From Magnetospirillum fulvum MGU-K5 (lineage in GTDB: Bacteria; Pseudomonadota; Alphaproteobacteria; Rhodospirillales; Magnetospirillaceae): DNA of 42,265 bases. Shown one piece after another: positions 1-42,265 of the stretch. Position 1 is the stretch's first letter; each line of letters begins with the position of its first letter. The translations under genes were made by a program, and so were the position numbers. The notes beneath the pieces were generated by a model. The model was given only the letters and a program-made list of their open reading frames with translations, was not told the origin of the DNA and did not search any database. The DNA lies in NCBI RefSeq assembly GCF_000442515.1, contig NZ_AQPH01000026.1, positions 1 through 42,265 of the forward strand. Reading direction: 5' to 3'.

Positions 1-285
1 GGGAATGCGGCGGTCGTCCTGGCTGGGCGCCGCCCACTGGTCCAGTTGGGTCTTGGATACGCGGCGGCCCAGCAGATTAGACATGGCCTCGGCCACCGCC
101 TCGCGCCGAAGCGGGGCGGTGGGGCGGCGGGCGGCGTCGTCCAGGGTGGTCGCCACCGCGTCGCGCATGGCGCGGTCGAAATCCTCGGCGAGGGCCGGGG
201 CGGTGGTGGCGTTGGCGGGCTGGGCGATGAAGAAGCCAAATTCGCCCTGGCGGGGGTCCGGTTGGCTGCCCTTGCGCTTGCTCAT
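1..285 (-). CDS. Mu-like prophage early protein, truncated by window edge
   Basis: Ninety-five codons are readable, from an ATG at 285 to the left edge, with no stop. The start overlaps the stop of the upstream Ner-like gene as ATGA, so the two are probably translationally coupled. The visible protein is soluble, with a charged N-terminus and then a helical stretch containing RREAVAEAMSNLLGRRVSKT and QLDQWAAPSQDDRRIP. I associate that type of segment with small proteins near the transposase genes of Mu-like phages, but cannot name the family securely. The gene sits where transposase A or a small accessory gene would follow ner. Its function is unknown. Confidence 0.6.
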   Translation of the reverse strand, partial: MSKRKGSQPDPRQGEFGFFIAQPANATTAPALAEDFDRAMRDAVATTLDDAARRPTAPLRREAVAEAMSNLLGRRVSKTQLDQWAAPSQDDRRIP

Positions 286-593
286 TTTGCTACCGTCTTT
301 TGACGATGACCGCGCCGAGCCTTGGGGCTATTTTCATTGCTGGAAATGGATGACTTCCGATTGCCCTTGGCGTCGAACCACTGAGGCCACAGCTCGTTCA
401 CCGGAACGCCGATGAACTCCGCTATGGCCCGATTGGCAGTGGGAACAGGGTGAAGGAACGCCACGCGGCCCGATACATCAGCCAGCCCGGCGGCACGGGC
501 GACACGGCCGATGGTTCCTCCGCGCTTGCGGATTTCGGCCTTGATGTCTTCAGGGTGCCATTTTTTGGCTTTTGATTTCGGTGAGGAGGCCAT
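282..593 (-). CDS. Ner/Nlp-family phage DNA-binding regulator
   Basis: A protein of 103 aa. Residues about 12-75 match the Ner/Nlp (Sfs1-like) helix-turn-helix family: WHPEDIKAEIRKRGGTIG, then GLADVSG, then AIAEFIGVPVNELWPQWFD, including the family's characteristic HP..I...LRKRG and IWP elements. In Mu, Ner is the early repressor that shuts down both the early and the c promoters. The same role is inferred here from its position facing the repressor gene. The start at 593 is preferred to the upstream in-frame start at 656 because GGAGA precedes it at a suitable distance. The C-terminus is basic and serine/asparagine-rich. The stop overlaps the next gene's start (ATGA). Confidence 0.85.
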   Translation of the reverse strand: MASSPKSKAKKWHPEDIKAEIRKRGGTIGRVARAAGLADVSGRVAFLHPVPTANRAIAEFIGVPVNELWPQWFDAKGNRKSSISSNENSPKARRGHRQKTVAK

Positions 594-611
594 CTTATCT
601 CCGTTGACCAC

Positions 612-636
612 CCCGGCCCTGGCAGGCCGGGTTTTT
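612..636 (+). terminator. Hairpin plus T5 between the divergent ner and repressor genes
   Basis: CCCGGCC (612-618) pairs with GGCCGGG (625-631) around a 6-base loop and is followed by TTTTT (632-636), so it has the form of an intrinsic terminator for plus-strand transcription. No plus-strand gene precedes it, and it lies in the leader of the minus-strand ner gene. It may therefore stop antisense transcription coming out of the early region toward the repressor, or act as a leader hairpin in the ner transcript. The structure is clear; the role is inferred. Confidence 0.5.
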
Positions 637-670
637 ATGACTGGTAAACCTAACAACTGTTTCTAACGAT

Positions 671-688
671 AATGCCACTTTCGGCATT
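671..688. promoter_or_regulatory. Candidate operator palindrome in the ner/repressor control region
   Basis: AATGCC (671-676) and GGCATT (683-688) form a perfect 6-base inverted repeat with a 6-base spacer. AATGCC recurs at 725-730, just before the repressor start. Spaced half-sites between divergent phage regulatory genes are what operators for Ner or the c repressor would look like. Binding is inferred only. Confidence 0.35.
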
Positions 689-755
689 CATGCAAGTCAG
701 TTTTGTCGTTTCGCGCTCGCTAGGAATGCCGATTGTGACGAGGTGTCGGAAAATT

Positions 756-1844
756 ATGGTGAATCAATGCGATAGTGAGAGCGCGAAAAGCGCGAAAGAG
801 GCAGCGTCTGATTTCGCGGACGGAGAAAAGGAGCGCGAAATTGGCAGGCGTCTCGCTGCTGCTGTCAAAAATGCCGGGGGGAATAAGGCTGTTTCCGCAA
901 AAAGTGGCGTTCCACTTCGTACCCTTGACAGGTTGCTGGCCGGTCAGGAGCCAAAAGTCAGCCATCTGGTGCAGCTTTCCGACGCCTGTGGGGTTTCGCT
1001 TGATTGGCTGGCAACCGGCAGGGAAGCGCCAAACGCCTCGACGGTTGGCGTCGAGGCTCGGCTGAAGGAAATCATGGCGACGCTGGAGAATGAGGAGGCG
1101 CCGATTTCCGCTGATCGTTTGCAAACACGCCCCGACCTTGCGGCCCTGCGCGAGGAACTGTTCGCTCTATCTGCGCGGGATGATCTCGCCGATAGCGAGC
1201 GAGGCTTTGCCGATCTGCTGTTGCGGTTGGTGTTCAACGATGCGGCGGCGGCCGAGCGTCAGAGGCAGCGGGAAGGGCGCATATTTGCGCGGTTGCGCAA
1301 CTCGGCTACCGTTTTCAAAATGGCTGGCGAGGTTGTCGGATGGGAGCCTCCCCCCGCCTTTGGCCAAGCACTCCGCACCATCTTCTTTAATTACGACGTT
1401 TTGCTTGAAGACGCAGTGTCTCTGTTGGATGCACTAAAAACCGATCTTGAAAAAAATAGCTTTCTGAGGGGATCTATGATTACTGTTCTTGCCGGTGATT
1501 TTAAAAAAGACGGCGTTGCCGTGTTCAAAAAAGCTCTGGGCGGCTTAGGAAAGCCCACCCATCTCGTCTTGCCGGTAGGCTTCATGAAATCTGAGAAGAT
1601 TGCCCTTGGCGACATTATGGGGGTGGCACCCGTGCAAGAAGCCGGCCTGAATGCCGCTGGCGCTGTGGCCGGTGGCTTGGTGTTCGGCGCTGTCGGTGCC
1701 GTCGCGGGCGCCCTGGTGGGCAGCGGCGCGGTGGTGGAACTGAAGTTCCGCGATGGGCGCAAGGCGCTTGTTCGGTGCGGTCGCTCGGAGCTTACGGTGT
1801 TGACTGCGGCGGCCTATGAAAACCAGCCTACGCAGGCTGTCTAA
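756..1844 (+). CDS. Mu-like phage repressor with HTH and glycine-zipper C-terminus
   Basis: A protein of 362 aa from the ATG at 756; in-frame starts exist upstream to 672. Residues about 25-90 form an XRE/CI-type helix-turn-helix (NKAVSAKSGVPLRTLDRLLA, then LSDACGVSLDWLATGRE), as in prophage repressors of transposable phages. The middle (about 95-250) is helical and charged. The C-terminus has no LexA/S24 peptidase Ser-Lys motif. Instead it has a beta-rich stretch (THLVLPVGF, IALGDIMGVAPV), a glycine-zipper hydrophobic segment (AAGAVAGGLVFGAVGAVAGA) and VELKFRDGRKALVRC. That combination resembles small PH-like/glycine-zipper domains. The gene faces ner, points to the phage end, and its stop lies inside the first TTTTAGACAG repeat. 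The sequence is locally A/T-richer than its neighbours, consistent with transfer. Confidence 0.75.
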   Translation: MVNQCDSESAKSAKEAASDFADGEKEREIGRRLAAAVKNAGGNKAVSAKSGVPLRTLDRLLAGQEPKVSHLVQLSDACGVSLDWLATGREAPNASTVGVEARLKEIMATLENEEAPISADRLQTRPDLAALREELFALSARDDLADSERGFADLLLRLVFNDAAAAERQRQREGRIFARLRNSATVFKMAGEVVGWEPPPAFGQALRTIFFNYDVLLEDAVSLLDALKTDLEKNSFLRGSMITVLAGDFKKDGVAVFKKALGGLGKPTHLVLPVGFMKSEKIALGDIMGVAPVQEAGLNAAGAVAGGLVFGAVGAVAGALVGSGAVVELKFRDGRKALVRCGRSELTVLTAAAYENQPTQAV

Positions 1845-2016
1845 AAGCGTGCGCCGATCATCCGTTTTCGCAGGCGGCGCTGTCTAAAATCCGTTTCGGG
1901 CCGCCGCGCCTTAAAAGGCCACTTCAATGGCGGTGCGCCCGGCGGTTTTCCTGGGGTTCCCCGTCTCATGGTGTCGCAAGGTGTCTCGCAGTATCTCACC
2001 CTACGACTGTCTAAAA
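1837..2016 (-). repeat. Three direct repeats TTTTAGACAG, putative transposase-binding sites
   Basis: The 10-mer CTGTCTAAAA (minus strand TTTTAGACAG) occurs at 1837-1846, 1880-1889 and 2007-2016, all in the same orientation. The first and third are also preceded by CCTACG. Measured from the inferred phage end at 2033, the cores begin 18, 145 and 188 bases in. This follows the Mu left end, where one site is at the terminus and two more lie close together roughly 100 bases inward. The first repeat overlaps the repressor stop codon. A weaker CTGTCTA occurs at 2090-2096, outside the inferred end. Confidence 0.65.
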
Positions 2017-2131
2017 CCCTTCACTTGATTACACCGATATCGTCCTCCGCCTCTTGTCGCGCGAATCCCGGTTCATTGTCTGGCTCGGGCTGTCTACCGA
2101 GCGGAGGCCATGAACAGCAGGATCGATCGGT

Positions 2132-2989
2132 ATGAGCAGAGCACCGACAGCTTGGTTCGACGTGCCGCTGACGGCGTTGGCACCGCTGGCCTGGGGGACG
2201 ACCTATTGGGTCACCACCGAACTGTTGCCGCCCGACCGGCCGTTGACCGCCGCCTTGCTGCGGGTGCTGCCGGTCGGTCTGATCCTGCTCGCGTTCTTCC
2301 GCCGTTTGCCGACCGGCCGCTGGCTGTGGCGGATGATGGTGTTGGGTGCGCTTAATATCGGAATATTCCAGGCGCTGCTGTTCGTCGCCGCCTACCGCCT
2401 GCCCGGCGGCGTCGCGGCGACTTTGGGGGCGGTGCAGCCGCTTCTGGTGATGCTGCTGGCCTGGCCGGTCTTGGCGATGAAGCCGGGTCCGCGTGGGCTG
2501 ATCGCGGGCGTCGCCGGTTTGTTGGGGGTCGCGATGCTGGTTCTCACTCCCTCGGCCCGGCTTGATGGGATCGGAATTGCCGCCGCCCTGGTCGGCGCCG
2601 GCTGCATGGCGGTCGGCACCGTGCTGACCCGTAAATGGGCTCCGCCGGTTCCATTGATGCTGTTTACCGCCTGGCAATTGGTTGCGGGAGGTCTGTTGTT
2701 GCTGCCGGTCGCCCTGCTGGTCGAACCGGCGCTGCCACCTTTGTCGTCGGCCAACATCGCGGGCTATCTCTATCTCGGTATTGTCGGCGCGGCGCTGTCC
2801 TATGCCCTGTGGTTCCGGGGCATCGAGCGGCTTCAACCCGGCGCGCTGGCAACGCTGGGGCTGCTCAGTCCAGTCTCGGCGACGGTGCTGGGCTGGGTGG
2901 CGCTGGGACAGGCGTTGGGGCCGGTTCAGGTCGCCGGGGCCGTCGTTGTCCTGGCGGCGGTGACGCTGGGCCAGAAGCGGGCGAAATAG
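2132..2989 (+). CDS. EamA/DMT-family exporter
   Basis: A protein of 285 aa with about ten hydrophobic segments in two EamA halves, the standard layout of drug/metabolite transporters of the inner membrane. The first half includes PLAWGTTYWVTTELLP and RVLPVGLILLAFF. The second begins around ALVGAGCMAVGTVLTRKW and ends with LLSPVSATVLGWVALGQAL. The substrate cannot be told from sequence. The start at 2132 is chosen because it keeps the first EamA helix; an ATG at 2110 has a better GGAGG but is in another frame. It is the first host gene beyond the prophage end, only about 100 bases away, so its native promoter may have been displaced. It runs tail to tail with the MotB-like gene. Confidence 0.85.
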   Translation: MSRAPTAWFDVPLTALAPLAWGTTYWVTTELLPPDRPLTAALLRVLPVGLILLAFFRRLPTGRWLWRMMVLGALNIGIFQALLFVAAYRLPGGVAATLGAVQPLLVMLLAWPVLAMKPGPRGLIAGVAGLLGVAMLVLTPSARLDGIGIAAALVGAGCMAVGTVLTRKWAPPVPLMLFTAWQLVAGGLLLLPVALLVEPALPPLSSANIAGYLYLGIVGAALSYALWFRGIERLQPGALATLGLLSPVSATVLGWVALGQALGPVQVAGAVVVLAAVTLGQKRAK

Positions 2990-3007
2990 CCTGGACAGAG
3001 GCCGCTG

Positions 3008-4051
3008 TCACCGCTGGTCGAAGCGGATTTCGATCCGGCGGTTGCGGGTATAGGCGGCTTCGGTATCGGCGGGGTCAAGCGGCTGGAACTCGCCAAAGCC
3101 CGCCGCCGCCAACCGGTCGCTGGGAACGCCATTGGCGGCCAGGGTGCGCAGCACCGAAATCGCCCGCGCCGTCGACAATTCCCAGTTGGAGGGGAAGCGG
3201 TTCGAGGTGATCGGGCGGCGGTCAGTGTGGCCGTCGATCCGCAGTACCCAATTGACCCCCTTGGGAATTTCCTTCGAAATATCTTTCAGCGTCGTGGCAA
3301 GACGGCGGACCTGTTCCAACCCTTCGGGGCCAAGATCGGCCGATCCGGTCTGGAACAGCAATTCCGACTGAAACACGAAGCGGTCGCCCTCGATCCGGAT
3401 GCCGGGGCGGTCGCCCAGCACTTTGCGCAAACGGCCGAAGAAGTCGGAGCGGAAGCGCTGCAATTCCTCGACCTTGCTGGCCAGGGCGACGTTCAGCCGC
3501 TTGCCGAGGTCGGAAATCTGGACCTTCTGCTCCTTGTCGCGGGTTTCCGAGGCTTCAAGGGCGGCAATGACCCGGGCCAGTTCCTGCTTGGTTGCTTCAA
3601 GCTGCCGATTGAGCAGGGCCAGTTGCGCCTGGGCCTCGGCCGACAATTTACGCTCAGCCCCCAATTGGGAGTCGCGCTCGGCGATCTTGCCTTCGAGTTC
3701 ATCCTTCTGCGCGATCAGGCTGCTGACGTCCTGGGACAGGCCCGAGGCCCAATTCTCGATCCGCTGCCGTTCCGCCTTGCTGGCGGCGAGTTCCTCGTTA
3801 AGACGGCTGACATCGGCCTTCAGGCTGGCGTTGGCGGCGGTCTGAAGGTTGAGCTTTTCGGCCAGATCGGACAATTCCAGCCCCAGCCGGTCCAGCGCCT
3901 TTTGCCGTCCCGACAGCGCCTGACCCAGGAAATATTGGGCCAGAACGAAGATCATCAGGACAAAGACGATCACCATCACCAGCGTCGACAGACCGTCAAC
4001 GAAACCGGGCCATATATCGATGGTGCGGCGGGGGCGGCGGGAGAGTGGCAT
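3008..4051 (-). CDS. MotB-like OmpA-domain protein with N-terminal membrane anchor
   Basis: A protein of 347 aa. One membrane helix near residues 17-43 (GLSTLVMVIVFVLMIFVLAQ) is preceded by Asp19, placed like the proton-binding aspartate of MotB/ExbD/TolR. Residues about 45-200 form a long coiled coil. Residues about 215-345 form an OmpA/MotB peptidoglycan-binding domain (VLRIDGHTDRRP, FPSNWELSTARA, GFGEFQPL, RNRRIEIRF). It follows the MotA/ExbB-like gene after 6 bases, so the pair very likely forms a proton-driven stator that grips the cell wall. No flagellar genes are nearby, so a flagellar role is unlikely. Such pairs are common in alphaproteobacteria but their function is poorly defined. 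Confidence 0.85.
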   Translation of the reverse strand: MPLSRRPRRTIDIWPGFVDGLSTLVMVIVFVLMIFVLAQYFLGQALSGRQKALDRLGLELSDLAEKLNLQTAANASLKADVSRLNEELAASKAERQRIENWASGLSQDVSSLIAQKDELEGKIAERDSQLGAERKLSAEAQAQLALLNRQLEATKQELARVIAALEASETRDKEQKVQISDLGKRLNVALASKVEELQRFRSDFFGRLRKVLGDRPGIRIEGDRFVFQSELLFQTGSADLGPEGLEQVRRLATTLKDISKEIPKGVNWVLRIDGHTDRRPITSNRFPSNWELSTARAISVLRTLAANGVPSDRLAAAGFGEFQPLDPADTEAAYTRNRRIEIRFDQR

Positions 4052-4057
4052 CGCAGA

Positions 4058-5206
4058 TCAGCGCTCGATCGGTTCGTCGGCGATCGCGGCGATGGTGCGG
4101 GCGAGCAGACGGATTTCGGCGCGGAACTCGGCGATCAGGTCCTGGCGGCTGGTCACGGTTTCCTCCACCAGCCGCTTCAGCGAGCCGTCGATGGCGCGGA
4201 TGTGAGAGCGACTGGGATCGTCGATGCCCCCGCTTCCGGCGTTTTCGGCCAGTTTGGCCAGCACGGTACGGGTTTCGATCTGCCCTTCGCCGAGTTTCAG
4301 CAACAGCGACTGTTCCGCCCGCATATGGTCGGTCAGGGTCGAAAGCTTGTCCGACAAAAGGTTGATCGCGGTGTTGACGCCGCCGCGATTATCCTCGCCG
4401 CGATTGATCACCCGCTGCAATTGGTCAAGGCTGTCGGCGGTCTGTTCCAGCAGCGCCTGGATATAGGCCGGAACCGAGGCCTGGGTCTCGTCGCCGCCCG
4501 CAATCCCGGCGCTGCCGCCAATCCGGGTCTGGCCGGCCAGCCATTCCTCCAACTCGTTATAAAAGCCGTTCTGCGCCTGACCAGCGCTGAGGTCAAGAAA
4601 GCCCAGCGCCAGCGATCCGGCCAGACCGAACAGCGAGGTCGAAAAGGCGGTGCCCATGCCGTTCAGGGGCTGGGCCAGACCGGCCTTCAGGCGCTCGAAC
4701 GCCTCGGACGGATCGCCGGTGCCGCTGACCGACAGCGAGCCGATCACCTCGCCGATCGAGCCGACGGTGCGCGACAGGCCCCAGAAGGTGCCGAGCAGGC
4801 CGAGAAAGATCATCAACCCGACCAGATAGCGTGACAGGTCGCGCTGTTCGTCGAGGCGGGCGGCAATCGAATCCAGCACCGAACGCAACGCCATCGCCGA
4901 CAAATTCATCCGGTCGCGCCGTTCGCCCAGCATCCGCGCCATCGGACCCAGCAAGCGCAGCTTGTCCCCCGACAGCACCGGCTGTCCCCGGCGCCAGCTT
5001 TCCAGCCATTCCAGTTCGGGGGAGAGTTGCAGCACCTGACGGAAGTTCAGCACGATTCCGGCCAGGAAGACGCCGATCAGCAGCCCGTTCAGGGCGGGAT
5101 TGTGGGCGAAGGCCAGGATCAGCCCGTCTTTGAGAAAGACCGCGACGGCGATGACCGCAATCAAAAAGGCGATCATACGGAAAAGATATCGTTTCGGTCG
5201 GGTCAT
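4058..5206 (-). CDS. MotA/TolQ/ExbB-like proton channel subunit
   Basis: A protein of 382 aa from the ATG at 5206; a longer form would need a TTG at 5242. Two hydrophobic segments lie near the N-terminus (MIAFLIAVIAVAVFL and LLIGVFLAGIVLNF). A conserved channel region follows: YLVGLMIFLGLLGTFWGLS and GMGTAFSTSLFGLAGSLALG, the MotA/TolQ/ExbB signature helices. The C-terminal 150 residues are a soluble, mostly helical tail (AINLLSDKLSTLTDHMRAEQ), longer than in ExbB. It is predicted to be the inner-membrane proton channel partner of the adjacent MotB-like protein. The long tail and cell-wall-binding partner recall ZorA/ZorB, but no Zorya effector genes are present. Confidence 0.85.
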   Translation of the reverse strand: MTRPKRYLFRMIAFLIAVIAVAVFLKDGLILAFAHNPALNGLLIGVFLAGIVLNFRQVLQLSPELEWLESWRRGQPVLSGDKLRLLGPMARMLGERRDRMNLSAMALRSVLDSIAARLDEQRDLSRYLVGLMIFLGLLGTFWGLSRTVGSIGEVIGSLSVSGTGDPSEAFERLKAGLAQPLNGMGTAFSTSLFGLAGSLALGFLDLSAGQAQNGFYNELEEWLAGQTRIGGSAGIAGGDETQASVPAYIQALLEQTADSLDQLQRVINRGEDNRGGVNTAINLLSDKLSTLTDHMRAEQSLLLKLGEGQIETRTVLAKLAENAGSGGIDDPSRSHIRAIDGSLKRLVEETVTSRQDLIAEFRAEIRLLARTIAAIADEPIER

Positions 5207-5308
5207 TGTTTCATCGCCATTTCGCTTGGACCTTTGAAACAAAGCAACGTCGTGCCGGAATGTGGCGGTTCCAGGGCAAGTCGGCCCCGCCAGCGTTGTT
5301 TAGTGACT

Positions 5309-6480
5309 TTATCGCCGCGCCAGAACGGCATCGACGCGGTCGGGTGCACCGTCCTCGACCTTGTTGCCCAGGGCGCGAACTTCGATCCGGGTCGATCGCA
5401 CCCCCATTTCCATCAGATATTTACGAACCTCAAGGGCACGCGACAGCGACAGGCGTCGGGCCTTGCTGGCATTCGCTTCGTCGCCCGCGGCATAAGCCAG
5501 CAATTGCAGCGATAGCGATTCATCGCGTTCCATCCGATGCGCCATCCGTTCCAATTCGGCGCGGGTTGCCTCGGATAAACGGGCGCTGTCGATCGCGAAG
5601 GGAATGGTCAGGCTGTTATCGCCTTTACGCAACGGCGCCGCCGCAGCCATTGGCGGCGGCGGCGCAGAGGGCACCGCAGCGAGCAATGTCGTTGGGGGCG
5701 GTAATTCCGCCTTTGGCGCTTCGACGGTTTTGACCGGTTCGGGTTTGACCGCCTCGACCACCTTCGGCGGCTCAATCTTGGTCGGCTCGGGCTTAACCTC
5801 GGCGACGATCTTGGCGGGTTCAACTGGCTTGGGAGCCTCGACCACCTTCGGCAGTTCGACTTTGGGTGGCTCGGGCTTAACCTCGGCGACGACCTTGGCC
5901 GGTTCAACCGGCTTCGGGGCCTCGACCACCTTCGGCAGTTCGACCTTGGGCGGCTCGGGCTTTGCCTCTGCGACAGCCTTGGCGGGTTCAACCGGCTTCG
6001 GGGCCTCGACCGCCTTCGGCAGTTCAACCTTGGGCGGCTCGGGCTTAACCTCGGCGACGATCTTGGCCGGTTCGGGTCGGGCCGGGGGACGCGTGACCTG
6101 GGCGGTTGCCGTTGCTGCGGTCGGACGAACCTTGGCCTGCTGCGCCGCCGGTTTTGCCGACGGGGCCTCCTTGACCTTCGCCAGCGGCTTGGGCTTTGGT
6201 GCCGTGATCTGAGGCGAACGCTTGGCGGGGGCGGGGCCTTGGCAACCGGACGGGGCGACGGTTTCGCCACCGGGTCCGGATGGGCGTAGGTGGCGTGAAC
6301 CTCGCGGTTCATCAGTCCGGGCAGGCTGGGTTCCGGTCCCAGACGGTCGAGCACGTCCCAATTGACGTCGACGCTGGACTGGCTGTCGCCGACGACAATC
6401 TGGGCCGACGCCGGGGTGGTCGCGACCGAGATCGCAAACGCCCCGACCGCCAGCATCAACAGCCTGCCACCCCTGCTCAT
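5309..6480 (-). pseudogene. Secreted proline-rich OmpA-domain protein, frame broken at a G5 run
   Basis: The start (ATG at 6480) gives a signal peptide, GRLLMLAVGAFAISVATTP then ASA, followed by a short mature region. The frame is lost near 6227-6236, in a plus-strand GGGGGCGGGG tract. Adding one base there joins it to the downstream frame and gives 390 aa. The middle is a Lys/Pro/Glu/Val-rich spacer of four 28-residue repeats. The C-terminus (about 100 residues) is OmpA-like: SLTIPFAIDSARLSEATRAE, LSLSRALEVRKYLMEMGV, IEVRALGNK. It is probably an exported protein whose spacer reaches across the periplasm to bind peptidoglycan. It lies directly upstream of the MotA/MotB-like pair. A sequencing error is as likely as true inactivation. 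Confidence 0.75.
5735..6070 (-). repeat. Four 84-base tandem repeats encoding a Lys-Pro-Glu spacer
   Basis: On the minus strand, units begin at 6070, 5986, 5902 and 5818. Each encodes 28 residues starting PAK(I/A/V)VAE and containing KPEPPKVELPK and VEAPKPVE. The first three units are nearly identical and the fourth is diverged. Extended Pro/Lys/Glu repeats of this type, as in TonB, act as stiff periplasmic spacers. Near-identity between units suggests recent copy-number change. Confidence 0.85.
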
Positions 6481-6584
6481 CTGGCCACACTCCCGGCTAA
6501 CCACAGAAAAAATCCATGGGCGAGACTAGCCGAAGCAGACTCCGACCACAACAGTCGCTTTGCCGGAAAGGAAAAGCGCGAAGA

Positions 6585-7379
6585 TCAGGCGTTGGCGGAC
6601 TTGATCAGACGCAGAAGCGGCTGGTGAAGATGATCGTTGCCGGCAACGATCTCGCCAGTCTCCAGCAGCTTGTTGCCACCCTCATAATCGGTGACATAGC
6701 CACCCGCTTCACGCACCAGAACAACGCCCGCGGCAATGTCCCACGGCTTGATCCCGGCTTCCCAATAGCCGTCGCAGCGACCAGCGGCGACATAGGCAAG
6801 GTCAAGGGCGGCCGAACCGAAACGGCGCACGCCCGCGACATTCTTCATCACCACGCCCAATTCGCGCAGGAACGGTTCGTGCCCATCGCGGCCGTGGAAG
6901 GGGATGCCGGTGGCCAGAACCGAATCCTCAAGCTTGCGTCGGGCGGACACCCGCAGGCGGCGTTCGTTGAGGAAGGCACCCGCGCCCTTTTCGGCGTGGA
7001 ACATCTCGTCGCCAAGCGGCTGATAGACGACACCGGCGATCAACTCGCCCTCGCGTTCCAGCGCGATCGAGATGCAGAAATTAGGAATTCCGTGCAGGAA
7101 GTTGGTGGTGCCGTCAATCGGGTCGACGATCCAGCGATTGCTTTTATCGTCGCCAGCGATCTCGCCGCCTTCTTCCATCAGAAAGCCATAGGCGGGCCGC
7201 GCCTTCTTCAGTTCCTGCCGCAGCGTCTTTTCGACCTTGAGGTCGGCGGACGAGACGAAATCGGACGGCCCCTTGCGCGACACCTGGAGATTTTCGATCT
7301 CGCCATAATCGCGCACCAGCGACCGGGCCGCTTTGCGCGCGGCCCCCATCATGACATTGAGCAGGGCGGAACGGACCAT
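6585..7379 (-). CDS. suhB: Inositol monophosphatase family protein (SuhB-like)
   Basis: A protein of 264 aa from the ATG at 7379; a GTG lies one codon upstream, and AAGGAAA precedes it. It has the metal-binding signatures of Mg-dependent, lithium-sensitive phosphatases: the acidic pair EEGG near residue 70, DPIDGTTNF near 86-94, and the C-terminal WEAGIKPWDIAAGVVLVREA with its conserved WD. The expected reaction is hydrolysis of myo-inositol-1-phosphate or a related sugar phosphate; E. coli SuhB also acts in rRNA transcription. It lies downstream of efp on the same strand and upstream of the OmpA-domain gene. Family assignment is firm, substrate is not. Confidence 0.9.
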   Translation of the reverse strand: MVRSALLNVMMGAARKAARSLVRDYGEIENLQVSRKGPSDFVSSADLKVEKTLRQELKKARPAYGFLMEEGGEIAGDDKSNRWIVDPIDGTTNFLHGIPNFCISIALEREGELIAGVVYQPLGDEMFHAEKGAGAFLNERRLRVSARRKLEDSVLATGIPFHGRDGHEPFLRELGVVMKNVAGVRRFGSAALDLAYVAAGRCDGYWEAGIKPWDIAAGVVLVREAGGYVTDYEGGNKLLETGEIVAGNDHLHQPLLRLIKSANA

Positions 7380-7475
7380 CACGGCGAGGGTTTTCCTTAC
7401 TAAAATAGAGTTTCCGGGGTGGACGAAAGGCGTCCCGCGAGACCATGGGCCGCCCGAGCCAACCTCGAACGGCCC

Positions 7476-7537
7476 GTCAGGCCCTGAACCCGGCTTCGGG
7501 CCTGACGAAGGAGTATACCGATTCCGCAGCCGGAATC
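7476..7537. terminator. Two strong hairpins between efp and suhB
   Basis: GTCAGGCCC (7476-7484) pairs perfectly with GGGCCTGAC (7498-7506), and GATTCCG (7520-7526) pairs with CGGAATC (7531-7537). Both lie just downstream of the efp stop on the minus strand. Neither is followed by a clear T-run, so they may be transcript-stabilising or partial termination structures rather than classical intrinsic terminators. Confidence 0.4.
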
Positions 7538-7549
7538 ATCGCCGGGCTT

Positions 7550-8116
7550 TTAGCCCTTGAAGCGCTCGACATAGGAACAATCGACGGTCGCGACCCAGAT
7601 CTTCTCGCCAGCGGCCAGGAAGGGCGGCACCAGGATCTTCAGGCCGTTTTCGAGCTTGGCCGGCTTGTAGGAGGACGACGCGGTCTGCCCCTTGACCACG
7701 GGATCGGCCTCGACCACTTGCATCACCACCTTTTCCGGCAGCGACACCGACACCGGCGAACCTTCGACGAAATCGACGGTGACCGCCATGCCGTCCTGCA
7801 AGAAAGCGGCGCTTTCGCCCAGGATATCGGTGGGGACGGTGAACTGCTCGAAGGTTTCCTGCTCCATGAAGGTCAGAGACTGATCGTCGCCGAACAGGAA
7901 GGTGCAGTCCTTTTCCTCAACGCTGCACTTCTCGACGGTGTCGGCGGTGCGCCAGCGTTCGTTGGTCTTGGTTCCGGTGCGGATGTCGCGCATTTCAACG
8001 GCGATGAACGCGCCACCCTTTCCGGGCTGAATGATCTGGATCTTCAGTACCGAGAACTGGCGTCCGTTATGTTCGAGGATATTGCCGGGGCGAATCAGAT
8101 TGGCGTTGATCTTCAT
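7550..8116 (-). CDS. efp: Translation elongation factor P
   Basis: A protein of 188 aa, the usual EF-P length. The N-terminal KOW-like domain includes QIIQPGKGGAFIAVEMRDI, with Lys33 at the tip where E. coli EF-P carries its beta-lysine modification. The middle OB domain and the C-terminal OB domain (LPEKVVMQVVEADP, GQTASSSYKPA, GEKIWVATVDCSYVERF) follow. EF-P enters the ribosomal E site and relieves stalling at polyproline. No lysyl-modification genes (epmA/epmB) are in the window. A proline-rich protein encoded just downstream (5309-6480) would be a natural client. Confidence 0.97.
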   Translation of the reverse strand: MKINANLIRPGNILEHNGRQFSVLKIQIIQPGKGGAFIAVEMRDIRTGTKTNERWRTADTVEKCSVEEKDCTFLFGDDQSLTFMEQETFEQFTVPTDILGESAAFLQDGMAVTVDFVEGSPVSVSLPEKVVMQVVEADPVVKGQTASSSYKPAKLENGLKILVPPFLAAGEKIWVATVDCSYVERFKG

Positions 8117-8152
8117 GGTCGATCCAGGAGCTTTAGGAAAAATCAGGCGCGG

Positions 8153-8181
8153 ACCCTAACAGCTTGCCCCGGCGAAGGCAA
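8153..8181 (-). promoter_or_regulatory. Candidate efp promoter
   Basis: On the minus strand, TTGCCT (8181-8176) and TAGGGT (8158-8153) are separated by 17 bases and lie about 40 bases upstream of the efp start. They match the -35 and -10 consensus moderately. The call rests on spacing and position only. Confidence 0.35.
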
Positions 8182-8230
8182 CCGCGAGCGCCGGTTTCGC
8201 GTGCCGACGCCTTCGTTTTGCCAAGCGGAG

Positions 8231-8259
8231 TTGACCAAGCCGGGGGGCGTTGCTATCTC
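8231..8259 (+). promoter_or_regulatory. Candidate promoter of the menFDBC operon
   Basis: TTGACC (8231-8236) and TATCTC (8254-8259) are separated by 17 bases, about 150 bases upstream of menF. Between this site and menF there is a 7-base inverted repeat near 8307-8322 and a possible 12-codon open frame (8348-8386) preceded by GAGGGA. Confidence 0.35.
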
Positions 8260-8407
8260 TTGTCCGGTGATCCTGGGCGGTCCACCGCGCCCGTCCTCTC
8301 ACTCTCGCCGCTGGCGGCGACCCTTTCTACTGAGGGACCCCGTCACGATGGCACGCTTCATCCAAGAGACCGAATGCGCGATATGATTGCAAGTGGGGGC
8401 GGCCAAG

Positions 8408-9784
8408 ATGCCGGTTCCTTCCCAGCGCGGTGACGCGCGCCCTGATCGAAACATCCTGCTGGCCGATCTTTCGCGTCGGTTGCAGCGGATTGATGCGCCC
8501 GGGCCCGGCCTGTTCAGCGTGACCCTGGCCGTTCCCGAGTTGGACGACGTTCTACTGCCGCCGCCCTTGCCTGATTTGTGGTCGTGGCTGCGACCCGGCG
8601 ACGGGATGGCGCTGATCGCATCAGGCACGGCATATGAAGCCGTTTGTTCCAGCCCCGAGAGAGTAGACGAGGTCTTACGCGACCTCGATTGGACCCATCT
8701 CGATCTGGAGAGTGATTTCGATCAGAGCGGTACCGAACCGGTTGCCTTCCTCGGCCATGGTTTCGGCGGCCCCGATCCTTCTTGCCTGCCGCCCGCGATG
8801 GTGCGGGTGCCGCGCCTGCTGTTGCGTCGTCTTCCGGATCGGTGTGAGCTGATCTTCAGCCATCATGGCGTCGCCTCGGCCTCCGAACTCCACGCTTTGT
8901 GGATCAGCGAAGCGGATCGTCTGCTTACCGCACTTGACGCTGTGGTGCCGTCCGCTGCTCCGGTCGATCTGGTCCGGCTTGACGAGACCCCACAGCCAGA
9001 TTCGTTTCGTTGTCGTGTCGGCAAGGCCACCCGGTCGATCGCCGCCGGTCAGGTCGAGAAAGTGGTGCTATCGCGCCGGATCACCGTTGCCGCGCCGCGT
9101 CCGTTCCGTCCTGAACGATTGGTCCGCGAATTGGCGGCGCGCCACCCCTCTTGTGCGATTTTCACGGTTGGATTCGGAGAGCGGACCCTGGTGGCGGCCA
9201 GTCCCGAACGTCTGGTCGCCTGTACGGGCCGCCGAGTTGAGAGCTATGCCCTGGCCGGGACCGCGCCGTCCGATCCCGCCGATCCCTTTCTCGGCGGGCG
9301 GTTGTTGAGTGGGGCTAAGGATCGTCACGAACATCAACTGGTCGTGGGCTGGATTTCAAGTGCTCTCAACGATCTCTGTGACGATCTTGACGTCCCATCC
9401 GAACCGAGACGGATGATCCTGGGCCAGCTTGAGCATTTGTGGACGCCGATTTCGGGGACGTTGAAACCGGGGGCCGGTCTGCTACAGGCGGCGCGGGCGC
9501 TGCACCCGACTCCGGCGGTGGCGGGCTTGCCGTTGGAGTCCGCCCGCACTTTGCTGGACGAACTGGGCGAAAGCCGCTCGGGCTGGTACACCGGCGCGTT
9601 CGGATGGATCGACCGGGCAGGCGACGGCGAAATGGCGGTGGTGTTGCGTTGTGCCCTGCTGGATGGTGACCGGGCCGAAATCGCGGCCGGAGCCGGGATC
9701 GTTGCCGCCTCTGATCCAGAAGCCGAGTTCACCGAAACCGAACTGAAGCTGCGGACCATGCTTGATGCGCTGCGGAGCGCGTGA
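8408..9784 (+). CDS. menF: Isochorismate synthase
   Basis: A protein of 458 aa from the ATG at 8408, preceded by GTGGGGGC; a TTG seven codons upstream is less likely. The C-terminal half is a chorismate-binding domain: GQVEKVVLSRRIT with the catalytic lysine, FERTL-like FGERTLVAASPERLV, YALAGTAPSD, HEHQLVVGWI, HLWTPISGTL, LHPTPAVAGLP, ESRSGWYTGAFGWID and GAGIVAASDPEAEF. It converts chorismate to isochorismate, the first committed step of menaquinone synthesis. An EntC-like siderophore role is unlikely because menD, menB and menC follow directly. The menD start comes 4 bases after the menF stop. Confidence 0.95.
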   Translation: MPVPSQRGDARPDRNILLADLSRRLQRIDAPGPGLFSVTLAVPELDDVLLPPPLPDLWSWLRPGDGMALIASGTAYEAVCSSPERVDEVLRDLDWTHLDLESDFDQSGTEPVAFLGHGFGGPDPSCLPPAMVRVPRLLLRRLPDRCELIFSHHGVASASELHALWISEADRLLTALDAVVPSAAPVDLVRLDETPQPDSFRCRVGKATRSIAAGQVEKVVLSRRITVAAPRPFRPERLVRELAARHPSCAIFTVGFGERTLVAASPERLVACTGRRVESYALAGTAPSDPADPFLGGRLLSGAKDRHEHQLVVGWISSALNDLCDDLDVPSEPRRMILGQLEHLWTPISGTLKPGAGLLQAARALHPTPAVAGLPLESARTLLDELGESRSGWYTGAFGWIDRAGDGEMAVVLRCALLDGDRAEIAAGAGIVAASDPEAEFTETELKLRTMLDALRSA

Positions 9785-9788
9785 AGCG

Positions 9789-11465
9789 ATGACAACTCAG
9801 GGCGACCTCAACGCGGCGTGGGCCACGGCGTTGATCGACGGACTGGCCCAGGCGGGCATCACCCGGGCGGTGATTTCGCCGGGGTCACGCTCGACCCCGC
9901 TGGCCTTGGCCTGTCTGCGCCATCCCAACCTCGTCAGCCGCATCCTGCTCGACGAGCGGGTTGCCGCCTTTTATGCCCTCGGGCTGGCGCGCGCCGAAGG
10001 GCAGCCGGTAATTTTGATCTGCACCTCGGGTTCGGCGGTGGCGAACTGGTATCCGGCAGTGGCCGAGGCCGATGCCGCCCGGATCCCGCTGATCCTGTTG
10101 ACCGCCGATCGTCCGCCCGAATTGCAGGATTGCGGGGCGAACCAGACTTTTGACCAGCGTGCTTTGTTCGCGCCTCAGCTTCGCGCCGCCCACACGCTGC
10201 CGCCCGCCGAGCCGGGCCGGGACTGGCTCGGCTCGCTGGCGGCCCGGGTCGTCAGCCAAAGTCAGTGGCCGCTGGCGGGGCCGGTCCAGATCAATGTGCC
10301 GTTCCGCGAGCCTCTGCTCGAATCCTCGCCGCCACCGCCCGCTACGTCATTGCCGCCGCTGGTGCTGTTGCCGCGTCTGACCCTGGGCACCGATGCGATT
10401 ACGATTCTGGCGCGACGGATCGAGGGACGGCGTGGGGTAATCCTGGCCGGGGCCGAATCCTTGTCGCCCGAGCCGCTGGTGCGGTTGGCCGAGGCGCTCA
10501 ACTGGCCGATCATTGCCGATCCGTTGAGCGGGCTGCGGTTTGGCCCTCATGATCGTGAGCGGGTGATGGCTCGCGCCGATCTGTTCCTGCGTGGACACTT
10601 TCAGCCCGCCGACATCGTGTTGCGTTTCGGGGCTTTCCCGGTGTCAAAAGCGGTCGGGCAATGGCAAGCCCGCGCCGCCGAACGGATTGTTGTCAGCCGG
10701 GATTCACGTTGGCCTGATCCTGGCCGCGATGCGGCAACGATGATCCATGCCGATCCCGCTTTGTTGGCCGAGGCTCTGGCAGAGACGGTGACACGCCCGG
10801 CTGCGCCCAATTGGCTGCACTCCTGGCAGGCCATTGAGCGCCACGGTGCCGCAGTAGCCGAACGACTGGCCTCGCCCGAAACCGACCTGTTCCAGGCTGC
10901 GATTGCCGCTCTGCCCGAGGATGCTTTGCTGTTCGTCGGCAATTCGATGACGATCCGGGATCTCGACGATTTCTCAGGAACGTCGGATAAATCTTTGACG
11001 ATCATGTGTAATCGCGGTCTGAGCGGCATTGACGGCAACCTGTCGACTTTCTTCGGCGCGGTCGCTTCGGGGCGCTTCTCCGCCGCGCTGGCCTTGGTTG
11101 GTGACCTGACCTTCCTGCACGATCTCGGCGGATTGGCGGCGGGCCAGAGCCTGTCGGCAACGATCGGGCTATTGGACAATGGCGGCGGCGGCATCTTCGA
11201 GTACCTGCCTCAGCAATCTCTACCCGAGTTCACCTCGGGCTGGCTGACGCCGCAGCGGGCCGATGTTGCCGCCGCCACCGCCGTCTGGGGGCACCGTTAC
11301 CGGCCGACCGAGCCGGATGGCTTTGCCGCCGCCCTGGCCAAATCCCTGGCCGATCCCGGCGTCAGCGTCAGTGTGCTTCATCTTGCTATCGACCGAGCCG
11401 GTTCCGCCGCGCGTCACCGCGCGGTCTGGGCCGCTTCATCATTATCCGAGGAGACTTCCGCATGA
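9789..11465 (+). CDS. menD: SEPHCHC synthase (thiamine-diphosphate enzyme)
   Basis: A protein of 558 aa, normal for MenD. The N-terminal pyrimidine-binding domain has [20 protein letters not shown], the cofactor-activating glutamate in [16 protein letters not shown] and [37 protein letters not shown] is a MenD signature. The C-terminal pyrophosphate domain has [46 protein letters not shown] and NNGG-like [15 protein letters not shown]. It joins isochorismate and the succinyl semialdehyde unit from 2-oxoglutarate. The start at 9789 is chosen because it begins 4 bases after the menF stop. Its stop overlaps the menB start (ATGA). Confidence 0.97.
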
Positions 11466-12286
11466 CTGAGTGGATTCCCGTCGAGGGTTTCGCCTTCACC
11501 GACATCCTGTACGACCGCACCGACGGGATTGCCCGGATCAGCTTCAACCGTCCGCACGTTCACAACGCCTTCCGGCCCGAAACGCTGGAAGAGGTGATGA
11601 AGGCGCTGCGTCATGCCCGCTTCGATGCCTCGATCGGGGTGGTGATCCTGACCGGCGTCGGCGATAAGGCGTTCTGTTCCGGTGGCGATCAGAGCGTGCG
11701 TGGCGACAATGGCGGCTATAAGGATCAGGAAGGGGTTCACCACCTCAACGCCCTCGACCTTCAGCGCGAAATCCGTTCCTGCCCCAAGCCGGTGGTGGCG
11801 ATGGTGGCGGGATGGTCGATTGGTGGCGGTAACGTACTGCAATTGCTGTGCGATCTGACCATCGCCGCCGACAATGCCCGCTTCGGCCAGACCGGGCCGA
11901 AGGTTGGCAGCTTTGACGCCGGGTTCGGGGCCGGAATTCTGGCCCGCACCATCGGCGTCAAGAAGGCCAAGGAAGTCTGGTTCATGTGCCGTCAGTACGA
12001 CGCCCAGCAGGCGCTGGAGATGGGCTGGATCAACGCGGTCGTGCCGCTGGCGCAGTTGGAGGAAGAGACGGTTGCCTGGTGCCGCCGGATGCTCGAACTG
12101 TCGCCGACCGCGCTGCGCATCCTGAAGACCGCGTTCAACGCCGATAGTGACGGCATGTCGGGAATTCAGGAACTGGCGGGCAACGCCACCGCTTTGTTCT
12201 ACATGACCGAGGAAGGGCAGGAGGGGCGCAATGCCTTCCTGGAAAAGCGCGCGCCCGATTTCGACCGGTTCCCGCGTCGGCCGTGA
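11462..12286 (+). CDS. menB: 1,4-dihydroxy-2-naphthoyl-CoA synthase
   Basis: A protein of 274 aa of the crotonase fold. Diagnostic MenB segments are present: [64 protein letters not shown] and [18 protein letters not shown]. The QTG pattern is that of bicarbonate-dependent (type I) MenB as in E. coli. It closes the ring of o-succinylbenzoyl-CoA to DHNA-CoA. Its substrate would be made by MenE, encoded on the opposite strand just downstream. GGAG lies before the ATG, and menC begins inside its last codons (GTGA overlap). Confidence 0.97.
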
Positions 12287-13296
12287 GCCGGATCGTCGGC
12301 TTCAGACTCGATCCCTATGCCCTGCCGTTGAAGACGCCTTGGCGGACGGCGGCCGGAACGGTTCGCCTTCGCCATGGTTGGCTGGTGCGGGTCGAGGACG
12401 AAGACGGCGGGGTCGGACTCGGCGACCAGCCCGCGTTGCTGCCCGATCAGGAGCAGGGTGGGCTGGAAACGCGGCTGAGGCACCAAGGGGACGCCCTTCT
12501 GGGGCGGAGCTTGGGCGAAGCTCTGGACTGGCCCGATCTCTGCTTTGGGATCGAGACCGCCCTGTTGGACCTGGAGGCGCAGCGGCAGGGCGTGCCATTG
12601 CGCCGTCTGCTGTCGCCCACGGCGGAGGATCGGGTCAAGGTCAACGCCGTTGCCCCCCTGGATGGCATCGTTGCGATGGCGGAACAAGGCTTCGGGATCG
12701 TCAAGGTCAAGGTTGGCCTTGCGCCCTGGCCCGCCGAGGTGGCTGCGCTGCGCCGACTGAACCTACCGCCGGGGGTGATGCTGCGGCTTGACGCCAACCG
12801 GGCCTGGAGCCGGATCGAAGCGGAAGGGTTCCTGGCTGCGATTGTCGATCTGCCGATCGAATCGCTGGAGGAGCCGTTGCGCGAGGCCGATATCACCGGG
12901 TTGGCCTCGCTGCAATCCACCACCCCGATCGCGCTGGCGATTGACGAAAGCCTCGACCAGATCGGGGTGGATTCGCTGCTAATCGATCCGCCGGTCCGCC
13001 GTCTGGTGCTGAAACCGGCGCTGCTGGGCGGGCTGCGCCGGACTCTGTCCGTGGCGGCTTCCGCCCGCGCTGTCGGCTACGATATTGTTGTGACGACCTA
13101 TATCGAGTCCGCAATCGGGGTCGCCGCGGTGGCCAACCTCGCCGCCGCGCTTGATCCCGAAGCGCGGATGGCGCACGGATTGGCGACGTCCGCTCTGTTC
13201 GTCAGCGACGTCGCCGAACCCTTGCCGATTGCCTCGGGTGTCTTGACCCTTCCCGCAAGTCCAGGACTCGGATTAAGCTTAAAAGTCAGTAATTAA
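12283..13296 (+). CDS. menC: o-Succinylbenzoate synthase
   Basis: A protein of 337 aa of the enolase superfamily, starting at a GTG that overlaps the menB stop. The catalytic elements of OSBS/muconate-lactonizing enzymes are visible in order: the KVKVG lysine pair, LDANRAW with the first metal aspartate, ESLEEPL with the second metal ligand, AIDES with the third, and the LKPALLGG lysine. It dehydrates SHCHC to o-succinylbenzoate. menH is absent from the window. The 3' end overlaps that of menE by 11 bases on the opposite strand. Confidence 0.93.
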
Positions 13297-14647
13297 GCGC
13301 TATTTCCTGTAGCTTTGTGCGATCGGTCTTGCCATTCGGATTGAGCGGCAGCGCGTCCACCGTCACCGCCCGACGGGGGCGCAAATGCGACGGCAGATGC
13401 GCGCGGCACCAGTCCAGGAAGGCATCGGGGGCAATCTCTCCGACCAGAATTGCAACAATCAGATCGCCCCACACTGGGTCGGGGCGGCCGGTGACGGCCA
13501 GCGCCCGCACCCCGGGGCAGCGCCCGGCCAGCGTCTCGATTTCGGCGGGATGGACGTTCTCACCGCCGCTGATCAGCATATCGTCGGCGCGCCCCAGGAT
13601 CACCAGACGACCCTGCGCGTCGAGACGGCCGAGATCGTTGGTTTCGAACCAGCCTCCGGGCGTCAGTCCGAGTCCCGGCCGCAAATCCGGGTTCAGATAG
13701 CCCACCATCACCATCGGGCCGCGTACCCGCACCCGGCCTTCGGGCGAAAATCCGATCTCGACCCCCGGCAGCGGTGTTCCGGCCAGTCCCGGGCTCCAGA
13801 TGGCGACATCGGAGCAGGTGGCGACCTGCGATCCCGCCTCGCTCATCCCATAGCTCGGCAGCAGTGGCCAACCGGCCTCCAAGGCCCGCTCGGCGAGGGC
13901 GGCGGGCAGACCGGCGCCGCCGATCAGGGCCGCACGTAGGCGGGACGCCGGGTGGCAACCGTGATCGAGCAGCAGACCCAGCATCGCCGGAACCAGCGAC
14001 ACATGGCTGACCCGGCCGGATTCAAGGTCGCTCGAAACCTTTTCGACATCGAAACGGGGGTGAAGCCGCACCGTCGCCCCGGACTCGAGGCAGCGCAACA
14101 GGACCGATAATCCGCCGATATGAACCATCGGCAGGCAGCCCAGCCAGACATCACCGGGTTCGAGCGGGATCATCCGTCGCGAGGCCCGCACCGCCGCCGC
14201 CAGATTGGCCCCGGTCAGCATCGTTCCTTTCGGCGTTCCGGTGCTGCCGCTGGTGGCCACGATCAATTGGACCTGATCGGGGGGTAGTTCCGGTCGGGCT
14301 GGAGTATTGAAGCAGGGGGCGGGCAGGGTGCCAAGCGGATCGGCTCCCCCGGCGGCGGCCAGCAACCCGCGCTGGCGCTCCTCGGGCAGGGCCGGATTGA
14401 CCGGCAGCAGGGCCCGGCCGACACGGGGAGCGGCCAAGGCCAGCAGTGCCAGCGCCTCCGCGTCGCCGATCCGCGCCGCCAGCGGTTGGCCCGAAGGAGC
14501 GGGCCTTGCCGCCAATGCGGCTGCTAACGCATCGGCCTGTCGGTCGAGGGCGGAAAAACTCCATCTTTGCCCGTCGACGACATCAAGGGCGCAGACATCC
14601 GGACGCAGGCTGGCTTGACGCCGCGCCCAGCCAGAGGGTGCGTTCAC
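13286..14647 (-). CDS. menE: o-Succinylbenzoate-CoA ligase
   Basis: A protein of 453 aa of the ANL adenylate-forming family. Motifs include the phosphate loop TSGSTGTPKGTMLT, LPMVHIGGLSVLLRC, LPSYGMSEAGSQVAT, GWFETNDLGRLD, GRADDMLISGGENVHPAEIE and the C-terminal catalytic lysine in NPNGKTDRTKL. It activates o-succinylbenzoate to its CoA thioester. The ligase could act on another acid, but adjacency to menC supports menE. The start overlaps the ubiE stop (ATGA), so menE is cotranscribed with ubiE and converges on menC. The N-terminus is alanine-rich and shorter than in long-chain acyl-CoA ligases. Confidence 0.93.
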   Translation of the reverse strand: MNAPSGWARRQASLRPDVCALDVVDGQRWSFSALDRQADALAAALAARPAPSGQPLAARIGDAEALALLALAAPRVGRALLPVNPALPEERQRGLLAAAGGADPLGTLPAPCFNTPARPELPPDQVQLIVATSGSTGTPKGTMLTGANLAAAVRASRRMIPLEPGDVWLGCLPMVHIGGLSVLLRCLESGATVRLHPRFDVEKVSSDLESGRVSHVSLVPAMLGLLLDHGCHPASRLRAALIGGAGLPAALAERALEAGWPLLPSYGMSEAGSQVATCSDVAIWSPGLAGTPLPGVEIGFSPEGRVRVRGPMVMVGYLNPDLRPGLGLTPGGWFETNDLGRLDAQGRLVILGRADDMLISGGENVHPAEIETLAGRCPGVRALAVTGRPDPVWGDLIVAILVGEIAPDAFLDWCRAHLPSHLRPRRAVTVDALPLNPNGKTDRTKLQEIALNY

Positions 14648-15369
14648 CGCGCTTTGGTGGCGATGTGCAGACAGGCGATGCCGAAGCTGAGATCGCGATA
14701 GCGTACGTCGGCGAAACCGGCGGCACGGAACATCGCGGCGAATTCCTCCTGATCGGGGAAGCGGCGAATCGATTCGACCAGATAGGCATAGGCTTCGGGG
14801 GCTTGGGCGACCAGGGCGCCCAGACGCGGAATCACCTGAAACGAAAACAGATCATAGAACGGGCGGATCAGCCGGTGCGGACGCGAGAATTCAAGGCAAT
14901 AGGCGGTCCCGCCCGGCTTCAGGACCCGGTGGATGTCGGCTAGGGCGAGGTCGAGCCTCGTCACATTGCGGATGCCAAAGGAAATCGTCAGCGTATCGAC
15001 GCTGTTGTCGGCCAGCGGAATCGCTTCGGCTTCACCGGCCAGCCAGACCAGCCCCTCATTGCCGGGGCGGTGGCGTCCGGCATTCATCATCTCGGTGCTG
15101 GGATCGCAGACGATCACCGTCCGGTCCGCGCCGTTCATCGCGCGGGCAACGTCGCCGGTGCCTCCGGCAAGATCGACGATCACCTGACCGGGGCGAGCCC
15201 CAACGGCCCGGACCAGCAACGCTTTCCATTGTCGGTGAATCCCCATCGACATCAGATCGTTCATCAGGTCGTAGCGAGGCGCCACAGCGCGGAACACCCG
15301 ACGGATGCGGTCGCGGCGTTCTGTCGGCGACACCTGACGAAAGCCAAAGCTGTTGTCGATCTCGGTCAT
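14644..15369 (-). CDS. ubiE: Demethylmenaquinone/ubiquinone C-methyltransferase
   Basis: A protein of 241 aa from the ATG at 15369; the frame remains open upstream to 15585 without homologous sequence. UbiE/MenG features are present: FRAVAPRYDLMNDLMSMGIH, VDLAGGTGDVARAM (SAM-binding motif I), LTISFGIRNVTRLDLAL and LKPGGTAYCLEFSRP, ending LSFGIACLHIATKA. It performs the C-methylation shared by ubiquinone and menaquinone synthesis, so the organism can be expected to make both quinones. Coupling to menE through an ATGA overlap ties it to the menaquinone branch here. Confidence 0.95.
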   Translation of the reverse strand: MTEIDNSFGFRQVSPTERRDRIRRVFRAVAPRYDLMNDLMSMGIHRQWKALLVRAVGARPGQVIVDLAGGTGDVARAMNGADRTVIVCDPSTEMMNAGRHRPGNEGLVWLAGEAEAIPLADNSVDTLTISFGIRNVTRLDLALADIHRVLKPGGTAYCLEFSRPHRLIRPFYDLFSFQVIPRLGALVAQAPEAYAYLVESIRRFPDQEEFAAMFRAAGFADVRYRDLSFGIACLHIATKAR

Positions 15370-15508
15370 GCTGCGCTTGATCCTAAAGGCCGGTGTCATC
15401 TGCCTGCCAAACAGGGTCGGCAAAGCGTCTATGATCTGATTTAACATTCGACCGGACGAACGGCAATCCTTGACCCGGTGTGCCGTGACAGGGAAAGGGA
15501 GAGCTTCT

Positions 15509-16147
15509 TTGAGTCTCGATCTGGTGCAAGCAGGCTCCTTTCTGGCGGTTGCCGTCGCGGTCACCTTGGCCCCCGGTCCCGACAATTTGATGATCCTCAG
15601 TCTGGGGTTGGCACGCGGCCGCCGCGCCGGTCTTGCTTTTGGCTTGGGCTGCGCCCTGGGGTGTTTATGCCATACCGCGCTGGCGGCGCTGGGGGTTAGT
15701 GCCTTGATCGCGGCATCGCCCGTCGCCTTTCTCGCCCTTCAAATCGTCGGCGGCATGTACCTGATCTGGTTAGGACTCGAGGCATGGCGCAGCCGGACCA
15801 CGCCAGCACCCACGATTCTATCGTCGTCGGGACCAAAGCCCCCGGTCTGGCCCTTGTTCCGACGCGGTCTGGCTGCCAATGCGATCAATCCCAAGGTTGT
15901 GCTGTTCTTCCTCGCCTTCCTGCCGCAATTCGTGGTGGTGGGACGCGCGGACAGCGAGGCGATGCAGATCGCGGCTCTGGGCGGGCTGTTCACCCTTCAA
16001 GCCGTGGTGCTGTTCGGTCTGATCGGCTGGTTTTCCGGCATGATCGGGCAATGGTTGGGACGGATCCCGGGCGCGGCCCGCCGGTTGGACCAGGTCGCCG
16101 GGACGATCTTCATCGGCCTCGGTCTTCGCCTGATCCTGGTGCGCTGA
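15509..16147 (+). CDS. LysE/RhtB-family amino acid exporter
   Basis: A protein of 212 aa with about six membrane helices. The LysE/RhtB signature is near the N-terminus (VAVTLAPGPDNLMILSLGLA), followed by GLGCALGCLCHTALAALG, YLIWLGLEAWR and NPKVVLFFLAFLPQFV. The TTG at 15509 is preferred to the TTG at 15470 because GGGAAAGGGAGAG sits just ahead of it and the first helix begins immediately. It exports an amino acid or derivative that cannot be specified. It is divergent from ubiE across about 140 bases. Confidence 0.85.
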   Translation: MSLDLVQAGSFLAVAVAVTLAPGPDNLMILSLGLARGRRAGLAFGLGCALGCLCHTALAALGVSALIAASPVAFLALQIVGGMYLIWLGLEAWRSRTTPAPTILSSSGPKPPVWPLFRRGLAANAINPKVVLFFLAFLPQFVVVGRADSEAMQIAALGGLFTLQAVVLFGLIGWFSGMIGQWLGRIPGAARRLDQVAGTIFIGLGLRLILVR

Positions 16148-16170
16148 TCCGCCGGTCGGTTCCGGCATAG

Positions 16171-16204
16171 AAAAAGGGCCTGATGGCGGCACCGCCAAGC
16201 CCTT
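16171..16204 (-). terminator. Intrinsic terminator downstream of tRNA-Thr
   Basis: On the minus strand, AAGGGC (16204-16199) and GCCCTT (16179-16174) enclose a loop that itself contains GGCGG/CCGCC, and the stem runs into TTTTT (16175-16171). It lies 9 bases beyond the encoded CCA of the tRNA. Confidence 0.75.
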
Positions 16205-16212
16205 GAAATCTA

Positions 16213-16288
16213 TGGTGCCGGTTGCAGGAATCGAACCCGCGGCCCCCTCATTACAAGTGAGGTGCTCTACCATCTGAGCTAAACCGGC
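16213..16288 (-). tRNA. tRNA-Thr (anticodon TGT)
   Basis: A 76-base tRNA including an encoded CCA. The acceptor arms GCCGGTT and AACCGGC pair perfectly. The D arm is TAGCTCAGATGGTAGAGCA, the anticodon arm is CCTCA-CTTGTAA-TGAGG giving anticodon TGT, and the T arm contains GGTTCGATTCC. It reads ACA and, by wobble, other ACN threonine codons. Confidence 0.97.
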
Positions 16289-16426
16289 ATCGTCTCGTGA
16301 AACGTACCTTTGGAACCGCCCTTTCGCAAGGGAGGAAAAGATGTCGTCTCCCCCTCTTTCCCCGTCGTCTGGTTTGGTGCTACCCTACATTCGACTGGTT
16401 CTGAATTTGCCCGAGCGAGGTGCCGC

Positions 16427-16780
16427 ATGACCGAAGCCCTGTCCCTCTCCAAAGCTAAAATCGGTGTGACCGAAAGCGCCGCCGCGCGGGTGCGGAGCCT
16501 GATCGAAGCCGAGGCGAAACCGGGGTTGAAGCTGCGTCTGTCGGTTTCTGGCGGCGGGTGTTCGGGCTTTCAGTACGGCATCACGCTCGACGACGCTGTC
16601 AATGACGATGACAAAGTGTTCGACGAGCAGGGGATTTCCGTTGTCGTCGATGATGCCTCGCTTGATCTGCTGAATGGTGCGGTGGTCGATTTTGTCGATG
16701 ATCTGATCGGCTCGTCGTTCCAGATTACCAACCCTAACGCGACCGCCACCTGCGGCTGCGGCAATTCCTTCACGGTCTGA
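16427..16780 (+). CDS. erpA: Iron-sulfur cluster insertion protein ErpA
   Basis: A protein of 117 aa of the A-type (HesB/IscA) Fe-S carrier family. The three conserved cysteines are Cys45 in [11 protein letters not shown] and Cys109 and Cys111 in TCGCGNSF. The GFQYG.T.DD and ITNPNA.ATCGCG patterns are closest to ErpA rather than IscA or SufA. It delivers clusters to apo-proteins in the cytoplasm. The ATG at 16427 follows GAGCGAGG; the frame is open back to 16310 without homologous sequence. A receiver-domain gene follows after 20 bases. Confidence 0.9.
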
Positions 16781-16800
16781 TCCCGTCCGGAAGAGGCGTT

Positions 16801-17175
16801 ATGAGCCGCATTCTGATTGTCGAAGATACCAAGCTTATGCGTGATTCCCTGGTCGACGTGCTGAGCGCCGCCGGTCACGAGATCGTCACCGCCGATAACG
16901 GCTTGCTCGCAGTTGAGCAAGTTGCCGGGGGTAGCCAATTCGATATCATCGTCACCGACATCATCATGCCGGAAATGGATGGGATTCAGACCATTCTGGA
17001 ACTCCAGACGATGCTTCCTGAAGCCCGGATCATCGCTATATCCGGGGGCAGTGCCCGGATGGATAAGGCGCAGGGGCTGGAGACCGCCAGCCGTCTGGGT
17101 GCCGTTGCCGTGCTGGAAAAGCCGTTCGAGGTCGATGCCCTGCTTGACGCTATCGAGTCCGCCGCGGCGGCCTGA
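16801..17175 (+). CDS. Single-domain response regulator (CheY-like)
   Basis: A stand-alone receiver domain of 124 aa. The acidic pocket is Glu8-Asp9, the phosphoacceptor Asp53 lies in IIVTDIIMPEMDG, the conserved hydroxyl is Ser81, and Lys107 is in LEKPFE. There is no output domain, so it must signal by protein contact. No kinase is adjacent; the nearest in the window is the hybrid sensor at 21996-24062, which has no receiver of its own. A partnership is possible but unsupported by coupling. It converges on the uncharacterised gene at 17179-18069 with a gap of 3 bases. Confidence 0.9.
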   Translation: MSRILIVEDTKLMRDSLVDVLSAAGHEIVTADNGLLAVEQVAGGSQFDIIVTDIIMPEMDGIQTILELQTMLPEARIIAISGGSARMDKAQGLETASRLGAVAVLEKPFEVDALLDAIESAAAA

Positions 17176-17178
17176 TCT

Positions 17179-18069
17179 TTACACGCCAAGTCGAGGCGAT
17201 GGCGCTGTCTCGATAGCGTCGCGAATTGCGCGCCATGCGGCCCGCATCGCGTCGGCAGAAACTTGAAGGGGCGGAACCGGGGTGGTGAGGCTGACCACCG
17301 TATCTGTCTCTGCTGGAGCCGGGGCGATCTCGGCCGGACGATAGGCTCCGGCAAAGCCCAGCGCGTCGGCATCCCCACCTTGGGCGAAAATCCAATCACA
17401 CAGCGTGCGTGTCCAGACGATGAAAGCGTCGCGCGCCGATGCATCGGGAAATTCCAGGACATGACGGGCAAAGGAAAGCGTCAGCGCCGCATAGGCCCGC
17501 CCATCGGGGCGTCGGCTGCGAGCGGCGAAGCAGTCAAGCACGTCTTGTCCAGACGGGTATGGCCCGGCTTCGACCGCAACCGCGCCGGTTTGTTCGCTAT
17601 CGAATACCCGTCCGACCATCTCCCCATCGCGACCGGGCAGGATGGCTGTAATCGAGCGGCCGATATGGGCTGACAGCACGGTGAGAAAGGCCTCGATCGC
17701 CGTGATTTCGTATGCGTGCTGCAATGGAAGATAGACATAAAGCGGGGGTAGGGCGGCCGAGTGCCCCTCGCGTCCGGACAGGAGGTCATTGACGATCTGG
17801 TCGGGAATGTCTTCCTCGACAGCGTAAATCGCTCCTTTGGGAAAACCGATATACGCCCCGTCGATCGGGGCGATGGATGAGTCGATATAGGCGTATTCGA
17901 CCAACCGGAACGGTGCCAGTTCCCGCCAGATTGCCGTGGCCGCAGGATTGGCCGGAGCGCTGGTTTCACCCTCGGCCGCCTGCTGTTGCAACAGACGGTG
18001 AAAGGCATTGACGGCTTCGGTTGTGTCGATCCGGATGCGGATGACGTCGTCGGTCGGTTGCTGCGCCAT
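17179..18069 (-). CDS. Uncharacterised cytoplasmic protein
   Basis: A protein of 296 aa that I do not recognise. The start at 18069 follows GAGGAGGC; an ATG one codon upstream (18072) is too close to it. There is no signal peptide or membrane segment. The N-terminal part (IRIRIDTTEAVNAFHRLLQQ) is helical, then aromatic/acidic stretches follow (LVEYAYIDSSIAPIDGAYIG, YVYLPLQHAYEITAIEAFL), then ALTLSFARHVLEFPD. A proline/alanine linker near 250 (AEIAPAPAETD) leads to a short C-terminal helix. It is divergent from the liv operon with about 190 bases between them, so the two may share a control region. No function is assigned. Confidence 0.7.
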   Translation of the reverse strand: MAQQPTDDVIRIRIDTTEAVNAFHRLLQQQAAEGETSAPANPAATAIWRELAPFRLVEYAYIDSSIAPIDGAYIGFPKGAIYAVEEDIPDQIVNDLLSGREGHSAALPPLYVYLPLQHAYEITAIEAFLTVLSAHIGRSITAILPGRDGEMVGRVFDSEQTGAVAVEAGPYPSGQDVLDCFAARSRRPDGRAYAALTLSFARHVLEFPDASARDAFIVWTRTLCDWIFAQGGDADALGFAGAYRPAEIAPAPAETDTVVSLTTPVPPLQVSADAMRAAWRAIRDAIETAPSPRLGV

Positions 18070-18187
18070 CATGCCTCCTCCTCTCATCCTGAGTGTGGGA
18101 CGGAGTGTAGCAGAGAGGCTGCGATCCTCCCCGGGCAAAAAACCGTCGCGGTTGTGCGCCGAAGAGGGCGAGAGACGGTGTTCGCGG

Positions 18188-18215
18188 TTGACAGATATCC
18201 CTCGGTGAGTAGCTT
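18188..18215 (+). promoter_or_regulatory. Candidate promoter of the liv operon
   Basis: A perfect -35 box TTGACA (18188-18193) is followed after 16 bases by TAGCTT (18210-18215), about 45 bases upstream of livH. The -10 match is modest. Confidence 0.4.
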
Positions 18216-18258
18216 TGATCAAGCTGGCCCGTTTCGGGCCGCAAGCTCTGGGGTGTGG

Positions 18259-19173
18259 ATGGAATATTTCTTCCAGCAGGTTGTTAATGGCCTGACGCTT
18301 GGTGCGATCTATGGTTTGATCGCCCTCGGTTACACGATGGTCTATGGCATCATCGGCATGATTAATTTCGCCCATGGTGAAATTTACATGTTGGGCGCGT
18401 TTATTTCGTTAGTCGCCTACCTTATATTTTCGAGCATTGGTGGTGGCTCGGTGGCGCTGGCCTTGCTGGCGACTCTGCTCGTGACCATGGTATTTACCGC
18501 CATATGGGGGTGGGTGGTTGAACGGACAGCCTATCGCCCATTGCGGGGGGCACCCCGGCTGGCACCACTGATTTCGGCGATCGGGGTGTCGATTGTCTTG
18601 CAGAATTTCGTTCAGATCGCGCAAGGGGCACGGGTGAAACCGTTGCCGCCGGTGATCCAAGGCGGCGTCACGCTGGATTTGGGCAAGACGTTTTCGGTGA
18701 ATATCAGTTGGTTGCAGATCGTGATCATCCTGCTGACCCTGGCCCTGATGGCCGGGTTTACCTGGATGATCTCACGCACCTCGTTGGGACGGGCCCAGCG
18801 CGCCACCGAGCAGGACATGAAAATGGCGGCCTTGCTCGGCATCAATGTCGATCGCGTGGTGTCGGCCACCTTCGTGATCGGTGCCGCCCTGGCCGGAGTC
18901 GCCGGATTGATGGTGACGCTTTATTACGGCGTCATTGATTTCTACATCGGCTTTCTGGCCGGGATCAAAGCCTTCACCGCCGCCGTGTTGGGCGGCATCG
19001 GATCGTTGCCGGGCGCGATGCTGGGCGGGTTGCTGATCGGTCTGACCGAATCACTGTGGTCGGCCTATTTCTCGATCCAATACAAGGATGTCGCCACCTT
19101 CGCTATCCTGGTCGGCGTGCTGCTGTTCCGTCCGTCCGGCCTGTTGGGTCGGCCCGACGTCGAGAAGGTCTAA
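18259..19173 (+). CDS. livH: Branched-chain amino acid ABC transporter permease LivH
   Basis: A protein of 304 aa with about eight membrane helices, closely following E. coli LivH: NGLTLGAIYGLIALGYTMVY, GIIGMINFAHGEIYMLGA, LISAIGVSIVLQNFVQI, DMKMAALLGINVDRVVS, GIKAFTAAVLGGIGSLPGAM and the terminal GRPDVEKV. The EAA-type loop that docks on the ATPases is the AALLGIN region. The start at 18259 aligns with known LivH N-termini. It is the first gene of livHMGF. In E. coli the system needs the periplasmic LivJ or LivK; neither is encoded here. Confidence 0.95.
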   Translation: MEYFFQQVVNGLTLGAIYGLIALGYTMVYGIIGMINFAHGEIYMLGAFISLVAYLIFSSIGGGSVALALLATLLVTMVFTAIWGWVVERTAYRPLRGAPRLAPLISAIGVSIVLQNFVQIAQGARVKPLPPVIQGGVTLDLGKTFSVNISWLQIVIILLTLALMAGFTWMISRTSLGRAQRATEQDMKMAALLGINVDRVVSATFVIGAALAGVAGLMVTLYYGVIDFYIGFLAGIKAFTAAVLGGIGSLPGAMLGGLLIGLTESLWSAYFSIQYKDVATFAILVGVLLFRPSGLLGRPDVEKV

Positions 19174-19177
19174 GGCG

Positions 19178-20431
19178 ATGGCGGCTTCGTCCCCTCCGAT
19201 GATCCGATCCGCCGCCTTTGCCGCGCTCTTGGCGGCCTTGCTTGCCTTGCCGCTGTTGGGCGTGCGTCTGGTCGATTCGGCAACCGGGCTGTCGCTGTCC
19301 GGGCGTCCGGAGCTGGTTGCCTGGGCCGCTGGCGGGGTGTTCTGCGGTCGGTTGATGATTGATTTGTTCCGGCGCTGGCTGGCCGATTATGCGATCCGCC
19401 TGCCGGTTTTGCCCGCGCCGCCCGACTGGACCCGGTTCGGTGTTGGCTGGGCCATGGCGCTGTTCGCGCTGGTGCTGCCATTCCTGCCCTTTGCCGACCG
19501 CAATCTGGTCGACAAAGCGACGATGGTGCTGATCTACATCATGCTGGGCTGGGGGCTGAACATTGTCGTCGGTCTGGCCGGTCTGCTCGATCTTGGGTTT
19601 GTCGCCTTTTATGCCGTCGGGGCCTATTCCTATGCCTTGCTGTCGCTGACCTTCGGCCTGTCCTTCTGGATCTGCCTGCCGCTGGCGGGGCTGTTCGCCG
19701 CCGCCTTCGGCCTGGCCCTCGGCTTTCCGGTGTTGCGGTTGCGCGGCGATTATCTGGCTATCGTCACCCTTGGCTTTGGCGAGATCATCCGCATCATTTT
19801 GCAAAACTGGCAGGATTTGACCGGGGGGCCGATCGGCATCTCCGGAATCGAGCGTCCCAGCCTGTTCGGTCTGTCGTTCAAGGCGGTCCCGCCCGAGGGG
19901 CAGATCAGCTTTGCCGCGTTCTTCGGCCTGGATTATTCGCCCGATCACCGGGTGATTTTCCTCTATTTCCTGATCTTGATTCTAGCGCTGGCGACCAACC
20001 TGTTCACCCTTCGCATCCGCCGTCTTCCGGTCGGCCGGGCGTGGGAGGCGTTGCGCGAGGATGAAATCGCCTGCCGGTCGTTGGGGATCAACCCGACGAC
20101 GATCAAACTGTCTGCCTTTGCCCTGGGTGCGATGTTCGCCGGTTTCGCCGGGTCGTTCTTTGCCACCCGCCAGGGCTTTATCAGCCCGGAAAGCTTCACC
20201 TTTATCGAATCGGCGATGATCCTGGCGATTGTCGTGCTGGGCGGCATGGGCAGCCAGATCGGCATCGTGCTGGCCGCTTTGTTGCTGGTCGGCCTGCCGG
20301 AATGGTTCCGCGATCTGCAAATGTACCGGATGCTCGCGTTCGGCGCGGCGATGGTGCTGATCATGCTGTGGAAGCCAAGCGGGCTGTTATCGTCGCGCTC
20401 GCCGACGGTCCGGCTGGGAGGTCGGGCATGA
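19178..20431 (+). CDS. livM: Branched-chain amino acid ABC transporter permease LivM
   Basis: A protein of 417 aa, inner membrane. The N-terminal 110 residues carry extra hydrophobic segments, as in the long proteobacterial LivM form. The core has MLGWGLNIVVGLAGLLDLGF, VLRLRGDYLAIVTLGFGEII, WEALREDEIACRSLGIN (ATPase-docking loop), FAGFAGSFFATRQGFISPES and IVVLGGMGSQIGIVLAA. It starts 4 bases after the livH stop and its own stop overlaps the livG start (ATGA). It pairs with LivH to form the transmembrane pathway. Confidence 0.95.
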   Translation: MAASSPPMIRSAAFAALLAALLALPLLGVRLVDSATGLSLSGRPELVAWAAGGVFCGRLMIDLFRRWLADYAIRLPVLPAPPDWTRFGVGWAMALFALVLPFLPFADRNLVDKATMVLIYIMLGWGLNIVVGLAGLLDLGFVAFYAVGAYSYALLSLTFGLSFWICLPLAGLFAAAFGLALGFPVLRLRGDYLAIVTLGFGEIIRIILQNWQDLTGGPIGISGIERPSLFGLSFKAVPPEGQISFAAFFGLDYSPDHRVIFLYFLILILALATNLFTLRIRRLPVGRAWEALREDEIACRSLGINPTTIKLSAFALGAMFAGFAGSFFATRQGFISPESFTFIESAMILAIVVLGGMGSQIGIVLAALLLVGLPEWFRDLQMYRMLAFGAAMVLIMLWKPSGLLSSRSPTVRLGGRA

Positions 20432-21258
20432 GACCGCCGCCACTGCTTGAGGTTCATGGGCTGACGATGCGCTTTGGCGGGCTGTCGGCGATCAGCGAGC
20501 TTTCCTTCGTGGCCGGGCAGGGCGAGATCACCGCGGTGATCGGCCCGAATGGCGCGGGAAAGACCACTCTGTTCAATTGCATCACCGGCTTTTACCGTCC
20601 CCAGACCGGACGGTTGGTTCTGCATCATCCGGATGGGAAAGCGTTGGGGCTGGAGACGCTGCCCGACCACGCCATCGCCCGCAAGGCGCGGGTGGCACGC
20701 ACCTTCCAGAATATCCGGCTGTTCCCGCGCATGAGCGTGCTGGAAAACCTGATGGTGGCGCAGCATCAGGTTCTGATGTCGGCCTCGGTGTTTTCCCTGG
20801 CGGGATTGCTGGGACTGGGCCGCTATCGCCGGGCCGAACGAGCGGCGATCGATTTGGCCCGTCACTGGCTGGACCGCACCGGGCTGACCTCATTCGCCGA
20901 TAGCGAGGCAGGGGCTCTGCCCTATGGCCATCAACGGCGGCTGGAGATCGCCCGTGCGATGTGTACCCGTCCGCTGTTGCTGTGCCTGGATGAACCGGCG
21001 GCCGGGCTCAACCCGCGCGAATCCAGTGATCTCAATCAATTGTTGTGCGGTATTCGCGATGAGGAAGGGATTGGCCTGCTGCTGATCGAACACGATATGA
21101 GCGTGGTGATGGGCATTTCCGATCGGGTTCTGGTGCTGGACCATGGCTGTCTGATCGCCGAAGGCAGCCCGGACGAGGTGCGGCGCAATCCGACGGTGAT
21201 CCGCGCCTATCTTGGCGAACCCGACGAGTCCGCCGTCGTTCTGGGTGGGGAGGGCTAG
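20428..21258 (+). CDS. livG: Branched-chain amino acid ABC transporter ATPase LivG
   Basis: A protein of 276 aa. Walker A is GPNGAGKTTLFN, followed by the LivG-type Q-loop region ARTFQNIRLFPRMSVLENLM, the signature ALPYGHQRRLEIARAM, Walker B LLLCLDEPAAGLNP and the switch histidine in LLLIEHDMSVVMGIS. The start at 20428 follows GGGAGG and overlaps the livM stop. It hydrolyses ATP on the cytoplasmic face together with LivF. Confidence 0.95.
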   Translation: MRPPPLLEVHGLTMRFGGLSAISELSFVAGQGEITAVIGPNGAGKTTLFNCITGFYRPQTGRLVLHHPDGKALGLETLPDHAIARKARVARTFQNIRLFPRMSVLENLMVAQHQVLMSASVFSLAGLLGLGRYRRAERAAIDLARHWLDRTGLTSFADSEAGALPYGHQRRLEIARAMCTRPLLLCLDEPAAGLNPRESSDLNQLLCGIRDEEGIGLLLIEHDMSVVMGISDRVLVLDHGCLIAEGSPDEVRRNPTVIRAYLGEPDESAVVLGGEG

Positions 21259-21263
21259 ATCCA

Positions 21264-21999
21264 ATGCTGCGTGTCGAAGGCCTTCGCTCGGGATATGGTC
21301 GGATCGAGGCCCTGCATGGGATCGATATCGATGTCAGGGAAGGCGAGATCGTCGCCCTGGTCGGAGCCAATGGCGCTGGCAAGACCACTCTTTTGATGAC
21401 GATCTGCGGCAATCCGCGCGCCAGTGCCGGACGGGTAATTCTTGCGGGCGAGGATATCACCGGTCTGCCGACTCATCTGATCGCCCGTCGCGGGCTGGCC
21501 CATTCACCCGAGGGTCGGCGGATTTTTCCGCGGATGACGGTGCTGGAGAACCTGCGGATGGGGGCTGCGATTCGCCGATCCGCATTATTTCAAGGACGAT
21601 CTTGACCGTGTGCTGGGGTTGTTTCCCCGTCTGGGCGAGCGATTGGATCAGCGTGGCGGCACCCTTTCAGGCGGCGAGCAGCAGATGCTGGCGATCGGGC
21701 GGGCGTTGATGAGCCGTCCGCGTCTGTTGCTGCTCGACGAGCCGTCACTGGGATTGGCCCCGTTGATCGTTCGTCAGATTTTTGAAATCATCGAGACTAT
21801 CAACCGCGAGCAGGGAGTCACGGTTCTGCTGGTCGAGCAGAACGCCTTTCATGCCCTATCCCTGGCTCATCGCGCCCATGTGATGGTGACCGGGCGGATT
21901 GCTCTGTCGGGAACCGGGGCCGAATTGCTCAATAACCCTGAAATCCGCGCGCATTATCTTGATGGCGGCGCGGGAGGGAGCGCGATTACGATTTCATGA
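21264..21999 (+). pseudogene. livF: livF ATPase gene with an apparent +1 frameshift at a G5 run
   Basis: The first frame (21264-21605) holds Walker A GANGAGKTTLLM and ends early after [11 protein letters not shown]. The rest of LivF continues in the next frame: [20 protein letters not shown] with the signature [15 protein letters not shown], Walker [16 protein letters not shown] and the switch LLVEQNA. Removing one G from GGGGG (21560-21564) restores a continuous 244-aa protein reading [20 protein letters not shown], which fits the family. The cause is either a sequencing/assembly homopolymer error or a real inactivating insertion. Every motif on both sides is intact, and flanking genes remain coupled (GGGGAGGG before the start, ATGA overlap at the end), so error is more likely. 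Confidence 0.88.
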
Positions 22000-24062
22000 A
22001 GTCCCGGGCCGTCATCGTTGCCGCTCTGGTCGTTGCGATCGCTCTGATCGGCGTGGTCTTCAGTGCGGTCCAGACCTGCTGGGCGGGTGCCTCTCCGGCT
22101 TCAGCCGTCAATCTGTCACGGCCTGCATCGCCCGCGTTATCAACCACGCTTCCCCGGCTGCGTGTTCTCGTCGACGATACCTATCCTCCGTTCGCGTTTC
22201 GTGACGAACAGGGCGAGATTCAGGGGATCGTTCCCGATCTTTGGGCGCTGTGGTCGGCGCGTACCGGAATTCCGGTTACCGTGCTGGGAATGGATTGGGG
22301 CGAGGCGCAACGCCGCTTTAATGCCGGCGAGGCAGACGTCCTTGATATGGCATTCTGGACCCATGCGCGCGACGAAATTTATGACTTTTCAAAGCCATAT
22401 GCGACCGTTGACGTTTCGATTGTGTTCGATTCAAGCCTGTCGGGGATCACCGACGCGGCGACGTTGCGGGGCTTTTCGGTCGGCGTCAAAGATGGAGACG
22501 CCTGCATTGATTTTCTGGCGATGCGTGGGATAGACACGATCCGGCGTTATTCCAGCTATGAGGCGATGATCGATGCCGGAGCACGCGGCGAGGTCAAGGT
22601 CTCGTGCATCGACCGTCCTCCCGCAATCTATTATCTGGTCAAAAAAGGTCTGGAGGCTCGGTTTCGAGCGTCGCAACCGCTCTATTCCGGTCAGTTTCAC
22701 TGGGTGGTTCTCAAGGAACGCCAGGATATCCGCGACATCGTCACGGCGGGCTTCAACCTCGTTTCGCCCGAAGATCGAAAGAAAATCGACGATCATTGGC
22801 AGGGGCGGGCGCTGGGTTCAAAGATCGACGATACAGTCCTGCGGGATTTTTTTATCGCTGGCGGCATCATCTGCCTTGTTGCGTTGTTGCAACTGATCTG
22901 GGTGGGGATGCTGCGCCGCCAGGTCGCGGCAAAGACGCGCGAACTGACAACCGCGCTGAACGGTCTGACAGTCAGCGAAGCCCGCTTCCGCACTATCTTT
23001 GACGCGATCAACGATTCGATCCTGATCTTCGACATCGAGACCGGCGCGGTCCGGATGGTCAATCGCCGGATGCACGAAACGTTCGGCTATGCGGCCGAAG
23101 ATATCCCGCATCTGAGCTTCGAGACGTTAAGCGAAGGCCATCCTCCCTATGACCGCACGACGGCGCTTACCGCCTTGCGCGACGCAACCGAAGACTCTCG
23201 GGTGCTGGAATGGCAGGCCCGTCATCGCGACGGTCACCTGTTCTGGGTCGAGATCGATCTGCGCCGGGTAATTATCGACGATGGCGGCCCCCGGGTACTT
23301 GCGATGATGCGCGATATCACCGAACGCAAAGAGAGCGCCGACAATCTGACCCGCACCATTGATGCGCTGACCCGGTCGAATACCGATCTTGAGCGTTTCG
23401 CCTATGCCGCATCGCACGATCTGCGTGAACCGCTGAACACTCTGGTCCGATATGCCCAGTTGCTGGACCTGCGCTATGGATCGCGCGACAGTGATATTTC
23501 CGAATTCGTCGGATTCATCGTCAGTGCCGCCAAACAGATGATGCGGTTGGTCGAGGGTTTGCTTGAATTCTCGCGGGTCGATTCGGTGGGGCGGGGATTC
23601 GACGCGGTCGATTCCGGCCGTTCTTTGTCGGTGGCGCTGGGGTATCTGTCGAATTCGGTTGTCGAAAGCGGGGCCATCATCCACACCGGGCCGATGCCAG
23701 TGGTCGCCGCCGACGAAGTTCAACTGATCCAGTTGTTCCAGAACCTGATTGGCAACGCGCTTAAATACCGCGAACGCAGTCGGGGGGTGGAGATCACGGT
23801 GTCAAGTCGACGCAGCGACGATATGTGGGAGTTTCTGGTCGAAGATAATGGCATCGGCATCGATTCTGCCTATCTCGATCAGATTTTTGTGATCTTCAAG
23901 CGTTTGCATACCCACAGCGCCATTCCGGGTGTCGGGATCGGCTTGGCGCTGTGCAAACGGATTGTCGAACGCCACGGCGGCACCCTGTGGGTCGAGTCGA
24001 CCCCCGGCGTCGGTACCGTCTTTCACTTCACCCTAAGCCCGCCGCCGGAAGATGCCGTGTAG
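21996..24062 (+). CDS. Hybrid membrane sensor histidine kinase with periplasmic SBP3 domain and PAS
   Basis: A protein of 688 aa. An N-terminal membrane segment or signal anchor (residues 4-26) is followed by a family-3 solute-binding domain (about 50-275: [49 protein letters not shown]). A second helix at about 285-306 ([20 protein letters not shown]) and a PAS domain (about 325-440) come next. His474 in the H-box [10 protein letters not shown] precedes the ATPase boxes [20 protein letters not shown] and [12 protein letters not shown]. There is no receiver domain. The start overlaps the livF stop (ATGA), so it is the last gene of the liv operon. It probably senses a small polar ligand such as an amino acid, and may report on the transporter's substrate. 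Confidence 0.9.
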
Positions 24063-24069
24063 CGTGGGC

Positions 24070-24097
24070 TTGCTTTTATCGCTAAAGGGTCTATATA
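24070..24097 (+). promoter_or_regulatory. Promoter of rpoZ
   Basis: TTGCTT (24070-24075) and TATATA (24092-24097) are separated by 16 bases; a shifted TATAAG (24094-24099) would give 18. They lie about 40 bases upstream of the rpoZ start, in a short A/T-rich stretch after the kinase stop codon. Confidence 0.6.
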
Positions 24098-24138
24098 AGC
24101 TCTCTTCCCTTTCGGGCAGTTAATGGCGGAATTTGACG

Positions 24139-24537
24139 ATGGCTCGTGTCACGGTTGAAGATTGTGTTCTGAAGGTTCCCAACCGCTTCGAGCTGGTTCT
24201 GATGGCCGGGCAGCGCGCCCGTGACATCTCCGGCGGTGCGCGGCTGACCCTGGACCGCGACAATGACAAGAATCCGGTGGTCGCCCTGCGTGAGATCGCC
24301 GAGGACACCGTTGTTCTGGACGTCTTGCAGAACTCCCTGATCCAGGGTCTTCAGAAGCACGTCGAAAATGACGAGCCGGAAGAGGACGAAATGGAAGGCT
24401 TCGCTGCGGACAGCGACCTTGCCTTCGAGACCGTGGCCAATGAAGACGAGATGCTGGAAGACGGCATGTCGATCAACGAAGACGGTACCGATCCCGATCC
24501 CGAACTCGTCGGCATCGAAGGCCCGGACGAAGAGTAG
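24139..24537 (+). CDS. rpoZ: RNA polymerase omega subunit
   Basis: A protein of 132 aa. The conserved omega core is at the N-terminus: [32 protein letters not shown] and [15 protein letters not shown]. The remaining half is very acidic ([16 protein letters not shown] to GIEGPDEE), an extension found in alphaproteobacterial omegas. It helps assemble beta-prime into RNA polymerase and carries part of the ppGpp site in E. coli. In many alphaproteobacteria rpoZ is next to spoT/relA; that gene is not adjacent here. Confidence 0.95.
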
Positions 24538-24612
24538 TATTTTCGGATTGGGGTTGAGGGGCCGGTCCGCGTGATCGCCGACCGGTCGTAGCCAGGGAGG
24601 CACACGACATAC

Positions 24613-25104
24613 ATGTCCCTCGATTCCCGCACCTTTCGGAAAGCCTTGGGCAGTTTTGCCTCGGGCGTGACGGTCATCACCGCAATCGATCCTCGGGTCG
24701 GCCAGCCGGTTGGGGTGACCGTCAGTGCGTTTTCCTCTCTGTCGCTTGATCCCCCCCTGGTGCTGTTCTGCCTGGGCCGCACCGGCTCGTGCGTGAGTGG
24801 GATCGAAGCGGCTGGCCGTTTTGCCGTCAACATCCTGGCCGATGATCAGCGCGAGATTTCGGGCCGCTTCGCCGGTCCGGTCGAAGACCGCTGGCGCGGT
24901 TTGGACTGGGTCGCTCTGTCCGGCGGGTCCCCCGGTTTGCCGGGGGCTCTGACCGTGCTGGAGTGCACACTGACCCGGACGGTCGAAGGCGGCGATCACC
25001 TGATCTTCATCGGCGAAGTCGAGACGATCCAGTCTCGCGAAGGTGCGCGTCCGCTGATCTATCAGTGCGGCGCTTATCTCGATCTGCCTGCCACCACGCC
25101 TTAA
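24613..25104 (+). CDS. Flavin reductase-like FMN-binding protein
   Basis: A protein of 163 aa of the flavin reductase (HpaC/NTAB component) family. The N-terminal FRKALGSFASGVTVIT, VGVTVSAFSSLSLDPPLVLF, RFAVNILADDQREIS and the C-terminal GGDHLIFIGEVETI and PLIYQCGAYLDL are typical. Members reduce FMN or FAD with NAD(P)H to feed a two-component monooxygenase, or simply bind FMN. No oxygenase partner is adjacent, so the physiological role is open. AGGGAGG lies before the start. It ends 13 bases from the stop of the convergent acylase gene. Confidence 0.88.
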   Translation: MSLDSRTFRKALGSFASGVTVITAIDPRVGQPVGVTVSAFSSLSLDPPLVLFCLGRTGSCVSGIEAAGRFAVNILADDQREISGRFAGPVEDRWRGLDWVALSGGSPGLPGALTVLECTLTRTVEGGDHLIFIGEVETIQSREGARPLIYQCGAYLDLPATTP

Positions 25105-25117
25105 GCGTGGGGCGCAA

Positions 25118-27496
25118 TCACTCCGGCGCGACCGGACGGGGGGCCAGGGTCAGCACCCATGGGCTGTCACTGTCCAGCCGGAACGGGCGGTTGTCCCGCC
25201 AATCCTTAAGCTGGTCGCTGTAATGCGACGACATCGGGTGTCCTGACTGGCCGGGAACGATCAGGAAGCGGCTGTCGTTCAGGTCGGCAAGGTCAATGAC
25301 GGTCCGCAACGTCGGTCCGTGGACATGGGGAAAGCGACCTCCGTCGATCCGATATGTCCCACGCGACAGCGTGGCGTTGTCGCCATCGGTGCGGATTTCC
25401 TGCGTTGCCCACCGTCGCAACAGCGGCACTTGCCCCAGCACCGGATGTGCAAATCGCGCTTTGTGAGCGTCCCCCCAGCGCCATCGGCTCATGTCGCGGC
25501 CCCAATCGGCTTTAAGGTCGGTCAGCGCCTGCTCTAGACTGCGTTCAATCAGTTCCTCGCAGCTTTCGGCGGCGGGGGTGGTGATATCGTCACACCAATA
25601 GCGCCGCTTGGTGAAGGCATCGACCAGCACCTTGGGCGAGGGCGGCGATTGCGGATCGTAGAGGTCGCCCAGTTCGTCGGCAAAAATGGCACGGCTGAGA
25701 GATGCGACCCAGGCGGCAAGAAGCAGCGGTTCAGGGCGGTCGCGGGAGACATCGCCGGTCCAATCGGCGATCAGCCGAACCGCCTCGCGCCCCCGTTCAG
25801 ACGCCGGTTCGATCCCGGTCAACAGATCCTTGATCTCAACCGCTTGAAGCGAAACGATATCACCCTGAAGCGCGACCATGTCGGCGACGCTCATCCCCTT
25901 GCGCGGCTCCAATATTTCGCGCAGTCGCTCGGCCCGATAGGTTTCCGGCCACAGCGCGGCAATCATATAGGGATATTTGTCCGGGCTCGGGCGGTTGTTG
26001 GCATTGATCAGAATGCCAGAGCGGGGATTAACCGTCTGCGGCATCTTAGTCGGCGGAATCCAACCGATCCAATCCCCCGCCCCGGTCCAGCCTCGCGCGG
26101 GGAGCAGCCCATTACCGGAGCGGCGAATCGGGATCCGTCCAACCGTGGTCAACGCGATGGTGCCGCCGACATCGGCATAGCCGACATTCAACGCCGGAGC
26201 CTGGACATCCCGTTGAACCGCCGCAAAGCTGGGCCAGTCCCGCGCCAAATTCATCCGCATCAGGGTCTGAACCCCGGTATCGTTGTCGCCGAGCGCCGTC
26301 GAGGAAAACGCCACCACCTCGCCCGGCGCGGCCAGATCGCTGGCGATCAAATCCGAAATTACTGGCCCGTGCCGGGTTTCGCGCACCGTCAGAGCGACAT
26401 CGGGGGCATCCTTGACCTTGATCACCTCTTCGCGGACGGTGAACGGGCGAGTGCCATCAGGGGTGCGGTAGGCGGTCTCGCCCTCTTTTTTCTCGATGAA
26501 CAGATCAACGGTGTCGGCTTCGGCCGAGGTGAATCCCCAGGCGATCTTGTCGTTATGGCCGATGACGAGGAACGGCAGGCCGGGCGAGGTCGCCCCTGCC
26601 AGCGACAGGCCCGGAGCCTCGATTCCAGCCAGATACCAGTATGACGGCGCGATAAAGGGAAGGTGAGGGTCATTGGACAGAATCGGCTTACCACTGGCGC
26701 TGCGGTTGCCTGCAACAATCCAAATGTTCGAGGCCGGTGCTGGGCGGGCCGCAGAGGGGATCGCGGCCAACAGCGCACCCCAGCCGGTTTCTGACAATCC
26801 TTGTCCGGTCTCTGTTCCTCCGGCGGGAAACAGTTCGGGAATTCGTCGGGGATCGATCCGTCGCGCTAATCGTGCCCGCAGAATATCGTCGGGCCAATTC
26901 CCCGCCAGTTGCAGAGCCATCAGCTTCTGCCACAGCATCGAATCGACTGGGCTCCACGGTTCCGGGTGTAGTCCCAACAGGCTGTATTCGAGGGGAAGAC
27001 GGGTCTCGGGCGATGTCAGCCACGCATTGACGCCGTTGGCATAGGCGGTCAGGGCCGCCCGGGTCGGCTCATCAAGGCGGGACAGGGAAAGTTCGGCCAG
27101 ACGGCGTAATCCCAATGTCCGCATGAAGCGATCATTGACCAGACCAGCCGGTCCGATCGCTTCGGCCAGACGGCCAGAGCCGAGGCGGCGCATCGTCTCC
27201 ATTTGCCACATCCGGTCCTGGGCATGAACCCAGCCCAGGGCGAACCAGGAATCTTCGCGATTGGCAGCGCGGATATGGGGAACGCCCTTGGCGTCGCGGG
27301 CAATGGTGACGGGGGCGGTGAGGCCGGTCAGATCGATCCGGCCGGTTTGACGCGGCAATGGGCTCATCAGCGCCAGCCAAGCCGCCGCGCCCCCCAACAG
27401 CGCGGTCAGGGCCACCGCATTGAGGCCAAGAACAATCAAACGACGGCGCGCGGGGCGACGATTTCTGATTGCGGCGGTTTCTTCCGTCACGATCAC
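25118..27496 (-). CDS. Penicillin acylase family Ntn-hydrolase
   Basis: A protein of 792 aa starting at a GTG behind GGTGGGG. A membrane anchor or uncleaved signal spans residues about 20-42 (VLGLNAVALTALLGGAAAW). The precursor has the alpha-chain region (GVPHIRAANREDSWFALGWV, AQDRMWQMETMRRLGSGRLA) and the autoprocessing junction ASNIWIVAGNRS, with Ser256 as predicted N-terminal nucleophile of the beta chain. KPILSNDPHLPF, GLPFLVIGHNDKIAWGFT and LINANNRPS follow. Members cleave amide bonds of penicillin G, cephalosporin side chains or acyl-homoserine lactones; the substrate here is unknown. It is divergent from the epimerase gene. Confidence 0.9.
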   Translation of the reverse strand: MIVTEETAAIRNRRPARRRLIVLGLNAVALTALLGGAAAWLALMSPLPRQTGRIDLTGLTAPVTIARDAKGVPHIRAANREDSWFALGWVHAQDRMWQMETMRRLGSGRLAEAIGPAGLVNDRFMRTLGLRRLAELSLSRLDEPTRAALTAYANGVNAWLTSPETRLPLEYSLLGLHPEPWSPVDSMLWQKLMALQLAGNWPDDILRARLARRIDPRRIPELFPAGGTETGQGLSETGWGALLAAIPSAARPAPASNIWIVAGNRSASGKPILSNDPHLPFIAPSYWYLAGIEAPGLSLAGATSPGLPFLVIGHNDKIAWGFTSAEADTVDLFIEKKEGETAYRTPDGTRPFTVREEVIKVKDAPDVALTVRETRHGPVISDLIASDLAAPGEVVAFSSTALGDNDTGVQTLMRMNLARDWPSFAAVQRDVQAPALNVGYADVGGTIALTTVGRIPIRRSGNGLLPARGWTGAGDWIGWIPPTKMPQTVNPRSGILINANNRPSPDKYPYMIAALWPETYRAERLREILEPRKGMSVADMVALQGDIVSLQAVEIKDLLTGIEPASERGREAVRLIADWTGDVSRDRPEPLLLAAWVASLSRAIFADELGDLYDPQSPPSPKVLVDAFTKRRYWCDDITTPAAESCEELIERSLEQALTDLKADWGRDMSRWRWGDAHKARFAHPVLGQVPLLRRWATQEIRTDGDNATLSRGTYRIDGGRFPHVHGPTLRTVIDLADLNDSRFLIVPGQSGHPMSSHYSDQLKDWRDNRPFRLDSDSPWVLTLAPRPVAPE

Positions 27497-27661
27497 TTCC
27501 CCACCTTTGTTTACGGCGGATGTCGCTGCCGACCATAAAGTGGTAACGCCAACGGCCCGAGCCTGTAAAGCGAAAGCACGGCTTGTGCTTTGGCCGTGCC
27601 GGTGCGCCGTGGTATAGGAGGCGGGCAGAAACGCCCGAACCGAACAGGATCGAGACCATAG

Positions 27662-28066
27662 ATGATCGGAAAGCTAAACCACGTTGCCATTGCTGTCCCG
27701 GACCTTGCCGCCGCGACCGCTCTTTATCGTGACACGCTGGGCGCGGTCGTTTCCGAACCGGTGCCGCAGCCGGCGCATGGCGTCGTCGTGGTGTTTGTCA
27801 CCCTGACCAATACCAAGATCGAACTGGTTCATCCGTTGGGCGATGCCTCGCCGATCGCCGGTTTCCTTGCCAAGAATCCCAACGGCGGCATCCATCATAT
27901 CTGTTACGAAGTCGCGGATATCCTGGCCGCTCGCGACCAGTTGAAGGCGAGCGGGGCGCGGGTCCTGGGCGATGGCGAGCCCAAGATCGGCGCCCATGAC
28001 AAGCCGGTGCTGTTCCTTCACCCGAAGGATTTCTGCGGTACCCTGGTCGAACTCGAACAAGCCTAG
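27662..28066 (+). CDS. mce: Methylmalonyl-CoA epimerase
   Basis: A protein of 134 aa, one VOC/glyoxalase-fold unit pair. The features LNHVAIAVPDLAAATALYRD (metal-ligand His), TKIELVHPLGDASPIAGFL, GGIHHICYEVADI (His) and CGTLVELEQ (Glu) match methylmalonyl-CoA epimerase. It interconverts (2S)- and (2R)-methylmalonyl-CoA in propionyl-CoA assimilation. The mutase and propionyl-CoA carboxylase genes are not in the window. The tag gene follows on the same strand after 26 bases. Confidence 0.94.
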   Translation: MIGKLNHVAIAVPDLAAATALYRDTLGAVVSEPVPQPAHGVVVVFVTLTNTKIELVHPLGDASPIAGFLAKNPNGGIHHICYEVADILAARDQLKASGARVLGDGEPKIGAHDKPVLFLHPKDFCGTLVELEQA

Positions 28067-28092
28067 GTGCTGGACCGGCCGGGAGGCGGGCG

Positions 28093-28641
28093 ATGAACTG
28101 GTATTGCGATATCGCCCCCGGCCACCCTGTCCACGGCCCCTACCACGACACGGAATACGGCGTTCCGGTGGACGACGACCGTGCGTTGTTCGAGCGGCTG
28201 TGCCTGGAGATTTTTCAGGCTGGGCTGTCCTGGCTGATCGTTCTGAAAAAGCGCCCGGCCCTGGTGGCAGCGTTCGATGCTTTCGATCCCGCCCGTGTCG
28301 CGCAATACGACGAAAACGATATCGAGCGGTTGATGTCCGATGCCGGGATCATCCGCAATCGCCGCAAGATCGCGGCGGTGATCGGCAATGCCCGCAAGGT
28401 CGTCGAGATTTGCGAATCCGAGGGATCGTTCGCCGCCTGGATTCAGCGCCACCATCCCCGCGACAAAGCGGCCTGGGTCAAGCTGTTCCGCCAGACCTTC
28501 GCCTTTACCGGGGGAGAGGTGGTGGGCGAGTTCCTGATGAGCATCGGCGTTCTTCCCGGCGCTCACCGCCCGGATTGTCCGGCCTTCGCCCGGATTCTCG
28601 ATCTTGATCCGCTGTGGCGGAAATCAGAGCCAACAAGCTGA
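28093..28641 (+). CDS. tag: DNA-3-methyladenine glycosylase I
   Basis: A protein of 182 aa. It matches Tag across its length: zinc ligands Cys5 and His18 (PYHDTEYGVPV), LFERLCLEIFQAGLSW, IIRNRRKIAAVIGNARKV and the C-terminal zinc His/Cys in GAHRPDC. It removes 3-methyladenine from alkylated DNA to begin base excision repair. GGGAGGCGGGCG directly precedes the ATG. It is probably cotranscribed with mce, though the functions are unrelated. Confidence 0.95.
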   Translation: MNWYCDIAPGHPVHGPYHDTEYGVPVDDDRALFERLCLEIFQAGLSWLIVLKKRPALVAAFDAFDPARVAQYDENDIERLMSDAGIIRNRRKIAAVIGNARKVVEICESEGSFAAWIQRHHPRDKAAWVKLFRQTFAFTGGEVVGEFLMSIGVLPGAHRPDCPAFARILDLDPLWRKSEPTS

Positions 28642-28653
28642 CTTTAAAAGATA

Positions 28654-29436
28654 TTACAGCTCGTCGGCACTGCGGCGGTGGACCGCCATCCCGGCCGTGG
28701 CCTGACAAGACGGCATCATCTCGATCCGGCTGATATTGACGTGAGCCGGGGCCGACGTTGCCCAGAACACCGCTTCGGCGACATCCTCCGACGTCAGCGG
28801 CGTGGTCCCCTCATAGACCTTGGCGGCCTTGTCGGGATCGCCATGGAAGCGGACAGTGGAAAATTCCGACCCGCCGCACAGACCCGGCTCGATATTGGTG
28901 ACGCGCAACCGGGTCTTGACCAGATCGGCCAGCAGATTGGCGGAAAATTGCTTCACCGCCGCCTTGGTCGCACCATAGACGTTGCCACCGGGATAGGGAA
29001 AATTCCCGGCGATCGAGCCGATATTGACGATATGCCCACGATCGCGCTCGATCATGCCGGGGAGAATAGCGCGGGTGACCTGGACCAGTCCTTTCAGATT
29101 GGTATCGATCATCGTGTCCCAATCGTCGGGATCGGTGGCATAGGCCGGTTCAAGCCCCAGCGCTAACCCGGCATTGTTGACGAGAACGTCGATCGCGGCG
29201 AAGTTCGGCGGCAGCGCGGCCACAAAAGCAGCAATCGCGGCGCGGTCGCGAACGTCGAGCGGAGCAGCATGAACCGGCGTTCCCAACTCGGCCTTCAAGG
29301 CATTAAGCCGCTCGACCCGGCGGCCACAGATCACCAGCCGCGCTCCGGCGGCGGCAAAGCGGCGGGCGATGGCCGTGCCGAATCCGGCGGTGGCTCCGGT
29401 CACCATCACGGTCCGGTTGGTCCAGTTGGCGCTCAT
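28654..29436 (-). CDS. ydfG: YdfG-like NADP-dependent short-chain dehydrogenase
   Basis: A protein of 260 aa, classical SDR. The nucleotide-binding motif is TGATAGFG, the structural NNAG is present, and the catalytic Ser is in IVNIGSIAG with YGATK (Tyr-x3-Lys). IEPGLCGGSEFSTVRFHGDP, AHVNISRIEMMP and the C-terminal AGMAVHRR are characteristic of YdfG, which oxidises serine, allo-threonine and 3-hydroxy acids including 3-hydroxypropionate and reduces malonic semialdehyde. It converges with tag and is downstream of the lipoprotein gene on the same strand. Confidence 0.88.
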   Translation of the reverse strand: MSANWTNRTVMVTGATAGFGTAIARRFAAAGARLVICGRRVERLNALKAELGTPVHAAPLDVRDRAAIAAFVAALPPNFAAIDVLVNNAGLALGLEPAYATDPDDWDTMIDTNLKGLVQVTRAILPGMIERDRGHIVNIGSIAGNFPYPGGNVYGATKAAVKQFSANLLADLVKTRLRVTNIEPGLCGGSEFSTVRFHGDPDKAAKVYEGTTPLTSEDVAEAVFWATSAPAHVNISRIEMMPSCQATAGMAVHRRSADEL

Positions 29437-29455
29437 CTCGAATCCTCGACTTGCC

Positions 29456-30106
29456 TCAGTTTTTCATTTCGGACGGACGGGGCGGCAGCGGACGACGCGG
29501 GTCGGGATCGCGCAGCATCACCAGATGCGGCATCGGTGATAGCGGATTATCGATCTTCCAGATATAGACCCGGTTGGTCCCGAACTGACGCACTTCGGTC
29601 GCGTTGTTCTCGATGACATTGGCGTCGGTGGTGACGCGGAACTCGCCTTCCATCGTCAGGCCAAGTTCGGCCAGAATTTGGGCGTCCGACGGTTTCAACC
29701 CGTTGGCGGCAACGATGATCGCACCGTTTTCCAGGGATCGCAGCGCCAGCATCCGGGCATCGCGGCGGATCAGGGCGGTCAGTTGAACCGTGCTCAACCG
29801 TCCGGCCCGCTCATACTCGACGGCAAAGCGGCCCCGGCCGCGCGATTCGAGCTTGCGGAAGGCGATGTCGCGGACAAGATCCTTCCGGATATTCTCGATC
29901 CGCTCGGCCTCGTCCTTGGGATCGACTTTGCCCTTGCGGTAATCGTCGAGGATCGGGGCCCACATCAGGTCGCCCTTGTAGCTGATGGCGTAATCGCCAT
30001 AGCGAGACAACCGCAGCTCGGCCCGGAACTTGTCGGGGATGTAGCACGACGACAGCAGGAACAGGGCGGCCAAGACCGCCAGCCGTTTGGTCCATTCAGC
30101 CGCCAC
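29456..30106 (-). CDS. Uncharacterised lipoprotein
   Basis: A protein of 216 aa from the GTG at 30106, chosen because GGAGG lies five bases ahead of it. The N-terminus is a lipoprotein signal: EWTKRLAVLAALFLLSSC with the lipobox LSSC. The mature part (IPDKFRAELRLSRYGDYAIS, SYKGDLMWAPILDDYRKG, then a lysine/arginine/glutamate-rich helix and several beta strands) matches no family I recognise. It is predicted to be anchored in the inner or outer membrane facing the periplasm. Its start lies inside the end of mazG, an overlap of 11 bases, so coupling is likely. Confidence 0.75.
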   Translation of the reverse strand: MAAEWTKRLAVLAALFLLSSCYIPDKFRAELRLSRYGDYAISYKGDLMWAPILDDYRKGKVDPKDEAERIENIRKDLVRDIAFRKLESRGRGRFAVEYERAGRLSTVQLTALIRRDARMLALRSLENGAIIVAANGLKPSDAQILAELGLTMEGEFRVTTDANVIENNATEVRQFGTNRVYIWKIDNPLSPMPHLVMLRDPDPRRPLPPRPSEMKN

Positions 30107-30929
30107 GGCCACCTCCGCTAGGCTCCAACCGTTTTGCAGCCTGCCACAACGCTTCCATTTCGTCGAGCGACGCGACTTCTGGCGAGCGCCCTTCGTCGCG
30201 CAGGGCGCGTTCAATGTAGCGGAAGCGGCGTTCGAATTTCTCGTTGGCCCGTCCCAGTGCCTGCTCGGGATCGACCGCAAGCTTGCGGGCAAGATTGACG
30301 CAGACGAATAACAGGTCGCCGATTTCGTCCTCGACCCGGTCATGGGGCGACCCGGCGCGAATCTCGACAGCGACCTCTTCGGCCTCTTCCGCCAGTTTGT
30401 CGAGGATCGCACCCGGTTCATCCCAATCGAACCCGACCCGGGCGGCACGGTTTTGCAGCTTCAGGGCGCGGGTCATCGGGGGCAGGGCCCGGGCAATGCC
30501 GTCCAGAACGCCGTCTCCGCCCGCTTCGGCCCGTTCGCGCGCTTTCAGCTCTTCCCACGTTTCCAGATGGGAAGCCGCGTCAACCGGTTGAGCGTCGGCG
30601 AACAGATGGGGATGGCGACGGATCATCTTTTCGGCCGCGGCCCCTGCGACCGTTTCGAAATCAAAATGTCCCGCTTCATCGGCGATCTGGGACTGGAACA
30701 CCACCTGAAACAACAGGTCGCCCAGTTCGTCCTTTACCGCGTTGTTGTCGTTGCGGGCGATGGCATCGGCGACCTCATAGGCCTCTTCGATGGTATAGGG
30801 GGCGATCGTCGCCCAGCTTTGGGCACGGTCCCAGGAACAGCCGCGGTCAGGGTCGCGCAATCGAGCCATGACGGCCAGCAACCGGTCAATCGGTCGTAAC
30901 GAGGCCGCAGGCGCGCAATCTTCGTCCAT
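30096..30929 (-). CDS. mazG: Nucleoside triphosphate pyrophosphohydrolase MazG
   Basis: A protein of 277 aa with the two tandem MazG domains of the E. coli type. The first has the metal site YTIEEAYEVADAI and DELGDLLFQVVF; the second has EEAEEVAVEI and EDEIGDLLFVCVNLA. The linker includes CSWDRAQSW near residue 31 and EKMIRRHPHLF. It hydrolyses NTPs and dNTPs to monophosphates and affects ppGpp level and nucleotide-pool cleaning in E. coli. The region downstream overlaps the lipoprotein start. Confidence 0.95.
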   Translation of the reverse strand: MDEDCAPAASLRPIDRLLAVMARLRDPDRGCSWDRAQSWATIAPYTIEEAYEVADAIARNDNNAVKDELGDLLFQVVFQSQIADEAGHFDFETVAGAAAEKMIRRHPHLFADAQPVDAASHLETWEELKARERAEAGGDGVLDGIARALPPMTRALKLQNRAARVGFDWDEPGAILDKLAEEAEEVAVEIRAGSPHDRVEDEIGDLLFVCVNLARKLAVDPEQALGRANEKFERRFRYIERALRDEGRSPEVASLDEMEALWQAAKRLEPSGGGRGG

Positions 30930-31059
30930 GATCAGGGGGGCTCCGTCAGGGTGGGTCCGGATCGTAGCACCCTGGCGTCTCCAGGCAAGGATCAGAGTGA
31001 TCCAACGCGGCCATGCGACCGTACAAGGGACTATACATCCTTTGGAAGGACTCCCCCCG

Positions 31060-31422
31060 ATGACCGAATGTTCTCCCGTAAGCGTCTATTATGACGGAGC
31101 CTGCCCGGTCTGTTCCCGCGAGATCGCGACCTATCAACGGTTGACTCCCGAAGACGCGGTGCGCTGGGTCGATGCCTCCACCTGCGACGAAAGCGATCTG
31201 GGCGAAGGATTGGACCGCAGCCAGGCGTTGGGATTGTTCCACCTGCGCGATGAATCCGGCCGGGTGCTGTCCGGTCTCGATGCCTTTATCGCGTTGTGGG
31301 CGCGGGTGCCGGGTCTTGGCCTGGTTGCCCGCTTGGCCGCGTTGCCTCCGTTTCGGTCGCTGCTTGGGTTTGGCTATCGCGTCTTTCTGAAGGTGCGTCC
31401 GTTATGGAGGTCTGCCCCATAA
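31060..31422 (+). CDS. DCC-family (DUF393) thiol-disulfide oxidoreductase-like protein
   Basis: A protein of 120 aa. The defining DxxCxxC motif is at the N-terminus: YYDGACPVCSREI with Asp12, Cys15 and Cys18. The rest follows the family (RWVDAS, LGLFHLRDESGRVLSGLDAF, then a C-terminal helical LGFGYRVFLKVRP). The family has a thioredoxin-like fold, but reactions are not established. GGAAGGA precedes the ATG. No partner is coupled; the next gene starts about 100 bases downstream. Confidence 0.85.
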   Translation: MTECSPVSVYYDGACPVCSREIATYQRLTPEDAVRWVDASTCDESDLGEGLDRSQALGLFHLRDESGRVLSGLDAFIALWARVPGLGLVARLAALPPFRSLLGFGYRVFLKVRPLWRSAP

Positions 31423-31519
31423 CGCCAGAAACAAAGCTGGTTGGGCTGTTGCCTGTGAATTAAGCAGGGGCTACAGTCTACAAAGCTGGACACAGGCGAT
31501 ACGGGAGGACCGGGGGAAG

Positions 31520-32938
31520 ATGGCGTTCGACGAGATGAAGTCGGCCGACGGTGGGGTGCGCCCTGCCTTCCGGGCCTACGAGGATTGGCTGTTGTCGATG
31601 CCACCCGATCTGTTACCGCGCAAGAATGAACAGGCCGATGCCCTGTTTCGTCGCCTTGGCATCACCTTCGCCGTCTATGGCGATCAGGAGGGGACCGAGC
31701 GGCTGATCCCCTTCGATCCGATCCCGCGCATTCTTGCCGCGCGCGAGTGGAAGAGGCTGTCCGATGGCTGTTGCCAGCGGGTGCGGGCGCTTAATGCCTT
31801 TCTCAAGGACCTTTATCACGATCAGGAAATCATCAATGCCGGAGTAATTCCGGCCGAACGGGTGTTCGGCAACGGTCTGTACCGGCCCGAGATGAACGGC
31901 CTGTCGGTTGCCCGCGACGTCTATATCCACATCGCCGGGATTGATGTCGTCCGCACCGGGGAAGACGAGTTCTTTGTACTGGAAGACAATCTGCGCTCGC
32001 CGTCCGGGGTCTCCTATATGCTGGAGAACCGGGCGATGATGATGCGGCTGTTCCCTGATCTGTTCACCCGCTACAGCGTTGCAGCGGTCGATTCCTATCC
32101 CGATCAGTTGCTGCGTAACCTGCGCGCGGTGGCCCCCGCCGCCTGTACCGGCGAGCCGACCGTGGTGGTGATGACCCCGGGTTATTACAACAGCGCCTAT
32201 TTCGAGCACGCTTTCCTGGCCGAGCAGATGGGGGTCGAACTGGTTGAGGGCCGCGATCTGTTCGTCGAGGACGGGCTGGTCTATATGCGGACCACCCAGG
32301 GGCCGAAGCGGGTCGACGTGATCTATCGCCGGATCGACGACGATTTCCTCGATCCGGCCGCGTTCAATCCTCATTCGTCGTTGGGGGTTCGCGGCCTGCT
32401 GGAAGCCTACCGTTCCGGGGGCGTCACCCTGGCCAATGCGATCGGAACCGGCGTCGCCGACGACAAAGCGACCTATATCCATGTTCCCGACATGGTGCGG
32501 TTCTATCTCGGCGAGGAACCGATCCTCTCCAACGTCCCGACCTGGCGGTTGGAGCGTGAGGACGAGCGTAAATACGTGCTGGAACGGCTTCCCGAACTGG
32601 TGGTCAAGGAAGTGCAGGGGGCGGGCGGCTACGGCATGCTGGTCGGCCCGACCTCGACCAAGGCCGAGATCGAGGATTTCCGCGCCCGCATTCTGGCCAA
32701 CCCGGCCAATTACATTGCCCAGCCGACCCTGTCGCTGTCGACGGTCCCGACCCTGGTCGATAAGGGGATCGCGCCCCGCCATGTCGATTTGCGACCCTAT
32801 GTCCTGATGGGCGAAACCGCGACCCTGGTTCCCGGTGGGCTGACCCGGGTGGCGTTGCGTGAGGGATCGCTGGTGGTCAACTCGTCGCAGGGCGGCGGAA
32901 CCAAGGATACCTGGGTGCTGGAGAACGACCCATGCTGA
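31520..32938 (+). CDS. Circularly permuted ATP-grasp protein
   Basis: A protein of 472 aa of the circularly permuted type-2 ATP-grasp family (DUF404/DUF407). Signature regions are LIPFDPIPRILAAREW, GNGLYRPEMNGL, FFVLEDNLRSPSGVSYMLEN, VVMTPGYYNSAYFEHAFLA, VDVIYRRIDDDFLDP, VTLANAIGTGVADDKA and VVKEVQGAGGYGMLVGP. The fold predicts ATP-dependent carboxylate-amine ligation, possibly of a peptide. The substrate is unknown. The alpha-E gene begins 7 bases before its stop, and this pairing is conserved widely. A transglutaminase-like gene often joins the pair but is not in the window. Confidence 0.92.
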   Translation: MAFDEMKSADGGVRPAFRAYEDWLLSMPPDLLPRKNEQADALFRRLGITFAVYGDQEGTERLIPFDPIPRILAAREWKRLSDGCCQRVRALNAFLKDLYHDQEIINAGVIPAERVFGNGLYRPEMNGLSVARDVYIHIAGIDVVRTGEDEFFVLEDNLRSPSGVSYMLENRAMMMRLFPDLFTRYSVAAVDSYPDQLLRNLRAVAPAACTGEPTVVVMTPGYYNSAYFEHAFLAEQMGVELVEGRDLFVEDGLVYMRTTQGPKRVDVIYRRIDDDFLDPAAFNPHSSLGVRGLLEAYRSGGVTLANAIGTGVADDKATYIHVPDMVRFYLGEEPILSNVPTWRLEREDERKYVLERLPELVVKEVQGAGGYGMLVGPTSTKAEIEDFRARILANPANYIAQPTLSLSTVPTLVDKGIAPRHVDLRPYVLMGETATLVPGGLTRVALREGSLVVNSSQGGGTKDTWVLENDPC

Positions 32939-33861
32939 GCCGCACCGCCGATCATCTTTACTGGATGAGCCGATACATGGAGCGGGCGGAGAACATCACC
33001 CGCTTTGTCGAGGTCGCCAACCGGCTCTCTCTGTCGGTGCCGTCCACCCGTGACCGCGCCGCCTGCTGGCAGCCGGTGCTGACCATCGCCGGTGGCGAAG
33101 ATGATTTCGCCGCCCGTCACGGCGAACGCTCGGCGGTGTCGGTGATCGAGTATGCCGTGCTCGACCCGACGAACCCGTCGTCGATCTATTCCTCGCTGCG
33201 GGCCGCGCGCGAGAACGCTCACGCCGTCCGCAGCGTGATTCCGGTCGAGACCTGGGAATCGCTGAATGGAACATGGCTGGAAGCGCGCGGACTGGACGGT
33301 CCCCGTTTGCGCGAACAGGGACTGATCGCTTTTTGCGAATGGGTGCGCGAGCGGTCGCACCAGTTCCGCGGCATCACCTATGGGACGATGCTGCGCGACG
33401 AAGCCGATTATTTCATCCGGCTCGGTACCTTTCTTGAACGCGCCGACAATACTGCCCGTTTGCTCGGGGTGCGGGCAACTGGGGTCGCTCCCGGTCAGAC
33501 CGATGTTGATGCCGATGATCAGTTGCATTGGGCGGCGGTATTGCGCTCGGTCAGCGCCTTCCGCGCCTTCCGTACTGTTCACGGCGGCGATATCACCCCA
33601 TTGCGAGCGGTCGATCTGCTGGTGATGCGGGCCGCGTTACCGCGCTCGCTGCATTCTTGCCTCAATCAGGTGCGCGATATCCTGGAGCGCCTCAACCCGC
33701 AGGCGGAATGCACCCGGTTGGCCGGGGCGGCCCATGCCCACATCCATTACGGACGGCTTGATCATCTGCTGTCACGGGGGCTAGGGCCGTTCATCGATGA
33801 TTTCATCGATGCCAACAACACCTTGGCCGGTCAGATTCATAAGGACTTCCTGTTAAGCTGA
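32932..33861 (+). CDS. Alpha-E domain protein (DUF403)
   Basis: A protein of 309 aa, almost entirely helical and rich in conserved glutamates and arginines: LSRTADHLYWMSRYMERAEN at the N-terminus, SLRAARENAHAVRSVIP, YFIRLGTFLERADNTARLLG and SLHSCLNQVRDILERL. It is named for its helical glutamate motif, and its biochemical role is not established. It is encoded with the ATP-grasp partner (7-base overlap), so the two likely act in one peptide-modifying or ligating reaction. Confidence 0.92.
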   Translation: MLSRTADHLYWMSRYMERAENITRFVEVANRLSLSVPSTRDRAACWQPVLTIAGGEDDFAARHGERSAVSVIEYAVLDPTNPSSIYSSLRAARENAHAVRSVIPVETWESLNGTWLEARGLDGPRLREQGLIAFCEWVRERSHQFRGITYGTMLRDEADYFIRLGTFLERADNTARLLGVRATGVAPGQTDVDADDQLHWAAVLRSVSAFRAFRTVHGGDITPLRAVDLLVMRAALPRSLHSCLNQVRDILERLNPQAECTRLAGAAHAHIHYGRLDHLLSRGLGPFIDDFIDANNTLAGQIHKDFLLS

Positions 33862-33881
33862 CACGCGGGGGGGACAGAAGG

Positions 33882-34343
33882 GTGCGCAGGCAGAAGCGTC
33901 CGCTGGTTATCGCTGCCGTTGCTGTGGCCGTTGTCGCCGGATTAGGCGGCGGATGGGAATACCTGCGTCGGAGCGCCCAAGCGATCGACCCGGACGATGT
34001 CGCCCAGGTGGCGTTGGGGGCGGATATTTATGCGGCGCAGTGTGCCCGCTGTCATGGGGCGCACTTGCAGGGTGAGCCCGACTGGCAGCGCCGCAAACCC
34101 AATGGCGAACTGCCTGCCCCTCCGCATGACGCCAGCGGCCATAGCTGGCACCATCCCAACGAATATTTGTTTGCCGTGACCAAGCACGGGATGGCGCGCT
34201 TTGCCCCTCCCGATTACAAAAGTGCGATGCCGTCCTATGTCGGCATTTTGACCGATGCCGAGATTCGCGCCGTGATCGCGTTTATCCAATCAAATTGGCC
34301 CCCGGAAATCCGGGCCAGACAGGCCGCGATTTCGGCACGATAA
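33882..34343 (+). CDS. Membrane-anchored or secreted c-type cytochrome
   Basis: A protein of 153 aa starting at GTG. A hydrophobic signal/anchor (residues 8-24, VIAAVAVAVVAGLGGGW) lacks a clear cleavage site, so it may stay membrane-bound. One haem site is CARCH (Cys54, Cys57, His58), and Met116 in YKSAMPSY is the likely sixth ligand. ILTDAEIRAVIAFIQSNWPP is the usual C-terminal class I cytochrome helix. It carries electrons in the periplasm. It starts 20 bases after the alpha-E gene; functional connection is doubtful. Confidence 0.9.
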   Translation: MRRQKRPLVIAAVAVAVVAGLGGGWEYLRRSAQAIDPDDVAQVALGADIYAAQCARCHGAHLQGEPDWQRRKPNGELPAPPHDASGHSWHHPNEYLFAVTKHGMARFAPPDYKSAMPSYVGILTDAEIRAVIAFIQSNWPPEIRARQAAISAR

Positions 34344-34369
34344 AGACAGCGAACCGGGAGTGCCCTAAC

Positions 34370-35191
34370 GTGACCGCCACGGTCCAGATCGGACAATACA
34401 GCTATCAATGCCGCCCCCGCTGGGGCTTTGGCACGCCGACGCATCCCCGGTTGACGGCGATTCTGGAACGCGGTCGGTCAGGCTATGCCCGCAGGCTGGA
34501 GGCGCTGGCCGAGTTGCGGTCTTTGTTTGCCGCGATCCCGCGCGAAGCCGCTGATGACTCGCCCAGTCCGCGCTGGTTCAATCCCTGGTTCACCTCGCTT
34601 GATGCGCTGGCGCTATGCGGAATGCTGGTCCGCCACGACCCCCGCTTGCTGATCGAGATCGGCTCGGGCAATTCGACCAAATTCGCCCGCCACGTCATCA
34701 CGGAGCGGAAGCTTCGGACCAAGATCGTCTCGATCGACCCCCAGCCACGGGCTGAGATCGACGCCTTGTGCGACGAAGTGATCCGCGCGCCCGCCGAATC
34801 CGTCGATCAAGCGCTGTTCTCCCGCCTGAAGCCCGGCGATATCCTGTTCATCGACAGTTCGCACCGTAGTCTGGAAAATTCCGACGTCACCGCCTTGTTT
34901 CTCGATGTGCTGCCGGAATTGACTCCGGGGGTGATCGTCCATGTCCATGACGTCTATCTGCCCTACGACTATCCGGCCCAGGCCGAAGGGCTGATGTATA
35001 ACGAGCAATATCTGCTGGCAGCGTTGCTGCTGGGCGAGGCGTCGTGGCTGGAGCCGGTGTTGCCCTGTTTCTTTGCCGCCCAGGATGCTCGTCTGTCGGC
35101 CCATCTCGCTCCGGTGTGGGAGGCGATTGGGACCAATGCCTTTCCCGCCCCCAGCAATTCCTTCTGGATGAACATCAAGAGGCGCCGCTAA
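34370..35191 (+). CDS. Class I SAM-dependent methyltransferase-like protein
   Basis: A protein of 273 aa starting at the GTG at 34370 behind GGGAG. SAM-binding motif I is LLIEIGSGNSTKFARHVI, motif II is IVSIDPQPRAEID, then GDILFIDSSHRSLENSDVTA and GVIVHVHDVYLPYDYP. This is the Methyltransf_24-like arrangement often seen in sugar or glycan-associated methyltransferases. Substrate unknown. It converges with the TPR-glycosyltransferase gene, whose terminator lies between them. Confidence 0.75.
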   Translation: MTATVQIGQYSYQCRPRWGFGTPTHPRLTAILERGRSGYARRLEALAELRSLFAAIPREAADDSPSPRWFNPWFTSLDALALCGMLVRHDPRLLIEIGSGNSTKFARHVITERKLRTKIVSIDPQPRAEIDALCDEVIRAPAESVDQALFSRLKPGDILFIDSSHRSLENSDVTALFLDVLPELTPGVIVHVHDVYLPYDYPAQAEGLMYNEQYLLAALLLGEASWLEPVLPCFFAAQDARLSAHLAPVWEAIGTNAFPAPSNSFWMNIKRRR

Positions 35192-35202
35192 GGCTCTGTT
35201 TA

Positions 35203-35229
35203 TAAAAAAGTCCTGGGCTAGACCAGGAC
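35203..35229 (-). terminator. Intrinsic terminator of the TPR-glycosyltransferase operon
   Basis: On the minus strand, GTCCTGG (35229-35223) pairs perfectly with CCAGGAC (35216-35210), followed by TTTTTT (35209-35204). The TAG stop codon of the glycosyltransferase (35220-35218) sits in the loop, so the last codons encode part of the stem. Confidence 0.85.
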
Positions 35230-37197
35230 GATGTCCCGTGCCGGTTTCCCGGCGGCGGCCCGCGCCCAGACTTGGTCATAGGCCGCTTCGAGATCGAGCA
35301 CGAAACGCTTGGGATCGAACGGAATTGCCTGCGGCAGCAATGCCGCGAGCCGAGAGCGCAGATCGGCGCGGCGGGCCGGATTTTGTCCCAGTCCGACCGC
35401 CAGTTCGAACAGGTCCCGGGGCGATGAGGCGATCAGGTCGGCTAGGCCGATCGCCGTCAACAGCGAGGCCGCCACCCGCGAGGCGAGCCTAGGGCCAGCG
35501 CAGGTCAGCAACGGCACTCCCATCCGTAGCGCGTCGGCAGCGGTGGTGTGTGCGCCGCAGACCAAAGCATCAAGGAACAGATCGGCGGCGGGCAGACGCT
35601 TCAGATGCTCGGGCCGAGGCAAACGCGGCGCCCAGATCAGCCGCTCGGGCGCGATACCGGCGCGGCTTGCGGCTTTTTCCAGCCGTGTCCGCGCCAGGGG
35701 GGGCGGAGCCAATTGCCACAGCACCGATCCTGGCACCGCCGCCAGAATCTCCATCCATAGCAAGAAGGTGGCGCGGTCGAGCTTGCGGTGTCCATTGAAG
35801 GAACAGAACACGACGGCGTCGTCTGGTAATCCCAGTTCGGATCGGGGGGGCGGAGGCTCCAAGGGCTCCCACGCCAGATTGGGTTGATATCCGTGCGGTA
35901 GCGAGATCAGCGCTTCGGAGAAATGGCTGCGATGCTCAGGCGGCACCAACACCGGATCGACGATGGCGTAGTCGATCCAGGGGGCCGACGAACTGGCGGC
36001 CAGCCCTAGCCAGGCAATCTGGACCGGGGCCGGGCGCAGGGCGGCGATACTGGGACGGGCGTGCCGGGTATAAACCGACATGTCAACCAGGATGTTGACA
36101 CCCGCCTCGGCCAGAGTCTGGGCGGCAGCACGGTCGCCTAATGTCTTGAAATCAAGGAATAGATCGCAGGTGGAGGCGACCCGTTGCCTCCAGTCGGAAC
36201 CATCGTCGGGACCGACCGAGGCTGCAATCACCCTGACCCGGCTTCGATCGTGGTGGGCAAACAAATCCCCGGCCAGATGCATGGTGGCGTGGTCGCGAAA
36301 ATCCGGCGACAGATAGGCGACGGTCAGGGGCGGCGGGGTGACGCTGACCCGGGGGCGGACCACCGGACGGGGGCGTCCGGGCACGCGGAAGGCGGCTTCG
36401 GCCGCCGCGATCTTACGCAGTTCGGTTCCGTCAAACGGGTAGAACAGCGCGTCCTGGGTCGAGATCGCCAGCCTCCCCGGCGCAGGCTTGTCCAACCCGG
36501 CCCGGATTTCGGCGAACAACGCCTCTTCGCGATCCCAATCGGCGGTCTCGCGACTGGCCCTGAGCAGGTGGCCCTTGGCCGGAAGCAGGCGGGGGTCAAG
36601 CTCCAGCGCCCTGGTGAGAGCCAAAGCCGCCTCGTCAAACCGGCTTTGGCGCAGCAACGCCTGACCCAGTAAGGCATGCAGTTCGCCGATTCCAGGATGA
36701 CGACGTACCGATTCCTCCAATGCTGGAATGGCGGCGTCGGGAGCGGTGGCGACCAGAAGTAAACCAAGGTTGACATGGCCACCGAGATGGCCGGGAACGC
36801 GCCGGATCAGGGTGCGATAGGCCTCGGCGGCTTCGGCCATCCGGTTCAGACTGCGCAAGGCGTTGCCGGTCGCCAGCAGACTGTCGGCATCGCCCGCCTC
36901 GGCCAGCGGTCGCAACAGCGGCAACGCCTCCTCGGCGCGGTCGAGCGCCATCAAGCCGCGCGCCTTGCTGTACAGCGCCGCTGGATTGGTCGGCTCGACG
37001 GCAAGGATACGATCGAGATGGGGCAGCGCCTCGCTATACCGACCCGAGGTCAGCAGGGTAAGGGCAAGGGTATAGCGCACCGCCAGGGCGTGAGGGGCGG
37101 TGGTGATCAGCCGCTCCAGCAGGGCAAGGGCGGGCTTGGTTTTGCCCGCCTGGGCCAGAGAGGAGGCCTTGGCCAAGTCGCGTTCAAGATCGATCAT
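35218..37197 (-). CDS. TPR protein with OGT-like (SPINDLY/GT41) glycosyltransferase domain
   Basis: A protein of 659 aa from the ATG at 37197, which overlaps the phosphoesterase stop (ATGA). Residues about 1-240 are TPR-like helical repeats (YTLALTLLTSGRYSEALPHL, LGQALLRQSRFDEAALAL, RALELDPRLLPAKGHLLR). The C-terminal half is the GT41 type: YLSPDFRDHATMHLAGDLF with a candidate catalytic His, PAPVQIAWLGLAASSSAPWI, DYAIVDPVLVPPE, FCSFNGHRKLDRATFLLWM and HTTAADALRMGVPLLTCAG. It probably transfers a sugar from a UDP donor to protein; donor and target are unknown. Confidence 0.9.
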   Translation of the reverse strand: MIDLERDLAKASSLAQAGKTKPALALLERLITTAPHALAVRYTLALTLLTSGRYSEALPHLDRILAVEPTNPAALYSKARGLMALDRAEEALPLLRPLAEAGDADSLLATGNALRSLNRMAEAAEAYRTLIRRVPGHLGGHVNLGLLLVATAPDAAIPALEESVRRHPGIGELHALLGQALLRQSRFDEAALALTRALELDPRLLPAKGHLLRASRETADWDREEALFAEIRAGLDKPAPGRLAISTQDALFYPFDGTELRKIAAAEAAFRVPGRPRPVVRPRVSVTPPPLTVAYLSPDFRDHATMHLAGDLFAHHDRSRVRVIAASVGPDDGSDWRQRVASTCDLFLDFKTLGDRAAAQTLAEAGVNILVDMSVYTRHARPSIAALRPAPVQIAWLGLAASSSAPWIDYAIVDPVLVPPEHRSHFSEALISLPHGYQPNLAWEPLEPPPPRSELGLPDDAVVFCSFNGHRKLDRATFLLWMEILAAVPGSVLWQLAPPPLARTRLEKAASRAGIAPERLIWAPRLPRPEHLKRLPAADLFLDALVCGAHTTAADALRMGVPLLTCAGPRLASRVAASLLTAIGLADLIASSPRDLFELAVGLGQNPARRADLRSRLAALLPQAIPFDPKRFVLDLEAAYDQVWARAAAGKPARDIVLV

Positions 37198-37967
37198 GGA
37201 CGTCTCCGCCACTCGGTGCCCTGTTTGACGAAACGATGGTGGCGTATGGGGTGGAACAGATCTCCGGTCCAGCCCTGAACCGTCACCTCGATCAGGTGAG
37301 TGTCGAGGCGAACCAGACAATAACCGTTCGATTCTCCGCGTAGACGGGTCGAACAGGCGGTGCTGGCCTGGACCAGAACCATCGAGCCTCCGGTCGCGGC
37401 AATAATCGGCTCGACCCGGGCATGATGGGCGTGTCCGGTCAGCACCACATCGATACCGTGGGCGATCAAGGCTTCATAGGGGTGCCCGCCGTTTGCATCG
37501 TCGGGGGGGTGATGAAGAAACACCATCCGGGCGGCATCGGCGGGAGCATCGGCCAATGTCCGGTCGAGTTGGTTGAGATGGTGATCGGTCAAGGCCCCCG
37601 ATTTCCAGCGCAAGGGACGGGTGGAATCCAGCCCGATCACAATCAGCGCCGGATCGCGCCAGACCGAGGGGAATACATGGCGGGGCAGGTGGCGATTGAA
37701 CTTGTCGCGGGGTCGCAGTAACCGATTAAGCGGGCGATACAGGGGCGATAGGTCATGATTGCCGGGCACCAGCACCACCGGAGGAGTCAACCGGTCGAGA
37801 AAGGCACGGGCCTCGGCGAATTGGTATGATCGTGCCCGCTGAGTCAGATCGCCCGAGATCGCCACCAGATCGGGACGGGTCCGGTCGAGATCGGCCAGCA
37901 GCGCCGCAACCAGACGCGGATCGGTGCGGCCGAAATGGAGATCGGACAGATGGGCGACGGTTCTCAT
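37194..37967 (-). CDS. Calcineurin-like metallophosphoesterase
   Basis: A protein of 257 aa from the ATG at 37967, overlapping the stop of the lipid kinase gene. The phosphoesterase motifs appear in order: HLSDLHFGR, DLVAISGDLTQRA, VVLVPGNHDLSPLYRP, VFLHHPP and VLTGHAHHARV. It resembles the 3',5'-cyclic-AMP phosphodiesterase/UDP-diacylglucosamine hydrolase-like class, but the substrate cannot be fixed. It is the middle gene of three with 4-base overlaps (kinase, phosphoesterase, glycosyltransferase). Confidence 0.9.
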   Translation of the reverse strand: MRTVAHLSDLHFGRTDPRLVAALLADLDRTRPDLVAISGDLTQRARSYQFAEARAFLDRLTPPVVLVPGNHDLSPLYRPLNRLLRPRDKFNRHLPRHVFPSVWRDPALIVIGLDSTRPLRWKSGALTDHHLNQLDRTLADAPADAARMVFLHHPPDDANGGHPYEALIAHGIDVVLTGHAHHARVEPIIAATGGSMVLVQASTACSTRLRGESNGYCLVRLDTHLIEVTVQGWTGDLFHPIRHHRFVKQGTEWRRRP

Positions 37968-38872
37968 CGTTCGTACCCCCGTCCTGGGATCAGCACGGTC
38001 AGCGCCCGAGGCCGGACCCGGAAGTGCAGGGGTGCCAACATCACCACAACCTCGCCGTCGAGTGACAGCATCACGCGGCGTCTTGGGGTGGCGACCTCGA
38101 CCTCGCTGGCGGAAAAGGTCTGAAGCCGCCGACTGGTTCGCCAGCGTCCCATCATCGTTTCGACCGCCAGCCACACCAGCGACAGACGCCCGGAGCAGGT
38201 GGCGATGTGAACCTCTAACCGGCCGGTATCGAGGGTTTGCCGGGACAGAGGCGGCGGCTCATCGCGCCAGGTGTTGTTGCTGATGAACAGCATGGGCGTG
38301 CGCACCCGGCGGGGTTCCATCCGATCCATCGTCAGGGTGACATCGATCTCGGGGAAATGGACCAGGGCGCGCAGGGCGGCGACGGCCATCGCCGTCATCT
38401 TGGGCAGGCGGCGGCGTTGCAGATGATCGCGGCGGCGGACGATCCAGGGATGCATCCCAAGCGAGGCCCAGATCGCAAAAGGGTGCCCATCGACTTCGGC
38501 CAGATCGATCGCCGCCGTTCCGCCGCCAGCGACAGCGCGGGCGGCGGCGATCGGATCAAGCGGAAGCCCGATATCGCGGGCGAACAGATTAAGGGTGCCG
38601 AGCGGTAGAATGCCCAACGGGCGGCCGCGACCTAATCCATTGCCGACCGCAGAAAGGATGGTACCGTCACCCCCACCGATCACCACCGCGTCGAGATCGT
38701 CGCGTCCGGACAGAGCGGCAAAACAGGCGGGCAGATCATGGCGGCCGATCATCCGCAGTTCGACCTGATGCCCTCGTTCGATGAAGGCATCCCGGATCGC
38801 CGCAACGGTGGCGGCGGGGCGAAAGCGGCGGAAGCCTCCGGCGGACCGGTTGATGACGAGAGCAAGGCGCAT
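37964..38872 (-). CDS. Diacylglycerol/sphingosine kinase-like lipid kinase
   Basis: A protein of 302 aa of the DAGK catalytic (YegS/DgkB/LCB5) family. Nucleotide-binding GGGDGT is at residues 66-71, followed by LGILPLGTLNLFARDIGLPL and the C-terminal MLSLDGEVV, both conserved in the family. It is expected to phosphorylate a lipid hydroxyl with ATP at the membrane. It is the first gene of the three-gene operon and is divergent from the acyl-CoA ligase gene. Confidence 0.9.
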   Translation of the reverse strand: MRLALVINRSAGGFRRFRPAATVAAIRDAFIERGHQVELRMIGRHDLPACFAALSGRDDLDAVVIGGGDGTILSAVGNGLGRGRPLGILPLGTLNLFARDIGLPLDPIAAARAVAGGGTAAIDLAEVDGHPFAIWASLGMHPWIVRRRDHLQRRRLPKMTAMAVAALRALVHFPEIDVTLTMDRMEPRRVRTPMLFISNNTWRDEPPPLSRQTLDTGRLEVHIATCSGRLSLVWLAVETMMGRWRTSRRLQTFSASEVEVATPRRRVMLSLDGEVVVMLAPLHFRVRPRALTVLIPGRGYER

Positions 38873-39034
38873 ATCCGCGATGTGCAGCCCGAGCCGCCAT
38901 CTCTGTCAAGGGGCTTTCTCTCTCAACGCGACCGTCCGCATAAGATGATGGTTGAAAAAGCGCGAGACGAGCCTCAATCTTCCTCTTAACCGGAGGGGAG
39001 TACACCTCCAATCAACGAATAGGGGGAAGCGAAG

Positions 39035-40672
39035 ATGACGGTTCGGAATCCTTATGACATTGATCTCGATAAGACCCCGGCAAACTTCGTTCCCCTGTCG
39101 CCGCTTGGCTTTCTCGAACGCGCTGCCTCGGTCTTTCCCGACCGGATTTCTGTGATCCACGACCAGCGCCGCTTTACCTGGCGCGAAACCTATGCCCGGT
39201 GCCGCAGGCTGGCCTCGGCCCTGGCTCAGCGTGGCGTCGGTGTCGGCGATACCGTTGCGGTGATGGCTCCCAACATTCCCGCCGCGTTCGAGGCGACCTT
39301 TGGCGTTCCGATGTTGGGGGCGGTGCTGTGCGCCTTGAACATTCGTCTTGATGCCGAGGCGATTGCCTTCATGTTGGAGCATGGCGGGGCCAAGGTTCTG
39401 CTGACCGACCGCGAATTCTCCCCGGTGATCGTCAAGGCGCTGGCACTGCTGAAAACCCCGCCGCTGGTGATCGATATCAACGATCCCGATACGGTGAGTG
39501 GCACTCTGGTCGGCGAATGCGATTACGAGACGTTCCTGGCGTCGGGCGATCCGGACTACGTCTGGCGCTGGCCCGAGGATGAGTGGGAGGCGATCGCCCT
39601 CAATTACACATCGGGAACCACCGGCAATCCCAAGGGGGTCGTCTATCATCATCGCGGCGCCTACATCAACGCGTTGGGTAATGCGGTGACCTGGGGAATG
39701 AGCGGCCATCCGGTCTATCTGTGGACCCTGCCGATGTTCCATTGCAACGGCTGGTGCTTCCCCTGGACCATCACCGCCCTGGCCGGAACCCATGTCTGCC
39801 TGCGTCGGATCGAAGGCCGCGCGATCTTCGCCGCGATCGAGGCGCATAAGGTGACCCATATGTGCGGCGCTCCGATCGTGATGGGGATGCTGATCAACAC
39901 CCCGGAAAAGGATCGCAGGCCGCTGCCGCACGATGTCGCCTTCATGACCGCCGCCGCCCCGCCGCCTGCCGCCGTGATCGAACGGTTGGAGGGGCAGGGG
40001 TTCCGCATCACTCACGTCTATGGTCTGACCGAGGTGTATGGTCCGGTCACCGTCTGCGCCTGGCACGAGGAATGGAACGAATTGCCCCAGGAGGAGCGGG
40101 CCAAGAAGAAAGCGCGCCAGGGGGTCCGCTACGTCAATCAGGAGGCGATGATGGTCGCCGATCCGCTGAGCCTGGACCCGGTGCCTCAGGATGGCGTCAC
40201 GATGGGCGAGGTGTTCTTCCGCGGCAACGTGGTAATGAAAGGGTATTTCAAGAACCCGACCGCGACCGCCGAGGCCTTTTCGGGCGGATGGTTCCACACT
40301 GGCGACCTCGGCGTCTGGCACCCCGATGGCTATATCGAGCTGAAGGACCGATCGAAGGATATTATCATCTCCGGGGGTGAGAACATTTCGACGATCGAAG
40401 TCGAAAGCGTCCTGTATCAGCATCCCGCTGTGGCCGAAGCCGCCGTTGTCGCCCGTCCCGACGAAAAATGGGGGGAAACCCCGTGCGCTTTCGTCGGTTT
40501 GAAGGAGGGAGCGGTTGCGGTGACGGAGGACGATATCATCGCCTTTACCCGCACCAAGCTTGCGCATTACAAATGCCCGCGGACGGTCATCTTCACCTCG
40601 CTGCCAAAGACATCGACCGGCAAGGTGCAGAAGTATGTTCTGCGCGAAATGGCAAAGAAGCTGATCGCCTGA
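39035..40672 (+). CDS. Fatty/aryl acyl-CoA ligase of the ANL superfamily
   Basis: A protein of 545 aa. Motifs: ALNYTSGTTGNPKGVVYHHR (phosphate loop), WTLPMFHCNGWCFPW, THVYGLTEVYGPV, GGWFHTGDLGVWHPDGYIEL, RSKDIIISGGENISTIEVES and the catalytic lysine in LPKTSTGKVQKYVLR. The HCNGWC region is typical of medium-chain acyl-CoA ligases and of DmdB-type methylmercaptopropionate-CoA ligases, so a short- or medium-chain acid is likely. It stands alone, flanked by a divergent lipid kinase gene and followed by a strong hairpin. Confidence 0.92.
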   Translation: MTVRNPYDIDLDKTPANFVPLSPLGFLERAASVFPDRISVIHDQRRFTWRETYARCRRLASALAQRGVGVGDTVAVMAPNIPAAFEATFGVPMLGAVLCALNIRLDAEAIAFMLEHGGAKVLLTDREFSPVIVKALALLKTPPLVIDINDPDTVSGTLVGECDYETFLASGDPDYVWRWPEDEWEAIALNYTSGTTGNPKGVVYHHRGAYINALGNAVTWGMSGHPVYLWTLPMFHCNGWCFPWTITALAGTHVCLRRIEGRAIFAAIEAHKVTHMCGAPIVMGMLINTPEKDRRPLPHDVAFMTAAAPPPAAVIERLEGQGFRITHVYGLTEVYGPVTVCAWHEEWNELPQEERAKKKARQGVRYVNQEAMMVADPLSLDPVPQDGVTMGEVFFRGNVVMKGYFKNPTATAEAFSGGWFHTGDLGVWHPDGYIELKDRSKDIIISGGENISTIEVESVLYQHPAVAEAAVVARPDEKWGETPCAFVGLKEGAVAVTEDDIIAFTRTKLAHYKCPRTVIFTSLPKTSTGKVQKYVLREMAKKLIA

Positions 40673-40690
40673 TGGTTTCTTGGGTGGCCA

Positions 40691-40721
40691 CCTCCCCTCC
40701 ATGGGGTTAATGGAGGGGAGG
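40691..40721. terminator. Twelve-base-pair hairpin after the acyl-CoA ligase gene
   Basis: CCTCCCCTCCAT (40691-40702) pairs perfectly with ATGGAGGGGAGG (40710-40721) around a 7-base loop, 19 bases after the stop codon. There is no T-run, so it may protect the transcript end or help termination rather than be a canonical intrinsic terminator. Confidence 0.5.
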
Positions 40722-40806
40722 GACCGATGCCATATGTCCCGAAACAAGAGGATAGGTTATCTTGATATAAATAATTTTGTACTGATGGGTTGCACTGTTT
40801 TACCGG

Positions 40807-41952
40807 GTGAAAATCGTGGAGTCTTTGGCGAAGGGCGAGGGGGCTGCGTCATTCCATCAGGGGTTGGCCGCACAGATTGGCGCGCTCCATGAGGAAATCA
40901 GAGTCGAACCGGAACTGGCCCCGCTTGGCCGGATCGCGGTTGCTCTGTACGATCCCCGTACCGATCTTCTGAAAACCTTCATCCACTCCAGCGATGGGGA
41001 AAGTCCGCTCGACCACGCCACGGCACCGTTATCGGGATTGCCCAGTCTGGTCGAATTGGCCCGGGTTCATGGCACCCGGACCCTGAACGACCTTTCCGAG
41101 GTCGCTCGTTCGGGGCATGAATACGCGGCTCGGCTGGTTTCATTCGGCTATTATTCCAGCCATACCGTGCCGATTTGCGGCCGCGAGGGCCTGCGCGGCT
41201 TTCTGTTCCTGAATGGAATCGTTCCCGGCTTCTTCACTCAACGGGTTTTGCGCCGTCTCAAGCCCTATGGCGATCTGATCGCCCAAATGGTGCTGCGGGA
41301 ACTCGATGCCCTGCACAGCATGCAATCGACGGTGAAAGTGCTGTTGCAAATTTCGGCGGTCCGCGATGGCGAGACCGGGGGGCATCTCGCCCGGATGGCC
41401 CGCTATTCCCGCGCGATTGGTTTGCGGCTGGCCGCTCCGCTCGGGTTTAGCGACGAATTTGTCGAATATCTGTTTCAGTTCGCTCCCGTCCACGATGTCG
41501 GTAAGATTTCCGTCCCCGATCATATCCTGCTGAAGCCGGGTCCGCTTACCCCCGACGAATTCAAGGTGATGCAGGGCCATGTTGAGCGAGGTGTTGAAAT
41601 CGTCGATCTGGCGGTGGGCGATTTCGGCTTCATCTCGACGGCCCATCTTCGTATGTTGCGCCAGATCGTCGCCTGTCATCACGAAAAACTTGACGGCAGC
41701 GGCTATCCGCAAGGGCTGAAGGGAGCGGATGTTCCGCTGGAAGCCCGCATCGTTGCCGTCGCCGATGTGTTCGATGCACTGACCTCGCGCCGTCCCTATA
41801 AAGCGGCCTGGAGCAATGCCGACGCGATGGACGCTCTGCGTCACGATGTGGCTGAGAACCGGCTTGACGGGGCTTGCGTCGAAGCCTTGGCCGAATGTAT
41901 GTCTGAAATTGTCGACATTCAGGTTCTTTTTGGCGAAACGGTGGTGGGATGA
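40807..41952 (+). CDS. HD-GYP domain protein, probable c-di-GMP phosphodiesterase
   Basis: A protein of 381 aa if it starts at the GTG at 40807; GTG 40816, with GGGTGA ahead of it, is equally possible. The N-terminal half (about 10-175) looks like a GAF-type sensory domain (RIAVALYDPRTDLLKTFIHS, SHTVPICGREGLRGFLFLNG). The C-terminal half is HD-GYP: AVRDGETGGHLARMARYS, HDVGKISVPDHILLKPGPL, HHEKLDGSGYPQGLKG and ARIVAVADVFDALTSRRPYK. All catalytic metal ligands of the HD and GYP motifs are visible. It probably hydrolyses c-di-GMP in response to a bound ligand. The upstream 60 bases are A/T-rich. mepA starts within its stop (ATGA). Confidence 0.9.
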   Translation: MKIVESLAKGEGAASFHQGLAAQIGALHEEIRVEPELAPLGRIAVALYDPRTDLLKTFIHSSDGESPLDHATAPLSGLPSLVELARVHGTRTLNDLSEVARSGHEYAARLVSFGYYSSHTVPICGREGLRGFLFLNGIVPGFFTQRVLRRLKPYGDLIAQMVLRELDALHSMQSTVKVLLQISAVRDGETGGHLARMARYSRAIGLRLAAPLGFSDEFVEYLFQFAPVHDVGKISVPDHILLKPGPLTPDEFKVMQGHVERGVEIVDLAVGDFGFISTAHLRMLRQIVACHHEKLDGSGYPQGLKGADVPLEARIVAVADVFDALTSRRPYKAAWSNADAMDALRHDVAENRLDGACVEALAECMSEIVDIQVLFGETVVG

Positions 41953-42265
41953 TCCCGTTTGTCGCTGTTGCCCTGGCGGTCCTCCTGACGGTAGCGGGGG
42001 CGCAAGAGTCGATTGCCGCGACGGATTCCTGGCCGGTGGTCCATCGCCCTGCTGGTGGTCAAAGTGAAGCGATCGGATCGGCGGCGGCGGGGTGTCTTCG
42101 TGGGGCCGAGGCACTGCCGCTCAATGGCGAGGGCTATCAGGTCCTTCGTCCTGACCGCAACCGAGCCTGGGGCCACCCGCGCACCGTTGCCTTTGTCCGC
42201 ACCCTGGCGGACAAGGCCCGCGCCGAGGAACTGCCGCTTTTGCTGATCGGTGATATGGCCCAGCC
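41949..42265 (+). CDS. mepA: Penicillin-insensitive murein endopeptidase MepA, truncated by window edge
   Basis: The first 105 codons are present. A signal peptide (IPFVAVALAVLLTVAGAQ, cleavage near residue 24) is followed by the MepA N-terminal region: SEAIGSAAAGCLRGAEALPL, YQVLRPDRNRAWGHPRTVAF and LLIGDMAQP. The metal-binding C-terminal part is off the window. It is expected to cleave D-alanyl-diaminopimelate cross-links in the periplasm. Its start overlaps the HD-GYP stop, so the two are probably translated together. Confidence 0.88.
   Translation, partial: MIPFVAVALAVLLTVAGAQESIAATDSWPVVHRPAGGQSEAIGSAAAGCLRGAEALPLNGEGYQVLRPDRNRAWGHPRTVAFVRTLADKARAEELPLLLIGDMAQ

Follow-up and report, generated by a model that had tools for sequence, protein, structure and literature searches.

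The window analysed here, a 42,265-nucleotide stretch of Magnetospirillum fulvum MGU-K5 that comprises one whole contig (NZ_AQPH01000026.1, hereafter C26), carries three direct copies of a 10-mer, TTTTAGACAG, just past a repressor-like gene, and the question is whether these repeats mark the left end of a Mu-like transposable phage. The three direct copies of the original prediction are confirmed: all are exact, lie on the minus strand, and begin 18, 145 and 188 bases inside a terminus at position 2033. One had been placed near the terminus and two about 130-170 bases inward, and the inner copies indeed lie 127 and 170 bases from the outermost. A repressor stop codon had also been claimed inside a repeat; the TAA of the open reading frame at 672-1844 falls within the innermost copy. 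The features of this end are, in window positions:

1 to 285, minus strand: early regulator gene, cut by the contig edge (phrog_2345 matches both pieces; the other half starts contig C64)
282 to 656, minus strand: Ner-type regulator, reading into the phage (PF13693, 2e-19; phrog_769, 8.4e-20)
672 to 1844, plus strand: repressor-like gene (HTH_3; PF01381, 6e-6; phrog_3037, 2.7e-8), reading toward the left end
1837 to 1846, minus strand: L3, presumed transposase site, exact TTTTAGACAG, offset 188-197, overlapping the repressor stop codon
1880 to 1889, minus strand: L2, presumed transposase site, exact TTTTAGACAG, offset 145-154
1963 to 1996, minus strand: four [ACG]GA[CT] motifs in the spacer between L1 and L2, set exactly 10 bp apart
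2007 to 2016, minus strand: L1, presumed transposase site, exact TTTTAGACAG, offset 18-27 from the terminus
2024 to 2033, minus strand: left terminus TGTAATCAAG, read inward from the first phage base at 2033; it begins TGTA, as the right end does
2034 to 2038, no strand: host CCGAT, the 5-bp target duplication, with its partner at C43:18398-18402
2132 to 2989, plus strand: host EamA-type transporter gene beside the left end (PF00892, 2e-33), kept beside the empty site in genome G002

The repeats stand well above chance. With up to one mismatch, TTTTAGACAG has four matches in the window, whereas 100 shuffles average 0.60 and none reaches four. Exact copies number five in the 3.77-Mb genome: the three of the left end, one at C43:18442 in the phage right end, and one on C113, which stands alone there and was disregarded. 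At that density, the chance of two further same-strand copies within 190 nt of a given one is about 8e-9.

We place the boundary at 2033/2034 because of a 5-bp duplication and an empty site. CCGAT borders the phage on both outer flanks, and a genome of the same genus, G002, holds the uninterrupted site with CCGAT once; the joined host flanks match it in 490 of 521 alignment columns, with 3 gaps. The claimed TGTAATCAAG terminus is now fixed at 2033, running down to 2024. The checks that had been suggested, for a 5-base duplication just after 2033 and against a genome lacking the insertion, both came out in its favor.

The phage right end lies at C43:18403, where TGTAGCGGCGCGCGCGA is followed by R1, TTTTGGACGA, at offset 18, and by R2, an exact TTTTAGACAG, at offset 40, 22 bp further in. 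Inverted copies of the repeat had been expected at the right end, and these two inverted sites supply them. A second copy of the phage, with a MuA 97-99% identical, sits at another host place in genome G055; the stretch it shares with C43 starts precisely with the terminal T of the right end, in a record that carries no left end. In a 74% relative, G056, R1 and R2 read TTTCGGACAT and TTTCGGACAG, again at 18 and 40. The G056 record also has a second short transposase match upstream of the full gene (G056:C1:35605-35769; query 218-272, E 4.6e-12).

Decamers that abut a repressor gene, one of them overlapping its stop codon, might instead be regulatory operators or a host repeat, with the element boundary elsewhere. 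Yet one decamer copy sits in the right end, just where R2 should be; the boundary set by the duplication and the empty site is 17 bases beyond L1; and relatives keep the site offset. Unless G002 is misassembled, the right end, duplication and empty site rule this reading out, and we regard it as extremely improbable. The three repeats are almost certainly the left end of a Mu-type transposable prophage of the D3112/RcapMu kind.

The gene content agrees with this assignment. As the window is the entire contig, the phage runs off it at position 1, and the original prediction called for MuA and MuB homologues beyond that point; both are found on C64, the contig that holds the other half of the cut regulator gene. 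C64 encodes a MuA homologue (PF09299, 2.7e-18; PF02316, 4.5e-8; phrog_310, 1.3e-149), an AAA+ transposition protein, GemA, a portal (Portal_Mu), gpF (Phage_Mu_F) and Gp36, while C43 carries tail and baseplate families and then the right end. Judging by gene content, C26 would be joined to C64 and C64 to C43. The transposase is 681 aa from its likely start, with D255, D321 and E361 present in a frame without stops. The adjoining AAA+ protein is a MuB homologue (phrog_296, 5e-47; PF13401, 7.4e-14) that also matches TniB (PF05621, 3.6e-8). Thus a MuA-family DDE transposase with an adjoining AAA+ protein, a 5-bp duplication, Mu-type virion genes, and TG..CA ends with presumed transposase sites inverted left versus right occur together. 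Two of the phage proteins have further parts of note: the repressor frame extends into a long C-terminal part that includes a glycine-rich stretch, AAGAVAGGLVFGAVGAVAGALVG (window 1640-1740), whose one Pfam match is weak (C19orf12-like, 0.054), and the gpF-like head protein (L009 12751-13968, on C64) ends in a PBECR2 nuclease-like domain (PF18810, 1.1e-25).

From these parts we infer a Mu-like course of transposition. The DDE transposase would bind L1, L2 and L3 (at 18, 145 and 188) together with R1 and R2 (at 18 and 40), pair the two ends and cut after the terminal CA; the ends would then be joined to target DNA with a 5-bp stagger, with help from the AAA+ MuB homologue. Because the repressor gene extends into the left end, its stop codon lies inside L3. 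The prophage may still be active. That its ends are genuine but it is now inactive seems unlikely to us: a 7.9-kb element in G002 without MuA exemplifies the decay of such elements, but here the transposase frame is free of stops and keeps its DDE residues, the AAA+ gene and all five sites are present, and a nearly identical phage occupies a second place in G055.

The end architecture is shared with relatives, in part. L1 at offset 18 is common to our phage, G002, G049, G138, RcapMu, RcWaterboi and RR1-B. L2 and L3 start at 145 and 188 in our phage, 156 and 198 in G002, 146 and 189 in G049, and 101 and 143 in G138, and their distance is therefore 42-43 bp throughout. The G002 element is an independent one of 7,939 bp (L139 7893-15831, G002:C11); it has both sets of sites, L1-L3 and R1-R2, and is bordered by a 5-bp duplication of its own, TCTTG. 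It encodes a MuA-N-terminal-like protein, a late activator, a head protease, a head protein and a tape measure, and a search of its 7,939 bp for an A or B gene found none. It is either a deleted prophage or a non-autonomous element or satellite, and a deleted prophage explains it equally well.

Left ends of the form TG-N15-site were found upstream of few MuA relatives. Among six with 43-53% identity, five gave no match (G019, G265, G208, G213 and G211), although in G019 and G213 the contig may break off before the end is reached; a left end was also looked for, and none found, in G001 (49% MuA). Neither D3112 nor DMS3 has ends that match the site pattern, and NC_031059 ends without an end-like sequence. 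A right end was sought in D3112, whose record does not start with TG; about 100 bp are missing according to the accessible text of PMC4378225. By these comparisons the end site is evidently not universal even among near relatives. The transposase of G707 (L223 15710-18004) is a distant phrog_310 member, 21% identical to ours over 270 aa, and goes with a right end almost the same as those of G012 and our phage. Candidate ends were rejected at several other loci. Double decamers at L116-L118 were set aside as Mu ends, being evenly repeated three or four times in L116 and L117 and present in two copies in L118, and TG-N15-site matches lacking a second site (L024, L055, L082 and two places in L118) were taken as chance.

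Among named phages, the Rhodobacter phages RcapMu (NC_016165) and RcWaterboi (MW677528) offer a close parallel. Their transposase is 40% identical over 73% of the query, and they share the TGTAG terminus, L1 and R1 at 18, R2 at 40, and a repressor and Ner-type gene before the transposase; their sites, reading TTYCGGACG, differ in sequence from ours. The RcapMu record labels attL1, attR1 and attR2 as potential transposase sites, with one left site only, and unlike our phage RcapMu has extra genes between left end and repressor. Rhizobium phage RR1-B (NC_021557; transposase 42% identical over 74% of the query) has L1, R1 and R2 at 18, 18 and 40 with TTCTGGACA-type sites. The site family TTYYRGAC is common to our phage, RcapMu and RR1-B. 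In D3112 and DMS3, which infect Pseudomonas and belong to Casadabanvirus, the core of the transposase is 47.5% identical over 59% of the query; a TG terminus and a cI gene adjoining the left end are further points in common with our phage, but their end sequences depart from the site pattern.

Mu itself shares the TG..CA ends, the 5-bp duplication, a repressor reading toward the left end, and one outer and two inner left sites. Its left end has CGAAA cores at 22, 127 and 167, which we take to be L1-L3. It differs in site sequence and in L1-L2 distance (105, against 127 in our phage), and its repressor coding sequence ends at 339, whereas our L3 overlaps the repressor stop codon. Set beside these Mu positions, the offsets of our phage and its relatives describe the Mu layout with another site sequence. 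The L1/L2-L3 architecture with a different presumed binding sequence, as originally proposed, thus holds; at the same offset RcapMu, RcWaterboi and RR1-B have sites of which ours is a variant. This left end is genuine and of a familiar type, that of an RcapMu/D3112-type transposable phage with its own site variant, and it gives a base-accurate map of five end sites for a transposable phage in a lineage with few described phages.

What is unusual is where the right ends lie. Our own is 63 nt behind the CCA of a tRNA-Arg(TCT) gene, and that of G055 is 149 nt behind tRNA-Arg(CCT); both known places of the phage, C43 and G055, are behind tRNA genes. We gathered right ends by sequence pattern, blind to tRNA. 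A first pattern found five places in 5 of 317 genomes of the order, against four matches in four genomes for its reversed control, and all five carry a TGTAGCG start that the pattern did not require. TGTAGNG with both sites, derived from our own right end, recovered relatives at 12 places in 8 of the 317 genomes with no reversed-control match, and matched 23 stretches in viral_contigs. With a third pattern, 10 viral_contigs stretches and four places in 3 of 385 genomes of the class were found. The sample (loci L140-L213) comprised 31 distinct two-site right ends with at least 200 nt outside, six shorter ones having been dropped; L179, without R2, and L183, a doubtful case, fail the two-site pattern and were left out. 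A tRNA was called where a T-arm, acceptor strand and CCA lay outside the end, pointing to it.

For ten of the 31 right ends, the 3' end of a tRNA is found 49-217 nt outside, always in the same orientation (G159, 49; L195, 55; our phage, 63; G040, 100; G012, 121; G707, 121; G251, 134; G055, 149; G704, 152; G433, 217), with varying distances, and the other 21 are not at a tRNA. The detector background, one match in 30,871 bases of more distant flank on both strands, predicts about 0.1 (0.09) against the ten seen (P about 1e-17), and the P is of the same order if 45-90 tRNA genes per genome are assumed. Antisense tRNA matches and matches just inside the ends both numbered 0 of 31. In G433 (L187, G433:C64), six right-end remnants are stacked in the same orientation behind a single tRNA-Thr, starting at 62, 141, 187, 217, 266 and 298 nt from it, as if the spot had been used repeatedly. 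The association also follows the base after GAC in the site: 10 of 17 ends in the A/G class lie at a tRNA versus 0 of 14 in the T class (Fisher 0.0005), a split made post hoc. In the G002 element, 162 nt behind a tRNA-Gly, it is the left end rather than the right that faces the tRNA.

One reading, whose chances we put at about even, is that part of this Mu-type family, with GAC-A/G sites, may be directed to DNA some 50-150 bp behind tRNA genes, mostly with the right end facing them, by a factor that acts by way of the MuB-type AAA+ protein in a Tn7-like manner. Since the transposase of G707 is distant from ours, proximity to tRNA genes is not confined to a single close MuA lineage. No match to P0001 at 1e-4 was obtained in G012, G040, G251, G433 or G159, but P0001 also misses the G707 transposase. 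The gene after B (phrog_2030) is predicted to form two winged-helix domains (pLDDT 77, pTM 0.50), and Foldseek returned mostly generic winged-helix matches to the model (best E 5.9e-4). It is present in our phage, G055, G056, G706, G138, G049, G707, G213, G211 and G019, and phmmer found none in four GAC-T-class records (G710, G715, G712 and G723). As a separator of the tRNA-adjacent phages it was rejected: G049 and G138 have the gene together with GAC-T ends, and therefore it does not separate the groups. No targeting factor was found, and we regard this gene as a candidate only.

Alternatively, insertion may be random and prophages behind tRNA genes may persist because they do least harm there. 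Mu enters tRNA leaders and tails while avoiding the mature tRNA sequence, according to the accessible text of PMC7350765, and 21 of the 31 right ends lie away from tRNA genes, both in keeping with such survival. We think it a doubtful though possible account: about 0.1 tRNA cases were expected and ten seen, the orientation is biased, since no antisense match occurs, six right ends are stacked at one tRNA in G433, and the GAC-T class shows none. Less likely again, islands with integrases may account for the pattern, site-specific elements having brought the right ends to tRNA attachment sites or captured them there. In five of the ten cases (G012, G040, G251, G704 and G159) a tRNA 3' fragment is indeed followed directly by a tyrosine integrase gene; but ARAGORN finds an intact tRNA gene in the other five (our phage, G055, G707, G433 and L195), the attachment fragment does not include the right end, the tRNAs are not the same in sequence, and our phage entered a syntenic gap cleanly, with a 5-bp duplication, which leaves this explanation quite improbable. 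The integrase-adjoining tRNA fragments are at L164, L166, L167, L224 and L205.

Directed insertion would resemble that of Tn7-like transposons that use tRNA sites, which share with our phage insertion behind tRNA genes, an AAA+ partner and 22-bp transposase sites; tRNA genes serve Tn7-like elements as attachment sites in the accessible text of PMC11406308. Ours differs in being a phage and in its loose insertion distance: where a Tn7-like element would keep a fixed distance from one attachment site, these ends range over 49-217 nt behind several different tRNA genes. No Pfam match to TniQ or TnsD was found in the three phage reading frames of the window or ten of C64. Titles and abstracts of the open literature searched gave no report of Mu-like phages inserting behind tRNA genes. 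Hotspots of D3112/DMS3 relatives lie near REP elements, those of Ab30 being 55-61 bp from REP, and the word tRNA is absent from the available text of that account (PMC5977238). In Citromicrobium, according to the accessible text of PMC12486242, Mu-like prophages have 5-bp duplications and integrase phages use tRNA sites.

We consider the tRNA association to matter more than the end map. Textbooks present Mu as the example of near-random insertion and Tn7 as that of directed insertion, and in both an AAA+ protein chooses the targets. If the association does reflect targeting, a member of the Mu family with a preference for tRNA flanks would offer a natural intermediate in which to study the passage from random to directed target choice.

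A smaller regularity concerns the spacer between L1 and L2, which in Mu is a bent, HU-bound region. The motif [ACG]GA[CT] was picked from our own phage and then scored in others, so that the chain of four at exact 10-bp spacing, reached in 7 of 1000 shuffles, is to be read with that choice in mind; the shuffles matching the chain number 0 for G002, 5 for G049 and 23 for phage Mu. No 10-bp-phased chain was found in the L1-L2 spacers of RcapMu, G138 or RR1-B, the last differing from our phage in this respect. Chains elsewhere lie at L139 7933-7976, L140 6690-6723 and L113 (phage Mu) 44-67. In steps of 10 bp, the motif offsets are 38, 48, 58 and 68 in our phage, 41 to 81 in G002, 39 to 69 in G049, and 44, 54 and 64 in Mu.
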